A stretch of 64,000 bases of DNA, from positions 372,001-436,000 of the forward strand of contig CANNFA010000001.1 in NCBI GenBank assembly GCA_947503765.1, in the 5' to 3' direction. The notes under the pieces are model-generated. The model made no database searches, was not told the origin of the DNA, and saw only the letters and a program-made list of their open reading frames with translations. Position 1 is the stretch's first letter. The number at the start of each line of letters is the position of its first letter. The translations under genes and the position numbers were made by a program. Positions 1-64,000 of this stretch are shown piece after piece. Source of the stretch: an uncultured Paracoccaceae bacterium (GTDB lineage: Bacteria; Pseudomonadota; Alphaproteobacteria; Rhodobacterales; Rhodobacteraceae).

Positions 1-1271
1 TCCTGCTGGTCGACAGCCAGTTCCTGACCCTCGCCGAAGCCGCCATCGCCAACATGGAAGGCGGCGCGCCGCGGCTGATCGAGGTGGCCGACCCCGCCGC
101 CGGCCACCCGGCGCGCGGCAGCTACACCGAATACGAGGATTTCATCGCCGCGGGCGATCCCGGCTTCGACTGGGTGATGCCGGAGGACGAGTGGGAAAGC
201 CTGGCGCTCAACTACACGTCGGGCACCACCGGCAAGCCCAAGGGCGTGGTCTATCACCACCGGGGCGCATACCTGTCCACGATGGGCCAGGTGGTCAGCT
301 GGCGCATGGTGATGCACCCGGTCTACCTGACCATCGTGCCGCTGTTCCACTGCAACGGCTGGTGCCACACTTGGATGATGCCGCTGCTGGGCGGCACGGT
401 GGTCTGCTGCCGCAACATCGACGCGGCCTCGATCTATGCCGCCATCGCGGACGAGGGCGTGACCCATTTCGGCGGCGCACCGATCGTGCTGAACGCGCTG
501 ATCCACGCCGACCCCGCGGACCGGCGCGACTTTTCCCACGTGGTCGAGGTGTTCACCGCCGGCGCCCCGCCCCCCGCCGCCACCCTCGCCGCGATCGAGC
601 CGCTGGGCTTCAACGTGACCCAGGTCTACGGGCTGACCGAAGTGTACGGGCCGGGCACCGAATGCCTGTGGAAAGCCGACTGGGACGCGGCCCCGGACAG
701 GGAACGCTATGCGATCAAGGCGCGGACCGGAGTGATGATGCCGTTCCTCGAGGATTGCACCGTGCTCGACCCCGGAACGCTGGCGCAGATCCCGATGGAC
801 GCCGCGGCCGAGGGCGAGATCATGTTCCGCGGCAACGGCGTGATGAAGGGCTATTACCGCAACCCGGACGCGACCGCCGAGGCGTTCGCGGGCGGCTGGT
901 TCCGCACCGGCGACATCGCGATCCAGCATCCCGACGGCTACATGAAGATCACCGACCGGTCCAAGGATGTCATCATCTCGGGCGGCGAGAATGTCAGCTC
1001 GGTCGAGGTCGAGGACGTGCTGATGCACCATCCCGCCGTGCTGCTTTGCGCGGTGGTGGCCAGGCCCGACGACACCTGGGGCGAGGTGCCCTGCGCCTTT
1101 GTCGAGGTGAAACCCGGCGCCGAGATAGGCGAGGCGGATCTGATCGCCTATGCCCGTTCGCACCTGGCGGGGTTCAAGACGCCCAAGGCGGTGGTTTTCG
1201 GGGATCTGCCCAAGACCTCGACCGGGAAGATCCAGAAATTCGTGCTGCGCGACCGGCTGCGGCGGGGGTGA
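1..1271 (+). CDS. AMP-forming acyl-CoA synthetase (5' truncated by window edge)
   Basis: An ANL-superfamily ligase that activates a carboxylic acid as acyl-AMP and transfers it to CoA. The frame is open from the first codon in the window (base 3), so the N-terminal part lies outside. Visible core motifs in order: the phosphate-binding YTSGTTGKPKG, the PLFHCNGWC substrate-side segment, QVYGLTEVYGP, WFRTGDIA, DRSKDVIISGGEN and the C-terminal PKTSTGKIQKF with the catalytic lysine. The HCNGWC segment resembles the subfamily that includes medium-chain and methylthiopropionyl-CoA (DmdB-like) ligases, but the substrate cannot be read from the sequence. It ends 105 bases before a converging gene, with a hairpin repeat between them. 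Confidence 0.9.
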   Translation, partial: LLVDSQFLTLAEAAIANMEGGAPRLIEVADPAAGHPARGSYTEYEDFIAAGDPGFDWVMPEDEWESLALNYTSGTTGKPKGVVYHHRGAYLSTMGQVVSWRMVMHPVYLTIVPLFHCNGWCHTWMMPLLGGTVVCCRNIDAASIYAAIADEGVTHFGGAPIVLNALIHADPADRRDFSHVVEVFTAGAPPPAATLAAIEPLGFNVTQVYGLTEVYGPGTECLWKADWDAAPDRERYAIKARTGVMMPFLEDCTVLDPGTLAQIPMDAAAEGEIMFRGNGVMKGYYRNPDATAEAFAGGWFRTGDIAIQHPDGYMKITDRSKDVIISGGENVSSVEVEDVLMHHPAVLLCAVVARPDDTWGEVPCAFVEVKPGAEIGEADLIAYARSHLAGFKTPKAVVFGDLPKTSTGKIQKFVLRDRLRRG

Positions 1272-1310
1272 TCCGATTGCGCGCCTGCGGCGCAGGATTT
1301 CACTTGCGGA

Positions 1311-1364
1311 AGGGGGGCGCCGCCCCCCTGCGACCCCCCGAGGTACTTGGCGCAAGATGAGGAA
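1311..1364 (+). repeat. dispersed hairpin-plus-core element, copy 1
   Basis: A GC hairpin (AGGGGGGC, loop GCC, GCCCCCCT; 1311-1329) is followed at 1340-1364 by the core GAGGTACTTGG then CGCAAGATGAGGAA. The same layout recurs near 22431-22483, 27799-27853 and 45806-45861, with a core-only relative near 54693. It lies between two converging genes, so a two-way terminator role is plausible, though no long T tract follows the hairpin. Confidence 0.7.
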
Positions 1365-1376
1365 CCGTGCGCCGGG

Positions 1377-1799
1377 TCATTCCCCGGCCTTGCGCGGCAT
1401 GTCCTGCATCAGGCGGTCGGCCTTCTTGCGCACCAGCACCGTGCGCAGATCGTGCATCGCCAGCAGCAGCGCGTCCGTCACCTCTTCGAGCTGGGCGTCG
1501 GTGGCGTCCGAATGGGCCCAGTGCGCCGTGTGGTTCAGATGGTCGACCGCGCGCAGGATGTCGTCGATGCGCCGCGCCTCGAGCACGGCGGCGCGCTCGG
1601 CCATCCAGGCGTCGATCGCGGCGGTATCGGCCTCGGTCAGGGCGCGCTGGCCCTGCGGCTTGACCTGGCCGTTGCGGATGTTGACGACCGCGATATGGTC
1701 CATCTCGATCCGGCGCTGCCGGTTCGCGGTATCGACGCGGAACACGAAGGCGCCGTTGTCACGCACGCGGAAAAAGTATTCCGGCAATTCGGCCGACAT
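1377..1799 (-). CDS. conserved hypothetical protein, partner of the aminotransferase gene
   Basis: A 140-residue soluble, charged protein without signal peptide or membrane segment. The start at 1799 gives MSAELPEYFFRVRDNGAFVF; the frame stays open further upstream, but that part would overlap the aminotransferase gene. The N-terminal half looks like a small beta-rich module and the C-terminal half (from about residue 55) like two or three amphipathic helices. It begins 10 nt after the stop of the aspartate aminotransferase gene on the same strand, so the two are probably co-transcribed. I do not recognise the family and assign no function. Confidence 0.75.
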   Translation of the reverse strand: MSAELPEYFFRVRDNGAFVFRVDTANRQRRIEMDHIAVVNIRNGQVKPQGQRALTEADTAAIDAWMAERAAVLEARRIDDILRAVDHLNHTAHWAHSDATDAQLEEVTDALLLAMHDLRTVLVRKKADRLMQDMPRKAGE

Positions 1800-1809
1800 C
1801 GCGTTTTCC

Positions 1810-3550
<1,741 letters not shown>

Positions 3551-3554
<4 letters not shown>

Positions 3555-3841
3555 GGATGGAGCCCCGAGACGTTCGTCTGAAACGGATGACGATGCGAGC
3601 AGGGCGGCGCGGCATCAAGGAAATGGACATCCTGCTTGGCAATTTCGCCGCCGACCGGCTGGCGGGGCTGGACGCGCCCGCGCTCGATTTGTTCGACGCG
3701 CTGCTGGAGGAGAACGACCAGGACCTGTATCTGTGGGTGTCCGGCCAGGCCCCCGCGCCGGACCGGTTTGCCGCGCTGATCGGGGATATCGCGGTCCATG
3801 CGCAGGGCCGGCCGCGCGGCGGAGCGGCGGCGGGGCACTGA
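3551..3841 (+). CDS. sdhE: FAD assembly factor SdhE (succinate dehydrogenase assembly factor 2 family)
   Basis: A 96-residue DUF339/YgfY-family protein. In this family the protein promotes covalent flavinylation of the SdhA subunit of succinate dehydrogenase. Seen: the RAGRRGIKEMDILLGNFA motif, corresponding to the RRGM-E-D signature needed for flavin transfer, and LLEENDQDLYLWVSGQAP near the C-terminus. The start ATG at 3551 overlaps the XRE regulator stop (ATGA). It converges on the MarR gene with only 31 bases between the stops. Confidence 0.9.
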
Positions 3842-3872
3842 TCCGGGGCGCCCCGGTCACCCGCGCCGCGCC

Positions 3873-4370
3873 TCAGTAGATGTACCTGATCTGATCGCTC
3901 CAGTAGCGTTCCACCCGGCGCAGGGCGGAGTTGATCTCCTCTATCCCGCTGGGGTTCAGCACGGCGCGCGATTCCAGCCCGTCCGCATGGCGCAGGAACA
4001 GCTTTTCGACGATGTCCTGCACGTTGCGCCCCTTTTCCGTCAGGCGCACCCGCACGGAACGGCGGTCGATCTCGCATCGCTGGTGGTGCATGTAGCCGGC
4101 TTCGACCAGCTTCTTGAGGTTGTAGCTGACATTCGAGCCCTGGTAGTAGCCGCGCGTCTTCAACTCGCCCGCCGTCACCTCGTTATCGCCGACATTGAAC
4201 AGCAGCAGCGCCTGCACCGCGTTGATCTCGAGGATGCCGAGCCGTTCGAATTCGTCCTTGATCACGTCGAGAAGCAGACGGTGCAACCGCTCGACCAGCG
4301 ACAACGCTTCGAGATACTGGGTCATGAAGGTTCTGTTCCTGGCGCCGTCGATCCGGGACTGAATGCTCAT
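3873..4370 (-). CDS. MarR-type winged-helix transcriptional regulator (possibly LdtR-like)
   Basis: A 165-residue MarR/HxlR-like regulator. The region VTAGELKTRGYYQGSNVSYN contains the recognition helix, and IDRRSVRVRLTEKG forms the wing. I chose the start at 4370 (MSIQSRIDG) because GGAG lies 6 bases upstream; an in-frame ATG two codons earlier (4376) abuts that site. Long-chain conservation such as LVERLHRLLLDVIKDEFERL recalls the alphaproteobacterial LdtR group that controls L,D-transpeptidases, but this is from memory and tentative. It diverges from metY across 292 bases. Confidence 0.85.
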   Translation of the reverse strand: MSIQSRIDGARNRTFMTQYLEALSLVERLHRLLLDVIKDEFERLGILEINAVQALLLFNVGDNEVTAGELKTRGYYQGSNVSYNLKKLVEAGYMHHQRCEIDRRSVRVRLTEKGRNVQDIVEKLFLRHADGLESRAVLNPSGIEEINSALRRVERYWSDQIRYIY

Positions 4371-4662
4371 CGCCATCTCCGCAATGTCCTGCTCATGGGC
4401 AGGGAATAGCCGGGCAATCCCAAATTTTCGGTTAAGCGGGCGGATGTTTTTGCCCCGACTATCCTCCAGGCCCGGGCGCCGCGCCGCGCGGCAACGGGTG
4501 ACGCCGCGTCTGCCAGGGCGCAGCCGGAGCGCCGCGAGACACGCCGTGGATGAGACATATTCGCATATTATCAGCGCCTTACACCCCTTCGCCGCGCCCC
4601 ATTGCCAGCCCCCTGCCCTTCGCCTAAACCCGTGACCGGCAAACCCCGAAGGAGAAACCCTC
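4371..4662. other. intergenic region between MarR gene and metY
   Basis: This 292-base divergent region must carry promoters for both genes. Two AT-richer patches stand out from the GC-rich background: one near 4421-4455 (containing AAATTTTCGGTTAAG and TGTTTTTG) and one near 4555-4572 (ACATATTCGCATATTATC, with two CATAT-like half sites). No small gene or hairpin is convincing here. Confidence 0.4.
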
Positions 4663-5955
4663 ATGTCCGACGCCCCGAGCTATGGCTTCGAAACCCAACA
4701 GATCCATGCCGGCGCGCAGCCCGACCCGGCCACCGGCGCGCGCCAGACGCCGATCTACCAGACCACCGCCTACGTGTTCCGCGACGCCGACCATGCCGCC
4801 GCGCTGTTCAACCTTCAGGAGGTCGGGTACATCTATTCGCGCCTGACCAACCCGACAGTGGCGGTGCTTCAGGAACGCATGGCCACGCTGGAGGGCGGCG
4901 CCGGCGCGGTCTGCTGCTCGTCGGGCCATGCGGCGCAGATCATGGCGCTGTTCCCGCTGATGGGACCGGGGCTCAATCTCGTCGTCTCGACCCGGCTTTA
5001 CGGCGGAACGGTCACGCAGTTCAGCCAGACCATCAAGCGGTTCGGCTGGGAGGCACGGTTCGTCGATTTCGACGACGAGGCGGCGGTCGCGGCCGCGATC
5101 GACGACGACACCCGCGCGATCTTCTGCGAGTCCATCGCCAATCCGGGCGGCTACATCACCGACCTGGACGCCATCGCGAAGATCGCGGACGGCGCCGGCC
5201 TTCCGCTGATCGTCGACAACACCTCGGCCACGCCGTATCTGTGCCGCCCGATCGAGCATGGCGCGACGCTGGTGGTCCATTCGATGACCAAGTTCCTGAC
5301 CGGCAACGGCACCGTCATGGGCGGCTGCATCGTCGATTCGGGCAAGTTCGACTGGTCCGCGTCGGACAAGTTCCCGTCGCTGTCGGCGCCCGAGCCGGCC
5401 TATCACGGGCTGAAGTTCCACGAGACCTTCGGCGCGCTGGCCTTCACCTTCCACGGCATCGCCATCGGGCTGCGCGATCTTGGCATGACGCTGAACCCGC
5501 AGGCGGCGCATTACACGCTGATGGGGATCGAGACGCTGAGCCTGCGCATGGAGCGGCATATCGAGAATGCCCGCAAGATCGCCGGCTGGCTGGAGACGCA
5601 TGACGCGGTCGAGGCGGTGACCTATGCCGGGCTGGAAAGCTCTCCCTACCATGACCGGGTCGCGCGGATCTGTCCCAAGGGCGCGGGCGGGCTGTTCACC
5701 ATCACGCTCAAGGGCGGCTACGAGGCCTGCGTGAAGTTCGTGGGCGCGCTGGAGCTGTTCAGCCATGTGGCGAACCTGGGCGACACCCGCAGCCTGGTGA
5801 TCCATTCAGCCTCGACCACGCACCGGCAGCTCACGCCCGAGCAGCTGGAGGCGGCGGGCGCGGCACCCAACGTGGTGCGCCTGTCCATCGGCACCGAGAA
5901 CGCGGACGACCTGATCGCCGATCTGGACCAGGCGCTGGCCAAGTCGGCGGGCTGA
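4663..5955 (+). CDS. metY: O-acetylhomoserine aminocarboxypropyltransferase (homocysteine synthase)
   Basis: A 430-residue PLP enzyme of the Cys/Met metabolism family, which makes homocysteine from O-acetylhomoserine and sulfide. Seen: the N-terminal signature GFETQQIHAGAQPDPATGAR, QTPIYQTTAYVF, YSRLTNPT, and the cofactor-binding VHSMTKFLTGNGT with the lysine at about residue 210. The C-terminus HLxNLGD-type segment (SHVANLGDTRSLVIHSASTT) is typical of MetY/MetZ. Length and the GGCIVDSGKFDW segment favour MetY over cystathionine synthases. The start is preceded by AAGGAG. It stands alone, divergent from a MarR regulator. Confidence 0.92.
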   Translation: MSDAPSYGFETQQIHAGAQPDPATGARQTPIYQTTAYVFRDADHAAALFNLQEVGYIYSRLTNPTVAVLQERMATLEGGAGAVCCSSGHAAQIMALFPLMGPGLNLVVSTRLYGGTVTQFSQTIKRFGWEARFVDFDDEAAVAAAIDDDTRAIFCESIANPGGYITDLDAIAKIADGAGLPLIVDNTSATPYLCRPIEHGATLVVHSMTKFLTGNGTVMGGCIVDSGKFDWSASDKFPSLSAPEPAYHGLKFHETFGALAFTFHGIAIGLRDLGMTLNPQAAHYTLMGIETLSLRMERHIENARKIAGWLETHDAVEAVTYAGLESSPYHDRVARICPKGAGGLFTITLKGGYEACVKFVGALELFSHVANLGDTRSLVIHSASTTHRQLTPEQLEAAGAAPNVVRLSIGTENADDLIADLDQALAKSAG

Positions 5956-6273
5956 GGTCCGACGGGAAGGCGGGGCAGGAAGAAACCCCGCGAGCAATGG
6001 CGGGGGCGACCAGCCCCCTCCGCGCCGCAGCCACTGACGGCAAACGCTGAGATCTTCCGTCTGTTGCCGATGAAACGGCTATCCTTTTCAGCCTTCGAAG
6101 GAAGGTTTCAGAAGGAAAAGGTCTCGAAAATATCTTTGACGAAGGAACCCGGACTTGAGCGGCGATCGCCGCAGGCGAAATACGGCGGCGGTGCATTGTG
6201 TGCTTGAAGACCTCTCCGAAGGCTTGATATGTGCAGAATCCTGTGCATATACAGGAAAAGCAAGGAGGCTTCC
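5956..6273. other. intergenic region upstream of the toxin-antitoxin genes
   Basis: These 318 bases after metY are noticeably less GC-rich than the flanks. They contain a possible hairpin near 6083-6121 (outer arms CCTTTT and AAAAGG around the self-complementary CCTTCGAAGG), which could terminate metY transcription, and the yefM operator near 6228-6252. No coding frame here has convincing codon use. Confidence 0.4.
6228..6252 (+). promoter_or_regulatory. probable YefM-YoeB operator
   Basis: Two TGTGCA hexamers at 6230-6235 and 6242-6247, exactly 12 bases apart, lie 27-44 bases before the yefM start. In E. coli the YefM-YoeB complex binds core TGTACA motifs whose centres are 12 bp apart; each hexamer here differs from that core by one base. 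This would give the usual autoregulation of the module. Confidence 0.55.
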
Positions 6274-6525
6274 ATGGATGTCATGACTTATACAGATGCT
6301 CGCGCATCCCTAAAGGATGTGATGGACCGCGTGATCCATGATCGCGTCGAGGTCGTCGTGACGCGTAAGAAACGCGAGGCGGTCGTGATGATCTCACTCG
6401 ATGAATTCAATGCGATCCAGGAGACGCTGCATCTGCAGAAGAGTCCAGAGAACGTGCGGCGCCTGCATGCATCGATCGCTCAGCTGAACGCCGGTAAGGG
6501 CACCGAGCGCGACATCGACCTGTGA
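6274..6525 (+). CDS. yefM: antitoxin YefM (Phd/YefM family)
   Basis: An 83-residue Phd/YefM-type antitoxin. The N-terminal half (MDVMTYTDARASLKDVMDRV) is the DNA-binding, dimerising domain; VVVTRKKREAVVMISLDEF is the family core; the C-terminal segment from about residue 50 would wrap the toxin. The start at 6274 is preceded by a strong AAGGAGG (6262-6268). The stop overlaps the toxin start as GTGA, so the pair is translationally coupled. Codon use and base composition are less GC-rich than neighbouring genes, suggesting acquisition by transfer. Confidence 0.93.
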   Translation: MDVMTYTDARASLKDVMDRVIHDRVEVVVTRKKREAVVMISLDEFNAIQETLHLQKSPENVRRLHASIAQLNAGKGTERDIDL

Positions 6526-6791
6526 AGCTCATCTTCTCGGATCAGGCTTGGGAGGACTACCTCTGGTGGCAGTCGCCTCGCAATGAGAAGGGGCTCGAGC
6601 GGGTCAACGAGCTTATCAAGGGGACGAGGCGGACACCTTTCAAGGGGATCGGAAAACCCGAGCCTCTCAAAGGCGATCTCATTGGATGGTGGTCCCGCCG
6701 GATCACCGACGAGCACCGTTTTGTCTATCGCGTGAGTGGGAAGGGCGACACTCAAAGCCTCGAGGTAGCACAGCTTCGCTACCATTACTGA
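6522..6791 (+). CDS. yoeB: toxin YoeB (Txe/YoeB family mRNA interferase)
   Basis: An 89-residue toxin that in its family binds the ribosome and cleaves mRNA in the A site. Very close to the classic YoeB pattern: RRTPFKGIGKPEPLKGDL, GWWSRRITDEHRFVYRV and the C-terminal RYHY. By comparison with E. coli YoeB the catalytic residues E46, R65, H83 and Y84 correspond to E47, R66, H88 and Y89 here, so the toxin looks intact. It starts with GTG at 6522, overlapping the yefM stop. Confidence 0.95.
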   Translation: MKLIFSDQAWEDYLWWQSPRNEKGLERVNELIKGTRRTPFKGIGKPEPLKGDLIGWWSRRITDEHRFVYRVSGKGDTQSLEVAQLRYHY

Positions 6792-7069
6792 TCCGCAAGG
6801 TGCTGATCCTCGGATATCAGCGAACTGATCGACTGCCAGGGCGGTGCGCCACACGGGATATGCGTCAGTAAAAGCCTTCAACATTTGCCGTAGGGGGCTG
6901 AGCCCCGCCCGCAGGGTGGGCGCATGGTTCACGGCCCGCGCCGAAGGGAAGTTCGGCGGAAAGGCCGGGATAAATCGCAGCCTTCACCGCCCCCGCCGCG
7001 CCCCCCAGGGACGGCCGCGCCGGGGCCTGGCCGCGTGCAAGGATCGTGGAGACACTGCTGCCGCGCCGT

Positions 7070-7999
7070 TCAGTCCAGGAACAGCGCGCGCATCCCGTCC
7101 AGTACCCGCGCGCGGATCGCCGGTGCCTCCATCAGGATCTCGTGCCGCGCGCCCGCGATCACCTCCAGCCGGCCGCGCGGCCAGGTGGCCATGCGGCGAT
7201 GCACCGGCGCGGGCTCGACGATCTGTTCCTCGGTCCCGATCCAGGCGGCGCAGGGCAGATCGGGCGACGGGCGCCGCGCCAGCGCGCGCATCTCGGCCAG
7301 CGCCTCGTAGAGCCAGTGCATTCCCGGCCCGCCCAGCGCCAGCTCGGGGTGGCGCGTCACCTGCCGTTTCATGTAGGCGTACATGTCCGCGTCGGTGGTC
7401 AGGTTGTTGCCCTCGAACGGGGCGATCTCCAGATAGGTCTCCGGCCCGGTGCCGGGGGCAAAACGATGCCCCGTCCCGGTATGGCGCGAAGCCCAGGACA
7501 GCCCCCAGGCCAGCGGGCGCAGCACCCGGCGCATCTGGATGCCCCACATCGGGGCGGAGAAGGCAGCGGCCCGGACCGGCAGCCCGTCGAGCAGGCTGCG
7601 CAGCCCGATCGTGCCGCCCATCGAATGGCCCAGCAGGAAATACGGCTCCGCCAGTCCCGCCTGCCGCGCAACCCCCAGCTGCGCGGCCACGTCCAGCTGG
7701 TAGTCGGTGAAGGCCGCGACATGGCCCACCGCCCGGTCCATCGGCGCCCGGTCCGACAGGCCCTGCCCGCGCCAGTCGATGGTGATCGTGGACAGGCCCA
7801 GCCGCGCCAGATCGCCGGCGAAGCGCCCGTATTTCTCGCAATACTCGCTGCGGCCCGAGAACAGCAGCAGCGTTCCGGCGGTCCCGCCCGGCCAGAACGC
7901 CACCCGAAGGCGCACGCCATCGGCGGCATGCAGCCAGCGGCAATCGACCCGCTCCGGTCCCTCGGCGACATCCCCGTGAAACGGGGCGGGCCCGGTCAT
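7070..7999 (-). CDS. alpha/beta hydrolase, lysophospholipase/monoglyceride lipase type
   Basis: A 309-residue serine hydrolase of the PldB/monoacylglycerol-lipase group. Seen: RSEYCEKYGRFAGDLARLGL and IDWRGQGLSDR near the N-terminus, the nucleophile elbow LLGHSMGGT with serine at about residue 126, an acid residue in IGTEEQIVEP and the histidine in IAGARHEILMEAP. The start at 7999 follows the SCP2 stop by one base on the same strand, so the two form an operon. An earlier in-frame ATG at 8047 would lie inside the upstream gene. The substrate is probably a monoacyl lipid (inference). Confidence 0.9.
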   Translation of the reverse strand: MTGPAPFHGDVAEGPERVDCRWLHAADGVRLRVAFWPGGTAGTLLLFSGRSEYCEKYGRFAGDLARLGLSTITIDWRGQGLSDRAPMDRAVGHVAAFTDYQLDVAAQLGVARQAGLAEPYFLLGHSMGGTIGLRSLLDGLPVRAAAFSAPMWGIQMRRVLRPLAWGLSWASRHTGTGHRFAPGTGPETYLEIAPFEGNNLTTDADMYAYMKRQVTRHPELALGGPGMHWLYEALAEMRALARRPSPDLPCAAWIGTEEQIVEPAPVHRRMATWPRGRLEVIAGARHEILMEAPAIRARVLDGMRALFLD

Positions 8000-8000
8000 G

Positions 8001-8288
8001 TCAGTTGAGCACCGCGCCCAGCTGCATCGCCAGGCCCATGTCGCCATCGACCGACAGCCGGCCGGTCATGAAGGCCGAGGTGGGGTCCAGCTCTCCGTCG
8101 AGGATCGCGCGGAAGGTTTCCGCGTCCGAGGTCAGGGTGACGTCCGCCGCCTCGTCGGCGGCGCGCACACCCGACTTGTCGAGCATGATCGTGCCCTCAT
8201 CCTCGATCACGAACCGGGCGCGGCCGTCGAATTCGGACGTGTCCTTTTCCGTCAGCCGCGCGACGGCGGCGTCGATCACTTCGCTCAT
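8001..8288 (-). CDS. SCP2 sterol-binding-domain protein
   Basis: A 95-residue single-domain protein of the SCP2/sterol carrier fold, which binds hydrophobic ligands such as acyl chains. Seen: an N-terminal helix (VIDAAVARLTEKDTSEF), the beta-strand region FVIEDEGTIMLDKSG, then DVTLTSDAETFRAILDGELDPTSAFMTGRLSVDGDM, typical of the family. It leads a two-gene operon with the lysophospholipase-like hydrolase, which fits a role in lipid handling. GGAGCC lies before the start. Confidence 0.9.
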   Translation of the reverse strand: MSEVIDAAVARLTEKDTSEFDGRARFVIEDEGTIMLDKSGVRAADEAADVTLTSDAETFRAILDGELDPTSAFMTGRLSVDGDMGLAMQLGAVLN

Positions 8289-8357
8289 GGGTCCGGCTCC
8301 TTGATTTGTGACCCGCGCGGGGCTCGCATTCCGCAGCGCATAAAGTATGGTCCCCTT

Positions 8358-8990
8358 ATGGGTAAAGTGCTTCCGTTGTGCAAATCTGTCGTCGCGGCAT
8401 TGCCGGTTCCGAAACGGACGGGCGCGCCTTCATGCCGGGCCGCGCGCGCGCTGGCCCGCGCCGCCTGCCTTGCCGCGATCTGCACACTGCCTTCAGCCGC
8501 GCTGGCGCAGGAGGCGCCGGACATGGAGGCGCTGCTGGCGGAACTGGCCGACCCGGACACCCGCAACTGGCAGCAGGTCGAACGCAAGATCACGCTGGAA
8601 TGGTCGAAATCGGGCTCGCCGGCGATGGACCTGCTGCTGCAACGCGGCCGCGCCGCCATCGCGGCCGAGGATTGGGATACGGCGCTGGAGCATTACACCG
8701 CGCTGACCGATCACGCCCCCGATTTCGCCGAAGGCTGGGCCGAGCGGGCCTCGGTCTACTTCCAGCTCGGGCTGTTCGGCCCGGCGCTGGACGACCTGCG
8801 CCGCGCGCTGGCGCTGAACCCGAACCAGTTCAACGCGCTGGCGGGGCTGGCGGTGATGCTCGAGGATATGGGCCTCAGGGACGACGCGCTGAAGGCGTGG
8901 CGCATGCTGTCGGACATCCACCCGCACCGGCCGGAAACCCGCGCCGCGCTCGAGCGGCTGGAGCAGGAGCTGGGCGGCGCGCCGATCTGA
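8358..8990 (+). CDS. exported tetratricopeptide-repeat protein
   Basis: A 210-residue protein with a likely signal peptide (about 1-50, ending PSAALAQEA) and at least two TPR units (about 95-165), including AEGWAERASVYFQLGLFGPALDDLRRALALNPNQF in two overlapping stretches. The start at 8358 leaves a long n-region; a later start is possible, but no better site is seen. It is probably periplasmic and binds protein partners; nothing in the sequence names them. It diverges from the SCP2 gene and precedes the helicase gene. Confidence 0.8.
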   Translation: MGKVLPLCKSVVAALPVPKRTGAPSCRAARALARAACLAAICTLPSAALAQEAPDMEALLAELADPDTRNWQQVERKITLEWSKSGSPAMDLLLQRGRAAIAAEDWDTALEHYTALTDHAPDFAEGWAERASVYFQLGLFGPALDDLRRALALNPNQFNALAGLAVMLEDMGLRDDALKAWRMLSDIHPHRPETRAALERLEQELGGAPI

Positions 8991-9128
8991 CCGCGCCGCA
9001 CGGCACAGCCGCCGCCGCAGCCTTTTCATCGGCCCGCGCCTGCATTACATGGGGCAGGAACGAAACGGCCCCGCGCCCGGCCCGGCATGACGCGGGATCC
9101 GGGGGACGTGCGGCGCAAAGGCGGTGCG

Positions 9129-12100
9129 ATGACGCAGCAGGCGCGGATCACGGCGGTTCTGGGCCCGACCAATACCGGCAAGACCCATTACGCGATCGAA
9201 CGGATGCTGGCCTACCCCACCGGGGTCATCGGCCTGCCACTGCGGCTGCTGGCGCGCGAGGTCTATGACCGCATCGTCAAGCTGCGCGGTCCTTCGGTCG
9301 TGGCGCTGGTCACCGGCGAGGAACGCATCGTGCCGACCCGCACCCAATACTGGGTCTGCACCACCGAGGCGATGCCCGAGGGGCTGATCCCCGATTTCCT
9401 GGCCATCGACGAGGTGCAGCTTTGCGCCGATCCCGAACGCGGCCATGTCTTCACCGACCGGCTTCTGCGCGCGCGCGGCACGCGCGAGACGCTGCTGCTG
9501 GGATCGGACACGATGCGCGGGGCCATCGCCGCGCTGGTGCCCGAGGCGCAGTTCGCCCGGCGCGACCGGTTCTCGACCCTGACCCATACCGGCCAGAAAA
9601 AGATCAGCCGGATGCCCGAACGCTCTGCCATCGTGGGCTTTTCGGTCGATCAGGTCTATGCCATCGCCGAGCTGCTGCGCCGGCAGAAGGGCGGCGCGGC
9701 GGTGGTGATGGGTGCGCTGTCACCGCGCACCCGCAACGCGCAGGTCGAGCTGTACCAGAACGGCGATGTCGATTACCTCGTGGCGACCGACGCGATCGGC
9801 ATGGGGCTGAACCTCGACATCGACCATGTCGCATTCTCGTCGCTGTCCAAGTTCGACGGCCGCCGGATGCGCCCGCTGCAACCCAACGAGCTGGCCCAGA
9901 TCGCCGGACGCGCCGGGCGCTATACCCGCGACGGCACCTTCGGCACCACCGGCGAGGCCCCGGCGCTGGACGCCGGCGTCGCCGAGGCGATCGAAGAGCA
10001 CCGGTTCGCCCCGATCCAGAAGCTGCAATGGCGCAATTCCGAGCTGGATTTCGGCTCCGTCGACCGGCTGATCGCCGCGCTCGAGGCCCCGGCCGAGGGC
10101 GAGCGCCTGACGCGCAGCCGCGAATCCGACGATCTTACCGCGCTCAAGATCCTGTCGCAGGTCGACGAGGTCCGCATCCGCTGCGCCGATGCGCGCCATG
10201 TCCGCCTGCTGTGGGATGTGTGCCGCATCCCCGATTTCCGCGGCATCAGCCACGGCGAACATGCGGGGTTGCTCGAGCGGATCTTCGGCTACCTGCTGGA
10301 ATGGGGCCGGGTGCCCGACGACTGGCTGGCGCGGCAGGTCAAGCGCATCGACCGCACCGACGGCGAGATCGACACCCTGTCCAAGCGGTTGGCATATATC
10401 CGCACATGGACCTATGTCGCACAGCGCTCGGGCTGGGTGGACGATGAAACGCATTGGCGCGGCGCCACGCGCGCGGTAGAAGACAGGTTGTCGGATGCGC
10501 TGCACGAGCGCCTGACGCAAAGATTCGTGGACCGGCGCACATCCGTGCTTCTGCGCCGGCTCAAGCAGAAGGAGAGCCTTGTGGCCGAGGTGAACGACAA
10601 GGGCGAAGTGACGGTCGAGGGCCAGTTCGTGGGCCGGCTGGAAGGGTTCCGGTTCAGCCAGGACAAGGCCGCCGGCCCGGACGAGGCAAAGACATTGCGG
10701 CAGGCGTCGCTACAGGCGCTGCGACCGGAATTCCACCTGCGCGCCGACCGGTTCTACAACGCGCCCGACACCGAGATCGACTTTACCGATCAGGGCGGGC
10801 TGATGTGGGGCGAGCTGGCGGTGGGCAAGCTGGTCGCGGGATCCGAGCCGCTGAAACCGCAGGTCGAGGCATTCGTGGACGACGAGGCCGGGCACGATGT
10901 CGCGCAGAAGGTGCAGCGCCGGCTTCAGCATTTCATCGACCGCAAGATCGCCACCCTGTTCGAGCCGCTGCTGAACATGCAGCGCGACGAGGCGCTGACC
11001 GGCCTTGCGCGCGGCTTTGCCTTCCGGCTGGTCGAGGCGCTGGGCGTGATCCCGCGCGATCAGGTCGCCGGCGAGGTCAAGGATCTCGACCAGGACAGCC
11101 GCGGTGCGCTGCGCAAGCACGGAGTCCGGTTCGGCCAGTTCACCGTGTTCATGCCGTTGCTGCTGAAACCCGCGCCGACGCGGCTGCGGCTGGTGCTGTG
11201 GGGGCTGGCGCAGAACCTGCAGGAATTTCCCGAAAGTCCGCCGCCGGGGCTGGTCACGATCCCCGCCGATCCCGGCGCACCGGGCAGCTATCACACCATG
11301 TCCGGCTACCGCCAGGCGGGGGACCGCGCGATCCGCATCGACATGCTGGAACGGCTGGCCGACATGCTGCGCGCCGAAGACAGCCGCGGCGGGTTCGAGG
11401 CGACGGCCGACATGCTGTCGATCACCGGCATGACGCTGGAGCAGTTCGCAAGCCTGATGCAGGGCCTCGGCTACAAGGCCGAGCAGGGCGAGCGGCAGAA
11501 GGTCAAGCCGGTGACCGAGGTGGTGCCGGACGACGGCAACGCCGCCCCCGGCGCGGCCCCGGAGGACAGTGCAGATGCGCCGGCGCCGGATGTCCCGGTC
11601 ATGGATGCCGGTGCCCCGCCCGAGGGCGGCATCACCGAGCCGCCAAGCGACCCCGTCCCGGCCGAGATACCGGTGCCCGAGGCGGCGCCGGACGAGATCG
11701 CGCCGGACGGCGCGCCGCAGGACCTGCCGCCCCCGGAGGAAGCCGCGGCCATCCCCGAGGACGGCATCGCGCCCATCGCCGAGACGGCGGACAGCACCGG
11801 TCAGGTCGACGACCAAATCCCCGACACTCCCGCCGAAGAGCTGTTGCCGGGCACCGAGCCCGACGCCGCCATCGCCGGACCCGAGACCGAGACGTTCTAT
11901 ACCTTCACCTGGGCCGGGTTCGGGCGGCGCCGCGAAGGCCAGCCGCCGCGCGGCAAGGGCAAGTCCGGCGGCAAGCCGGGCCAAGGCAAACCCGGCGGCA
12001 AGCCGAAAGGCAAACGCCCCCCGAAGGGCGGCGCCCCGCAAACCCGCAACTACGAATCCCGCCCGCCGAAAAAGGACCGGATCGACCCCGACAACCCCTT

Positions 12101-12137
12101 CGCCGCCGCGCTGATGGGGCTCAAGGACAAGTCGTGA
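9129..12137 (+). CDS. SUV3-like ATP-dependent RNA helicase with charged C-terminal extension
   Basis: A 1002-residue superfamily-2 helicase related to the mitochondrial SUV3/SUPV3L1 group. Motif I GPTNTGKT is at residues 12-19, the DEAD-box position reads DEVQ (94-97), and motif VI is QIAGRAGR (257-264). The C-terminal fifth is unusual: about residues 800-920 are Pro/Glu/Asp/Ala-rich and acidic, then a short conserved-looking ETFYTFTWAGFGRR, then a Gly/Lys-rich basic tail. The start at 9129 (MTQQARITAVLGPT) is preferred over 9087 because it places the P-loop close to the N-terminus, as in relatives. An S4-domain gene follows after 1 base. Confidence 0.9.
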   Translation: MTQQARITAVLGPTNTGKTHYAIERMLAYPTGVIGLPLRLLAREVYDRIVKLRGPSVVALVTGEERIVPTRTQYWVCTTEAMPEGLIPDFLAIDEVQLCADPERGHVFTDRLLRARGTRETLLLGSDTMRGAIAALVPEAQFARRDRFSTLTHTGQKKISRMPERSAIVGFSVDQVYAIAELLRRQKGGAAVVMGALSPRTRNAQVELYQNGDVDYLVATDAIGMGLNLDIDHVAFSSLSKFDGRRMRPLQPNELAQIAGRAGRYTRDGTFGTTGEAPALDAGVAEAIEEHRFAPIQKLQWRNSELDFGSVDRLIAALEAPAEGERLTRSRESDDLTALKILSQVDEVRIRCADARHVRLLWDVCRIPDFRGISHGEHAGLLERIFGYLLEWGRVPDDWLARQVKRIDRTDGEIDTLSKRLAYIRTWTYVAQRSGWVDDETHWRGATRAVEDRLSDALHERLTQRFVDRRTSVLLRRLKQKESLVAEVNDKGEVTVEGQFVGRLEGFRFSQDKAAGPDEAKTLRQASLQALRPEFHLRADRFYNAPDTEIDFTDQGGLMWGELAVGKLVAGSEPLKPQVEAFVDDEAGHDVAQKVQRRLQHFIDRKIATLFEPLLNMQRDEALTGLARGFAFRLVEALGVIPRDQVAGEVKDLDQDSRGALRKHGVRFGQFTVFMPLLLKPAPTRLRLVLWGLAQNLQEFPESPPPGLVTIPADPGAPGSYHTMSGYRQAGDRAIRIDMLERLADMLRAEDSRGGFEATADMLSITGMTLEQFASLMQGLGYKAEQGERQKVKPVTEVVPDDGNAAPGAAPEDSADAPAPDVPVMDAGAPPEGGITEPPSDPVPAEIPVPEAAPDEIAPDGAPQDLPPPEEAAAIPEDGIAPIAETADSTGQVDDQIPDTPAEELLPGTEPDAAIAGPETETFYTFTWAGFGRRREGQPPRGKGKSGGKPGQGKPGGKPKGKRPPKGGAPQTRNYESRPPKKDRIDPDNPFAAALMGLKDKS

Positions 12138-12138
12138 C

Positions 12139-12531
12139 TTGACCGGCAGCGCCCCGCCCGGCCTGTTGCCCGCCTCCATCCGGCTCGACAAGTGGCTGTG
12201 GTATGCGCGGTTCTTCAAGACGCGGGGGCTGGCATCGAAAAGCGTTTCGGGCGGGCATGTGCGCGTGAACGGCACGCGCGCCGCCAAGCCGGCCCATTCC
12301 GTCGGCCCCGGCGACACGCTGACCTTTCCGCAGGGCCGCAGGATCCGCGTGGTGCGCATCGTTTCGCCCGGCACCCGCCGCGGTCCCGCCCCCGAGGCGC
12401 AGGCGCTCTATGACGACCTGACGCCGCCGCAGGAAACGCCCCCGCCCGCGCCGCGTTTCGACAAGGGCGGACGCCCGACCAAGAAAGATCGTCGCAGGGG
12501 CGACGCGGCACGGTCAAGCGATCTTGAATGA
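12139..12531 (+). CDS. S4-domain RNA-binding protein, Hsp15-like
   Basis: A 130-residue protein with an S4 RNA-binding domain (about 12-75: [38 protein letters not shown]) and a basic tail ([13 protein letters not shown]). Hsp15 (HslR) rescues stalled 50S subunits carrying nascent chains; whether this protein does the same is inference. There is no ATG; the frame appears to start with TTG at 12139, one base after the helicase stop, or with TTG at 12166. The coupling with an RNA helicase gene fits a role in RNA or ribosome handling. Confidence 0.85.
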
Positions 12532-12577
12532 TCGGACGGGCTGGCATAGCTACGCACCGAGCCAAACCGGACACGCC

Positions 12578-12916
12578 ATGACCTATATCGTCAACGACAA
12601 CTGCATCGCCTGCAAGTACACCGACTGCGTCGAAGTCTGCCCCGTGGACTGTTTCTACGAGGGCGAGAACATGCTGGTGATCCACCCCGACGAATGCATC
12701 GACTGCGGTGTTTGCGAGCCGGAATGCCCGGCCGAGGCGATCCTGCCCGACACCGAGCCGGACACCGAGCAATGGGTGGAGTTCAACCGCAAATACGCCG
12801 AGCAATGGCCGGTCATCATCTCCAAGAAAGACCCGCTCCCCGATGCGGAGGAACGCGACGGCGAGGCGGGCAAGCTGGAGAAGTACTTTTCGGAGAAACC
12901 CGGCGAGGGCGGCTGA
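12578..12916 (+). CDS. fdxA: 7Fe ferredoxin FdxA (3Fe-4S plus 4Fe-4S)
   Basis: A 112-residue ferredoxin, exactly the usual length. The two cluster motifs are complete: C9, C17 and C50 for the 3Fe-4S cluster, and C21, C40, C43 and C46 for the 4Fe-4S cluster. C12 is present but not expected to be a ligand in the 3Fe site. The C-terminal extension with [16 protein letters not shown] is typical of the FdxA (Azotobacter-type) family. The start at 12578 matches the family; 18 upstream codons in the same frame do not. It lies between the Hsp15-like gene and carD. Confidence 0.95.
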
Positions 12917-13221
12917 GCGATTCGGCATGTCAGCAGGGTTGACGTAACGTCCCGGCGTGCCGAACACGGCAGGAAAGCGCCGTAAACGCCTGACGGGGCG
13001 TGGCTTTCACCCCTGGCGGTATCGAAACGCTTCCGCCCGGGGCGATTTTATGGTATGCTCCCTCATATAACGACGTAAGAGACCCGAAAGCCGCCTGCGG
13101 GGGCACGACCCTGCGGATGGTTTTCTTGGCGCGAGACGGTTTCACTGGGGGAGGCCGCGCCGGGTATCCCGTCATTGGCCTTGCCCGGGGCCTTGTCTGG
13201 GCCGCCGAGGAAGGATGCTGC
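12917..13221. other. intergenic region upstream of carD
   Basis: A 305-base gap between fdxA and carD. An AT-richer stretch near 13046-13072 (GATTTTATGGTATGC, then CATATAACG) is the best candidate for a carD promoter, which would leave a leader of about 150 bases. No convincing hairpin or coding frame; the open frame that runs upstream of carD from 13000 does not look coding. Confidence 0.4.
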
Positions 13222-13737
13222 ATGACCAAGACGAAGAAACTCGAATTCCGCCCGAATGAATACGTGGTGTATCCGGCGCATGGCGTCGGCCAGATCGTGT
13301 CGATCGAGGAACAGGAAGTCGCCGGAATCCGGCTGGAACTGTTCGTGATCTCGTTCGAGAAGGACAAGATGACGCTGCGCGTGCCGACGCACAAGGCGAC
13401 CGAGGTGGGCATGCGCTCGCTCTCGACGCCCGACACCGTCAGCCAGGCGATGAAGACGCTGACCGGCAAGGCGAAGGTGAAGCGCGCCATGTGGTCGCGC
13501 CGGGCGCAGGAATACGAACAGAAGATCAATTCGGGCGACCTGATCGCGATCGCCGAGGTGGTGCGCGACCTGCACCGCACCGACGACCAGCGCGAGCAGT
13601 CCTATTCCGAGCGTCAGCTTTACGAAGCCGCGCTGGAACGCCTGACCCGCGAGGTCGCGGCCGTGTCCGGCGCGGGCGAGGATGCGGCGCAGAAACAGGT
13701 GGACGAGGTGCTGGTCAGCCGCGCCGCGGCCGCCTGA
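13222..13737 (+). CDS. carD: CarD-family transcriptional regulator
   Basis: A 171-residue CarD/CdnL-type protein. The N-terminal RNA-polymerase-interacting domain spans about 8-70 (FRPNEYVVYPAHGVGQI, then EEQEVAGIRLELFVISFEKD and KMTLRVPTHKA); the C-terminal helical DNA-contacting domain follows (KAKVKRAMWSRRAQEYEQKI, SGDLIAIAEVVRDLHR). Family members bind the beta subunit and stabilise open promoter complexes, often at rRNA promoters. The start at 13222 has GAGGAAGGA upstream. A strong intrinsic terminator follows the stop. Confidence 0.95.
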   Translation: MTKTKKLEFRPNEYVVYPAHGVGQIVSIEEQEVAGIRLELFVISFEKDKMTLRVPTHKATEVGMRSLSTPDTVSQAMKTLTGKAKVKRAMWSRRAQEYEQKINSGDLIAIAEVVRDLHRTDDQREQSYSERQLYEAALERLTREVAAVSGAGEDAAQKQVDEVLVSRAAAA

Positions 13738-13759
13738 TCGCAGATTTCTGATGACGCTG

Positions 13760-13789
13760 AAACCGTCGCCTTCGGGCGGCGGTTTTTTT
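13760..13789 (+). terminator. intrinsic terminator of carD with UUCG tetraloop
   Basis: Arms CCGTCGCC (13763-13770) and GGCGGCGG (13775-13782) pair fully with one G-U pair around a TTCG loop, followed by seven T (13783-13789). On the opposite strand the stem is followed by only TTT, so it would work less well for the converging cobS gene, which ends at 13824. Confidence 0.9.
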
Positions 13790-13823
13790 CATGGGCGCCG
13801 CCGGGGAAGGCTCGCCGCACCCG

Positions 13824-14591
13824 CTACAGCGCTGCCACGAACGCGCCCAGCACGGCGATCTCGCCGACCTGCTGCGCCGCGCCCAGCACGTCGCCGGTCT
13901 GCCCGCCGATCCGCGCGCGGGCCAGCGCGGCGCAGCCCGCCACCGCCGGCACCAGCCACAGCACCGCCAGCAGCGCCGCCCATCCGGCCAGCGCCATGGC
14001 CGGCACCAACGCCAGCGCCGCCGCGATCCCGGCCAGCCGCCAGGACGGGCGGCCGACCTGCGCCGACAGCCCCGTGCCGCGCGCGTTCGGCAGCGCCCGC
14101 GACACCGCCACCAGCGGCGCGCGCGACAGCATGGCGGCGGCCGGCACCGCCCAGCCCCAGCCGCCCGCCTGCACCAGCGCCGTCAGCGCCAGCCAGCGCC
14201 AGCCCAGCGACAGCACCAGCGCGATTACCCCGTAGCTGCCGATCCGGCTGTCCTTCATGATCTCCAGCCGTCTTGCGGGGTCATGCCCGCCCCAGAAGCC
14301 GTCGGCGACATCGGCCAGCCCGTCCTCGTGCAGCGCGCCGGTCGCCGCTACCAGCGCCGCCAGGATCGCCCCGGCCACCAGTGTATCGGGAAGTCCGAAC
14401 AGCTGCGCGGCCGCCCCAACCAGCACGGCGAGGATCCCCACCGCCAGCCCGGCCAGCGGCCAGGCCCAGGCGGCCTCTGCCCCGCGCGGCGCGGACGGCA
14501 TCGCGCGGTGCGGCACCGGCAGCCGGGTCAGCAGCATCAGCGCCGACATCGCGTCCTCGAAGACGCCGGCTGGCACGCGCCATTCAGCCAT
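13824..14591 (-). CDS. cobS: adenosylcobinamide-GDP ribazoletransferase (cobalamin synthase)
   Basis: A 255-residue inner-membrane enzyme that joins adenosylcobinamide-GDP and alpha-ribazole in the last steps of B12 synthesis. Seen: LTRLPVP near the N-terminus, the acidic metal-binding HEDGLADVADGFWGG (starting about residue 88) and KDSRIGSYGVIAL, with several hydrophobic, Ala/Leu-rich membrane segments. It diverges from cobT, which makes the alpha-ribazole phosphate. The 103-base gap between them is too short for a full cobalamin riboswitch and I see none. Confidence 0.95.
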   Translation of the reverse strand: MAEWRVPAGVFEDAMSALMLLTRLPVPHRAMPSAPRGAEAAWAWPLAGLAVGILAVLVGAAAQLFGLPDTLVAGAILAALVAATGALHEDGLADVADGFWGGHDPARRLEIMKDSRIGSYGVIALVLSLGWRWLALTALVQAGGWGWAVPAAAMLSRAPLVAVSRALPNARGTGLSAQVGRPSWRLAGIAAALALVPAMALAGWAALLAVLWLVPAVAGCAALARARIGGQTGDVLGAAQQVGEIAVLGAFVAAL

Positions 14592-14694
14592 CCGCCCGCA
14601 CCCCGCGCCCTAACGCCGCGCCCCGATTTCGGCCTGTTCCGATCATCGCCCAAGCGATAGACGTCAAACCCCGACCACGCAACGGAAGACGCCG

Positions 14695-15714
14695 ATGACC
14701 CTGCCCTGCCCCGCCGACATTGCCGCATTTCGCGCCGCGCTCGCCGATCTGCCAGCCCCCGACCCCGAGGCGCGGGCGCAGTCAGAAGCGCACAATGCCC
14801 AGCTTACGAAACCGCCCGCCGCGCTCGGCCGGCTGGAGACGCTGGCGGCCTGGTATGCCGGCTGGCGCGGCACGCCCCGCCCGGTGCTGGGGGCGCCGCA
14901 GGTGATCGTCTTTGCCGCCAATCACGGTGTCGCGGCGCGCGGCGTGTCGGCCTTCCCGCCAGAGGTCACGGCCCAGATGGTCGCCAATTTCCGCGCCGGC
15001 GGCGCCGCGATCAACCAGCTTGCACAATGTTTCGGCGCGCGCATCGACGTGCACGAATTGTCGCTGGACCGGCCCACGGCGGATTTCACCGCCGCGCCCG
15101 CGATGGACGCGGCCGGGTTCACCGGGGCGCTGGCGACCGGCTGGCGCGCCGTCGACCCGGGCGCGGACCTGCTGGTGACCGGCGAGATGGGCATCGGCAA
15201 CACCACTGCCGCCGCGGCCGTTGCCGCCGGGCTGTTCGGCGGCGAGGCGGCCGATTGGGTCGGGCGCGGCACCGGGGTCGATGCGGCAGGCCTGACGCTG
15301 AAGGCCGAGGTGGTGGCCGAGGGGCTGGCGCGGCACGCGGCGGCGCTGTCCGATCCGCTGGAGGTGCTGCGCTGCCTTGGCGGGCGCGAACTGGCGGCGA
15401 TGGCGGGCGCGATCCTGGCCGCGCGGCACTACCGCATTCCGGTGATCCTTGACGGGTTCATCTGCTGCGCCGCCGCCGCCGCCCTGCACCGCGCCGCGCC
15501 CGGCGCGCTGGATCATTGCGTGGCCGGGCACCTGTCGGCGGAAACCGCGCATGGCCGCCTTCTGGCCGCGCTGGACAAGGCGCCGCTTCTGTCGCTGGAG
15601 ATGCGGCTTGGCGAAGGCTCGGGCGCGGCGCTTGCGATCGGCGTGCTCAAGGGCGCGCTGGCCTGCCATTCGGGCATGGCGACCTTCGCCGAGGCGGGGG
15701 TGGCGGCGGGGTAA
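14695..15714 (+). CDS. cobT: nicotinate-nucleotide--dimethylbenzimidazole phosphoribosyltransferase
   Basis: A 339-residue enzyme that makes alpha-ribazole 5'-phosphate from nicotinate mononucleotide and dimethylbenzimidazole. Seen: [61 protein letters not shown], and the C-terminal [14 protein letters not shown] with the family's catalytic glutamate. Length is normal. It is divergent from cobS; together they assemble the lower ligand of cobalamin. A 7-bp hairpin (AGGCGCC and GGCGCCT around GTGCG, 15742-15760) lies 27 bases after the stop but has no T tract. Confidence 0.95.
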
Positions 15715-15974
15715 GGCGCGAACCGCACGGACTCAAGCCGAAGGCGCCGTGCGGGCGCCTGCCCGGCACCGCGTTTTCGCCGCTTCGATGAAGGGAGACG
15801 CGCCGTCGCCGGGCCGCGGCGCGGCGATCCGCGCTGCCGAGCCTCTTGATTCATGCCGGCCATGTCCGCGAAAGGCCGACACGGGGCGCCAGCGTCTGCC
15901 AATCGCCGGGCCGTAGGGGCGGCCCGGCGATGGCGCGGCGCCCTTCGGGCTTGTTTCCGCGCCTTTGCGTCTTT

Positions 15975-17873
15975 CTACCCGCCCCGTTCCTGCGCCTTGT
16001 CGCGTTCGGCAAACTGCTTGAGCAATTCCGCCTCCAGCTCGGTGTTCAACTCGCGGGTGCGGGCCACGTATTCGGGGTTCTGGTCCACCGGGATGCCGGG
16101 TTTCCACACCTCTGCCAGCGCCCGGATCGCGGCGCGGTCATGCTTGAAATATGTCCGCTCCAGCGCGGCGGCCTCGTAGTCGGACAGGCCCATATTCTCC
16201 AGCACGTAGCGCCCGGCGCGCAGGCTGGAATCGAACATCTCGCGCACGATGTCGTTCGCCCCGGCACGGTAAAGCTGGTAGACATGCACCCGGTCGCGCG
16301 CCCGTGCCACGATGTGCAGGTCGGGCCGCTCGCGCCGCGCATAGGCGACCAGCCGCGTCGCCGCATCGCGGTCGTCCAGCGCCACGACCAGAACCGCCGC
16401 CTCGCTCAGCCCGGCGGCGCGCAGCACCTCGGGGCGGGTCGGATCGCCGAAATACCCTTTGAAGCCGAACTTTCGCATCAGCTGGATGGTCGACAGGTTG
16501 TTGTCCAGGACGGTGGTGTCGAACCCCGACATCTGCACCATCCGGTTCACCGCCTGGCCGAACCGGCCGACGCCCGCGATGATGATCGGCCCCTCGGCGC
16601 CGACCTCGTCATGGAGCGGCGCGGCCTCGGTCTCGCCGGTCCGGCGCGACAGGACCTCGTGGGCGATGAAGAACAGCGGCGTCAGCATCATCGAGAGCGC
16701 CACGATCAGCAGCAGGTTCTGCGCCAGAAGCGGCGGCAGAACCCCCTGCTGCTGCGAGAACGACAGCAGCACGAAGCCGAATTCCCCCGCCTGCGCCAAA
16801 CCCAGCGTGAACAGCCACTTGTCACGCCCCCGCAGGCGGAACAGCTTGGCCAGCACATACAGGACCGCGCCCTTCACCGCCATCACCGCCAGCGTCAATC
16901 CCAGCAGCCCGAACGGCTGTGCCAGGAACAGGCTCACGTTGATGCCCGCGCCCACGGTGATGAAGAACAGCCCCAGCAGCAGGCCCTTGAACGGCTCTAT
17001 GTCCGATTGCAGCTCGTGCCGGAATTCCGAGTTGGCCAGCACGACGCCGGCAAGAAACGTGCCCAGCGCCGGCGACAGTCCCACCAGCGTCATCAGAAAG
17101 GCGATGCCGATCACGATCAGCAGGCCGAAGGCAGTGTACATCTCGCGCAGGCGCGACGCGTGGATGAAGCGGAATACATGCGGCACAAGGTATATGCCCG
17201 CCAGGATCACCCCGCCGATGGCCGCCAGCGTCACCAGCGTCGCGCCCCAGCCGGGCAGTCCCGCGACCAGCGACATCGCCTCGGCGCCATGATCCCCGGC
17301 CCCGCCCATGGCCGGGTTCGCGGGCCGGTTCATCGACCCGTCGGGATTGAAGAACAGCGGCGCCGCCGCGCCCAGCAGCGGCAGCAGGACCAGCATCGGG
17401 ATCACCGCGATATCCTGCGTCAGCAGCACCGAAAAGGCCGAGCGCCCGCCGCTGGTGCGCATCAGCCCCTTCTCGGTCAGCGTCTGCAGCACGATCGCGG
17501 TGGAGGACAGCGACAGCACCATGCCCACCGCCACCCCAACTGCCGGCGACAGGCCCAGTGCCACCGACCCCAGGGCGATCAGCACGATGGTGGCAAGGAT
17601 CTGCGCCATGCCCAGCCCCAGCAGCCGGTGCCGCATGTCCCACAGCGCGCGCGGGTCCATCTCCAGACCGATCAGGAACAGCATCATCACCACGCCGAAC
17701 TCGGCGAATTGCTGCAGGTCGGCAGTGTCGCCGACCAGCCCCAGAACCGGGCCGATGATCAGGCCCGCAAGCAGATAGCCCAGCACCGAGCCAAGCCCCA
17801 GCCGCGCCGCGACCGGCACGGCGATCACCGTGGTGACAAGGTAGATCGTGGCCTGGTAGAGAAAGCCATCCAT
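15975..17873 (-). CDS. Kef-type (CPA2 family) monovalent cation:proton antiporter with TrkA-N domain
   Basis: A 632-residue inner-membrane protein. The N-terminal part (about 1-385) is the Na/H-exchanger fold with about twelve hydrophobic helices, including LGSVLGYLLAGLIIGP and FGVVMMLFLIGLEMDPRALW. A Rossmann TrkA-N domain follows (about 418-535: IIAGVGRFGQAVNRMVQMSG), then a tail rich in charged residues. KefB/KefC members release K+ during electrophile stress, gated by glutathione adducts; whether glutathione control applies here is not visible. The preceding 260 bases toward cobT hold no gene that I can support. Confidence 0.92.
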   Translation of the reverse strand: MDGFLYQATIYLVTTVIAVPVAARLGLGSVLGYLLAGLIIGPVLGLVGDTADLQQFAEFGVVMMLFLIGLEMDPRALWDMRHRLLGLGMAQILATIVLIALGSVALGLSPAVGVAVGMVLSLSSTAIVLQTLTEKGLMRTSGGRSAFSVLLTQDIAVIPMLVLLPLLGAAAPLFFNPDGSMNRPANPAMGGAGDHGAEAMSLVAGLPGWGATLVTLAAIGGVILAGIYLVPHVFRFIHASRLREMYTAFGLLIVIGIAFLMTLVGLSPALGTFLAGVVLANSEFRHELQSDIEPFKGLLLGLFFITVGAGINVSLFLAQPFGLLGLTLAVMAVKGAVLYVLAKLFRLRGRDKWLFTLGLAQAGEFGFVLLSFSQQQGVLPPLLAQNLLLIVALSMMLTPLFFIAHEVLSRRTGETEAAPLHDEVGAEGPIIIAGVGRFGQAVNRMVQMSGFDTTVLDNNLSTIQLMRKFGFKGYFGDPTRPEVLRAAGLSEAAVLVVALDDRDAATRLVAYARRERPDLHIVARARDRVHVYQLYRAGANDIVREMFDSSLRAGRYVLENMGLSDYEAAALERTYFKHDRAAIRALAEVWKPGIPVDQNPEYVARTRELNTELEAELLKQFAERDKAQERGG

Positions 17874-18002
17874 GGGGGTGCGGGCCTCGGGGCGGATGCG
17901 GCGGAAAAAGGCTCGCCCCGCTTATAACAGCCGGCCCGTCCGGCACCAGCGGTTTACCACGCGGCGATTGCGCCGCAGCCTGCCCGTGGGCAGACCGGGG
18001 CG

Positions 18003-21000
18003 TCAGCCGCTCGGCAGGGTCAGCGTGATGGTCTTGCCGCGCTTGACGTAGCGCAGCTCGTCGTCGCCAATCGCCACCACCTGCCCGCCATCCACCTTGT
18101 CGCCCGGCTGCACCTTGACATAGCGCCCCGTGGCCAGCCGCACCAGCGCGCGCCGGTTGCTGGCCGATCCGTAGACGCCGATCAGGTTCACCCGGTTCAG
18201 CCGCAGCGCGTTCTCGTCGGTGGCGGTCGCGGCGACGGCGGCGGTGGTCGGGATCTCGGGCGCGCGGACCGGTGCCGCGACTTCGGGCGTCCGGGCCGGG
18301 GCGGAGCTGTCCGATTCGGGCTCCGGCGCGGGCGGGGCGGTGGCCGCCTCCTGCAGCGCCGTCTCGACGATGGTGGCGAAACCGGCCGGCCTTGTCGGCG
18401 GCGTGGTCGAGGCGTTCACCGCCAATTCCGTCGCCCCCTCGAAGTCGGGCGGCGGCGCGGCGTCGTCGCCTGCACGTTCCTCGATCAGGTCGGTGGCCAG
18501 CGATGCGGTCTCGACCGTCTCTTCGCGGGCAACCTCGGTGCCCGGCCGCAGCGGCGGCACCACGTCGGCAAAGTCGATCAACGGATCGGGCGCATCCGCC
18601 GCCGGGGTCTCCTCGGCCGCTTCGCCAGCCGTCTCGTCCGGCTCCGGCTGCGCCGCCACATCCAGCGCGGCAACCTCGGTCTCCGCATCGGCGGACTGGT
18701 CCGGCTCTGGCGCCGCATCGCCACCGGGGCGGGTCGGCGGGCGCACCTCGGCCAGTTCGTCGCGCGTCAGCCCGCCAAAGCGGGCGCGCTCGTCCATCTC
18801 GGCCAGATCGCTCTCGTCCAGAAACGGCGCAAGATCCCGAAGCGTTTCGGGATCCGGGATCGGCGTCTCTCGCACCGGCGCTTCCTCTGCCGCGGCCGTC
18901 TCCTCGGCTGGCGGGTCGGCCCCCGCCGGCAGATCGAGCGAGGTTTCGTCCTGCGGCGCCTCTTCCTCGGCCGGGGCCTCCTCGGCCGGCGACGCCTCTC
19001 CGGGGCGCGGCGGCGGCACGACGCTTGGCGTGCCCTCGAACACCAGAACGCCCTGCGGCGTCAGGGCGCCGTCCTCGGTCGGGCGCACCAGCCCGCGCTC
19101 GTCGAGGTCGAATTCCAGTGTCAGCGGCAGAGGCGGGAATTGTCCCGCCGGGCGGCTGTCCTCCGGCACGAGCGAATCGGCGGTCGGAAGCTCGCGGCTC
19201 TGCGGATCGGCGAGCGCCGTGTCGGCCGAAGACAGAACAAGCGCGTCGATCCGGTCCGCCCCCGGCGAGGTGGCCGGTTCCGGGGCCAGGACCGAGATGC
19301 CCGTGCGCTCGTAGATCGCGGCGGCCTGTTCGGCATCCGGCAAGGGCACAGGCGCGGGCGCGGGGACCGGCGCGGGCGCGTCGATTTCTGCGGCCGGCGC
19401 ATCCTCGGCGGCGGGCGGTTCTTCGAGGCGCACGATCTCCAGCTCGCCGGGGGCCGCGCCGCCATCGGCCGGGGCCGCGCTTTGTCCGTTCTCCGAGGGG
19501 CTCGCCGCCTCCGACAATTCCGGCGCGATGGTCGCGATGTCCGGCGCGGGCCGATCGTCCAGCGCCGAGGAGCCGGTTCCCGGCGCCTCTGACGGCGGCG
19601 GGGCCGCGGCGATCTCGATATCCCCGGTTGCCGGTTCATCCACCGGTTCCGCGGCGGGGCCGGTTTCGGGATCCGCCTCGGGCGCGGCCGGCTCCACCGG
19701 TTCGGCCGGGGCGGTATCCACGCCGCCAAGGCCGCCCGGCGCATCCGGCACTGCCGGCGGCTCCTCGGGCTGAAGCGCGGTCACCTCGACCCCCGGCATC
19801 GGCACCGAGGGCGGCGTTTCGGCCTCGGGCGGCGCCGCCTGTTCGGGGCCGTCCGTCGCGGTCGCGGCGCCGGGCACAGCCGGGTCGGCGGGTGCGGGCT
19901 CCTGCGGCGCATCCGGCGCGATCGCAAGATCTTCGGGCACGATCACCGGCGCGGGTTCGGACGGCCCGGCGATCTCTTCGTCGCCGCCCAGCCCGAACCA
20001 GCCTGAAGCCACATCGTTCATGAAATAGGTCGACCACAGCGCCACGACCGCAAGCGCCAGCAGCAGCGCCAGCGTCACGCCGACCCGCAGGATGCGCGGC
20101 CGCTCGCGCGGCGGGGTTTGCCCGCGCGCGCCGAACACGGTCATTGCCTCGGCCTCGGTCGGCCGGGCGGGGCGCGGCGCGTCCGGCGCGGGGGTGCGCG
20201 GCGTCTCGACCCGGCCGCGCCCGATTCGGCCCAGCACGCCCGGCAGGTCCGTCTTGCGCGCCTTCGCAGGCTCGGGCGCGCGCGCCATGTCCAGTACCGG
20301 GTCGGCCTTGCCCGCCAGTTCCGCCGCGCCCGGATCGACCGCCGCCGCCCGCGCCGCAGGCGAGGCGGGCGGCGTCTTGGCCACGTTGCCCCAGGCCGCG
20401 CCGCTGGGGGCGTCGCCGCTGCGCTCGACCGGCGGCGGCATCGGGCGCCGTGCCAGCGGGGTGCCCGCCGCGGCACCGTTGAGCCGGCCGGCCGACGGCC
20501 CGCCGCCAGGCCGGCGCGCGGCCGCGGCCGGCGCCGCCGTGTCGACATCCTGCGCCTGCGCCTCCTCGACCGGCGGCAGCGGCGCGATCTTGGGGCCGTC
20601 CGGTTTGGCGGCGCCTTCGGCTTCGGTCTCGGGCGCGGCGGCGGCAATGGCAGGCCGGTTCACGCCGGCCGTCCCGCGCGCCCGGCGCGACGAGAAGGCA
20701 ACCGGCGTGTCGACACCAACCGGAGGATGCACGGCGGTGGCATGCATCCCGAACACCGTGGCATTGCGGTCGTCCGACGCTTCGGCCGGCTCGCGGTCCG
20801 CGGGGGTCTCGGCCGCCTCAGCCGGCGCCGTGTCTTCAGCCTCACACTCGGCCGGATCCGGCGCCGCGTCCGGCCCCGCGCCATCCCCGAACTCTGCCGC
20901 CTCTGCGGCACCCTCTTCGGTCCCGGCGACGGCGCCTGTCTCCGCCGCCGTGTCAGGCTCTGCCTCCGCCTCCGTCTCCGCCCCGCTTTCCGGCAACTCG

Positions 21001-21569
21001 GGCTCGGCGACATCCTCGCCCAGCAAGCCCAGTATCCTGATCGGCCGCTTGTCCGGCTCCACGCTCTCGCCCTCGCCCAGCAGCGACGCCGCATGCCGCG
21101 TCGGGCCGAAGAACGGCTCGCCGTCGAACGCGCCCTTCGGCGGAATCGCCACGAAGGAGACCGGGTTGAAGCGGTACTGGCTCGCAAAGCTCTCCGCCTC
21201 GGCCAGCGTTTCGCGCGCCACCGCGGCGACTTTCGCCTTGCCGCTCCGCACCTTGAAGTCGAACACGAGATCGCGCACCTCGTAAGGCGACAGCCCGGCC
21301 AGCGCATCCTGGATCTGCGCGATCCGGTCGGCCCGGCCCGGCCCCGGCACATCGACCTCGACATACAGGACCTGGCTGTCGGGGATCACCAGCTTGGTGG
21401 TCAGCCCGCCGGCCTCCAGGTCGGTCGCGGTGCGCCGCAGCACCACCAGCGCGTCCACGAGATCGGGCGCGTCCAGCGACACGTCGCCGACGGACAGCCA
21501 GCCGCCGGGCGCGCGGTGCAAAAGGCCGATGCCGTCATGGGATAGGTTCAGGGCGAAACTGGGTTTCAT
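18003..21569 (-). CDS. large bitopic protein: PilM/GspL-like N-domain, long disordered linker, PilP/GspC-like C-domain
   Basis: A 1188-residue protein. Residues about 1-150 (FALNLSHDGIGLLHRAPGGW, then TTKLVIPDSQVLYVEVDVPG and YEVRDLVFDFKVRSGKAKVA) look like the actin-like cytoplasmic fold of PilM/GspL. Residues about 150-490 are acidic, Ala/Pro/Glu-rich and probably disordered. A single membrane helix lies near 493-514 (GVTLALLLALAVVALWSTYF). Another 600 residues of Pro/Glu/Ala-rich linker follow, with repeated PPxRPG segments. The last 70 residues (NLIGVYGSASNRRALVRL, YVKVQPGDKVDGGQVVAIGD) resemble the small beta domain of PilP/GspC. Domain matches are by eye. I assign no precise function; an envelope-spanning scaffold is the best guess. 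Confidence 0.8.
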   Translation of the reverse strand: MKPSFALNLSHDGIGLLHRAPGGWLSVGDVSLDAPDLVDALVVLRRTATDLEAGGLTTKLVIPDSQVLYVEVDVPGPGRADRIAQIQDALAGLSPYEVRDLVFDFKVRSGKAKVAAVARETLAEAESFASQYRFNPVSFVAIPPKGAFDGEPFFGPTRHAASLLGEGESVEPDKRPIRILGLLGEDVAEPELPESGAETEAEAEPDTAAETGAVAGTEEGAAEAAEFGDGAGPDAAPDPAECEAEDTAPAEAAETPADREPAEASDDRNATVFGMHATAVHPPVGVDTPVAFSSRRARGTAGVNRPAIAAAAPETEAEGAAKPDGPKIAPLPPVEEAQAQDVDTAAPAAAARRPGGGPSAGRLNGAAAGTPLARRPMPPPVERSGDAPSGAAWGNVAKTPPASPAARAAAVDPGAAELAGKADPVLDMARAPEPAKARKTDLPGVLGRIGRGRVETPRTPAPDAPRPARPTEAEAMTVFGARGQTPPRERPRILRVGVTLALLLALAVVALWSTYFMNDVASGWFGLGGDEEIAGPSEPAPVIVPEDLAIAPDAPQEPAPADPAVPGAATATDGPEQAAPPEAETPPSVPMPGVEVTALQPEEPPAVPDAPGGLGGVDTAPAEPVEPAAPEADPETGPAAEPVDEPATGDIEIAAAPPPSEAPGTGSSALDDRPAPDIATIAPELSEAASPSENGQSAAPADGGAAPGELEIVRLEEPPAAEDAPAAEIDAPAPVPAPAPVPLPDAEQAAAIYERTGISVLAPEPATSPGADRIDALVLSSADTALADPQSRELPTADSLVPEDSRPAGQFPPLPLTLEFDLDERGLVRPTEDGALTPQGVLVFEGTPSVVPPPRPGEASPAEEAPAEEEAPQDETSLDLPAGADPPAEETAAAEEAPVRETPIPDPETLRDLAPFLDESDLAEMDERARFGGLTRDELAEVRPPTRPGGDAAPEPDQSADAETEVAALDVAAQPEPDETAGEAAEETPAADAPDPLIDFADVVPPLRPGTEVAREETVETASLATDLIEERAGDDAAPPPDFEGATELAVNASTTPPTRPAGFATIVETALQEAATAPPAPEPESDSSAPARTPEVAAPVRAPEIPTTAAVAATATDENALRLNRVNLIGVYGSASNRRALVRLATGRYVKVQPGDKVDGGQVVAIGDDELRYVKRGKTITLTLPSG

Positions 21570-21732
21570 GCGTCCGGTCTATAATATGTCGGGGGACCGC
21601 TTGGGAGTCGCACTCCCTCTTTCGGCCCTGACTATAGCAACAAACCGCCGAGGAAAAGCGGAACCGCGATGCGCGCTCTTGCCGCGGACGCGCTGCCGCG
21701 CAAGCTGTTGCGGCAAACCGAAAGGATATATC

Positions 21733-22419
21733 ATGCGCTGGATCGCCCTCACCCTCGCCCTTGCGTTCGCCATACCGGCACAGGCGCAAGACGCCCTGCA
21801 AAGCCGCCTGACCGTGACCGGCACCGGCACGGTGTCGCGCGCGCCCGACATGGCCGTCATCTCGCTGGGCGCCGCCGCCCGCGCCGAAAGCGCCGCGGCG
21901 GCGATGGACGAAACCTCCGCCGCCACGGCCGCGATCCTCGCGCAACTGCAACAGGCAGGCGTCGCGCCGCGCGACATCCAGACAAGCACCCTGTCGCTGA
22001 GGCCGCTTTATGACACCCCCTCCAGCAAGGGCGGCAGCGATCCGCGGATCACCGGCTACGACGCGTCGAACACCGTCACGATCCGAATCCGCGCGCTGGA
22101 CGATCTGGGCGGCATCCTCGACGCAGCGCTGAACAGCGGCGCCAACACGTTCCACGGACTGCGATTCGCCCTGCAGGATCCCGCCCCCGCGCTGGACGAG
22201 GCGCGCCGCCGCGCCGTCGCCGAGGCGATGCGCAAGGCCGCGCTCTACGCCGATGCGGCGGGTGTCGCGCTCGGCCCCCTGCGCGACCTGTCCGAAAGCG
22301 GCGGCGGAAACGCCCCCATGATGATGCGCGCCGAAATGGCCGAATCGGTTCCCGTCGCCGCGGGCGAGCTGGAGGTCGAGGCCCGGGTCACGATGGTCTT
22401 CTCGATCGAGACCCCCTGA
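21733..22419 (+). CDS. exported SIMPL-domain (DUF541) protein
   Basis: A 228-residue protein with a signal peptide (MRWIALTLALAFAIPAQAQ) and one SIMPL/DUF541 domain: LTVTGTGTVSRAPDMAVISL, TSTLSLRPLYD, ITGYDASNTVTIRIRALDDL and a C-terminal ARVTMVFSIE strand. Family members are periplasmic or outer-membrane linked and have been connected with oxidative stress, without a clear biochemical role. The start at 21733 has AAAGGATAT upstream. It diverges from the 1188-residue scaffold gene across 163 bases. A dispersed repeat element starts 11 bases after its stop. Confidence 0.88.
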   Translation: MRWIALTLALAFAIPAQAQDALQSRLTVTGTGTVSRAPDMAVISLGAAARAESAAAAMDETSAATAAILAQLQQAGVAPRDIQTSTLSLRPLYDTPSSKGGSDPRITGYDASNTVTIRIRALDDLGGILDAALNSGANTFHGLRFALQDPAPALDEARRRAVAEAMRKAALYADAAGVALGPLRDLSESGGGNAPMMMRAEMAESVPVAAGELEVEARVTMVFSIETP

Positions 22420-22846
22420 CCCGCCTATCCTCCTCATCTTGCTGAAAATACCTTGGCGAGCGCGAGGGGCAACGCCCCTCGCCGGATCGGACCAGGGTCC
22501 GATCCGCGCCTGACCTTCGGCGCACTGCCCGTCATTCTCGCGCCCGTGGCACAAAAGACCGGTCTCCCCAGGCTCCAGCGGCATGTTCCGCAGGTGGCGA
22601 TACCCGCCCGCAACACCCGCCCGCACCGCGCGCGCGAAAATGCCCGCAGCCGCGGCGAATCCCGGGGCTGCGCGAGCCGCGTGCGGCAACCAGCGCGGCC
22701 TTGCGCATCGCCCCCCCGGCGCCCTGTCACTCCCCGGCCGGGGCAGAGTAGCGGCGGGCCGAACCGCACGGGGCGCACATCCGCAACCCGCTTGAATCCC
22801 GCGGCCCGGGCGGCATATGTCACGGGGCCACCCAGAAGGAGCCGAC
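22420..22846. other. intergenic region between SIMPL gene and pepF
   Basis: The first part (22431-22483) is copy 4 of the dispersed element. The remaining 360 bases are GC-rich with open frames on both strands, but none shows a ribosome-binding site, family resemblance or credible composition. AGAAGGA just before 22847 is the pepF ribosome-binding site. Confidence 0.4.
22431..22483 (-). repeat. dispersed hairpin-plus-core element, copy 4 (inverted)
   Basis: Read on the minus strand, a GCGAGGGGC / GCCCCTCGC hairpin (22462-22482) precedes the core AAGGTATTTTCAGC then AAGATGAGGA (22454-22431). It follows a plus-strand gene by 11 bases in inverted orientation. Unlike the other copies, it does not lie between converging genes. 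Confidence 0.65.
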
Positions 22847-24679
22847 ATGCGACATCCCATCCGCCCGCCCCGCGACGCCAACGCCGCCCCCGGCGGCCCC
22901 GGCGACAGGAACCTGGGCGATCTGCCCGAATGGGATCTGACGGATCTGTACGCCGCGCCCGACGCGCCGGAACTCGCGCGCGACATGGACTGGCTGGAAA
23001 CCGCCTGCGCCGATTTCGCCGCCGATTACCGGGGCAAGCTGGCCGATCTCGACGCCGCCGGCATGCTGGATTGCGTGCTGCGGCACGAGAAGATCGACAT
23101 GATCACCGGGCGCATCATGTCCTTTGCCGGGCTGCGCTACTACCAGCAGACCACCGACCCCGAGCGGGCCAAGTTCCTGTCCGATTGCCAGGACCGGATC
23201 ACCGATTTCTCGGCGCCGCTGGTCTTCTTCGCGCTTGAGCTGAACCGCCTGCCGGACAACCATCTTGACGCGCTGTTCGCGCAAAACGCGGATCTGGCCC
23301 GTTACAGGCCGATCTTCGAGCGGCTGCGCGCGATGCGTCCGCACCAGCTTTCGGACGAGCTGGAGCAGTTCCTGCACGACCAGTCGGTGGTCGGCGCCTC
23401 GGCCTGGAACAAGCTGTTCGACGAGACCATCGCGGGCCTGACCTTCGACGTGGACGGCGAGGAGTTCGGGATCGAGGGTACGCTGAACTTCCTGACCGAT
23501 CCCGACCGCACCAAACGCGAAAGCGCAGCGCGCGCGCTGGCCCGCGTCTTTGCCCGGCAATTGCCGCTCTTTGCGCGCGTTCACAACACGCTGGCCAAGG
23601 AAAAGGAGATCGAGGATCGCTGGCGGCACATGCCGACGCCGCAATACGGCCGGCACCTCGCCAATCATGTCGAGCCCGAGGTGGTCGAGGCGCTGCGGGA
23701 CGCGGTCGTCGCCGCCTACCCGAAGCTGTCGCACCGCTATTACGAGCTCAAGCGCAAGTGGCTGGGACTGGACAGGTTGCAGGTCTGGGATCGCAACGCG
23801 CCGCTTCCGATGGAACAGCAGCGCGTCGTCGGCTGGGACGCCGCCCGCGACATGGTGTTGGACGCCTATTCCGGGTTCGCGCCCGCGATGGGCGAGCTGG
23901 CCGAGCCGTTCTTCGACAAGGGCTGGATCGACGCCGCCGTCAAGCCCGGCAAGGCCCCCGGCGCCTTTGCCCATCCGACGGTGACCGACGTGCATCCCTA
24001 TGTCATGCTCAACTATCTGGGCAAACCGCGCGACGTGATGACGCTGGCGCACGAGCTGGGCCACGGCGTGCACCAGGTGCTGGCGGCGGGCCAGGGCGAA
24101 TTGCTGTCCGCCACGCCGCTGACCCTGGCCGAGACCGCCAGCGTCTTCGGCGAGATGCTGACCTTCCGCAAGCTTCTGTCGAACGCGAAGGACGATGCCG
24201 AGCGCAAGGTGCTGCTGGCCGGCAAGGTCGAGGACATGATCAATACCGTGGTGCGCCAGATCGCGTTCTACGATTTCGAGTGCAAGCTGCACGCCGCCCG
24301 CGCCGAGGGCGAGCTGACGCCAGAGGGCATCAACGCGCTGTGGATGTCGGTTCAGGGCGAAAGCCTTGGCCCCGCCTTCACCTTCATGGACGGGTACGAG
24401 ACGTTCTGGGCCTATATCCCGCATTTCGTGCACTCGCCGTTCTACGTCTATGCCTATGCGTTCGGCGACGGGCTGGTGAACGCGCTTTACGCCGTCTACG
24501 AAGAGGGCGATCCGGGCTTCCAAGACAAGTATTTCGAGATGCTGAAAGCGGGCGGATCGAAGCATCACAAGGAGCTTCTGGCGCCGTTCGGGCTGGACGC
24601 GTCGGACCCGGCCTTCTGGGACAAGGGGCTTTCGATGATCTCGGGCCTGATCGACGAGCTGGAGGCGATGGAGGAGTAG
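22847..24679 (+). CDS. pepF: M3 family oligoendopeptidase F
   Basis: A 610-residue zinc metallopeptidase that degrades oligopeptides in the cytosol. Zinc site HELGH lies at residues 402-406 (THAHELGHGVHQ-like: LAHELGHGVHQV), followed by the distal glutamate in LAETASVFGEML. The N-terminal half has the helical oligopeptidase-F domain (GKLADLDAAGMLDCVLRHEK, DPERAKFLSDCQDRITDF). The C-terminal YVYAYAFGDGLVNALYAVYE is typical. The start at 22847 is favoured by AGAAGGA seven bases upstream over an in-frame ATG at 22817. No signal peptide. Confidence 0.95.
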   Translation: MRHPIRPPRDANAAPGGPGDRNLGDLPEWDLTDLYAAPDAPELARDMDWLETACADFAADYRGKLADLDAAGMLDCVLRHEKIDMITGRIMSFAGLRYYQQTTDPERAKFLSDCQDRITDFSAPLVFFALELNRLPDNHLDALFAQNADLARYRPIFERLRAMRPHQLSDELEQFLHDQSVVGASAWNKLFDETIAGLTFDVDGEEFGIEGTLNFLTDPDRTKRESAARALARVFARQLPLFARVHNTLAKEKEIEDRWRHMPTPQYGRHLANHVEPEVVEALRDAVVAAYPKLSHRYYELKRKWLGLDRLQVWDRNAPLPMEQQRVVGWDAARDMVLDAYSGFAPAMGELAEPFFDKGWIDAAVKPGKAPGAFAHPTVTDVHPYVMLNYLGKPRDVMTLAHELGHGVHQVLAAGQGELLSATPLTLAETASVFGEMLTFRKLLSNAKDDAERKVLLAGKVEDMINTVVRQIAFYDFECKLHAARAEGELTPEGINALWMSVQGESLGPAFTFMDGYETFWAYIPHFVHSPFYVYAYAFGDGLVNALYAVYEEGDPGFQDKYFEMLKAGGSKHHKELLAPFGLDASDPAFWDKGLSMISGLIDELEAMEE

Positions 24680-24734
24680 CCCCGCGATCCATCTTGCGAG
24701 GCGCGATGCGAAAAGGGCGAGGGCGGCGGGGCGT

Positions 24735-24760
24735 AGGGTGGACATGCCCCACCCCTACCC
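24735..24760. repeat. imperfect palindrome of the GTAGGGTGG type, possible terminator
   Basis: Arms GTAGGGTGG (24735-24743) and CCACCCCTAC (24751-24760, one bulged C) enclose a 7-base loop. It lies between the converging pepF and zinc-finger genes. Palindromes with this sequence are common between genes in Rhodobacterales genomes as I recall; here it may end transcription from either side, though no T tract follows. Confidence 0.55.
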
Positions 24761-24824
24761 GCACCGGCATGAAGATGCGGTTAACCCCGCAAGGCGCGCG
24801 CCGGCGCCGCCCTGCCCGCTTTGA

Positions 24825-25094
24825 TCACTTCAACTGGCTGTCCTTGGAGCCGCGCCGGTTGATGCCCGGCCGCGCCTGAAAGCGGCCGTCACGCTCCTGC
24901 TGGCAATCGAGGCACAGCTTGACGCCGGGCAGCGCGCGGCGGCGCTTTTCGGGGATTTCCTCGCCGCATTCGGCGCATTCGGCCAAGCTTTCGCCGACCG
25001 GTGCGGGCCGCGCCTTGAGGCGGGCCAGTTCGTCTGCCACCGATGCCTCGATCTGTTCGTTCACCGCGCCGTCGCGCGACCATCCGCCTGCCAT
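24825..25094 (-). CDS. DksA/TraR-type C4 zinc-finger protein
   Basis: An 89-residue protein with one C4 zinc finger: CAECGEEIPEKRRRALPG then VKLCLDCQQE, that is CxxC-x17-CxxC, as in the TraR/YbiI branch of the DksA family. It lacks the long coiled-coil of full DksA that reaches into RNA polymerase, so a role as a short TraR-like polymerase effector is possible but unproven. The start at 25094 (MAGGWSRDG) has AAAGGAG upstream. It is about 100 bases downstream of the DUF4389 gene on the same strand. Confidence 0.88.
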   Translation of the reverse strand: MAGGWSRDGAVNEQIEASVADELARLKARPAPVGESLAECAECGEEIPEKRRRALPGVKLCLDCQQERDGRFQARPGINRRGSKDSQLK

Positions 25095-25195
25095 GTCAAC
25101 GCTCCTTTCAGCCGCTCGGGCCACGTTCCGGCTGCCGTCTGGACATCAATATAGGGTCGCCGCGCAGGTTTCGCCAAGTCCGCCGGCGCGCGGGC

Positions 25196-25501
25196 TCAGT
25201 CCAGCTCGGTCCAGGGCCAGGGCTTCACCTCGCTCGCCGCCGTCTGGTAGCGCGCCGCCTTGGCGATCCAGATGCCAAGGCTTTCGCCGAACTCGGCCAG
25301 GCGGGGATTCGGCTCTCCCTTGTTCAGCGCCATGACGACGAACTGCACCAGCGTCGCCACCCAAAGCACCGTCTGCGCCGCGTAGAGCAGCACCGAGATC
25401 AGGATCATGTAGATCAGCCGCACCAGCAGCCCGTCGCGGCGTTCGGGCTCGAATTGCGGCCCGCTCATGCGGCCCTCGAATTTGCCTTCGTCCCGGTCCA
25501 T
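25196..25501 (-). CDS. DUF4389 membrane protein
   Basis: A 101-residue protein with two hydrophobic helices (about 26-42 and 45-60: LVRLIYMILISVLLYAAQTV then LWVATLVQFVVMAL), followed by NPRLAEFGESLGIWIAKAARY, the hallmark of DUF4389. Function unknown in the family. The ATG follows the stop of the Gfo/Idh/MocA oxidoreductase gene with no base between, so they form an operon. Confidence 0.85.
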   Translation of the reverse strand: MDRDEGKFEGRMSGPQFEPERRDGLLVRLIYMILISVLLYAAQTVLWVATLVQFVVMALNKGEPNPRLAEFGESLGIWIAKAARYQTAASEVKPWPWTELD

Positions 25502-26476
25502 TCAGGCCCCTTCTTCCGCTGCCAGCACCATGTCGATCATCCGCTGGGTGCCCCGGCTGAATTCCAGCGGGCAGGGATAGGCTGCCTCGCCGCGCACCGC
25601 GCTGCCGAAATTCTGCACCTGTTCGACATAGTGGTTCAGGCCCGGCCAACGCTCGGTGGTCACGCTCATCGCGCCATTCTCCAGCGTCAGTTCGGCCTGG
25701 TCGAAGACACCGGCGTTGAACGGCCCGGTCAGGCGCATCACGCCCTCCTCACCGTGGAAGGCCATGTATTGGCGCGGGAACATCCGCATCGACGTGACCG
25801 AGGAATAGCGGAAGGACGGGAAATCGGCGGCGACATGGGCGAATACATCCACGTCGTTCTCGCGCCGGATATGGGCGGTGACGGCCTGCGGTTCCTCGCC
25901 GGTCACGAACCGGGCGGAGCCGAAGGTGTAGACGCCGATATCGGGCAGCGATCCGCCCCCCGTTTCGGGCTTGTTGCGGATGTTGCCCGGATCGGCGCGG
26001 TTGTCGTAGGAAAACACCCCGTCAACCAGCACCAGCTTGCCGATCGCGCCCTGTTCATAGAGCGCCTTGGCGCGCTGCCATTGCGGGTGATGCACGATCA
26101 TGTACGCCTCGGCCGCCAGCAGCCCGGCCTTGTCACGCGCCGCGATCAGGCGGTCGAACTCGGATTCCTGCATGGCGATGGGTTTTTCGCACAGGACATG
26201 CTTGCCGGCCTCGAGCGCCTTGATCGTCCACTCGACATGCAGGTGGTTGGGCAGCGGAATATAGACCGCGTCGATCTCCGGGTCGGCCAGCAGCGCGTCG
26301 TAATCGCCGTGCACCTTCAGATCGGGGCAGAACGCCTGAAAGCCTGCCGCCTTGCCCGGCGACGAGGTCGCCAGCGCCGCCAGGCGCGCACCCTCGGCAG
26401 CATGGATTGCGCGCGCCATGTGGTCCTTGGCGAATTTCGCGGCGCCCAGAACGCCCCAGCGGATCGGATCTGTCAT
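25502..26476 (-). CDS. Gfo/Idh/MocA family NAD(P)-dependent oxidoreductase
   Basis: A 324-residue sugar or cyclitol dehydrogenase-like protein. N-terminal Rossmann fold with WGVLGAAKFAKDHMARAI, then VYIPLPNHLHVEWTIKALEA and GKHVLCEKPIAM, where the EKP lysine is catalytic, and AYMIVHHPQW from the C-terminal alpha/beta domain, continuing to GGGSLPDIGVYTF. The substrate cannot be predicted. It is the first gene of a pair with DUF4389. No transporter or sugar genes lie nearby to hint at a pathway. Confidence 0.92.
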   Translation of the reverse strand: MTDPIRWGVLGAAKFAKDHMARAIHAAEGARLAALATSSPGKAAGFQAFCPDLKVHGDYDALLADPEIDAVYIPLPNHLHVEWTIKALEAGKHVLCEKPIAMQESEFDRLIAARDKAGLLAAEAYMIVHHPQWQRAKALYEQGAIGKLVLVDGVFSYDNRADPGNIRNKPETGGGSLPDIGVYTFGSARFVTGEEPQAVTAHIRRENDVDVFAHVAADFPSFRYSSVTSMRMFPRQYMAFHGEEGVMRLTGPFNAGVFDQAELTLENGAMSVTTERWPGLNHYVEQVQNFGSAVRGEAAYPCPLEFSRGTQRMIDMVLAAEEGA

Positions 26477-26613
26477 CGGTCACTCCTGATATGTTGCGGC
26501 GAGCCTAGCGCATGGCTTGCGGGCTTGGAACTCCCTTCGAGCCGGCGCGGGCGGCGCTTGCATTCCGCCGCCGGTCCCATATTTACAGCCCACCGTACCG
26601 GGAAAGGCCGCGG

Positions 26614-27054
26614 ATGATCCGTTATGCTTTGAAATGCACGTCGGGCCATGGCTTCGACAGCTGGTTCGCGGATGCGGACGCCTTCGAGACGCTGCGCGCG
26701 TCCGGCAGGATCGCCTGCCCGGAATGCGGCGGCACGGACGTGTCCAAGTCGCTGATGGCGCCGGGGGTGCGCACCGCGCGCAAGGCCGGTGCCGCGCCGA
26801 AGACGCCCGAGCGGCCGCTGTCGGACCCGGCCAGCCCCGCCGAGGCGAAGCTGGCCGAGCTGCGCCGCCATGTCGAGGCGAATTCCGACTATGTGGGCAT
26901 GAGTTTCGCCGCCGAGGCGCGGCGCATGCATGACGGCGAGATCCCGCACCGCTCGATCTACGGCGAGGCGAAGGCGGAGGAGGCGAAAAAGCTGATCGAG
27001 GACGGCGTGCCGGTCGCGCCGCTGCCGTTCCGGGCAAAGCGCAAGTCGAACTGA
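26614..27054 (+). CDS. DUF1178 family protein
   Basis: A 146-residue cytosolic protein. The N-terminus MIRYALKCTSGHGFDSWFAD and CPECGGTDVSKSLMAPGVRT carry a CxxC pair and an upstream cysteine that may bind zinc; AELRRHVEANSDYVGMSFAA and EIPHRSIYGEAKAEEAKKLI are hallmark DUF1178 segments. Function unknown. The start at 26614 is preceded by GGAAAGG. The same strand SDR gene begins 55 bases after its stop. It diverges from the Gfo/Idh/MocA gene. Confidence 0.88.
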   Translation: MIRYALKCTSGHGFDSWFADADAFETLRASGRIACPECGGTDVSKSLMAPGVRTARKAGAAPKTPERPLSDPASPAEAKLAELRRHVEANSDYVGMSFAAEARRMHDGEIPHRSIYGEAKAEEAKKLIEDGVPVAPLPFRAKRKSN

Positions 27055-27109
27055 GGCGCCCGTGCCGGCACCGGTTGCCCTTTCGCCCGGCGCCGGTCAT
27101 CTTCGCGCC

Positions 27110-27766
27110 ATGAGCATCCTGATCACCGGCGCGAACCGGGGCATTGGCCGGGCCCTTTTCGACAGCTATACAGGCGACGCGGCCGAGGTGATCGGCACCG
27201 CGCGCGGCGACAAGCCATCGCGCGGCCGCTGGATGCCGCTGGACGTGACCGACCCGGCCAGCCACCGCGCCCTGGGCGAGCGGCTGCGCGGCGAGGCGCT
27301 GGATCTGCTGGTCTGCAATGCCGGGATATTCCCCGACAGGGGGCAATCGCTGAACACCGGCTACCCGGCCGCGATGTGGGCCGAGACCTTTGCGGTCAAC
27401 GTGACCGGGGTGTTCCTGACGGTGCAGACGCTGCTGGCGAACCTGCGGCTGGCGCCGGCGCCGCGGATCGCGATCGTGGCGTCGCAGCTGGGCAGCCAGG
27501 AACGCGCGGCCGGCGGCTCCTACATCTACCGCGCCTCGAAAGCGGCGGCGGTGAACCTGGGGCGCAACCTGGCAGCGGAGCTGAAGCCGGAGGGAATCGC
27601 GGTGGGGATCTATCACCCCGGCTGGGTCAGGACCGACATGGGCGGGGGCGGCGCGGCGATCACACCCGCCGAGGCGGCGGCCGGGCTGAAGGCGCGGTTC
27701 GACGAATTGACGGTGGACACGACGGGCCGGTTCCTGACCTGGGACGGGTCGGTGCATCCGTTCTGA
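27110..27766 (+). CDS. short-chain dehydrogenase/reductase (SDR)
   Basis: A 218-residue classical SDR. Cofactor motif ITGANRGIGRAL at the N-terminus, LLVCNAGIFPDRG, the catalytic serine region IAIVASQLGSQ and YIYRASKAAAVNLGRNLA with the Tyr-x-x-x-Lys pair replaced by Tyr-Arg-Ala-Ser-Lys (YRASK), a normal form. It resembles the C-factor/CsgA-like short SDRs by size. The start at 27110 (MSILITGANRG) places the motif at the N-terminus. Substrate unknown. A dispersed repeat follows the stop. Confidence 0.9.
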   Translation: MSILITGANRGIGRALFDSYTGDAAEVIGTARGDKPSRGRWMPLDVTDPASHRALGERLRGEALDLLVCNAGIFPDRGQSLNTGYPAAMWAETFAVNVTGVFLTVQTLLANLRLAPAPRIAIVASQLGSQERAAGGSYIYRASKAAAVNLGRNLAAELKPEGIAVGIYHPGWVRTDMGGGGAAITPAEAAAGLKARFDELTVDTTGRFLTWDGSVHPF

Positions 27767-27798
27767 GCGGCCCGATCGCCGCTGGCGATGCGGGTCCG

Positions 27799-27853
27799 CC
27801 GGAGGGGCGCTGCCCCTCCGGACCTCCCCGAGGTATTTCGGGCAAGATGAGGA
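27799..27853 (+). repeat. dispersed hairpin-plus-core element, copy 2
   Basis: Hairpin CCGGAGGGGC, loop GCT, GCCCCTCCGG (27799-27821), then core GAGGTATTTCGGG with CAAGATGAGGA (27830-27853). The core differs from copy 3 by no base over this stretch. It lies between the converging SDR and ppk genes. Confidence 0.75.
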
Positions 27854-27891
27854 GGAACGGTGCGCCGTAAGCCGGCAGCCGGGGCGCGGGA

Positions 27892-30066
27892 TCAGTCCTC
27901 GTCGTGGGTGAGTTCGGGCACGTCCGACGCACCGGCCGAGCCGCGGCCCGACAGCGAGGGGTTTTCCATGAAGAAGCGGTGGCAGTTGAACAGCGCCGCG
28001 CCCTCTGCCGGCGGCTCGCGGTGGAAGCTGCCATCGGGCGACATCACCCAGCTTTGCGCCTCGTCGGCAAGGTTGGCGGCCATGATCTGTCCGACGATCT
28101 GCGCCTTGACGGTGGCGTTGGTGCATTCGACCAGCGTCTCCACCCGCCGGTCGAGGTTGCGGCCCATCCAGTCGGCCGAGGACATGAACACCCGCGCCTT
28201 CTTCGACGGCAGCCCGTGGCCGTTGCCGAAACAGACGATGCGCGAATGTTCGAGGAACCGCCCGACGATGGATTTCACGCGGATATTCTCGGACAGGCCC
28301 TTGATGCCCGGCCGGATCCCGCAGATGCCGCGCACCACCATGTCGATGCGCACCCCCCGCCCCGAGGCGCGGTAGAGCGCGTCGATCACGTCGGGGTCGA
28401 TGACCGAGTTCATCTTGGCCCAGATTTCCGCCGGTTTGCCGGCTTCGGCATTGGCGCCCTCGCGGTCGATCAGGTCCAGCAGGCGCGATTTCAGCGTCAG
28501 CGGCGAGATGGCAAGGTTTTCCAGCGCCTCGGGTTCGGCATAGCCGCCGACGAAGTTGAACACCTTGGTCGCGTCGCGTCCCAGCGCCGCGTCGCAGGTG
28601 AAGAATGACAGGTCGGTATAGAAGCGCGCGGTGATCGGGTGGTAATTGCCGGTGCCGTAATGGGTGTAGGTCACCAGCTTGCCGCCCTCGCGCCGCACCA
28701 CGGTGGAGATCTTGGCGTGGGTCTTCCAGTTGAGAAAGCCGTAGACCACATGCGCGCCGGCCCGTTCCAGCCGCCGAGACTGGCGGATATTGGCGGCCTC
28801 GTCGAACCGGGCCTTCAGCTCGACCAGCGCGGTGACGGATTTGCCGGCCTCGGCCGCCTCGCACAGCGCGGCCACGATCGGGCTTTCGTTCGAGGTGCGG
28901 TAGAGCGTCTGCTTGATCGCCAGCACGTCCGGGTCCGCCGCCGCCTGCTGCAGGAACCGGATCACCATGTCGAAGGTCTCGTAGGGGTGATGCAGCAGCA
29001 TGTCCTTCTGGCGGATCGCGGCGAACATGTCGCCGTCATGGTCCTGCACCCGTTCGGGCACGCGCGGGGTGAAGGCCGGCCACAGCAGATCGCGGCGCGC
29101 CTCCAGCACCAGTTCGGACAGGTCGGCGACGCCGATCATGCCGGGCAGCTCGATGATCTCGGATTCGTCAACGTGCAGCTCGCCGGTGATGATCCGGCGC
29201 AGGGCGGCGGGCGCGCCGCGCGAGATGGTCAGGCGGATCACCTCGCCCCGGCGGCGGCGCTTCAGCGCCACCTCGAATTCGCGCACCAGATCCTCGGCCT
29301 CGTCCTCGACCTCCAGGTCGCTGTCGCGCAGCACGCGGAACGCGCAATGGCCGGTGACGCGATAGCCGGGGAACAGGTCGTTGATGTAGAGCAGCAGCAA
29401 TTCCTCGAGCGGCAGGAATCGCTGGGTGCCGCCGCGTTCGGGCAGCGCCACGAACCGGTCGATCTGGTGCGGGATCGGCAACAGCGCCTTCAGCTCGCGC
29501 TTGTCCGAGGCGCGCTGCATCTGCAGCGCCAGCGCGAAGCCGGTATTGGGGATGAACGGGAACGGATGCGCCGGGTCGATGGCCAGCGGCGACAGGATCG
29601 GGAACACGTTCGACAGGAAGACCTCGTCAAGATGCGCGCGGTCGGACTTGCGGATGCCGGCACCGGTTTCCAGCACGATGCCCGCGCTCTCCATTTCCTT
29701 GCGCAGGCTGTCCCAGACAATCTGCTGATGTTCCATCAGTTTCCGCGCATCGACGTTGATCCGCTCGAGCTGTTCGCTGGGGGTCAGCCCGTCGGCGGCG
29801 GGCGTTTCGTTGCCGGCATGGGCCAGCTCGCGCAGGCCGGCGACGCGGACGGTATAGAACTCGTCGAGATTGGCGGCGCTGATCGACAAAAAGCGCAGCC
29901 GTTCCAGCAGTGGCACGCGCGGATTCTCGGCCTCTTCCAGCACCCGCCAGTTGAAGCCCAGCCAGCTGAGCTCGCGGTTGAAGAAGCGGCGCGGGCCGGC
30001 GATTTCCTCTGGCGGAAGCTCGACGGGGGCGGGAAACGGGGCCTTGAGGAAGTCTGCGGACGTCAT
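27892..30066 (-). CDS. ppk: polyphosphate kinase 1
   Basis: A 724-residue enzyme that reversibly polymerises the ATP gamma-phosphate into polyphosphate. Seen: N-domain [20 protein letters not shown], head domain segments [33 protein letters not shown], the catalytic-domain [33 protein letters not shown] and [20 protein letters not shown], and the C-terminal [16 protein letters not shown]. Length is normal. It begins 37 bases after hdaA on the same strand, an order common in alphaproteobacteria that links polyphosphate and replication control genes in one transcript. Confidence 0.96.
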
Positions 30067-30103
30067 GGGATGCGTTCCGGCGGCTGGTCTGCGGGGGCCT
30101 CAG

Positions 30104-30802
30104 TTATGGGGCCGCGTCCGGGGCGTTGTCCAGCCCGGCCTCCAGCGCGGCGCGCACCATCGGGCGGGTCACACCGCTGGTCCGGCGGGCGATGGCGGCG
30201 CGGTTCAGCGCGGCGGCAAGGCCGGCGGCGGCGGCAAAGCTGCGGTCCATGCGCTGCACGGCATAGCTCAGCACGCCCGGCGGGATGCCCAGCTCGCGCT
30301 CGGCCAGATGCTTGACCAGCACCGCCGAAAGCAGCGCGTCGTCCGGCGGGTGCAGCGCGGCGGTGGCGGCGGCCTGCATCCGGCTGGCCAGATCCGGCAG
30401 GCCGAGCGGCCAGTCGCGCGGCGGCATGCGCGCGGTCAGAAGCAGCGGCTGCCCCTGCGCCAGCGCCAGGTTGTGCAGATGGAACAGCGCCTGTTCGGCG
30501 GCCGCGTCCCCGGCGATGTGCGGCACATCCTCGACCGCGACGGGGCCGGCGGCAAGGCCCGGGATGTCCGCCTTTGCCAGCGTGGCCGCGGGGACGATGC
30601 GCGCGCCCGCCAGCGCCGCCCAGACATGCACAAGATGCGTCTTGCCCGAGGCGGCCGGCCCGGTCAGCACCAGCTTGCCCGAGGGCCAGCCCGCCCAGCC
30701 CTCGATCGCGGCCACGGCGGCCGCATTGGCCGGCGAGACGAAGAAATCGCCGCGCTCCAGCGCCGGACGCCGGGTCAGGTCGAAGGACAGCTGGCGCGGC
30801 AC
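30104..30802 (-). CDS. hdaA: HdaA, Hda-type regulator of DnaA
   Basis: A 232-residue AAA+ protein related to the DnaA core. It should act with the beta clamp to stimulate ATP hydrolysis by DnaA. The N-terminus PRQLSFDL contains a clamp-binding-like QLSFDL at residues 4-9; P-loop GPAASGKT at 48-55; PVAVEDVPHI stands at the Walker B position. No ATG fits well: I chose GTG at 30802 because AGGA lies 9 bases upstream and the clamp motif becomes N-terminal; ATG at 30826 overlaps the previous gene. It is expressed between an AI-2E-type exporter gene and ppk. Confidence 0.88.
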   Translation of the reverse strand: MPRQLSFDLTRRPALERGDFFVSPANAAAVAAIEGWAGWPSGKLVLTGPAASGKTHLVHVWAALAGARIVPAATLAKADIPGLAAGPVAVEDVPHIAGDAAAEQALFHLHNLALAQGQPLLLTARMPPRDWPLGLPDLASRMQAAATAALHPPDDALLSAVLVKHLAERELGIPPGVLSYAVQRMDRSFAAAAGLAAALNRAAIARRTSGVTRPMVRAALEAGLDNAPDAAP

Positions 30803-30806
30803 GGGC

Positions 30807-31901
30807 TCAGTCCTGCGGGCCCGCATCGTCGGGCTGCGGCTCGGCGGGGCAGTCCGCACCGCGATAGAGCGGGCCGTGCTTGTACCGCTCGACCCCGAAG
30901 CGCGCCAGCACCCCCAGCGCGGCCGCCACCGGCACCGCCACCAGCATCCCGACAAAGCCGAACAGCGTGCCGAAGGCCGACAGCGCGAAAAGCAGCCAGA
31001 CCGGGTGCAGCCCGACCGAATCGCCGACCAGTTTCGGGGTCAGGATGTTGCCCTCGAGGAACTGGCCGGAAAAGAAGATCACGGCGACGGCAAGGATCCA
31101 CCACCATTCGCCCCAGAACTGGAACAGCGCGAGGCCCAGCGCCAGCGCGCCGCCCACGATCGCGCCCACATAGGGGATGAAGGTCAGAAGCCCCGCGATC
31201 GCGCCCACCACCAGCCCGAATTGCAGCCCCACCAGCATCAGCGCGATGGCATAGAAGGTGCCGAGGATCAGCATCACCGTGCCCTGCCCACGGATGAACG
31301 AGGCCAGCGCGCGGTCGATCCGCTTGGCCAGCAGGCGGATCGTCGGCGCGTGTTCGCGCGGCAGAAGCTCGTCCAGCCGGGCGATCATGCGGTCCCAGTC
31401 GAGCAGCAGGTAGAAGGCCACCACCGGCACGATCACCACCAGCACCAGGATGTTGAGCAGCGACAGCGCCGAGGTCAGCACCCCTTCGAGCAGCGCCGCG
31501 CCCTTGCTGCTCAGCATCTCGCCCAGCGTCTGCAGCGATTGGCGCAGGGTCGAGCTTTCGTCCATCAACGCGGGCACACGCTCTTTCAGGAAGCTCTGCA
31601 GGCGCGCGAGGATCTCGGGCGCGGTCTCGATCAGCGCGCCGGCCTGGCGCACCAGTGTCGGGATCACCGCCAGCGCGATCACCGCGAAGACCACCACCGT
31701 CAGCACCGAGATCAGCACCGTCGCCAACGTGCGCGACAGCCCGCGCCGTTCCAGCCAGTCGGCCGCCGGATCGAGCATGTAGGCCACCGCGCCGCCCAGC
31801 ACGAACGGCAGGATCACGTCGCCCAGCAGCCACATGAGGGCAAGGAACACCGCGATCACGATGCTCCAGATCCTCAACTGCTGGCTCGGGGTCTGGGCCA
31901 T
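30807..31901 (-). CDS. AI-2E family (PerM-type) membrane transporter
   Basis: A 364-residue inner-membrane protein with about eight hydrophobic helices. N-terminal pair (VIAVFLALMWLLGDVILPFV), a periplasmic or cytosolic charged helix-rich region (SFLKERVPALMDESSTLRQS), then VVIVPVVAFYLLLDWDRMIA, SFIRGQGTVMLILGTFYAIA, LLTFIPYVGAIVGGALALGL and GNILTPKLVGDSVGLHPVWL, all family hallmarks. The substrate is unknown; some members export AI-2, others move ions. I start at 31901 (MAQTPSQQ); an ATG at 31964 that overlaps the MAPEG stop as TGATG would add 21 unlikely residues. It is followed by hdaA. Confidence 0.9.
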   Translation of the reverse strand: MAQTPSQQLRIWSIVIAVFLALMWLLGDVILPFVLGGAVAYMLDPAADWLERRGLSRTLATVLISVLTVVVFAVIALAVIPTLVRQAGALIETAPEILARLQSFLKERVPALMDESSTLRQSLQTLGEMLSSKGAALLEGVLTSALSLLNILVLVVIVPVVAFYLLLDWDRMIARLDELLPREHAPTIRLLAKRIDRALASFIRGQGTVMLILGTFYAIALMLVGLQFGLVVGAIAGLLTFIPYVGAIVGGALALGLALFQFWGEWWWILAVAVIFFSGQFLEGNILTPKLVGDSVGLHPVWLLFALSAFGTLFGFVGMLVAVPVAAALGVLARFGVERYKHGPLYRGADCPAEPQPDDAGPQD

Positions 31902-31963
31902 GGTCGCATCCGGGTTGGTTGGGGGCCGAAAGTCGCAGGTGCCGCGGCGCCTGGCAAGGGGCA

Positions 31964-32461
31964 TCAGCCGAGCCGCAGGATCAATGCCCAGGCCAGCGCC
32001 AGCACCGTGGGATAGAAGGTCGCCGCGAAGCCGAAGGCGCGCAGCGGCGGCGCGATGTGATAGCCGGCCCAGAACAGCAGCCGCGCGGCCGCGAAATTGA
32101 CCGACAGCGCCATCACCACGCCCAGCCCGTCATCGAGCAGCAGGAAGGACAGCGGCGGCCACAGGCACAGCGCGATAACCGCCTGTTCGACGGTGTTGCG
32201 CAGCACGCGCTGGTCGATCTCGGCAGGGCTGCCGGGCGCGGGCGCGGCGCCGTCGATCAGCTCGGACGACCAGAACCGGCGCGCCGCGATCCAGCCGACC
32301 ATGAGGACGATCACCAGGCCGGGGGCCAGCGCGAAGAACGGCGCGATCACGATGCGCGAAAAGGGCGGGATGTTCACCTGCGCCGACCCGATCCAGATCA
32401 GCGCCACCGACCACGCCGCCCCAAGGATCATGCCGGCGAGTATCTTCGTTCGGGTCGTCAT
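31964..32461 (-). CDS. MAPEG-family membrane protein
   Basis: A 165-residue protein with four predicted membrane helices. The pattern FWSSELIDGA, RVLRNTVEQAVIALCLW, ARLLFWAGYHIAPPLRAFGF matches the MAPEG (membrane-associated eicosanoid and glutathione metabolism) fold, in which some members are glutathione transferases. The bacterial versions are mostly uncharacterised. The start at 32461 (MTTRTKILAG) has GGAGC within ten bases; an earlier start at 32518 would precede a non-hydrophobic Ala/Pro stretch. It is followed by the AI-2E-type gene. Confidence 0.85.
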   Translation of the reverse strand: MTTRTKILAGMILGAAWSVALIWIGSAQVNIPPFSRIVIAPFFALAPGLVIVLMVGWIAARRFWSSELIDGAAPAPGSPAEIDQRVLRNTVEQAVIALCLWPPLSFLLLDDGLGVVMALSVNFAAARLLFWAGYHIAPPLRAFGFAATFYPTVLALAWALILRLG

Positions 32462-32569
32462 CGCGGGGGCTGCTCCTTCGGGGATCGTCGGCCCCGCTTT
32501 TGCATGGGCGCGCCGCAAAAGGCAACGCGCGGCCGGGCGGAGCGGCCGCGCAGAACGGCGCCGCCCGGC

Positions 32570-32926
32570 CTATGCCGCGTCGGGCTGCCGCGCGGCCAGC
32601 GCCAGCAGGCCGCCCAGCGCGCACATGCCGATGGGAAACATGGTGAAGACCGAGAACCCGAAAGCATAATACATCCCCGCCGCCGATACGATCATGCAGA
32701 TCCCGCCGACAACCGCCTGCGACCGCGCCATCGCGCCGCCGGCAATGGCCAGGATCGGCGCGGCGAAGCCGACCGCGCGAATCAGGCCCGGATTGGCGAT
32801 CTCGCGGCGCATTTCCTCGGGGCCGCCGACCCATTCGAGGAACGCGAGATAACCGGCCCTGAAAAACCCCACCGACATGCCGATGATCCCGCCGATGATC
32901 CCGAGTGTCAGGGCCGCGTTGCGCAT
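32570..32926 (-). CDS. small hypothetical membrane protein
   Basis: A 118-residue protein with about four hydrophobic helices (LGIIGGIIGMSVGFFRAGYL; AVGFAAPILAIAGGAMA; AVVGGICMIVSAAGMYYAF; FTMFPIGMCALGGLLALA) and a short charged loop (EWVGGPEEMRREIAN). It recalls small DUF4064-like four-helix proteins, but I cannot place it with confidence. GGAGAG lies just before the start. It lies between the ArsC-like gene and the MAPEG gene on the same strand. Confidence 0.8.
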   Translation of the reverse strand: MRNAALTLGIIGGIIGMSVGFFRAGYLAFLEWVGGPEEMRREIANPGLIRAVGFAAPILAIAGGAMARSQAVVGGICMIVSAAGMYYAFGFSVFTMFPIGMCALGGLLALAARQPDAA

Positions 32927-32974
32927 TCGTGCTCTCCTTCGCCTTGCGCGCCCGACATAGGGGGTCGCGCGTCC

Positions 32975-33301
32975 TTAGCCAAGCAGCGCCTTTTGAACAT
33001 CCGGCCCCCAGCCGAGGTATAGCCGCCCCTCATGCGCGATCACCGGCCGTTTCATCAGCGCCGGATGCTCGGCGATCAGCGCTGCCGGATCGCGCGCCCG
33101 CGCCGCGTCGTCAAGCCCGCGCCAGGTGGTGGAACGGCGGTTCACCAGATCGCCGCCGAACGCCCCCAGGAACCGCGCCAGATCGTCGGCGCCCACGCCG
33201 TCCGCCCTGACATCGACAACCTCCGGCGCGTACCCTGCCGCGCGCAAGGTCTTTTCCGCCTTTCGGCAGGTATCGCAGGTCTTCAGCCCGTAAAGTATCA
33301 T
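32975..33301 (-). CDS. ArsC/Spx-family thioredoxin-fold protein (arsenate reductase-like)
   Basis: A 108-residue ArsC-family protein. N-terminal YGLKTCDTCRKAEKTL carries a CxxC (Cys9, Cys12), followed by LNRRSTTWR-like DLVNRRSTTWRGL and the C-terminal MKRPVIAHEGRLYLGW. Real arsenate reductases of this type use a single Cys with glutaredoxin; the CxxC and the small size match the YffB/Spx-like branch, whose role is unclear. No arsenic genes lie nearby. The start at 33301 abuts a 212-base gap shared with the divergent cspA. Confidence 0.88.
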   Translation of the reverse strand: MILYGLKTCDTCRKAEKTLRAAGYAPEVVDVRADGVGADDLARFLGAFGGDLVNRRSTTWRGLDDAARARDPAALIAEHPALMKRPVIAHEGRLYLGWGPDVQKALLG

Positions 33302-33513
33302 CGCATTGCCTTTTCTGTTCTTCACCGCCGGCACATGTCCTTGGCCGACATTTTTCTTGATTTGCAGCAGGAATGGGCGATGCTTGAGCGCGTGACAACA
33401 GACTTTCCACGACGGCGGCTTCTGACAGGAAGCATCCCTTCGACCTTGAAAGACCCTGGCTGCACCTCGCCCGTCGCAATGACGCGGACGGGATTCGGAC
33501 AAGGAGAAACGGG

Positions 33514-33720
33514 ATGCCCACCGGCACCGTGAAATGGTTCAACACCACCAAAGGCTACGGCTTCATCGCGCCCGACGATGGCGGCAAGGACGTGTTCGTG
33601 CATATCTCGGCGGTCGAGCGGGCCGGGATGACCGGCCTGGCCGACAACCAGAAGGTCAGCTACGAGCTGCAGGAAGGCCGCGACGGGCGCGACTCTGCCG
33701 GCGATCTCAAGGCGATCTGA
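33514..33720 (+). CDS. cspA: cold-shock-domain protein
   Basis: A 68-residue single cold-shock domain that binds single-stranded RNA and DNA. RNA-binding motifs RNP1 (KGYGFI) and RNP2 (VFVHIS) are intact, with GTVKWFNTTKGYGF at the N-terminus and KVSYELQEGRDGRDSAGDLK at the C-terminus. AAGGAGAAACGGG precedes the start. The 212 bases before it may include a long leader, as is usual for cold-shock genes. It converges on a small secreted-protein gene 25 bases downstream. Confidence 0.95.
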   Translation: MPTGTVKWFNTTKGYGFIAPDDGGKDVFVHISAVERAGMTGLADNQKVSYELQEGRDGRDSAGDLKAI

Positions 33721-33745
33721 CCGCCGGCGCGGCGCGCATGTGCGG

Positions 33746-34039
33746 TTATTGCGGGTGCTGCCAGTGGAAATCCTGGTAGCCGGTCCCGTTGCCGTAAAGA
33801 TAGACATCCACGCCGCCCCCGCCGGGCGGTCCGTATTGCGGATAATGGCCCGGCGTGCCGATTGTCGGCATGTTGCGCGTGGTCGGCGTGATGATCCGGT
33901 AGCCGGTATATGGCCCCGGCACCGGACAGGTCACGGTGACATCGGCCCAGGCGTTGGAACAATCGGCGTTGGCTGCGCCCGTGAACGACACGGCAAGCGC
34001 AGCCGCTGCCGCGATGCGGCAGCAGATCCTGATGATCAT
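33746..34039 (-). CDS. small secreted hypothetical protein
   Basis: A 97-residue protein with a clear signal peptide (MIIRICCRIAAAAALAVSFT, cleavage after GAANA). The mature part of about 70 residues holds two cysteines (DCSNAW, VTCPVP), many Gly, Pro and Tyr, and aromatic stretches (GYRIITPTTRN, VYLYGNGTGYQDFHW). No recognised domain. A second small secreted protein gene lies just upstream on the same strand, but the two do not align well. Confidence 0.75.
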   Translation of the reverse strand: MIIRICCRIAAAAALAVSFTGAANADCSNAWADVTVTCPVPGPYTGYRIITPTTRNMPTIGTPGHYPQYGPPGGGGVDVYLYGNGTGYQDFHWQHPQ

Positions 34040-34155
34040 TGGTCCCCCCCCATGATCGAGATTGCAAGCCCGGTCAGGTTAACAGGGGAAAGCGCCGCGT
34101 CAATCGGCGCGGGCGAAACGGTCTGTTCGCGCCGCGCCGGCCGCGCAGGGCCCGC

Positions 34156-34443
34156 TCAGTCGGACGGGCTCTTGTCGTAGGCGATATAGCCGTCGCCGGC
34201 GCCCTTGCCGGTGGCGATATAGGTGCCCGAGCGGCGATGACCCGAACGGTCGGAATACACCTCGCGGGTGTTGGGCACACCGCAGGAGACATATCCGGCC
34301 ACATAGACCGGCTGAAGACCGGCGGGGCAGTAATTGTGCTGCGACGGATAGGGATGGACCAGCACGGGCGCGCCGGACCAGGCAAAGGCGGGCGCGGCAA
34401 GAAGCATGGCACCGGCCAGGGCAGCAGTGAATTTCAGGGTCAT
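34156..34443 (-). CDS. small secreted hypothetical protein
   Basis: A 95-residue protein with a signal peptide (MTLKFTAALAGAMLLAAPAF then AWSG). The mature part contains a cysteine pair (NYCPAGLQPVYVAGYVSCGV) and a basic segment (SDRSGHRRSGTY), ending DGYIAYDKSPSD. The start at 34443 gives a standard signal peptide and has GGAGG within 9 bases; an upstream ATG at 34500 would bury it. Not recognised. It is divergent from nothing nearby and lies downstream of thyX on the same strand. Confidence 0.75.
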   Translation of the reverse strand: MTLKFTAALAGAMLLAAPAFAWSGAPVLVHPYPSQHNYCPAGLQPVYVAGYVSCGVPNTREVYSDRSGHRRSGTYIATGKGAGDGYIAYDKSPSD

Positions 34444-34588
34444 TGAAACCTCCAGGTTGGTGTTCGGGCAGATCCCGGCAGACACATGGATCGGTAGCAT
34501 GCGGCGCCGCGCTTGGGGAGAGCAATGCGGCGGAATTGTGGTGAATGGGACCGGGCCCGTCCGGCCCCCAGCCCGTGACCCTGCCCGG

Positions 34589-35497
34589 CTATTCGCCGAT
34601 CACCCCCTGAAACTCGCGCCATTCCCCCTTCGACATCCCCGAGTTTTCCTGCGTGACCTCCTCGCCCCTCAACATGCGCTTGATACAATCAAGCGCCTTG
34701 GCCGACAGGGTCGCGCCGCCCATCCGGTAATCCTCGAACGCGGCATAGGCGTGCGGCACCCAGTCGCGGACCATGGCGCAGATCGCCTCGGCATAGACGC
34801 GGATCTCGTATTGCGCGTGGCTGTCGGCGCGCAGGCGCAGGAAGTGGAACAGGTTGTGCAGGTCGGTCTTCCAGTACCATTGCGTGTAGATGTTCGCCGG
34901 CAGGTTCATCCGCGCCAGTTCGCGCGCAAGGCCCTGCTGGCCGTCCTGGCTGAGCATTGCCTCGTAATGGTCGTAGGCGCGCATCGAGTCGGATTTGAGC
35001 ATGTCCAGCACTCGCTCCGCCTCCGCCCCCTCCAGCACGGCGCCGCGGCCCTGGTTGTTGACGGTCGATTGCGCCGCCAGCGCGTCCGGCGCGGGAATGT
35101 AGAATTCGCGGTCGAGGATCGAGTAGCGGGCCGAGTATTCGTTGACATTCGCGGTACGGTGCCGGATCCACTGGCGCGCCACGAAAACCGGCAGCTTGAC
35201 GTGAAACTTGACCTCGCACATCTCGAACGGGGTCGAGTGCCAGTGCCGCATCAGGTAGCGGATCAACCCCGCATCGCTTTGGACATGTTTCGTGCCCGCC
35301 CCATAGGACACGCGGGCGGCCTGCACGATGGCGCTGTCGTCGCCCATGTAGTCGATGACCCGCACGAAGCCGTGGTCGAGCACCGGCGCCGCGCGGTAGA
35401 GATGCGCCTCCATCCCGTCCGACACGGCGCGCAGGGTCTGGCGGGGGGCGGCGCGGGCCGCGTCGATCTCGGCTTGCTGGTCGGGGGTCAGCGGCAT
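34589..35497 (-). CDS. thyX: FAD-dependent thymidylate synthase ThyX
   Basis: A 302-residue flavin-dependent thymidylate synthase, which makes dTMP from dUMP using methylenetetrahydrofolate and NADPH. The ThyX signature [13 protein letters not shown] sits near residue 112; [20 protein letters not shown] precedes it and [20 protein letters not shown] follows, both typical. The start at 35497 ([11 protein letters not shown]) has GAAAGGAC upstream. No thyA is visible in the window. It diverges from the lipoprotein/Slam operon over a 206-base gap. Confidence 0.96.
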
Positions 35498-35703
35498 GGT
35501 CTGTCCTTTCGGGCGGGGCGTTGCGCGAGGATACTACATCTGCGGCGCGCGAATGTAACGGGGCCGAGATGCGGTATTCCCGCCCGTGTTGCGCGTTTTT
35601 CCTGCATCACCTTCACCGCGCTGATTCGCGGCTTCGTTGACTGGACAGGCCGGCTGCGTCACCCTGTGGATAAAGAGGCAGGACATAAGAAAAGAGCAGT
35701 CTC

Positions 35704-36642
35704 ATGCGGAATTCGGTGGCGGCGCTGGCCGTCTTGAGCCTTTTGGCGGCTTGCGACGGCAATCCCCTGGTCAAGCCCGAGGAAGAGGACGTCATCGAAG
35801 AGCCTGATGAAGGGGAAGAGGTCGCCGATCCGACGATCGTTCCCGACTCGGTCGCGGGCAACCTCAAGGCGATTTCCTATGACGCGGCGGCAAAGCGGCT
35901 GTTCGTCACGATCTCCGGCATCGACGGCACCCCCGAGGCGGCCGAGTATTTCCGCAACTCGAGGGCCGAGGCCGGGCTGCCCGCGGGCTTCGAGGTCTAC
36001 ACGTTGCAGGAAGACCCGCTCGACCGGTTCTTTGCCGGCGTCATCAAGGAAAGCGGCGACGGCACGGTGCGCGCGGCGACGGTCAGCGACGGCGGCCAGT
36101 TCGGCTATTTCTTCGGCGGGACATGGTTCGAGCGCGACGGCGAATTCGACAAGCCCGATATCGGCAACGGCCCCGGCCAGGGCCAGGTCAGCTATGCCGG
36201 CGATTATGTCGGGCTGGACAATTACAGCGGCCCGGTGCCCGACCTGCCGGCAGGCACAGATCCGGCGATCCAGATGCAGTATCCCGGCCGGGTTCTGGGC
36301 GACGTGTTCGTGAACGTCAATTTCTCGGACATGCTGCTGAGTGGCGTGATCTTCAACCGCGAGGCGCTGGACAACCCGAGTATCGGGCTGAGCAACGTGA
36401 TCATCAGCCCGACAACGATCACCGAGGACGGCACGTTTCTTGGCGACGTGCAGATCGGCACGGACGATGTGGGCGACATTGCCGGGCTGTTCGGCGGCAT
36501 GGATTCCGCCTACATGGCTGGCGCGGTGGCCTTCATTCCGCTGCCCGACAATCCCGACAGCTTCGAGAACGGCGTGTTCGTCCTGACCCAATGCGGCATG
36601 AACGGCGAGGATGCCGCGCTGTGCAGCGGGACGGCGCCCTGA
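35704..36642 (+). CDS. putative surface lipoprotein (TbpB-like beta-barrel cargo of Slam)
   Basis: A 312-residue lipoprotein: the lipobox LLAAC puts the acylated cysteine at residue 17. An acidic, probably flexible linker follows (KPEEEDVIEEPDEGEEVADP). The C-terminal region has alternating strands (GDVFVNVNFSDMLLSGVIFN, NVIISPTTITEDGTFLGDVQ, IAGLFGGMDSAYMAGAVAFI), as in the small barrels of transferrin-binding-protein-like proteins, ending with a two-cysteine segment (TQCGMNGEDAALCSG). The next gene encodes a Slam-type translocator and starts 1 base after the stop, so this is its likely cargo. The ligand is unknown; iron or metal binding is only a guess from relatives. Confidence 0.75.
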   Translation: MRNSVAALAVLSLLAACDGNPLVKPEEEDVIEEPDEGEEVADPTIVPDSVAGNLKAISYDAAAKRLFVTISGIDGTPEAAEYFRNSRAEAGLPAGFEVYTLQEDPLDRFFAGVIKESGDGTVRAATVSDGGQFGYFFGGTWFERDGEFDKPDIGNGPGQGQVSYAGDYVGLDNYSGPVPDLPAGTDPAIQMQYPGRVLGDVFVNVNFSDMLLSGVIFNREALDNPSIGLSNVIISPTTITEDGTFLGDVQIGTDDVGDIAGLFGGMDSAYMAGAVAFIPLPDNPDSFENGVFVLTQCGMNGEDAALCSGTAP

Positions 36643-36643
36643 C

Positions 36644-38047
36644 ATGATGCGCCGGCTGCTGATCGCGGCCGCGCTGATCGCCGCCTGTCTCGCGCCGCCG
36701 GCGCGGGCGGAAGATCTCGCGCCGCCGGCGCGGGCAGAGGAGCTGGCCTTCAGCCTGCCCGAGGCGCGGCGGCTGGCGGTGATGGCGGGGCTTTCGGGCA
36801 ACGGCCCGGCGGCGGCACTGCTGGCGGCCGAGCTGCTGCGCCACGACCCGAAGGACGGCGCGGCCTTGCTGGCGATGGCGGCCGCGCACATGACCCGCAG
36901 CGACTGGCCCGCCGCGCTGCGCGACAGCCGGCGCGCCTTCGGGCTGACCGACGATCCGCGCTACCGCTACCAGGCTGCGCGGGTGGCCGCAGTGTCGGCG
37001 CTCGCGGGCGAGCGGCGGCTGCAATCGCAGTTCTGGCTGCGCCGGGCCGCCGACCTGGCCCCGACCGATGCGGACCGCGCCAAGATCGAACGGCAATTCG
37101 CCGCCCTGCGCGCCGAGACGCCGTGGCGCTACCGGTTCGATCTGTCCGTCATGCCGTCGAGCAACGTCAATGGCGGCGCCGACAGTCCCTACAACATCAT
37201 CGAGGGCGTGCCGCTGGTCGGGGTGCTGAGCGGCAGCGCGCGGGCGCTGTCGGGCGTCGTCGCGCAGGGCAATGCCAGCGCCAGCTACCGGTTCCACAGG
37301 ACCGACACCGCGCAGACCTCGCTGACCGGTGCGCTCTATCTCAAGCATGTCACGCTGTCGGACGAGGCAAAGACGCTGGCGCCCGGCTTCGATGCGTCGC
37401 GGCTCGGGGTGGTGTCGCTGGATTTCGGGCTGAGCCACGCGGTGCGGATCGGGCGGCCCGAGGCCGGCGCGGCGCTGCGCTTCGACGGCGGGCTGCGCGA
37501 CTACTGGCAGGGCGGCGACCGGATCTATACCGCGCTGAAGGGCGGGGCGATGTACACGGCCAGGCTGGCCGAGCGGCTGCGCTTTACCGGCCAGGTCGCG
37601 GCGCAGCGGCGGTTCTATACCGACAGCACCCATGGATTCGTCGGCTCGGTCAGCGGCGCGCTCAGTTATACCTTCGGGAACGGGGCCGCCGTGACGGCGA
37701 TGCTGGGCTATACCGCCAGCAACACGCCGAACCCCGTCTTCGACAGCACCGGCTATATCGGCAAGATCAGCTATGCGCCGGGCAAGCCGGTGCTGGGGAT
37801 GGACCTGTCGGCGGGGCTGGGTGCAAGCCATACCGATTACGCCGATTATTCGCTGGGCTTCATCCCGGTGCCCGGCGGCCGGCAGGACGATGCGCTGTTC
37901 CTCGACCTGGAGGCGACGTTCACCAGCATCGAATATGCCGGCTTCTCGCCCAGCTTGCGGCTGCGCCGGACCCTGACGCGGTCGAACGTGTCGCGCTACG
38001 ACACGGACGAATGGGCGGTCTCGGTCGGGATCGCGTCGAATTTCTGA
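36644..38047 (+). CDS. Slam-type surface lipoprotein assembly modulator (TPR plus DUF560 outer-membrane barrel)
   Basis: A 467-residue protein with a signal peptide, an N-terminal TPR-like helical domain (about 35-160: AAALLAAELLRHDPKDGAAL, AALRDSRRAFGLTDDPRYRY) and a C-terminal outer-membrane barrel (about 165-467) that opens with WRYRFDLSVMPSSNVNGGA and ends in aromatic Phe (IASNF), the usual signal for barrel insertion. This order is that of Slam proteins, which move lipoproteins to the cell surface. It follows the lipoprotein gene by 1 base. A 27-base tandem duplication at 36689-36742 repeats LAPPARAED/E right at the predicted signal-peptidase site. Confidence 0.82.
   Translation: MMRRLLIAAALIAACLAPPARAEDLAPPARAEELAFSLPEARRLAVMAGLSGNGPAAALLAAELLRHDPKDGAALLAMAAAHMTRSDWPAALRDSRRAFGLTDDPRYRYQAARVAAVSALAGERRLQSQFWLRRAADLAPTDADRAKIERQFAALRAETPWRYRFDLSVMPSSNVNGGADSPYNIIEGVPLVGVLSGSARALSGVVAQGNASASYRFHRTDTAQTSLTGALYLKHVTLSDEAKTLAPGFDASRLGVVSLDFGLSHAVRIGRPEAGAALRFDGGLRDYWQGGDRIYTALKGGAMYTARLAERLRFTGQVAAQRRFYTDSTHGFVGSVSGALSYTFGNGAAVTAMLGYTASNTPNPVFDSTGYIGKISYAPGKPVLGMDLSAGLGASHTDYADYSLGFIPVPGGRQDDALFLDLEATFTSIEYAGFSPSLRLRRTLTRSNVSRYDTDEWAVSVGIASNF
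36689..36742 (+). repeat. 27-bp in-frame tandem duplication in the Slam signal region
   Basis: Two adjacent 27-base units (36689-36715 and 36716-36742) encode LAPPARAED and LAPPARAEE. They differ at only a few positions near the end of the unit. The duplicated block includes the ARA signal-peptidase recognition triplet, so two possible cleavage sites follow one another. Confidence 0.9.
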
Positions 38048-38184
38048 ACACCGGCGCGGCGCGATCTGCCCGGCAGGCGGGGCGGCATCGTGCCCGCCCC
38101 CCGCTGGCGGCGCGGCGCATTCGTGCTAGGCTCGCCCCCGAGGCGCGCGATGCGCGATACAGACCAGGAAAAGGAGCAAGCCGA

Positions 38185-38613
38185 ATGAGCATCGAATATC
38201 TGCACACCATGGTCCGGGTGAAGGACCTGGAGAAATCCAAGGCATTCTACGAATTGCTGGGGCTGGAGGAATCGCGCCGGATGGACAACGACAAGGGCCG
38301 CTTCACGCTGCTGTTCATGTCGCCGCCGGGACAGGAAAACGCGGCGGTCGAGATGACCCATAACTGGGACGGCGACGAGGGCCTGCCCTCGGACAGCCGC
38401 CATTTCGGGCATCTCGCCTACCGTGTCGATGACATCTATGCGATGTGCCAGAAGCTGATGGATGCGGGCGTGACGATCAACCGGCCGCCGCGCGACGGGC
38501 ACATGGCCTTCGTGCGCTCGCCCGACAACATCTCGATCGAGCTGCTCCAGCGCGGCGACCCGCTGGAGCCGAAAGAGCCGTGGGCGAGCATGGAAAACAC
38601 GGGCCATTGGTAG
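38185..38613 (+). CDS. gloA: lactoylglutathione lyase (glyoxalase I)
   Basis: A 142-residue metalloenzyme that isomerises the methylglyoxal-glutathione hemithioacetal to S-lactoylglutathione. Metal ligands by family comparison are H7 (EYLHTMVRV), E56 (AAVEMTHNW), H76 (HFGHLAYRV) and E119 (NISIELLQ); all are present. Substrate segment KSKAFYELLGLEESRR matches. It is a little longer than E. coli GloA because of a C-terminal extension. AAAGGAG precedes the start. The following DUF1194 gene appears to start inside its last codons. Confidence 0.94.
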   Translation: MSIEYLHTMVRVKDLEKSKAFYELLGLEESRRMDNDKGRFTLLFMSPPGQENAAVEMTHNWDGDEGLPSDSRHFGHLAYRVDDIYAMCQKLMDAGVTINRPPRDGHMAFVRSPDNISIELLQRGDPLEPKEPWASMENTGHW

Positions 38614-39347
38614 CGCGCCGCGCGCGCGCTGCCCTGCCGGCCCGGTTGCTGTCGGCCCTGTTTCTGACAGCCGCCGGCCTGCTGGCGGCCTCTCCTTCGG
38701 GCGCGGCGTGCCGGCTCGCGCTGGTGCTGGCGCTGGACGTGTCCTCCTCGGTCGATGCGGCCGAGGACCGCCTGCAGCGCGAGGGGCTGGCCGCCGCGCT
38801 GACCGCGCCCGAGATCGTCGAGGCGGTGCTGGCGCTGCCGGACCGGCCCGTTGCGCTGACGGTGTTCGAGTGGAGCGGCCGCAACCAGCAGACCGAACTT
38901 CTGGACTGGCGCCTGCTGGACAGCCGCGCCGCGCTGTTCGGCGCCGCGCGGACCATCGCCCGCTCCACCCGGCGGCATTCGGAATTTCCGACCGCGCTGG
39001 GCTATGCGCTGGGCCATGCCGCCGGTCTGCTGGATCGCGGCCCGGCCTGCGACGCGCAGGTGGTGGACGTGTCGGGCGACGGGCGCAACAATGCCGGGTT
39101 CCCGCCCGAGCTGGCCTACCGGCATTTCCCGCTGGCCGGTGTCACGGTGAACGCGCTGGCAATCGGCGGCGCGGACGCGGATCTGCCCGGCTATTTCCGT
39201 GACCGCCTGATCCGGGGCCGGGGCGCCTTTGTCGAGGTGGCGCGCGGTTTCGACGATTTCGAGCGCGCCATGCGCCGCAAGCTGCTGCGCGAATTGCAGG
39301 TGCGCAGCGTGGGCGCGCTTTCGGGGGCCGGGGTGCATGGAGGCTAG
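38607..39347 (+). CDS. exported DUF1194 (VWA-like) protein, paralogue 1
   Basis: About 246 residues. After a signal peptide (ALPARLLSALFLTAAGLLAA then SPSGAA) the VWA-like fold begins with LALVLALDVSSSVDAAE, where DxSxS forms a metal-ion-dependent adhesion site. DVSGDGRNNAGFPPE is the second conserved segment and GFDDFERAMRRKLLRELQ the C-terminal one. No ATG fits; TTG at 38607, overlapping the glyoxalase stop, or TTG at 38646 are the candidates. A tandem paralogue follows. DUF1194 function is unknown. Confidence 0.82.
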   Translation: MVARRARAALPARLLSALFLTAAGLLAASPSGAACRLALVLALDVSSSVDAAEDRLQREGLAAALTAPEIVEAVLALPDRPVALTVFEWSGRNQQTELLDWRLLDSRAALFGAARTIARSTRRHSEFPTALGYALGHAAGLLDRGPACDAQVVDVSGDGRNNAGFPPELAYRHFPLAGVTVNALAIGGADADLPGYFRDRLIRGRGAFVEVARGFDDFERAMRRKLLRELQVRSVGALSGAGVHGG

Positions 39348-39414
39348 GGGCGCTCGCAAGGGGGCAAGGTGTGTCGGGTCGCCTGCGGCGCGCCGATCCG
39401 GCCCTCAAAGGAAC

Positions 39415-40161
39415 TTGAAGCAGGAAGACGGAAGGAAAAGCCGGCGGCGCCTGTCCCTTGCGGCCGCCCTTCTGGCGATGTTGCTTGCGGCCCCGGCCGG
39501 CGCCGCATGCCGGCAGGCGCTGGCGCTGGGGCTGGACGTGTCCGACTCGGTGGATGCGCGGGAATACCGGTTGCAGATGGACGGGTTGGCCGGGGCCTTG
39601 CTGAAGGGCGAGGTGCAGCAGGCATTCCTCGCCTTCCCCGACGCGCCGGTGCGGCTTTACATCTTCGAATGGGCCGGAAGCGGCAGCCGGCGGCTGATCC
39701 TGGACTGGCACGAGATCGCTTCGGCCTCCGATCTGCAGGCGGTGGCGGACTTGCTGCGCCGCACCGGGCGCATGCCGATGGACCCGGCCACCGCGATCGG
39801 CGAGGCGATGCGCGCCGGCGCCGGGGCGCTGGCCGCGCAGGGGGAATGCTGGCGCCGGGTGCTCGATCTGTCGGGCGACGGCGAGTCGAACAGCGGCGCG
39901 CGCCCGCGCGAGGTGCGCGGCGATGCGGCCTTTGCCGGGATCACGGTGAACGGGCTGGTGATCGGCCAGGTTGCGAGGGGCGGGCGGCGCTCTGCCGGGA
40001 TCGCGCAATTGCAGGCCTATTATGCCGCCGAGGTGATCCTCGGCCCCGATGCCTTTACCGAGGTGGCGCTGGGATTCGACGATTTCGAGGCCGCGATGAC
40101 GCGCAAGCTCTTGCGCGAATTGCAAAGCATCGCCATCAGCCGGCTGGACGGGCGGGACTGA
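39415..40161 (+). CDS. exported DUF1194 (VWA-like) protein, paralogue 2
   Basis: About 248 residues, clearly related to the preceding protein: signal peptide (SLAAALLAMLLAAPAGAA), MIDAS-like LALGLDVSDSVDAREYRLQM, DLSGDGESNSGARPRE and GFDDFEAAMTRKLLRELQ. I chose TTG at 39415 because it gives a normal signal peptide and AAAGGA lies just before it; ATG at 39337, overlapping paralogue 1, would add 26 residues before a long n-region. Probably periplasmic; the tandem pair may act together. Confidence 0.82.
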   Translation: MKQEDGRKSRRRLSLAAALLAMLLAAPAGAACRQALALGLDVSDSVDAREYRLQMDGLAGALLKGEVQQAFLAFPDAPVRLYIFEWAGSGSRRLILDWHEIASASDLQAVADLLRRTGRMPMDPATAIGEAMRAGAGALAAQGECWRRVLDLSGDGESNSGARPREVRGDAAFAGITVNGLVIGQVARGGRRSAGIAQLQAYYAAEVILGPDAFTEVALGFDDFEAAMTRKLLRELQSIAISRLDGRD

Positions 40162-40252
40162 CCCGGCATCCGGCACATTGCACGGGCAAGGCCGATTGGC
40201 GTCGGCGCGGCCCTGCGCTATCGTGCGGCAAGGCGAAAGAGAACGGACGGGA

Positions 40253-41266
40253 ATGACGGCGCTCGGCGATTATCAGCGGCTGGAGGCGCAGGGGGTCTGG
40301 CGCGCCTCGGCAGAGGATCAGCGGCGCGACGTGATCGTGTCGGTGGGCGACGCGACGCTGGTGGTGCATGACGGGGCCGGGCGGCCGCTGGCGCATTGGT
40401 CGCTGGCCGCGGTAGAGCGGCTGAACCCGTCGATCCGCCCGGCCCTGTACCGCCCCGGCCCCGACAGCCCCGAGGAGATGGAGCTGACCGATCCCGAGAT
40501 GATCGCGGCGATCGAGCGGATCCTCAGCGCGGTGGAACGGCGGCGCCCGCGCCGGGGGCGGCTGCGCTACCTGCTGCTTGCGGCGGGGCTGGCGGCGGTT
40601 CTGGCGGCGGCGGTGCTGTGGCTGCCCGGTGCACTGATCGGCCATGCGGCGACGGTGGTGCCCGCCGCCAAGCGCGCCGATCTGGGCGGCCGGCTCTTGC
40701 TGGAAATCCGGGCCATCGTCGGTGCGCCCTGCCGCTCTGATCTGGGCTCTGCCGCGCTGGAGCGGCTGAATACCCGGTTGCTGGACGGCAAGGGCCGGTT
40801 GGTGGTGCTGCCCGGCGGCATTGCCACGACGGCGCATCTGCCGGGCGGAACCATCATGATGAACCGGACGCTGGTCGAGGAGCACGACGATCCGGGCGTG
40901 GTGGCCGGCCATATCCTGGCAGAGGCCGAACGTCTGGCCCGCGAAGACCCCGTCGAGGTGCTGCTGCGCGCCGCCGGGCCGGTGGCGGCGCTGCGGCTGC
41001 TGACCACGGGCGATCTGCCGGAGGCGGCGCTGGCGGACTACGCGCGCACGCTGCTGGCCGCCCCGCCCGCGCCGGTGCCCGACGGCGCGCTTCTGCGCCG
41101 GTTCGCGGCGGCGGACCTGCCGGCCTCGCCCTATGCGTGGTCGGTCGATCCGAGCGGCGAGACGGTGCTGCCGCTGATCGAGGCGGACCAGGTCGATCCG
41201 GTCTATGCCCAGCCGGTGCTGCGCGATTCCGAATGGGTCAGCCTGCAGGGCATCTGCGGCGAGTGA
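40253..41266 (+). CDS. single-pass membrane protein with degenerate M48-peptidase-like domain
   Basis: A 337-residue protein: a soluble N-terminal part (1-100: VIVSVGDATLVVHDGAGRPL, a PH-like strand pattern), a basic stretch RRRPRRGRLR, one membrane helix (105-127), then a domain that follows the M48 layout: LPGGIATTAHLPGGTIMMNR, then VVAGHILAEAERLAREDP. In M48 peptidases this last position holds HExxH; here it reads HILAE (220-224), so zinc catalysis is unlikely. The start at 40253 has ACGGACGGGA upstream. Family relation is by eye and tentative. Confidence 0.7.
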   Translation: MTALGDYQRLEAQGVWRASAEDQRRDVIVSVGDATLVVHDGAGRPLAHWSLAAVERLNPSIRPALYRPGPDSPEEMELTDPEMIAAIERILSAVERRRPRRGRLRYLLLAAGLAAVLAAAVLWLPGALIGHAATVVPAAKRADLGGRLLLEIRAIVGAPCRSDLGSAALERLNTRLLDGKGRLVVLPGGIATTAHLPGGTIMMNRTLVEEHDDPGVVAGHILAEAERLAREDPVEVLLRAAGPVAALRLLTTGDLPEAALADYARTLLAAPPAPVPDGALLRRFAAADLPASPYAWSVDPSGETVLPLIEADQVDPVYAQPVLRDSEWVSLQGICGE

Positions 41267-41312
41267 AAACGCCCCCGGTGCGGTTCGGGGCCGTGGCGCG
41301 AGGCTCGGCGAG

Positions 41313-41380
41313 GTCCCGGGTCAAGCCCGGGACGGGGTGGGCCCGGGACGGGGTGAGCCCGCCCCGGACCTGATCCGGGG
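41313..41380. repeat. pair of perfect palindromes between converging genes
   Basis: Two perfect hairpins follow one another: GTCCCGGG and CCCGGGAC arms with a TCAAG-centred loop (41313-41333), and CCCCGGA / TCCGGGG arms around CCTGA (41362-41380). A partial CCCGGGAC copy lies between them. Palindromes of this CCCGG-TCAAG-CCGGG type are widespread between genes in alphaproteobacteria as I recall. They lie between the membrane protein gene and the converging kinase gene and may act as terminators or protein sites. Confidence 0.75.
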
Positions 41381-41419
41381 CCTCCTGCAACAATCCACGT
41401 GACCTGCCCCGGCCCGGTG

Positions 41420-42526
41420 TCAGGCCCCGCCCGGAACTTCGGGCGTGAAAACCAGCGACAGGCGCGTGCCACCGGACGACGTGTCGATCTGCAGCTCCGA
41501 TTGCAGCTCGGCGCAGATCACCCGCGCGATCTGCATGCCCAGCCCGCCGGAAACGCTGTTCTCGCCGGATGGCAGGCCGATCCCGTCATCGGCGCAGCTG
41601 ACCGTGACCGCATTGCCGCCCCGGACCCGTGCGATCGTCACCCGCACCTGCCCGTCCCGGCCATCCGGGAAGGCGTGCTTGATGCTGTTGGCGATGAATT
41701 CGTTGAGCAGCGTGCCGATTGCAACCGCCTGGCGCGACGACACCCGCACCGGTTCGACATCGAATGTCAGCGCCACGTTCGCCGGCGCCCCGATCCGGAA
41801 GTTGGATTCGAGGTTGCCGACATAGGTGGCCAGATCCACGAACGGGCCGTCATCCTCGATATAAAGCTGCTCGTGCAGCCGCGCCACCGCGTCGATCCGC
41901 GAGATCACCGAGTCGAGCGCCTGCGCGGTTTCGTCGCCGCGCGCCTGCCGGGCCTGGATTTGCACGAAGGAGGCAAGCGATTGCAGCGAGTTCTTGACCC
42001 GGTGGTCCACCTCCCGGCGCAGCAGCCGCGCGCTGCGCAGCGCCTTGCGCATTTCAAGCTGCGCCATGACCTGCCGGGCCAGCACCCGCAGCGTGTCGCG
42101 TTGCAGCGGCGTCAGGCTGCGCGGCGCATGGTCGAGAACGCACAGGGTGCCGATCGGCAGACCCTGGTCGGTGCGAAGCTGCGCACCAGCATAGAACCGC
42201 AGGCCCGCATCGCCGCCGCAGAGCGGGTTGTCCGCCATGCGCGCATCGTTCAGCGTATCGGGGATCTCGGTAAAGTCCTCCTCGAGGATCGCATGCGAGC
42301 AGAGCGATGTGTCCAGCGGCGTCTCGCGGACGCCAAGCCCCGTCTCGGCCTTGAACCATTGGCGGCCCTCGTCGATCAGGTTGACCACGGCGATTGGCAC
42401 CTCGCAGATGGCGGCGGCCAGCCGGGCGATATCGTCGAAATCCTTTTCCGGCTCGGTGTCGAGCACCTCGTAGGCATGAAGCGCGGCAAGGCGCTCGGTC
42501 TGCTGCGGATGGGGACGGGCTTCCAT
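41420..42526 (-). CDS. GAF-domain sensor histidine kinase (HisKA_2/HWE type)
   Basis: A 368-residue soluble kinase. Residues about 22-160 are a GAF domain (FDDIARLAAAICEVPIAVVN, IDEGRQWFKAETGLGVRETP, GLPIGTLCVLDHAPRSL). The phospho-acceptor region LRREVDHRVKNSLQSLASFV carries His175 in a DHRVKNSLQ motif of HisKA_2/HWE kinases, and the ATPase domain has LLNEFIANSIKHAFPDG and SGGLGMQIARVICAELQ. There is no membrane segment, so it senses an internal signal. No response regulator gene is adjacent, so it is an orphan. In alphaproteobacteria this class often feeds the general stress response; that is only an association. Confidence 0.9.
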   Translation of the reverse strand: MEARPHPQQTERLAALHAYEVLDTEPEKDFDDIARLAAAICEVPIAVVNLIDEGRQWFKAETGLGVRETPLDTSLCSHAILEEDFTEIPDTLNDARMADNPLCGGDAGLRFYAGAQLRTDQGLPIGTLCVLDHAPRSLTPLQRDTLRVLARQVMAQLEMRKALRSARLLRREVDHRVKNSLQSLASFVQIQARQARGDETAQALDSVISRIDAVARLHEQLYIEDDGPFVDLATYVGNLESNFRIGAPANVALTFDVEPVRVSSRQAVAIGTLLNEFIANSIKHAFPDGRDGQVRVTIARVRGGNAVTVSCADDGIGLPSGENSVSGGLGMQIARVICAELQSELQIDTSSGGTRLSLVFTPEVPGGA

Positions 42527-42759
42527 TTCGGGGCCTCTCGGCGGCTTGCGGCATCTGATCTGCCGGCACTTTAGGCGCAAGGCATTGGAATTAAAAGCCG
42601 TTAGCACCCCGACACGGCGCCTCTTCACCCCGGTGTGAAGAGCGGCGGCATAGCCCGCCGCGCCGAAGGCCCCCGCCCTTGCATCCGCGCCCTTGCATCC
42701 GCGCCCTTTCCCCCGTGCCGCGGTTCTGCCAGTCTCGGCGCAAAGCGAAAGGACCGCCA

Positions 42760-43602
42760 ATGCCCGCCACCCTGCACAGGTTCGACGCCCCGGACGGCAC
42801 CGGGCTGGCCTACCGCGACGCGGGCGCCGGCCTGCCGGTTCTGTGCCTTGCCGGCCTGACGCGCAGCGGCACCGATTTCGACCATGTCGCGCCGCACCTG
42901 GACGGCGTGCGCCTGATCCGGCCCGACTATCGCGGGCGCGGCGCGTCGGACCGGGCCGATCCGGCAAGCTATACCGTCGCGGTCGAGGCGCGGGACGCGC
43001 TGGCGCTGCTGGATCACCTGGGGCTGGAGCGGGCGGCGGTGCTGGGCACCTCGCGCGGCGGGCTGATCGCGATGCTGCTTGCGGCAACGGCCAGGGACCG
43101 GCTGATCGGCGCATGCCTGAACGATATCGGCCCCGTGGTCGACCCCGCCGGGCTGGAGGTGATCCGCTCCTATATCGGCAAGGCCCCGGCGGCGCGCAGC
43201 TTCGAGGAGGCGGCGCAGGCGCGCGCGCGGATGATGACCGGGTTCGAGGACGTGCCGCACAGCCGCTGGCTGGCAGAGGTGCGCCGCCACTTCGTGGAAA
43301 CCGATGGCGGGCTGGCGCTGACCTACGATCCGGCCTTGGCACGCATCTTCGACGATCCCGCACCGGGCGCGAACCCCGCGCCGGCCGACTTCTGGGGCGC
43401 CTTCGACGCGCTGGAGGGCCTGCCGCTGGCCGCGCTCCGGGGTGCCAATTCCGACCTTCTGTCGCCCGAGACCTTTGCCGAGATGCGCCGCCGCCGGCCC
43501 GACATGATCGCCGCCGAAGTGCCGGGGCGCGGCCATGTGCCGTTCCTCGACGAGCCGGCCTCGCTGGCGGTGCTGCACGCCTGGATCGCCGCATGCCGGT
43601 AG
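42760..43602 (+). CDS. alpha/beta hydrolase
   Basis: A 280-residue serine hydrolase. Seen: oxyanion region GLPVLCLAGLTRSGTDFDHV, IRPDYRGRGASDRAD, nucleophile elbow VLGTSRGGLIAM with serine 98, acid residue near ANSDLLSPETF and the catalytic histidine in VPGRGHVPFLDEP. Similar to the haloperoxidase/lactonase-like group. The start at 42760 is preceded by GAAAGGA. The gene overlaps the dehydratase gene by 10 bases, so the two are coupled. Confidence 0.9.
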   Translation: MPATLHRFDAPDGTGLAYRDAGAGLPVLCLAGLTRSGTDFDHVAPHLDGVRLIRPDYRGRGASDRADPASYTVAVEARDALALLDHLGLERAAVLGTSRGGLIAMLLAATARDRLIGACLNDIGPVVDPAGLEVIRSYIGKAPAARSFEEAAQARARMMTGFEDVPHSRWLAEVRRHFVETDGGLALTYDPALARIFDDPAPGANPAPADFWGAFDALEGLPLAALRGANSDLLSPETFAEMRRRRPDMIAAEVPGRGHVPFLDEPASLAVLHAWIAACR

Positions 43603-44582
43603 ACATCGCGCTGATCGAGGCGGCGGCGGCACGGCTCGCGGGGCGCGCGCGCGAGACGCCGCTGCTGTCGTCGCCGTTTCTCGACCGGATCGCCGGGCGG
43701 CGCGTGCTGGTCAAGGCAGAGTGCCTGCAGCATACCGGATCGTTCAAGTTCCGCGGCGGCTGGTCGGCGGTGTCGGCCCTGCCGGAAGACCTGCGCGCGC
43801 GCGGCGTCATCGCGGTGTCGTCGGGCAACCACGCGCAGGGCGTGGCGCTGGCCGCGCGCGAGCATGGCGCGCCGGCCCTGATCGTGATGCCCGAGGACGC
43901 GCCCGAGATGAAGATCGCCAATACCCGCGCCCTGGGCGCCGAGGTGGTGCTTTACGACCGCGCGGGCGGCACCGACCGCGACGCGCTGGCATCCGAACTG
44001 GCCGCCGCGCGCGGCCTGACGCTGATCCGCCCGTTCGACGACGCGCAGGTGATCGCCGGGCAGGGCACGGCAGGGCTGGAAATCGCGCGCCAGGCCGCGG
44101 CAGAGGGCGTGCGCGAGGCCGATGTGCTGGTCTGCTGCGGCGGCGGCGGGCTGACCTCCGGCATCGCGCTGGCGCTGGAGGTGCGGGCGCCGGGGCTGCG
44201 CGCGCGCCCGGTCGAGCCCGAGGGTTTCGACGACACCGCGCGCAGCCTCGCCTCGGGGCGGATCTTGCGCAACGCAGGCAGCGCCGGCTCGATCTGCGAC
44301 GCGATCCTGACGCCGGCGCCGGGCGCGCTGACCTTTCCGATCATGCACCGGCTCTGCGGGCCGGGCATCGCGGTGCCCGACGCGCTGTGCCTGCGCGCCA
44401 TGGCCGCCGCCTTTACCCGCCTCAAGATCGTGCTGGAACCGGGCGGCGCCGTCGCGCTGGCCGCGGCGCTCTACCGGCCCGACACGGTGCAGGGCGACGC
44501 GGTGATCGCCGTCGCCTCGGGCGGAAACGTGGATGCGGCGCTGTTCCGCCGCGCGCTGGATACATACGGAGACGGATCATGA
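43593..44582 (+). CDS. threonine/serine dehydratase-like PLP enzyme
   Basis: A 329-residue fold-type II enzyme. The cofactor lysine is K52 in HTGSFKFRGGWSAV; the glycine-rich phosphate cradle reads LVCCGGGGLTSGIALAL; SSGNHAQGVALAAREHGAPA is the typical substrate loop. It is shorter than biosynthetic IlvA and lacks the C-terminal ACT domain, so it is likely a catabolic threonine dehydratase or a serine racemase-like enzyme. It overlaps both neighbours (10 bases upstream, ATGA downstream). Confidence 0.88.
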   Translation: MPVDIALIEAAAARLAGRARETPLLSSPFLDRIAGRRVLVKAECLQHTGSFKFRGGWSAVSALPEDLRARGVIAVSSGNHAQGVALAAREHGAPALIVMPEDAPEMKIANTRALGAEVVLYDRAGGTDRDALASELAAARGLTLIRPFDDAQVIAGQGTAGLEIARQAAAEGVREADVLVCCGGGGLTSGIALALEVRAPGLRARPVEPEGFDDTARSLASGRILRNAGSAGSICDAILTPAPGALTFPIMHRLCGPGIAVPDALCLRAMAAAFTRLKIVLEPGGAVALAAALYRPDTVQGDAVIAVASGGNVDAALFRRALDTYGDGS

Positions 44583-45775
44583 CCGAATTCACCATCGCCA
44601 GTTTCAACGTCAAGAACCTGATCGGCCCCGAGCAGGAATATTACCGGTTCGAGAAATACACCGCCGAGGAATACGCCTGGAAGCTCGACTGGATGGCCGA
44701 CCAGTTGATGACGCTGAACGCCGATATCGTCTGTTTCCAGGAGGTGTTCGAGGACTCCGCGCTGCGCGCGGTGATCGCCGAGACCGATGCGCGCGGACAG
44801 GAGCTGAACGATGCCGCCGTGCCCGGCCGGAACAAGCCCTACCGGCGCAAGGCGATCTTTCGCAAACTGCGCTACGATCCCTATGACAGCGCCGCGCTGG
44901 CCTTTGCGCCCAACGCCAATGACGGCCCGGCCGGCGAGCGGCGGCCGGGCCTTGCGGTGCTGTCGCGCTTCGGCTTCGAGGGCGCGCCCGAGGTGGTGCA
45001 GGATCTGTCCCCCGCCATCGAGATCCCGTTCCACGAATTGACCGGCGCCGATGGCGGAGCCTACCGGCTGTCGCGCCTGTCGCGGCCGATCATGAAGGTT
45101 CGGGTGCCGGTCGGCGGCACGGTCCTGACGATCTTCAACCTGCACTTCAAGTCCAAGCTGGGCGAGTTCCTGAAACCGCAGGGCGCGCTGTTCGCGCCGG
45201 AGGCCAACCTGCTGGACTACGACGCCGAAGGCCGGGCGCTGGGCGCGCTGCGCGCCGGGATCCGCCGCATGGCGGAGGCCTGGGTGCTGCGCGCGATGAT
45301 CGTCGAGGAACTGGACCGCGGCCACCCGGTGATGGTTCTGGGCGACATGAACGACGGCGAGAATGCGGTGTCCTCCGAGATCGTCACCGGCGAGCAGCCA
45401 TTCGTGAACTACGCCTGGATGCGCCGCCACGACGCCGCAGGCCCGAACGACCGCTATTCCGACACCGAGGCACGCCAGATCCGCGAGGATGTCGAGCGGG
45501 TGCGCCTGCATTCGGCCGAAAAGCTGTTCGTGCGAAAAAGCCTGCGCGACATGGTCTATACCGCGGCCTTCGGCGGCAATTACGAAAGCATCGACCAGAT
45601 CCTGATGTCGCGGCATTTCCACCCCGACAACCCGGAGCGGATCGGCGAGATGGAATATTTCAGCGTGCTGAACGACCACCTGACCGATGGCAGCCACCCC
45701 GAGGCGCCGTACAACAAGCTGGCCAGCGACCACGGGCAGATCATGGCACATATCCGGATGCGGCGCGGCGGGTGA
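44579..45775 (+). CDS. endonuclease/exonuclease/phosphatase family protein
   Basis: A 398-residue EEP-fold protein. N-terminal TIASFNVKNLIGPEQEYYRF and ADIVCFQEVFEDSALRAVIA hold the metal-binding Asn and Glu; FNLHFKSKLGEF, VMVLGDMNDGENAVSS and the C-terminal YNKLASDHGQIMAHI give the catalytic His/Asp residues. It is longer than simple exonucleases and has an insert with YYRFEKYTAEEYAWKLDW. Substrate could be nucleic acid or a phospho-lipid/inositol. It starts in an ATGA overlap with the dehydratase gene. Confidence 0.9.
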   Translation: MTEFTIASFNVKNLIGPEQEYYRFEKYTAEEYAWKLDWMADQLMTLNADIVCFQEVFEDSALRAVIAETDARGQELNDAAVPGRNKPYRRKAIFRKLRYDPYDSAALAFAPNANDGPAGERRPGLAVLSRFGFEGAPEVVQDLSPAIEIPFHELTGADGGAYRLSRLSRPIMKVRVPVGGTVLTIFNLHFKSKLGEFLKPQGALFAPEANLLDYDAEGRALGALRAGIRRMAEAWVLRAMIVEELDRGHPVMVLGDMNDGENAVSSEIVTGEQPFVNYAWMRRHDAAGPNDRYSDTEARQIREDVERVRLHSAEKLFVRKSLRDMVYTAAFGGNYESIDQILMSRHFHPDNPERIGEMEYFSVLNDHLTDGSHPEAPYNKLASDHGQIMAHIRMRRGG

Positions 45776-45805
45776 CCTCGCATCGCCGCCGGCAATGCGG
45801 GCCCG

Positions 45806-45861
45806 CCGGGGGAACGCCGTTCCCCCGGACCCCCATGAGGTATTTCGGGCAAGATGAGGAA
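45806..45861 (+). repeat. dispersed hairpin-plus-core element, copy 3
   Basis: Hairpin CCGGGGGAAC, loop GCC, GTTCCCCCGG (45806-45828), then core GAGGTATTTCGGG with CAAGATGAGGAA (45837-45861). It lies between the converging EEP-protein gene and the six-helix membrane protein gene. Arm length and loop size match copy 2 exactly, while the arm sequence differs. Confidence 0.75.
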
Positions 45862-45939
45862 TACGGCCTGCCGGCCCGGTTCAGGAGCCGGCTGTCCGGT
45901 GGCGGGATGGCGGGGCGGGACGTCCGCGGCCGGCGGCTA

Positions 45940-46752
45940 TCAGGCCCCCTGCCCCTCGGCCACCGGGGCGCGGCGATACCGCCAGGCGATCCGCGCCAGA
46001 TCGGGCGTGTAGAGCAGCACGAAGAGCAGGAAGGACGAGATGCACAGCGGCTCGGTCGTGACATAGGCGGCGTAGATCGCGCCCTCCCAGCTGCCGCTGT
46101 CCATGTCCTTGGCGAAGAACAGCACGGAATAGGCGGCAACCGCCGCCACGGCGAGCGTTCCCGCCAGCAGCCGCAGCCGGTTGGCCAGGGGGTGCAGCAG
46201 CCCGGCGGCGACCAGGACCTCCCTGCCCCGCCGGTCGGCTGCGACAGCAAAGCTCATCGCCAGCCCGCCCAGCACCGCGCCGGCCTGCGCGCCAAAGAAG
46301 ACATAGCTGCCCAGCATGTGCTCGTCATGGTATTTCGGAAAGGTGTACTGGCTCAGCGTCACCATTCCGATGCAGGCGAAGACCTGGAGCACCACCACCA
46401 GCGCGCCGCAGATCCGCAGCATCGCGGCGGTGCGCGGGGCAACGGGCGCGGCGACGCCGGCGGCGACCAGCCATATCGCCACGATCCCGGCCACACCCAG
46501 GAACAGCACCGGGGCGGCGATGGCGATCCAGAAGGCGAAGGTCTCGCCGACCAGCGGGTCGGAAATCGCCCGGCTGATCGTCGGCGCGTTCAGCCCGACC
46601 GCCAGCGGATGCGCCCCGATATAGGCCCAGCGCGCCCAGTAGATGCCGATATTCACCACCATCACGACAAAGACGGCGGCGATCAGCGCCCCCGCCGCAA
46701 CCCGCCCCAGCCATGCCGGGGCATCCACCTGTTCCTGTCGGGATCCGCTCAC
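45940..46752 (-). CDS. six-helix membrane protein, possibly Frag1/DRAM/Sfk1-like
   Basis: A 270-residue inner-membrane protein with six hydrophobic helices: [99 protein letters not shown] and [19 protein letters not shown]. The early [17 protein letters not shown] and the mid [18 protein letters not shown] recall the Frag1/DRAM/Sfk1 fold, but I cannot be sure. Function unknown. The start at 46752 lies 28 bases from the 3' end of tRNA-Leu. Confidence 0.75.
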
Positions 46753-46780
46753 CGAACCTGCCCCTGTCCTTGCCTGTCCC

Positions 46781-46866
<86 letters not shown>

Positions 46867-46969
46867 GCGGCGGCCAGCATAACGGCGCGTCCGCGCGGGG
46901 AAAACCGCGAAAAGGCGCGTCCGGCATTCGCCGTTCGGAACGCGCGGGCCGGGCGCGACCCCCGCCGCG

Positions 46970-47434
46970 TCACACGCCCCCCTCCTTGACCGTCTGCATC
47001 GCCACGTAGGTCGAGGTGTTGGCGACATGCGGCAGGGTCGAGATGTCCTCGGCCAGCACCCGGCGATAGGCGGCCATGTCGCGGCAGCGCACCTTCAGCA
47101 GGTAGTCGAAGGGCGCGGCGACCATGTGGCACTGCTCGATCTCGGGCACGCGGCGCACCGCGCGGTTGAAGGCGTCCAGCGCCGCCTCGCGCGTGTCCGA
47201 CAGCTTGACCTCGACAAAGGCGACATGGTCGCGGCCGATGCGGATCGGATCGAGCATAGCGCGGTAGCCGGTGATCACCCCGTCCCGTTCCAGCCGCCGC
47301 AGCCGCGCCTGGGTCGGCGTCTTGGTCAGGCCGATCCGCCCGGCAAGGTCGGTGACGCTGATCCGGCCCTCGGCCGACAGCACGTCGAGAATCGCCCGGT
47401 CGAACCGGTCGAGCGTCGATTGGTCCGTTTGCAT
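46970..47434 (-). CDS. putR: Lrp/AsnC-family regulator, probable proline-utilisation regulator PutR
   Basis: A 154-residue Lrp-type regulator: N-terminal HTH ([40 protein letters not shown]) and C-terminal RAM ligand domain ([40 protein letters not shown]). It diverges from putA, and PutA here lacks its own DNA-binding domain, so a proline-responsive activator role is the natural reading (as for PutR of other alphaproteobacteria). The start at 47434 ([11 protein letters not shown]) gives normal family length. Confidence 0.9.
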
Positions 47435-47479
47435 GGCGCGAACCCTCATCTTTGGACGCATTGCCTGCATGGCGGCGTA

Positions 47480-47491
47480 TTTCGGACGAAA
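47480..47491. promoter_or_regulatory. candidate PutR operator in the putR-putA gap
   Basis: TTTCG-GA-CGAAA, a perfect 5-bp inverted repeat, lies near the middle of the 104-base divergent gap, 48 bases before the putA start. A second AT-rich run with TTCG half sites (ATTCGCGATATTCGA, 47502-47516) follows. Lrp-type regulators often bind such sites; binding is inferred. Confidence 0.35.
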
Positions 47492-47538
47492 AGGCAAGGT
47501 GCATTCGCGATATTCGATGTGGAACGGAGGTTGCCCAA

Positions 47539-50500
47539 ATGCCCATCGCCGATCTGCACCGCACCATCGACGAAACGACCTATGCCGCCGAGCAGGACAT
47601 GCTGGAGCGGCTGATCGCGCTGGCCGCACTGGACGCCCCGGCGCGCGCGCGCATCACGGACCGCGCGGCGGCGCTGGTGCGCGAGATACGCACCTCTGCC
47701 CGGCCGGGGCTGATGGAGGTCTTCCTTGCCGAATACGGCCTGTCCACCGACGAGGGCATCGCGCTGATGTGTCTGGCCGAGGCGCTGCTGCGCGTGCCGG
47801 ATGCGGACACGATCGACGCGCTGATCGAGGACAAGATCGCGCCGTCGGACTGGGGCAAGCACCTGGGGCGGTCCTCTTCCAGCCTGGTGAACGCCTCGAC
47901 CTGGGCGCTGATGCTGACCGGCCGGGTGCTGGACGACGAGCGGCCCGGCGTGGCGGGCGCGCTGCGCGGTGCCGTCAAGCGGCTGGGCGAGCCGGTGATC
48001 CGCCGCGCCGTGGGCCGGGCCATGCGCGAGATGGGCCGCCAGTTCGTGCTGGGCGAGACGATCGGCGCCGCGATGAAACGCGCCGAGGGGATGGAGGCCA
48101 AGGGCTACACCTATTCCTACGACATGCTGGGCGAGGCGGCGCGCACCGAGGCGGACGCGAAACGCTACCTGCAGGCCTATTCGGGCGCCATCGAGGCCAT
48201 CGGACGGGCAGCCACCCATGGCGACGTGACCGCCAATCCCGGCATCTCGGTGAAACTGTCGGCGCTGTTCCCGCGCTACGAGGAGGCGCAGCGCGACCGC
48301 GCGCTGGAGCATCTGGTGCCGCGCCTCGGCCAGCTTGCCCGGCAGGCGGCAAAGGCCGGCATGGGCCTGAACATCGACGCCGAGGAGGCCGACCGCCTGT
48401 CCCTGTCGCTCGACGTGATCGCGGCGGTGGTCGCCGATCCGGACCTGGCGGGCTGGGATGGGTTCGGCGTGGTGGTGCAGGCCTACGGGCAGCGCGCGGC
48501 GCCGGTGCTGGACTGGCTGCACGCGCTGGCCGAAAAGCATGACCGCCGGTTCATGGTGCGGCTGGTCAAGGGCGCGTACTGGGATACCGAGATCAAGCTG
48601 GCGCAGGTGAACGGCGCACCCGGCTTTCCGGTCTTCAGCCGCAAGCCGGCGACCGACGTGTCCTATATCGCCTGCGCACGCAAGCTGCTGGACATGCGCG
48701 GGCGCATCTACCCGCAATACGCCACACACAACGCCCATACCGCCGCCGCGATCCTCGACATGGCGGACGGATCCGATGGCTGGGAATTCCAGCGCCTGCA
48801 CGGCATGGGCGAAAGGCTGCACGACATCCTGATGACGGAGCCGGGCGCGCGCTGCCGCATCTACGCCCCGGTGGGCGCGCACCGCGACCTGCTGGCCTAC
48901 CTGGTGCGGCGACTGCTGGAGAACGGTGCCAATTCCTCCTTCGTCAACCAGATCGTGGACGAGGACGTGCCCCCCGAAACCGTCGCCGCCGACCCGTTCG
49001 ATGCGCTGGAGGCATCGAAGGTGCTGGTGCGGCATCCGTCCGAGATCTTCCTGCCGGTCCGGGGCAATTCGCGCGGCTGGGATCTGACCCACCGCCCCAC
49101 GCTGGACGCCATCGAGGCGGGACGCGCGCCGCTGCGCACCAGGACGTTCGAAGCAGGCCCGATCCTGGCGGTCGAGGCGGCGGACGGCCCGGCCGAGCCG
49201 CGCACGAACCCCGCCGATCCGTCCGACATCGCCGGCCATGTGCGCGAGGCGACGCCCGCCCAGGTCGAGGCCGCGCTGGATGCCGCCCGCCCCTGGGATG
49301 CCGCGCCCGAGGACCGCGCGCGCATCCTGAAACGCGCGGCCGAGCTTTACGAGCGCGACCATGCGCGCCTGTTCGCCATCACCGCGCGCGAGGCCGGCAA
49401 GACCCTGCTCGATTGCGTGGGCGAGCTGCGCGAAGCGGCCGATTTCCTGCGCTACTACGCCGAACAGGCCACCGCGCTGACCCGCCCCGCCTGCGGCGTG
49501 TTCACCTGCATCTCGCCCTGGAACTTCCCGCTGGCGATCTTCACCGGGCAGATCGCGGGCGCGCTGGCCGCCGGCAACGGCGTGCTGGCCAAACCGGCCG
49601 GGCAGACGCCGCTGATCGGCCATGCGGCGGTGGAACTGCTGCACGAGGCCGGGGTGCCGCGCGAAACGCTGCTATTCCTGCCCGGCGGCGGGGCGGATGT
49701 GGGCGCGGCGCTGACCTCGGATGCGCGGGTGAACGGGGTGGCCTTCACCGGTTCCACCGCCACCGCGCAGGCGATCCGGCGTGCCATGGCGAAGCACCTT
49801 GACCCAACCGCACCGCTGATCGCGGAAACCGGCGGGATCAACGCGATGATCGTGGACAGCACCGCGCTGCCCGAACAGGCGGTGCGCGACGTGCTGGCCT
49901 CGGCCTTCCAGTCGGCGGGCCAACGCTGTTCGGCTTTGCGCTGCCTGTACGTGCAGGAGGATATCGCGGACAGCTTCAAGCAGATGCTGTTCGGCGCGAT
50001 GGACATGCTGGCGATGGGCGATCCGTGGCACCTGTCCACCGATGTCGGCCCGCTGATCGACGAAGATGCGAAAGCGGGTATCGAAAGCTACCTTGGCCAG
50101 CGCGAGACCGCGGTGCTGCACCGGCTGGAGGGCCCCGAGGCGGGGCATTTCCTGGCCCCCGTCGTGCTGGGCGTGGGCGGCATCCGCGACATCGAGCGCG
50201 AGGTGTTCGGCCCGGTGCTGCACATCGCCACCTACCGCGCCGAGCGGATCGACGAGGTGCTGGCCGATATCCGCGCCTCGGGCTACGGGCTGACCTTCGG
50301 GCTGCACACGCGCATCGACGACCGGGTGCAGCATGTGACCGAACGGCTCGCCGTCGGCAACGCCTATGTCAACCGCAACCAGATCGGCGCCATCGTCGCC
50401 AGCCAGCCCTTCGGCGGCGAGGGGCTGTCGGGCACCGGGCCGAAGGCGGGCGGGCCGGACTACGTGCCGCGCTTCACCGCGCCGGAGCGGGCGGAGGCGG

Positions 50501-50976
50501 CACCGGCCCCGGACATGCAAGCGGCAAGCCAAAAGGACGCCCAGCGCGCCATCGACGCGGTGCGCGTGCCCGAACGCGCCCTGCGCACCGCCGACCTGCC
50601 GGGGCCGACCGGCGAATCCAACCGCCTGTCGCACCACGCGCGCCCGCCGCTGCTGTGCCTCGGCCCCGGCAAGGACGCGGCGGACCGCCAGAGGCGCGCC
50701 GTCGAGGCATTGGGCGGCGTGGCCATCGCCCTGCCCGGCGGGCTGGACGCGGACGCGCTGCGCGCCCTGACCGGGTTTTCCGGCGTGCTATGGTGGGGCG
50801 ACGCGGAAACGGCGCGAACCATCGCCCAGGCGCTGGCGGACCGCGAGGGGCCGATCCTGCCGCTGATCGCCGGGATGCCCGCCGCGCCCGATGCGCTGCT
50901 GGAGCGGCACCTCTGCATCGACACCACCGCTTCGGGCGGGAACGCGGAATTGCTGGCGGCCGTATCGGGCGCTTGA
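47539..50976 (+). CDS. putA: bifunctional proline dehydrogenase / glutamate-semialdehyde dehydrogenase PutA
   Basis: A 1145-residue enzyme that oxidises proline to glutamate in two steps. The FAD-dependent proline dehydrogenase domain spans about 60-470 ([54 protein letters not shown] near 456). The aldehyde dehydrogenase domain follows (about 515-985), with the catalytic cysteine at 797 ([10 protein letters not shown]) and [18 protein letters not shown]-terminal domain (1000-1145) follows, as in long PutA. No N-terminal ribbon-helix-helix domain is present, so regulation passes to the divergent putR. GGAGG lies before the start. Confidence 0.96.
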
Positions 50977-51009
50977 CCTTGACGGCGGAAACGCCCAAGG
51001 CTCCGCCGC

Positions 51010-51759
51010 ATGTTCCCGATCCGCGATCACAACCCGTCGCAGAAGACGCCTGTCGTGGCCTATCTGCTGATCGCGGCAAACGTGCTGGTCTTCCTGGGCA
51101 CCCTGCCGGCGATGGACGGCAGCGCCGCAACGGCGTCGCTTCTATACAACTGGGCGCTGATCCCCGCGCGGCTGTCGCAGGGAGACGCGTATCACACCCT
51201 AGTCACTTCGATGTTCCTGCATGGCGGGTTCATGCATATCGCCGGCAACATGCTGTTTCTGTGGATCTTCGGCGACAACCTCGAAGAGGATATGGGGCAC
51301 CTGGGCTTCCTGGCCTTCTACCTGGCCGGCGGGATCGGCGCGGGGCTGATCCACACGATGGCCGCGCCGTGGTCGCCGGTGCCCACGGTGGGCGCGTCGG
51401 GCGCGATCGCGGCGGTGATGGGGGGCTACCTGCTGATGTATCCGCGCGCGCGGGTGGATGTCCTGATCATCATCGTGGTCTTCTTTCGCATCCTCCCGCT
51501 GCCGGCCTGGGCGATGCTGGGCCTGTGGTTCGCACTGCAATTGTTCAACGGGGTGGGCGCCGATCCGTCGATGGGCGGCGTCGCCTACTGGGCGCATGCC
51601 GGGGGCTTCATCGTCGGGCTGGTCCTGACGATCCCGCTGTTCCTGCGCCGCGGCGGGCCGCGCTACTGGCGCCGCACCCACGGCAAGCCCGAGCATCCCG
51701 AGGCGAAGTACCAGCTGCAACGCAGCAACATTCCCCGTGTGCCAAGGCGGCGCAGATGA
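51010..51759 (+). CDS. rhomboid family intramembrane serine protease
   Basis: A 249-residue inner-membrane protease with six to seven helices. The catalytic serine is S130 (VGASGAIAAVMGGYLLMYPR) and the partner histidine H196 (YWAHAGGFIVGLVL). Other hallmarks: GDAYHTLVTSMFLHGGFMHI and NMLFLWIFGDNLEEDMG. Substrates are unknown. The start at 51010 gives MFPIRDHNPSQKTPVVAYLL, the usual family N-terminus. It overlaps the GFA gene by ATGA. Confidence 0.95.
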   Translation: MFPIRDHNPSQKTPVVAYLLIAANVLVFLGTLPAMDGSAATASLLYNWALIPARLSQGDAYHTLVTSMFLHGGFMHIAGNMLFLWIFGDNLEEDMGHLGFLAFYLAGGIGAGLIHTMAAPWSPVPTVGASGAIAAVMGGYLLMYPRARVDVLIIIVVFFRILPLPAWAMLGLWFALQLFNGVGADPSMGGVAYWAHAGGFIVGLVLTIPLFLRRGGPRYWRRTHGKPEHPEAKYQLQRSNIPRVPRRRR

Positions 51760-52148
51760 CCCTGTACACCCTGACCTGCCATTGCGGTGCCGTCGAGGCC
51801 AGGGTTCGGATCGACGTGCCCCTGTCGTCGGCCCGGCGCTGCGACTGCTCGTTCTGCCGCCGGCGCGCGGCCGCGACGCTGGGCGTGCCGCAGGATGCGC
51901 TGAAAATTGTGCGCGGAGCCGACAAACTGACGCTTTATCAATGGAATACCGGCACTGCGCGGCATTACTTCTGTTCGATCTGCGGGATCTACACGCATCA
52001 CCGGCGCCGGTCGAACCCGGATCAGTACGGGATCAATATCGGTGCATTGCAGGGCGTCAATCCGCGCGATTTCGCCCCGTTCGGCTGGAACGATGGCGTG
52101 AACCACCCGTCCGACCGGCCGGTCGGTGGTGGCGGGCAGGCCGATTAG
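51756..52148 (+). CDS. GFA-family (glutathione-dependent formaldehyde-activating-like) zinc protein
   Basis: A 130-residue GFA/CENP-V-fold protein. Zinc cysteines: CHCGAVEARV, CDCSFCRRRAA and YFCSICGIYTHHRRRSNP. Most such single-domain proteins are not the real formaldehyde-activating enzyme, and the substrate here is unknown. The gene starts in an ATGA overlap with the rhomboid gene, so the two are co-expressed. It converges on the small pilin-like gene. Confidence 0.9.
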   Translation: MTLYTLTCHCGAVEARVRIDVPLSSARRCDCSFCRRRAAATLGVPQDALKIVRGADKLTLYQWNTGTARHYFCSICGIYTHHRRRSNPDQYGINIGALQGVNPRDFAPFGWNDGVNHPSDRPVGGGGQAD

Positions 52149-52180
52149 ACCGCGTCGCGGTTGGCCGGGCGAAACATGCC

Positions 52181-52375
52181 CTAATAGGCGGTCTTGATCG
52201 ATTCCGACGCCATCTTGTCGCCGATCTGCTCGGCGTGGTGATGCGCGCCGTTGCCCAGGGTCGCGAAGACCGCGATCGACAGGCCGACGACGGCGGCGGT
52301 GAGCACGACCCAGTCGACGGTGACCGCACCGCTTTCGTCCTGCAGGAAATCATTCAATTGCTTGCCCATGAACAT
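52181..52375 (-). CDS. Flp-like small pilin-type protein
   Basis: A 64-residue protein: a charged N-terminus (MGKQLNDFLQDE), then SGAVTVDWVVLTAAVVGLSI, a helix typical of Flp/Fap pilins after prepilin cleavage (G/AVTVDW), and a short polar tail with HHH (GAHHHAEQIGDKMASES). The acidic residue after cleavage is Asp where Flp pilins usually have Glu-Tyr. The start at 52375 (MFMGKQ) or 52369 is possible. No tad/cpa genes are nearby, so it is an orphan. The upstream 89 bases are AT-rich for this window and include ATATATAC. Confidence 0.75.
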   Translation of the reverse strand: MFMGKQLNDFLQDESGAVTVDWVVLTAAVVGLSIAVFATLGNGAHHHAEQIGDKMASESIKTAY

Positions 52376-52464
52376 CACGCCACGCTTGTATATATGCCAT
52401 TGCTTTGGCACATCTTTCTCATGGAAATCTGACCGAAATACGACGCAGCGGCGATTGTGTCCGA

Positions 52465-53256
52465 TCAGGCGACGTTGCGGATCACTCGGGCGAATTGATC
52501 GAAAATCTTCTCGTTCGCGCAGATCAGTTGCCCGTCTTCCAGCATGTCGCCGCCCGGTGACAGCGGCTCGACCAGCCCGCCAGCCTCGCGCAGGATGACG
52601 ATTCCCGCCGCCACGTCCCACGAATGCAGGCCCCGCTCCCAGTAGCCATCGAGCCGCCCGGCCGCGACATAGGCCATGTCCAGCGCCGCCGCGCCCCAGC
52701 GCCGCACCCCCGAACAGGCCGGCAGCAGGCGGCCCAGATCGCGGATCGTCTCGGGCAGGTCGGCGCGGCCGCCGAACGGCAGGCCGGTGGCGAACAGCGC
52801 CTCGATCATGCGCGTGCGGCCCGACACCCGCAGCCGGGTCTCGTTCATCCACGCGCCGTTGCCCTTCTCGGCGATGAACATCTCGTCCTTGGCGGGATCG
52901 AAGATGACACCGGCCACGACCTCGCCCTTGTGCTCCAGCCCGATCGACACCGCCCAATGCGGCAGCCCGTGCAGGAAATTGGTGGTGCCGTCCAGCGGAT
53001 CGACGATCCAGCGCCGGGTGGGATCGGCACCCTCCTCGGCATCGCTTTCCTCGCCGACCCAGCCGTAATTGGGCCGGGCGGACAGCAATTCGTCCTTGAT
53101 GATCTTTTCCGCCGCGATGTCGGCGCGGCTGACGAAATCGCCGGCCCCCTTCATCGAGACCTGCAGGTTCTCGACCTCGCGGAAATCCTTGACGAGGCTG
53201 CGGCCGGCCTTGCGCGCGGCCTTGATCATCAGGTTGAGGTTTGCACTGCCCTGCAT
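52465..53256 (-). CDS. suhB: inositol monophosphatase family protein (SuhB-like)
   Basis: A 263-residue Mg2+-dependent phosphatase that hydrolyses inositol phosphates or related sugar phosphates. Metal sites: WVGEESDAEEG, WIVDPLDGTTNFLHGLPHWA and the C-terminal RGLHSWDVAAGIVILREAGG. The E. coli homologue also associates with transcription complexes at rRNA operons. The start at 53256 (MQGSANLNLMIKAARKAG) matches the family N-terminus; the open frame runs further upstream without resemblance. It diverges from the DegT-type gene. Confidence 0.93.
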   Translation of the reverse strand: MQGSANLNLMIKAARKAGRSLVKDFREVENLQVSMKGAGDFVSRADIAAEKIIKDELLSARPNYGWVGEESDAEEGADPTRRWIVDPLDGTTNFLHGLPHWAVSIGLEHKGEVVAGVIFDPAKDEMFIAEKGNGAWMNETRLRVSGRTRMIEALFATGLPFGGRADLPETIRDLGRLLPACSGVRRWGAAALDMAYVAAGRLDGYWERGLHSWDVAAGIVILREAGGLVEPLSPGGDMLEDGQLICANEKIFDQFARVIRNVA

Positions 53257-53398
53257 CGTCCGTCTCCTGTTCGGGGATGCGCCGGGGCATAGGCCAGTGC
53301 GGCCCGGATGCCAAGGGGAGTCGGCAGCGCGCGGGGCACGCGAAAACGCGCCGTCCCGGCGGGAAAGGGCTGGCGTTCCGGCCCCTGGCTTTGTAGAC

Positions 53399-53421
53399 TT
53401 TCCGAATACAGATTTCGGAAA
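53399..53421. promoter_or_regulatory. perfect 8-bp inverted repeat upstream of the DegT-type gene
   Basis: TTTCCGAA (53399-53406) and TTCGGAAA (53414-53421) are exact reverse complements with a 7-base spacer, ending 10 bases before the start codon. The placement suits a repressor site over the promoter/leader or an RNA hairpin that would mask the ribosome-binding site (AAAGGTG at 53420-53426). Confidence 0.6.
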
Positions 53422-53431
53422 AGGTGAAACC

Positions 53432-54646
53432 ATGGCGCTTGCCCCGAACGTCTATGACGCCGAGCCCATTCCCGAAACCGCGCGCGCGGAAATCGAGCGG
53501 CTGCTGACCAGCGGCGACCTGTTCCGCTATACCTGCCCCGGCGACAGCCCCGTCGCCCTGCTGGAGGCGGAATTCGCCGAACTGATGGGCGCGAAATACG
53601 CGCTGGCCGTCGCCTCGTGTTCGGCCGCGCTGTTCCTGTCGCTCAAGGCGCTGGACCTGCCGCGGGGCGCCAAGGTGCTGATCCCGGCCTTCACCTTTGC
53701 CGCCGTCCCCTCGGCGGTTCTGCATGCCGATTGCGTGCCCGTCCTTGTCGAGGTGGCCGGGAATTACCGCATCGACATGGCCGATTTCGCCGCGAAGCTG
53801 GACGGCGCGGACGCGGTGATGATCTCGCACATGCGCGGCCATACCAGCGACATGGACGCGATCATGGCGCTGGCGGACGAACGCGGCCTGCCGGTGATCG
53901 AGGATGCCGCGCATTCGCTGGGCACGACCTGGCGCGGGCGCAATATCGGCACGATCGGCCGGATCGGCTGTTTCTCGTTCCAGTCCTACAAGCTGCTGAA
54001 TTCCGGCGAGGGCGGGATCCTGATCACCGACGATGCCGAGATCGCGGCGCGGGCGGTGATCATGTCGGGCGCCTACGAACACAACTGGAAAAAGCACAAG
54101 GGCCCGCGCGGCGAGAACGCGCCGGACCTGGCCGATGCCTTTGCCCGCTGGCAGAACCGGCTGCCGCTGTACAACACGCGGCTGAACAACCTGTCGGCGG
54201 CGCTGATCCGCCCGCAACTGCCCGAGGTCGCGCGCCGGGTGCGCGACGGGCGGCGCAACCACGATTACGTGGCCGGCATCCTGGACGCGTCGGACTGGCT
54301 GAGCGTTCCCGCCAAGCTGCCCCCCGAGGAGCGTGCGCCCGATTCGATCCAGTTCAACCTGGTGGGCATGACCGACGACGAGGCGCGCGCCTTTCAGGAC
54401 GCCGCCGCCGCGCGGGGCGTGAAGGTGCAGATTTTCGGCATGTCCGACGACAATGCCCGCGCCTTCTGGAACTGGCGGTTCCTGGGCGAGGTGCCCGACC
54501 TGCCGCAGACCCGCGCCATGCTGATGCGCGCCAGCGACACGCGCCTGCCCGCCCGCCTGACCCGCGCCGATTGCGATTTCGTCGCCGGCGCGCTGGTCGG
54601 TGCCGCCGAGGACGTCAAGGGGCGCGCGCTGGCCTACGGCACCTGA
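53432..54646 (+). CDS. DegT/DnrJ/EryC1/StrS family PLP aminotransferase
   Basis: A 404-residue fold-type I enzyme of the sugar aminotransferase family. Cofactor lysine at K187 (SFQSYKLLNSGEGG), preceded by VIEDAAHSLGTTWRGRNIGT, with the N-terminal substrate loop ALAVASCSAALFLSLKAL. The start at 53432 follows AAAGGTG. These enzymes usually make amino sugars; no sugar-nucleotide genes lie nearby, so the substrate is open. A perfect inverted repeat lies just before the gene. It converges on a LysR gene. Confidence 0.88.
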   Translation: MALAPNVYDAEPIPETARAEIERLLTSGDLFRYTCPGDSPVALLEAEFAELMGAKYALAVASCSAALFLSLKALDLPRGAKVLIPAFTFAAVPSAVLHADCVPVLVEVAGNYRIDMADFAAKLDGADAVMISHMRGHTSDMDAIMALADERGLPVIEDAAHSLGTTWRGRNIGTIGRIGCFSFQSYKLLNSGEGGILITDDAEIAARAVIMSGAYEHNWKKHKGPRGENAPDLADAFARWQNRLPLYNTRLNNLSAALIRPQLPEVARRVRDGRRNHDYVAGILDASDWLSVPAKLPPEERAPDSIQFNLVGMTDDEARAFQDAAAARGVKVQIFGMSDDNARAFWNWRFLGEVPDLPQTRAMLMRASDTRLPARLTRADCDFVAGALVGAAEDVKGRALAYGT

Positions 54647-54692
54647 CGCGGCGCCTGACAAGGGGCGCGCCGGGCGGCGCAGGTTGCTTTTT

Positions 54693-54718
54693 GCGTATTT
54701 TGAACGAGAAGAAGCAGG
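54693..54718 (+). repeat. core-only relative of the dispersed element
   Basis: GCGTATTTTGAACGAG then AAGAAGCAGG matches the GTATTT-N8-GATGAGG core at 14 of 20 positions of GTATTTCGGGCAAGATGAGG. No strong GC hairpin precedes it. It lies between the converging DegT-type and LysR genes. Confidence 0.45.
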
Positions 54719-54733
54719 AGCGAAGACGCGGCC

Positions 54734-55708
54734 TCAGCCGCGCCCCTCGATCCGCAGCGTGCCGTCCAGCCACGGCATCCGCGCCAGGCCCGGCGTGACG
54801 ATGTGATCCTGCACCAGGTCGCGCAGCAATTCGGCGGCCTGGGCGGGGATATCCTCGAGCACGCCGCTGCGCGCCGACAGCGAAATCCGGCGCGACAGCG
54901 GAGCAAAGGGCAGCGGCAGCACATCGGCCTGATCGCGGAACCGCGCGGCATGCAGGAAACCCAGCGGCGTCAGGATCGTCCAGCCCTCGCCGGCGGCGAC
55001 CATCGCCATGATCGCATGATAGCTGTCCAGCTCGAACCGGTGCGCGATGCGGAAATTCTGCTGCGCCAGGTGCGAGGCGATGACCCGCCCCATATGGTGC
55101 CGCTCGGTATACAGGATCAGCGGCATCCGCCGCAGTGCGGCCGCACCGTCCGCGCCCGGCGGCACCGATCCGCGCGGCACGGCGGCGACGAAGGGTTCGG
55201 TCAGCACCGGGTGGACCTCCATCCACGCGGTTTCGGCCCCCATCTCGGCCGCGACGATCATGTCCAGCGCGCGTTCGTCGAGCTTGCCGATCAGCCGGTG
55301 CGAGGCGCCGGTTTCCAGCAGGAACTGGCAGCCGGTCATCTCTGCCGCCATGGCGCGCAGGAGGCCGGGGGTCACCTCGGCGTCGAAATCCTCGATCATG
55401 CCGATCCGAAGCCGGGTCAGCATCCGCGGGTCGCGCCGGGCAAGCTCGGCGCGGGCGCGCGCCGCCTCGTTCAGGATCGCATGCGCCCGCCGCAGGAACA
55501 GCGTGCCGGCGGGCGTCGGGCTCATCGGGCGCTCGCCCCGGTTCAGAAGCGCGGTGCCCAGCGCGGTTTCAAGGTTGGTGAGCTGCTGGCTGATCGAGGA
55601 CGGGCTGGCCCCCAGCCGCTGCGCTGCCGCCGAGATCGAGGCTTCCTCGGCCGCGGCCACGAACACCTCTATATGCCAAAGCGTGATCCGTCCCGTCGTC
55701 GCGGCCAT
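54734..55708 (-). CDS. LysR-family transcriptional regulator
   Basis: A 324-residue LTTR: N-terminal winged HTH (LWHIEVFVAAAEEASISAAA, QRLGASPSSISQQLTNLETA) and a periplasmic-binding-like effector domain (LRIGMIEDFDAEVTPGLLRA, ALDMIVAAEMGAETAWMEVH, GEGWTILTPLGFLHAARFRD). Effector and targets unknown. It lies just downstream of murD on the same strand (64-base gap) and converges on the DegT-type gene. It occupies the place where ftsW follows murD in many relatives. Confidence 0.92.
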   Translation of the reverse strand: MAATTGRITLWHIEVFVAAAEEASISAAAQRLGASPSSISQQLTNLETALGTALLNRGERPMSPTPAGTLFLRRAHAILNEAARARAELARRDPRMLTRLRIGMIEDFDAEVTPGLLRAMAAEMTGCQFLLETGASHRLIGKLDERALDMIVAAEMGAETAWMEVHPVLTEPFVAAVPRGSVPPGADGAAALRRMPLILYTERHHMGRVIASHLAQQNFRIAHRFELDSYHAIMAMVAAGEGWTILTPLGFLHAARFRDQADVLPLPFAPLSRRISLSARSGVLEDIPAQAAELLRDLVQDHIVTPGLARMPWLDGTLRIEGRG

Positions 55709-55772
55709 GCCCGTACCCCTTCACCGCGCGAAGGCTAGGGCCAACGCCGCGCGGGTGCAACGGCGCGCGGCC

Positions 55773-57179
55773 TCAGGCACCGGACAGGCGGCGGCGCACC
55801 TGGGCGATGAAATCCTCGCCGCGTTTCTCGAAATCGGGATACTGGTCGAAACTGGCGGCGGCGGGGGCCAGCAGCACGGTGTCGCCCGGCTCCGCCTCTT
55901 GCATGGCACGCTCCACCGCGCGGTCCATCGTCTCGCAGACCTCTTGCGGCACAGCTTCCATCTGGACGGCGAAGTCGCGCGCCGAATGGCCGATCAGGTA
56001 CGCCTTGACCACGTTGCCAAGCGCATCAGACAGGCCGCCGATGCCGCCCTCCTTGCCCAGCCCGCCCGCGATCCAGCGGATCCGGCGGAAGGCCCGCAAT
56101 GCCTGCGCGGCGCTGTCCGCGTTGGTCGCCTTGCTGTCGTTGACGAAGGTGACGCCGTTCGCCTCGGCCACGATCTGGCTGCGATGGGGCAGGCCGGCAA
56201 AGCTGTGGAACGCCGCCTCGATCAGTTTCGGCGACAGGCCCAGCGCGCGGGTGGCGGCATAGGCGGCGCAGGCATTCTGGTGGTTATGCGCGCCGGGCAG
56301 GCCGCGCACCTCGCGCAGGTCGATGGACGCGACCTGCCGCGCCTTGCGGTATTCCGACACGAACCCCTTGCGCGCGAAGACATGCCAGCCGGGGCCGGAC
56401 AGTTTCTGCCCCGACGACACCCGGATCACCCGGTCGTCGCCCGGCCCCTGCCCCGTCTGGTTGGCAAGGAACCGCCCCTCGGGCTCGTCCACGCCGATGA
56501 TCGCACGGTCCGGCGCGCCTTCGGCGAACAGGCGGCGCTTGGCCGCGAAATAGCCGCCCAGCCCGCCATGCCGGTCAAGGTGGTCGGGCGTGAGGTTGGT
56601 GAACACCGCGATGTCGGGGGTCAGCGCGCGGGCAAGGTCCGTCTGGTAGCTGGACAGTTCCAGCACCACCACCTCGCCATCCTGCGGCGGGTCGATATCC
56701 AGCACGCCGCGGCCGATATTGCCGGCCAGCTGAACCGGCTTTCCCGCCTCCTGCAGGATGTGGTGGATCAGCGCGGCAGTCGTGGATTTGCCGTTCGAGC
56801 CGGTGACGGCGATCACGCGCGGCGGCTGGTCGAGCCGGTCCCAGTCGGCGGTGGCGAAGCTGGCGAAGAACAGGCCGATGTCGTTGTCCACCGGCACGCC
56901 CGCCTCCCAGGCGGCGGCGATGGCGCGGTTCGGCGCGGGGTAGAGATGCGGGATGCCGGGCGAGACGATCAGCGCGGCGATGCCGTGAAAGGCGGCCGGC
57001 GTGCCGAGATCCGCGACCGCGAACCCCTCGGCCTCGGCACGGGCGCGTCCCTCGGCCCCGTCATCCCAGCAGACCGGCACCGCGCCGCCCGCCCGCAGCG
57101 CCCGCGCCGCCGACAGGCCCGACCGGCCGAGGCCAAGGACGGCGACACGCGCACCGGAATATCCTTGAACGGGGATCAT
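55773..57179 (-). CDS. murD: UDP-N-acetylmuramoyl-L-alanine--D-glutamate ligase MurD
   Basis: A 468-residue cytosolic ligase that adds D-glutamate to UDP-MurNAc-L-Ala. N-terminal domain [23 protein letters not shown]-binding [28 protein letters not shown] and [14 protein letters not shown], and C-terminal [17 protein letters not shown] with the carbamoylated-lysine region upstream. The start at 57179 ([16 protein letters not shown]) is normal. It is separated from mraY by 96 AT-rich bases, the only real gap in the cluster, and may have its own promoter. Confidence 0.96.
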
Positions 57180-57275
57180 GCTATTGCCTTACATATATCG
57201 AACTTCAGAAGCCAGCTTTTGCGTTTTTTGCGGCTTAAGATAAGACATAACGCACAATCACGCATATCCAGCCCT
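57180..57275 (-). promoter_or_regulatory. AT-rich gap between mraY and murD, candidate murD promoter
   Basis: Among genes otherwise overlapping or nearly so, this 96-base gap is conspicuously AT-rich, with TTATGTCTTATCTTAAG and CGATATATGTAAGG on the minus strand. No strong hairpin with T tract is seen, so it is better read as a promoter or leader than as a terminator. Confidence 0.4.
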
Positions 57276-58361
57276 TTACCGCAGCTTCAATGTCGCCAGC
57301 CCGATCAGCGCCAGGATCAGCGAGATGATCCAGAACCGGATGACGATCTGCGGCTCGGCCCAGCCCTTCTTTTCAAAGTGGTGGTGGATCGGCGCCATCA
57401 GGAACACGCGCTTGCCGGTGCGCTTGAAATAGGCGACCTGGATGATGACCGACAGCGCCTCGACCACGAACAGCCCGCCGACGATGGCCAGCACGATCTC
57501 GTGCTTGGTCGCCACCGCGATCGCGCCCAGCGCGCCGCCCAGTGCCAGCGATCCGGTATCGCCCATGAACACGGCCGCGGGCGGCGCGTTGTACCACAGG
57601 AAGCCCAGCCCCCCCCCGATCAGCGCCGCGGAAAAGACCAGGATCTCCCCGGTGCCCGGAACGTAATGGACATCGAGATATTCGGTGAAGTCGACCCGAC
57701 CGACCGCATAGGCGATCACGCCCAGCGTGCCGGCGGCGATCATCACCGGCATGATCGCCAGACCGTCCAGCCCGTCGGTCAGGTTCACCGCATTCGCCGC
57801 GCCGACGATCACCACCATGGCAAAGGGCACGAACACCCAGGACAGGTTCCACAGCACATCCTTGAACACCGGAAAGGCCAGCCGGAACGTCAGCTCGTCC
57901 GGGTGCCACATCGAGGCCCAGTAGGCCGCGATCCCGGCGATCGCGAACCCGATCAGCAGGCGCACCCGGCCGGACACGCCCTTGGCGCTCGATTTGGACA
58001 CCTTGGCGTAGTCGTCGGCGAAGCCCACCGCGCCGAAGCCCACGGTCACGAACAGGATCATCCAGATATACGGGTTGTCGAGCCGCGCCCAGAGCAGGCT
58101 TGACACCAGCAGCGCCCCCAGGATCAGCACCCCGCCCATGGTCGGCGTGCCCTGTTTCGTCTCCAGGTGGCTTTCGGGGCCGTCATCGCGGATCGGCTGG
58201 CCGTTGCCCTGCCGGCGTTTCAGCAGGTTGATCAGCGGCCGACCGAACAGGAAGCCGAAGACCAGCGCGGTGAAGAACGCGCCGCCCGAGCGGAAGGTGA
58301 TGTAGCGGAACAGGTTGAACACGTCGCCGCCATCGGAGAATTCGGTCAGCCAATAGAGCAT
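57276..58361 (-). CDS. mraY: phospho-N-acetylmuramoyl-pentapeptide-transferase MraY
   Basis: A 361-residue inner-membrane enzyme that makes lipid I from UDP-MurNAc-pentapeptide and undecaprenyl phosphate. Ten membrane helices are expected; catalytic motifs [32 protein letters not shown] and [14 protein letters not shown] are intact, with the N-terminal [20 protein letters not shown] typical. The start at 58361 shares a base with the murF stop (TGATG), so translation is coupled. Confidence 0.97.
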
Positions 58362-59806
58362 CAGGGGGAGCCTTCGGATTCGGTCAGCAGCGGATGGCCC
58401 AGTTTGCGGATCGCGTCAACAACCGTGCTGACCCGGCTGCCCTTGGACCCCTTGACCAGAACGACATCGCCCGCATCGACCAGGCTGTGCGCGGTGCGGG
58501 CCAGATCGTCGGCGGTTTCGGCCCAGACCCCGCGCTTTTGCACGGGCAGCGCATCATGCAGCGCGCGCATCCTTGTGCCCACGCAATGTACCAGGTCCAG
58601 CGCCTTCAGCGCCGGATCCTGCGCGATGGCCGCGTGCAGCGCCGCCTCGTCCGGCCCAAGCTCCAGCATGTCGCCAAGGATGGCAATGCGGCGCCCGCGG
58701 CTGACCCGGCCGATCCCGTCGCGCGGGCCGATTGCCGCCAGCACCTCCAGCGCGGCGGCGACCGAGGCGGGGTTGGCGTTGAACGCGTCGTCGATCAACT
58801 CGAGCGTCTGGCTGTCCTCGACCGGGTCCAGCGCCAGCGTCTCGATCATGCCGCGCCCCGCGACCGGATGCCAGCGGCCCAGCCCGGCCACGGACAGCGC
58901 GATATCGGCGCCCAGCGCAACGGCGGCGGCCAGCACTCCCATGGCGTTGACGGCGAAATGCCGGCCCGGCGACGCGACCTTGTACGTCACCGGCTGCGGC
59001 CCGAGCCGGCCGCGCGCCACCGTCGCCTCGCGGCCGATACGGATCTCGTCCACCCGGTCGACCGCGCCCTTGTCGGTGCCGAAGGCGCGCAGATGCGCCG
59101 CATGGCGCCGCGCGGCGGCCTCGAGGATCGGCGCCGTGGCGATGTCGCAATTGTAGATCGCGGTGCCGCCGCGCTCCAGCCCGTCGAAGATGGCGGCCTT
59201 TTCGCGCGCGATGTCCTCGACGCTGTCGAAGGCTTCCAGATGCGCGGGCGCGACGGTGGTGATCATCGCCACATGCGGGCGGGCAAGGCGGGCCAGCGGC
59301 GCGATCTCGCCGGGATGGTTCATGCCGATCTCGATCACCGCGAAATCGGTATCGCGCGGCATCCGCGCCAGCGTCAGCGGCACGCCCCAATGGTTGTTGT
59401 AGCTTGCCTCGGCCGCATGCACGCGGCCCTGCCCGTCCAGCGCGGCGCGCAGCATTTCCTTGCTGGAGGTCTTGCCGACAGAGCCCGTTATGCCCGCCAC
59501 TAGCGCGGAGCTGCGCGCGCGCCCCGCCGCGCCGAGGGCCGTCAGCGCGGCCAGCACGTCCTTCACGATCAGCAGCGGCGCGGCGGGATCGACGCCGTCA
59601 GGCACCCGGTCGACCAGGGCGGCGGCCGCGCCCCGCGCCAGCGCATCCGCGACGAAATCATGCCCGTCGCGCGCATCCCGCAAAGCCACGAACAGATCGC
59701 CCCGCGCCAGCGTGCGGGTGTCGATGGAGACGCCGGAGGCCCGCCATTCCGCCGTGTTCCGCCCGCCCGTCGCCGCTGCGGCCTCGGCCGCGGTCCACAA
59801 TGTCAT
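58361..59806 (-). CDS. murF: UDP-N-acetylmuramoyl-tripeptide--D-alanyl-D-alanine ligase MurF
   Basis: A 481-residue Mur ligase that adds the D-Ala-D-Ala dipeptide. N-terminal [23 protein letters not shown] site [38 protein letters not shown] and [38 protein letters not shown] and the C-terminal [16 protein letters not shown] are all present. It overlaps murE by 4 bases (ATGA) and mraY by 1 base. Confidence 0.97.
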
Positions 59807-61287
59807 ACCAGTCGCCCGTCCAGCGCGGCGACTGCCACGCTGGCCTGTTCCACGTCATCGAACGGATAGACATCGTCGCCGACGATCTGGCCGGTTTCGT
59901 GCCCCTTGCCCGCGATCAGCAGCGCATCGCCCGGCCCCAACGCATCGACGCCGCGCAGGATCGCTTCGGCGCGGTCGCCGACCTCGATCGCCTCGGGGGC
60001 GCCGGCCAGCACCATGGCGCGGATGCCGGCGGCGTCCTCGGTGCGGGGGTTGTCGTCGGTGACGATCGCCACGTCCGCATTCGCCGCAGCCGCCTGCCCC
60101 ATCAGCGGCCGCTTGGTGGTGTCGCGGTCGCCGCCGGCGCCGAATACCACGATCAATCGGCCCAGAACATGCGGGCGCAGCGCCCGCAGCGCGGTCTTCA
60201 GCGCGTCGGGCGTGTGGGCATAATCGACGAACACCGCCGCGCCGTTCTCGCGCGCCGCGGCAAGCTGCATCCGCCCGCGCACGCCGGTCAGCGCCGGCAG
60301 CATGTCGAAGGTGCGCACCGGATCGCAGCCCGAGGCGATCACCAGCCCCGCCGCGACCAGCACGTTTTCCGCCTGGAACCCGCCGATCAGGTCCAGCCGC
60401 GCCTGGCGCGGGCGGCCGTTCCAGTCGAACCGCAGATCCTGGCCGGTGGCATCGTAGCGCTGCGCCCGGATCCGCAGGTTGGCATCGGCCCCGCGCCCCA
60501 CGGTCAGGATGTCCTGGCCGCGATCCATCGCCAGTTCCACGATCTCGGCGCCGCGCGGATCGTCGATGTTGATCACCGCCGCCGCGTCGTCTGGCAGCAC
60601 GCGGGTGAAGAGCCCGGCCTTGGCGGCGAAATATTCCTCGAAGCTGGCATGATAATCGAGGTGGTCCTGGCTGAAATTGGTGAATGCCGCCGCCGCGAGG
60701 TTCACCCCGTCCAGCCGGCGCTGCGCCAGCCCGTGCGACGACGCCTCCATCGCGGCATGGTCCACGCCGGCCTCGGCGATGTCGCACAGGGTGCGGTGCA
60801 GCAGGATCGGCTCGGGGGTGGTGTGGCTGAGCGGCGCGCTGAACGCGCCCTCGACCCCTGTCGTGCCCAGATTGACCGCCTTCAGCCCCAGTTCCGCCCA
60901 GAGCTGCCGGGTGAAGGTGGCAACCGAGGTCTTGCCGTTGGTGCCGGTCACCGCCACCACCGTTTCGGGCTGCTTGCCGAACCACAAAGCGGCGGCATAA
61001 GCCAATGCCTGGCGCGGATCCTCGGCCACGACCAGGGCCGCGCCGCTTGCCGCCAGCTCGGACGCGGCGATGCGCGCGCCCTGCCGGTCGGTCAGGATCG
61101 CGCCCGCGCCCATGCGCAGCGCGAACTGGATGAACTCGCCGCCATGGATGCGGCTGCCGGGAAGCGCGGCGAACAGATAGCCGGGCTGCACGCTGCGGCT
61201 GTCCACCGACAGGCCGGTCACGCGCGCGTCGCGCCCGCCCTGCGCGGTCAGCCCCAAATCTGCGAGTGTCTTCGCCCGGTTTTCCAT
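59803..61287 (-). CDS. murE: UDP-N-acetylmuramoyl-tripeptide synthetase MurE
   Basis: A 494-residue ligase that adds the third residue (normally meso-diaminopimelate in this phylum) to UDP-MurNAc-L-Ala-D-Glu. N-terminal GLSVDSRSVQPGYLFAALPG, ATP site VTGTNGKTSVATFTRQLW, MEASSHGLAQRRLDGV, and TDDNPRTEDAAGIRAMVLAG, where DNPR selects diaminopimelate rather than lysine. Starts 20 bases after ftsI and overlaps murF by 4. Confidence 0.97.
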   Translation of the reverse strand: MENRAKTLADLGLTAQGGRDARVTGLSVDSRSVQPGYLFAALPGSRIHGGEFIQFALRMGAGAILTDRQGARIAASELAASGAALVVAEDPRQALAYAAALWFGKQPETVVAVTGTNGKTSVATFTRQLWAELGLKAVNLGTTGVEGAFSAPLSHTTPEPILLHRTLCDIAEAGVDHAAMEASSHGLAQRRLDGVNLAAAAFTNFSQDHLDYHASFEEYFAAKAGLFTRVLPDDAAAVINIDDPRGAEIVELAMDRGQDILTVGRGADANLRIRAQRYDATGQDLRFDWNGRPRQARLDLIGGFQAENVLVAAGLVIASGCDPVRTFDMLPALTGVRGRMQLAAARENGAAVFVDYAHTPDALKTALRALRPHVLGRLIVVFGAGGDRDTTKRPLMGQAAAANADVAIVTDDNPRTEDAAGIRAMVLAGAPEAIEVGDRAEAILRGVDALGPGDALLIAGKGHETGQIVGDDVYPFDDVEQASVAVAALDGRLV

Positions 61288-61307
61288 CTGCCTTGCCCTG
61301 TGGTGGA

Positions 61308-63089
61308 TCAGCCCCCTGATAGCTCAAGCGCGGCCAGAGGTTCAATCTCCGGTGCAAGCCCCAGAAGCGGCGCGGTTCGCCGGACGATCTCTGCGGCGAC
61401 GGGAACGGCCGTCCAGCCGGCGGTGCGCCGCGGCTTGTCGCCCGAGGTTTCCACCGGCTCGTCCAGCGTCACGATCAGCACGTATTTCGGATCGTGCGCG
61501 GGAAAGACGCTGGCGAAGGTGGCGATCACCTTGTCGTCATAATAGCCGCCGCGCGGCCTGGGCTTGTCGGCCGTGCCGGTCTTGCCGCCCACGGCATAGC
61601 CGCGCACCTCGCCGAAACTGGCGGTGCCGCGGGTGACCACCTCGCGCAGCATGCGCCGCGCCGCGGCCGAGGTTTCGGGCGACACGACGCGCTTGCCCGG
61701 CACCCGGTAGGCGCGTTTCAGCAGCGTCGGCTCGACCCGCGTTCCGCCATTGACGATCGTGGCATAGGCGGCCGCAAGGTGCAGCGGGCTGGCCGACATG
61801 CCATGCCCGTAGGACACCGTGATCGTGTGGATGTCGGACCAGTTCTTCGGGGTCAGCGGCTTGGCATAGGGGGCCTCGAACAGCTCGACCGGGGTCGGAT
61901 CGAAAAAGCCCAGCTCGGCCAGGAATTCCTGCTGGCGCTTCTTGCCGATCTGCAGCGCGATCTTCGCCGTGCCGACGTTCGAGGATTTCACGATCACGTC
62001 GGTCACCGACAGAAGCGGTCCGTAATTGTGGTTGCGGAACTCCTTGATGGTGAACTTGCCCCATTTCATCGGCGCGTCGGCATCGACCATCGTGTCGGCA
62101 CCGACAAGCCCCAGCTCCATCGCCTGGGCGATGGCAAAGATCTTGAAGGTCGAGCCAAGCTCGTACACGCCCTGCACCGCGCGGTTGAACAGCGGGCTGT
62201 CGGACGCATCGCCCTTGGTCAGCGGCACGGGGCGGTCGTTCGGGTCGAAGTCGGGAAGGCTGGCCATGGCGACCACCTCGCCGGTCATCGCGTCCATCAG
62301 TACGCCGGCCGCGCCCTTGGCGTTCATCAGCGTCATGCCGCCATGCAGGATCTCTTCCAGCGCGGCCTGGATCGTCAGGTCCAGCGACAATTCCAGCGGC
62401 CGCCCGTTCTCGGCCGGATCGCGCAGAAAGTCGTCGAACGCCTTCTCCACGCCGGCGGTGCCGATCACCTCGGCGGCATAGACGCCCTCGCGTCCGAACC
62501 CGTAGCCGCCCAGGATATGCGCGGCCAATGCGCCGTTCGGATACAGCCGCATCTCGCGCGGGCCGAACATCAGGCCGGGCTCGCCGATATCGTGCACCTG
62601 CTGCTGCTGCTCGGGTGACAGGACCTTCTTGATCCAGATGAACTTGCGCTTGCCGGTGAACTGCTCGACCAGCTTTTCCTCGTCCAGATCGGGAAAGATG
62701 CGCACCAGCTCGCGCGCGGCGCGCAGCTTGTCGACCATCTGCGGCGGCTGCGCGTACAGGCTGTGGGTGCGCAGGTTGGTGGCCAGGATCTTGCCGTTGC
62801 GGTCCACGATGTCGGCCCGCTGCGCGGTGATTTCCGAGGTCGAGACGGCGCTGCGCGGCTCTTCGGGGACCGTCGCGGCCATCAGCCCCATCCGCGCGCC
62901 GACCAGGGCGAAGCCGCAGAAGAACAGCACGCCCAGCACCAGCAGCCGGCCCTCGGCGCTCTGGCGGGCGCGGTCGCGCATTTCCTCGTGGCGCAGGCGG
63001 ATGTTCTCGCGCTCGATCGCGTCGGGATTCTCGCCCTTGCGGCGGGCTTCCAGGATCCGGGCCAGCGGGCGCAGCGGAACGCGGCTCAT
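61308..63089 (-). CDS. ftsI: peptidoglycan D,D-transpeptidase FtsI (PBP3)
   Basis: A 593-residue class B penicillin-binding protein of the divisome. One N-terminal membrane helix (LLVLGVLFFCGFALVGARMG, about residues 45-65) precedes the dimerisation domain. The active-site serine is S313 in YELGSTFKIFAIAQAMEL (SxxK), followed by SSNVGTAKIALQIGKK (SxN) and YAVGGKTGTADKPRPRGGYY (KTG). It overlaps ftsL by 4 bases. The start at 63089 gives [20 protein letters not shown], a basic cytosolic tail. Confidence 0.97.
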   Translation of the reverse strand: MSRVPLRPLARILEARRKGENPDAIERENIRLRHEEMRDRARQSAEGRLLVLGVLFFCGFALVGARMGLMAATVPEEPRSAVSTSEITAQRADIVDRNGKILATNLRTHSLYAQPPQMVDKLRAARELVRIFPDLDEEKLVEQFTGKRKFIWIKKVLSPEQQQQVHDIGEPGLMFGPREMRLYPNGALAAHILGGYGFGREGVYAAEVIGTAGVEKAFDDFLRDPAENGRPLELSLDLTIQAALEEILHGGMTLMNAKGAAGVLMDAMTGEVVAMASLPDFDPNDRPVPLTKGDASDSPLFNRAVQGVYELGSTFKIFAIAQAMELGLVGADTMVDADAPMKWGKFTIKEFRNHNYGPLLSVTDVIVKSSNVGTAKIALQIGKKRQQEFLAELGFFDPTPVELFEAPYAKPLTPKNWSDIHTITVSYGHGMSASPLHLAAAYATIVNGGTRVEPTLLKRAYRVPGKRVVSPETSAAARRMLREVVTRGTASFGEVRGYAVGGKTGTADKPRPRGGYYDDKVIATFASVFPAHDPKYVLIVTLDEPVETSGDKPRRTAGWTAVPVAAEIVRRTAPLLGLAPEIEPLAALELSGG

Positions 63090-63469
63090 GGCTCAAGCTC
63101 CTCGGTGTCGATATGGGTGTCCGCGGGCAGGATCGCACTGACGCTGACCGGGTTCAGGATGTCAGGCTCCGGCTCCGGCTCGGGCTGCGGATAGGCGATC
63201 TGTTCGACCCGGCCGAATTGCTGCGGCGACAGCGGCACCAGCCCCAGTTTCTGGAAATTCATTCCCACAAGGTCGCGCAGCCGGTCGGGCCGGTTCAGAT
63301 AGGCCCATTCGGCCTTCAGCACTGCGCGCGTCTCGCGCAGATAGCCGATTTCATGGCGCAGATCCTCGACCTCCCCTAGCGCGTGCTGGGTCTTGTAATT
63401 CTCGCTATAGGCCCAGAAGGCCAGGCCCATCACGGCCATGATCGACAACACGAAAGCGAAGGTTCTCAA
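63086..63469 (-). CDS. ftsL: cell division protein FtsL
   Basis: A 127-residue bitopic divisome protein: one membrane helix (about 5-22, [18 protein letters not shown]), a coiled-coil-like stretch ([39 protein letters not shown]) and a Pro/Glu-rich tail ([11 protein letters not shown]). Sequence similarity in this family is low; the identification rests mainly on topology, size and position between rsmH and ftsI. Overlaps both neighbours by 4 bases. Confidence 0.92.
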
Positions 63470-64000
63470 TGGCGTATCCCCCTGTTTGGCATCGGCATTC
63501 CCAGATCCTCGCGCGGCACGCGCCCCGCCGGCGCATCCAGCCGCCGCCCGACGCGCAGCCGCGCGGACCGGGCGCGCGGGTTGGCGGCAAGTTCCTGCGC
63601 GTCGGGCGCCACCGCCTTGCGCGTGACCTGCGCGAATCGCGGCGCGTCCTGTTCGATCTTCGGCGCGTGGCGGCTGCCCTGTCCGCGCCCGCCCGAGCGT
63701 AGCTGGAAGAACCGCTTGACCATCCGGTCCTCCAGCGAGTGAAAGGTCACCACGGCCAGCATGCCGCCGGGTTTCAGTGCGCGTTCGGCGGCCTCCAGCC
63801 CGGCGGCAAGCTCGCCGAATTCGTCGTTCACCGCGATTCGGATCGCCTGGAAGGTGCGGGTGGCGGGATGCACCTGGCCGGGCTTGGCGCGCGGCAACTG
63901 CGATTCGACCACGCGCGCCAGATCCAGCGTCGTCTCTAGCGGCGCGGCCGCACGCGCACGCACGATCGCCCGCGCGATGCGCCGCGACGCGCGCTCTTCG
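63466..64000 (-). CDS. rsmH: 16S rRNA m4C1402 methyltransferase RsmH (5' truncated by window edge)
   Basis: The C-terminal 177 or so residues of RsmH (MraW), an S-adenosylmethionine-dependent enzyme that methylates N4 of C1402 in 16S rRNA. Seen: [40 protein letters not shown] and [16 protein letters not shown], all RsmH hallmarks. The frame is open to the last base of the window, so the start lies beyond 64000. It overlaps ftsL by 4 bases and heads the cell-wall operon in this window. Confidence 0.96.

Follow-up and report, generated by a model that had tools for sequence, protein, structure and literature searches.

A probable two-gene T11SS (Slam) lipoprotein and channel pair between thyX and gloA in a Rhodobacterales-type genome

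T11SS is a young secretion-system family. Slam1 has been described as the translocon and Skp as the holdase (PMC9090332), and TonB-dependent receptor genes were found in 120 of 185 lipoprotein-bearing Slam clusters (Hooda et al. 2017; PMC5449769). The closest described relative of the locus studied here is the marine cluster 3 T11SS locus, already reported from Rhodobacteraceae/Roseobacteraceae by Grossman et al. 2025 (PMC12282271), where predicted cargo amounted to 0.21 per outer-membrane protein (OMP) by sequence criteria and a cargo lipoprotein was predicted in 10 of 11 inspected loci. Those authors considered reading the whole locus as one module and asked whether cluster 3 has other cargo (e.g., DUF1194); the sections consulted describe no experiment on cluster 3. 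Among the matches listed in the open-access literature, no experimental study of a Rhodobacterales T11SS was found, and one may exist.

Here, we analyzed a window of 64,000 nucleotides (positions 372001-436000 of contig 1) from a 3.98-Mb host genome in 30 contigs that is reported to be 100% complete. Our reading, in which we have high confidence, is that the window holds a two-gene T11SS (Slam) cassette of the published marine cluster 3 locus, i.e., a lipoprotein and a channel that probably moves it to the surface, with no TonB receptor partner; that the pair is inherited as one unit between thyX and gloA; and that thyX, gloA, and DUF1194 are unlikely parts of it.

The locus and its two protein families

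An earlier note on this DNA had described a lipobox protein lying 1 nt ahead of a TPR plus barrel protein in a Rhodobacterales-type host; both open reading frames (ORFs) were found in place (Table 1), and the host assignment was supported. The cargo stop codon (36640-36642) is separated by one base from the channel ATG at 36644, while a channel start at the in-frame ATG further upstream (36611) would make the two genes overlap and is less likely. The thyX gene is divergent from the pair, and gloA and two DUF1194 genes, the sole DUF1194 matches in the host genome, lie to its right. Further on, 3' of the DUF1194 genes, a 362-aa ORF (40178-41266) had no Pfam match, and its homologues occupy the same locus in L002 and L003 (67 and 65%) and in L124 (70%). 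A promoter and terminator scan of 35300-38300 found nothing. The named relatives found for the pair were two Maritimibacter records (L002 and L003), whose channels are 57 and 56% and whose cargoes are 60 and 58% identical to those of the window.

Table 1. Coordinates of the cargo and channel pair and its surroundings, counted from the first letter of the window
Feature	Position	Strand	Description
Cargo lipoprotein (putative), 312 aa	35704..36642	+	Lipobox LAAC (Cys17), acidic linker, C-terminal E-x-G-V-F-V-L, then a 19-residue tail with two Cys
T11SS/Slam outer-membrane channel (predicted), 467 aa	36644..38047	+	Signal peptide, TPR region, SlipAM (DUF560) barrel, terminal Phe; assigned on a family-level basis
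thyX, flavin-dependent thymidylate synthase, left flank	34589..35497	-	PF02511, 192.6 bits
gloA, glyoxalase family, right flank	38185..38613	+	PF00903, 68 bits
DUF1194 gene 1	38445..39347	+	PF06707, 229.8 bits; listed start lies within gloA, the true one probably farther 3'
DUF1194 gene 2	39229..40161	+	PF06707, 217.5 bits; listed start overlaps DUF1194 gene 1, true start probably further downstream
Left intergenic region	35498..35703		thyX-proximal part resembles the empty site of the same-genus genome G152
Right intergenic region	38048..38184		17-bp match at the gloA side of the G152 empty site; -10-like GCTAGGCT

Cargo and channel were each aligned in 65 rows, comprising the window, L002, L003, and 62 of 80 fetched channel loci; these rows were mostly loci with an upstream lipobox-pattern gene and whole-looking ORFs, and the cargo and channel selections overlap but are not identical. 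The N-terminal signal of the window cargo ends in a signal peptidase II lipobox, the Cys of which was invariant in 65 of 65 aligned cargoes (rows preselected by a lipobox filter) and was conserved together with the C-terminal E-x-G-x-F strand. In the window cargo this strand is followed by a long tail, a subtype that accounts for 15 of 50 classified cargoes. Searched alone, the window cargo had no family match in profile searches, whereas the NCBIfam model NF041636 ("Slam-dependent surface lipoprotein") matched 17, FHBP_C matched 10, and TbpB_B_D matched 7 of the 65 cargo homologues; of 10 homologues searched singly, two matched FHBP_C, over 29 residues and below the cut-off, and none matched TbpB_B_D. 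The cargo profile returned a single match from the PDB, at an E value of 0.2. The NF041636, FHBP_C, and TbpB_B_D matches give fair support for assigning the cargo family to the Slam cargoes. The earlier view that the cargo lacks close likeness to host-protein binders, for which a TbpB B/D profile search had been proposed, thus held for the window protein, which matched neither that model nor any other, but not fully for the family, in which each of the three models was matched by some members.

The window channel scored 18 bits against SlipAM (PF04575, DUF560), below the cut-off of 22, whereas 48 of 65 channel homologues matched this model at E<=0.01 (best 4.2e-11), and the L002 channel, at 22.7 bits, exceeded the cut-off. 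Of 10 channels searched singly, five were above the cut-off, with L049, L053, and L058 covering nearly the whole model and L002 and L089 part of it. Similarly, the window channel alone gave no TPR match, and TPR models were found among the 65 homologues (TPR_19 in 30, TPR_16 in 25, and TPR_14 in 24). The channel profile reached TPR proteins and TPR-containing designs in the PDB (best 60 of 107 matches) near model positions 36-93, and searches of the PDB with the single window proteins gave nothing meaningful; together with the cargo profile result, the sequence searches thus led to no solved structure of a Slam protein or of a cargo. NCBIfam returned no Slam model for the 65 channels and mainly TPR-type names (SctY chaperone in 35 of 65). 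A terminal Phe was present in at least 90% of the 65 channel rows. A GldD_lipo reading of the window channel (22.8 bits, cut-off 27) was also considered and was rejected because the match covers a 34-residue stretch and was found in 1 of 65 homologues. Overall, membership is clear for the channel family and marginal for the window proteins taken alone, and the Slam-type channel with lipoprotein cargo proposed earlier is borne out by the family-level SlipAM and Slam-cargo matches.

Pairing and co-divergence of cargo and channel

We then asked how constant the pair is across 295 genomes of the window's family. A channel homologue was detected in 143 of them (single-sequence search, E<=1e-5) and a cargo in 136 (profile A4, E<=1e-6); both occurred in 132 genomes, the channel only in 11, the cargo only in 4, and neither in 148. 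Cargo homologues were therefore present in 132 of 143 channel genomes against 4 of 152 others, with the 11 remaining channel genomes lacking a cargo detectable by the profile search. By the cargo profile, 128 genomes have the cargo as the gene immediately 5' of the channel and in the same orientation; the profile was built from part of the sampled genomes, 66 of these 128 being outside it. A single-sequence cargo search, free of this circularity, found the cargo in 55 genomes, all of which carry the channel, and the pair was adjacent in all 55. By a strict pattern, an upstream lipobox protein was present at 46 of 60 channel loci picked without a single-sequence cargo match and at 19 of 20 picked with one; 68 of 83 channel loci had an upstream sequence that fitted the lipobox pattern. 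The survey of relatives suggested in the earlier note thus shows that the pairing exceeds chance and is near-universal in the sampled family, where the channel nearly always stands beside a lipoprotein cargo gene.

Several loci depart from this layout. In L045, L056, L071, L074, and L087, a channel homologue stands in a stretch where neither thyX nor gloA nor a cargo was detected, and in L087 a DUF1194 gene adjoins the channel homologue. The L057 channel is away from thyX and gloA, yet its cargo is present. In L062, L068, L073, and L082, the channel lies 459, 185, 266, and 320 bp from thyX, respectively (match positions), which leaves little or no room for a cargo. L147 (oriented 1579-2658) has a cargo between thyX and gloA in a genome with no channel match, and its channel may have been lost.

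Having established the pairing, we compared how the genes of the locus diverge. Channel and cargo distances were correlated (r 0.47, p 0.0005, 55 loci; 0.43 in the 52 loci that leave out the window, L002, and L003), and neither was detectably correlated with thyX/gloA in the 55 loci (channel r -0.05, p 0.80; cargo r 0.04, p 0.23). The distances of thyX and gloA correlated with each other in the same 55 loci (r 0.24, p 0.0005), so some flank signal was there to be found; this control correlation was weak in 40 loci with thyX but no pair (r 0.11, p 0.10). On the channel tree, the tail subtype of the cargo required 3 changes, a number that none of 300 shuffles reached (mean 13.1); on the flank tree, which is poorly resolved with 12 of 52 branches starred, it required 12, matched or undercut by 100 of 300 shuffles (mean 13.0). 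By these distances and trees, cargo and channel diverge together and independently of their flanks. For channel presence, a flank tree of 102 loci gave 24 changes, matched or undercut by 2 of 300 shuffles (mean 31.8), so that presence keeps some kinship signal. Between L002 and L003, dN/dS was 0.22 for the cargo, 0.24 for the OMP, 0.04 for both thyX and gloA, and 0.11 for the next ORF.

The site itself was also seen without the pair. In the same-genus genome G152, thyX and gloA enclose an empty site of 194 bp, the left part of which aligned locally to the left intergenic region of the window with a score of 45 (best of 300 shuffles, 28); the 17-bp match on the right, with a score of 29 (best of 300 shuffles, 30; 95th percentile, 24), is suggestive only.

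Neighbors, receptors, and alternative readings

The published counts in 145 cluster 3 loci (DUF1194 102, glyoxalase 89, and thymidylate synthase 77; PMC12282271) invite the reading that the whole locus is one module, with the T11SS acting in folate/one-carbon, glyoxalase, or metal (nickel) metabolism and DUF1194 being either its partner or another cargo. We examined this against the 116 genomes that have thyX but no channel match, from which 40 thyX loci were fetched, roughly by thyX similarity and with some skipped. All 40 pair-less loci carried thyX together with gloA, at most 400 bp apart in 35 of them by tblastn gaps (with gloA reversed in one of these, L149). The other five hold something in between, namely an ORF of 275-310 aa in L135, L139, L143, and L148 (at about 900-2400, oriented), which was DUF817 (PF05675) in both loci tested (L135 and L143), and the cargo in L147; the thyX-gloA interval thus appears to accept different inserts. 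DUF1194 was near gloA in 59 of 73 channel loci and, among the pair-less loci whose sequence extended far enough, in 22 of 37 (Fisher p 0.022, kinship uncorrected), so that a weak association with channel presence remains. A kinship-aware comparison showed no link (8 pairs only, median p 1, too few to decide). The divergence of DUF1194 followed thyX/gloA (r 0.21, p 0.0035) and was not correlated with that of the channel (r 0.05, p 0.21) in 43 loci, and in both Maritimibacter records the block of gloA, the two DUF1194 genes, and the next ORF, 3' of the channel, is inverted relative to thyX, cargo, and channel, unlike in the window. A -10-like TGCTAG before gloA was enriched over shuffles, though found in a minority of loci, both with the pair (18 of 75; shuffles 2.0) and without it (6 of 40; shuffles 1.0). 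Because all pair-less loci keep thyX with gloA and DUF1194 divergence tracks the flanks, the association with thymidylate synthase, glyoxalase, and DUF1194 that has been published appears to reflect inherited background gene order, not shared function. We therefore rejected a metabolic module with thyX/gloA, and regard the one-module reading of the locus as unlikely.

Two further alternatives concern the pair itself. Some members of the cargo family match TbpB/fHbp models, and receptor genes are frequent in the Slam lipoprotein clusters of Hooda et al. (PMC5449769), both of which would fit a TbpB-like bipartite nutrient receptor whose TonB-dependent receptor is encoded elsewhere. However, no TonB-dependent receptor barrel was found beside the pair, in agreement with the earlier note, or anywhere else in the host genome by a search with PF00593 only, which in a control matched 3 of 14 genomes, including E. 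coli and Caulobacter. Across the 295 genomes, a PF00593 receptor was present in 81 of the 143 genomes with a channel and in 86 of the 152 without one (odds ratio 1.00), i.e., pair and receptor are independent. Iron piracy with a TonB receptor was rejected on these two results, and the bipartite-receptor reading is largely refuted for the window genome and, in our view, highly improbable; a missed divergent receptor would revive it. Alternatively, the lipoprotein could face the periplasm, with the second protein being an unrelated porin or assembly factor. By the E. coli Lol rule, Asp at position +2 of a lipoprotein signals inner-membrane retention. Twelve of 68 cargoes, including that of the window, carry Asp at this position, which under this rule is one point against surface delivery. 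The family-level SlipAM and Slam-cargo matches and the co-divergence of cargo and channel speak against a periplasmic lipoprotein beside an unrelated protein, and we consider that arrangement improbable.

A Slam-type pair that probably displays its lipoprotein thus remains our preferred explanation, based on family-level homology, pairing, adjacency, co-divergence, and no detectable dependence on flanks or TonB receptors. Mechanistically, by analogy with described members of the family, from which the export mechanism, the surface location, and the barrel folds are taken, the cargo would be exported by Sec and lipidated at Cys17, held in the periplasm before translocation, recognized by the channel through its C-terminal region, and passed through the DUF560 barrel to the cell surface, where it would stay lipid-anchored with its N-terminal part displayed. 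The lack of a detected receptor barrel in the host genome suggests that the pair uses the Slam pathway independently of TonB. More tentatively, and with considerable doubt, we hypothesize that the pair is a swappable surface-display cassette that is exchanged or lost as a unit among related lineages at one fixed thyX-gloA site, which elsewhere is empty or holds DUF817. Close relatives would then differ in their surface lipoproteins irrespective of their core genomes, with phages, grazers, or hosts as possible sources of selection, and the lipoproteins would serve a role other than TonB-driven uptake. Rapid divergence combined with repeated loss may account for the same patterns instead of cassette exchange, since resolution of the flank tree is poor and the channel distances (median 0.70) approach saturation.

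Comparison with described systems

The pair shares with Neisseria Slam1/Slam2 and their cargoes TbpB, LbpB, and HpuA (PMC5449769, PMC9090332) the arrangement of a lipoprotein cargo gene adjoining that of a DUF560 outer-membrane protein, as well as the likeness of part of the cargo family to TbpB/fHbp barrel models; it differs in being distant in sequence and in that the search of its host genome yielded no receptor barrel. NilB and T11SS cluster 1 (PMC8406197) likewise represent a DUF560 OMP family, one that exports lipoprotein or soluble cargo, but cluster 1 is mainly animal-associated, whereas the window comes from a Rhodobacterales-type lineage.

The closest is cluster 3 of Grossman et al. 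(PMC12282271), in which a flavin-dependent thymidylate synthase, a cargo lipoprotein (282-375 aa), a T11SS OMP, a lactoylglutathione lyase, and DUF1194 stand in one locus, in the same bacterial families and with TonB-dependent receptors rare nearby. From this match by gene set, we infer that the window locus is a member of their sequence-similarity network cluster 3, and the suggestion of the earlier note that it is an undescribed free-living Slam system is accordingly not supported. The two studies differ in the frequency of cargo, with 0.21 predicted per OMP there and the cargo family in 132 of 143 OMP genomes here, and in the reading of the neighbors, which were taken there as possibly functional, while the pair-less control here argues for background gene order. 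To the published description, the present work adds this neighbor control and the findings that pairing is near-universal in the family sampled, that cargo and channel are inherited jointly, and that no TonB partner is detectable.
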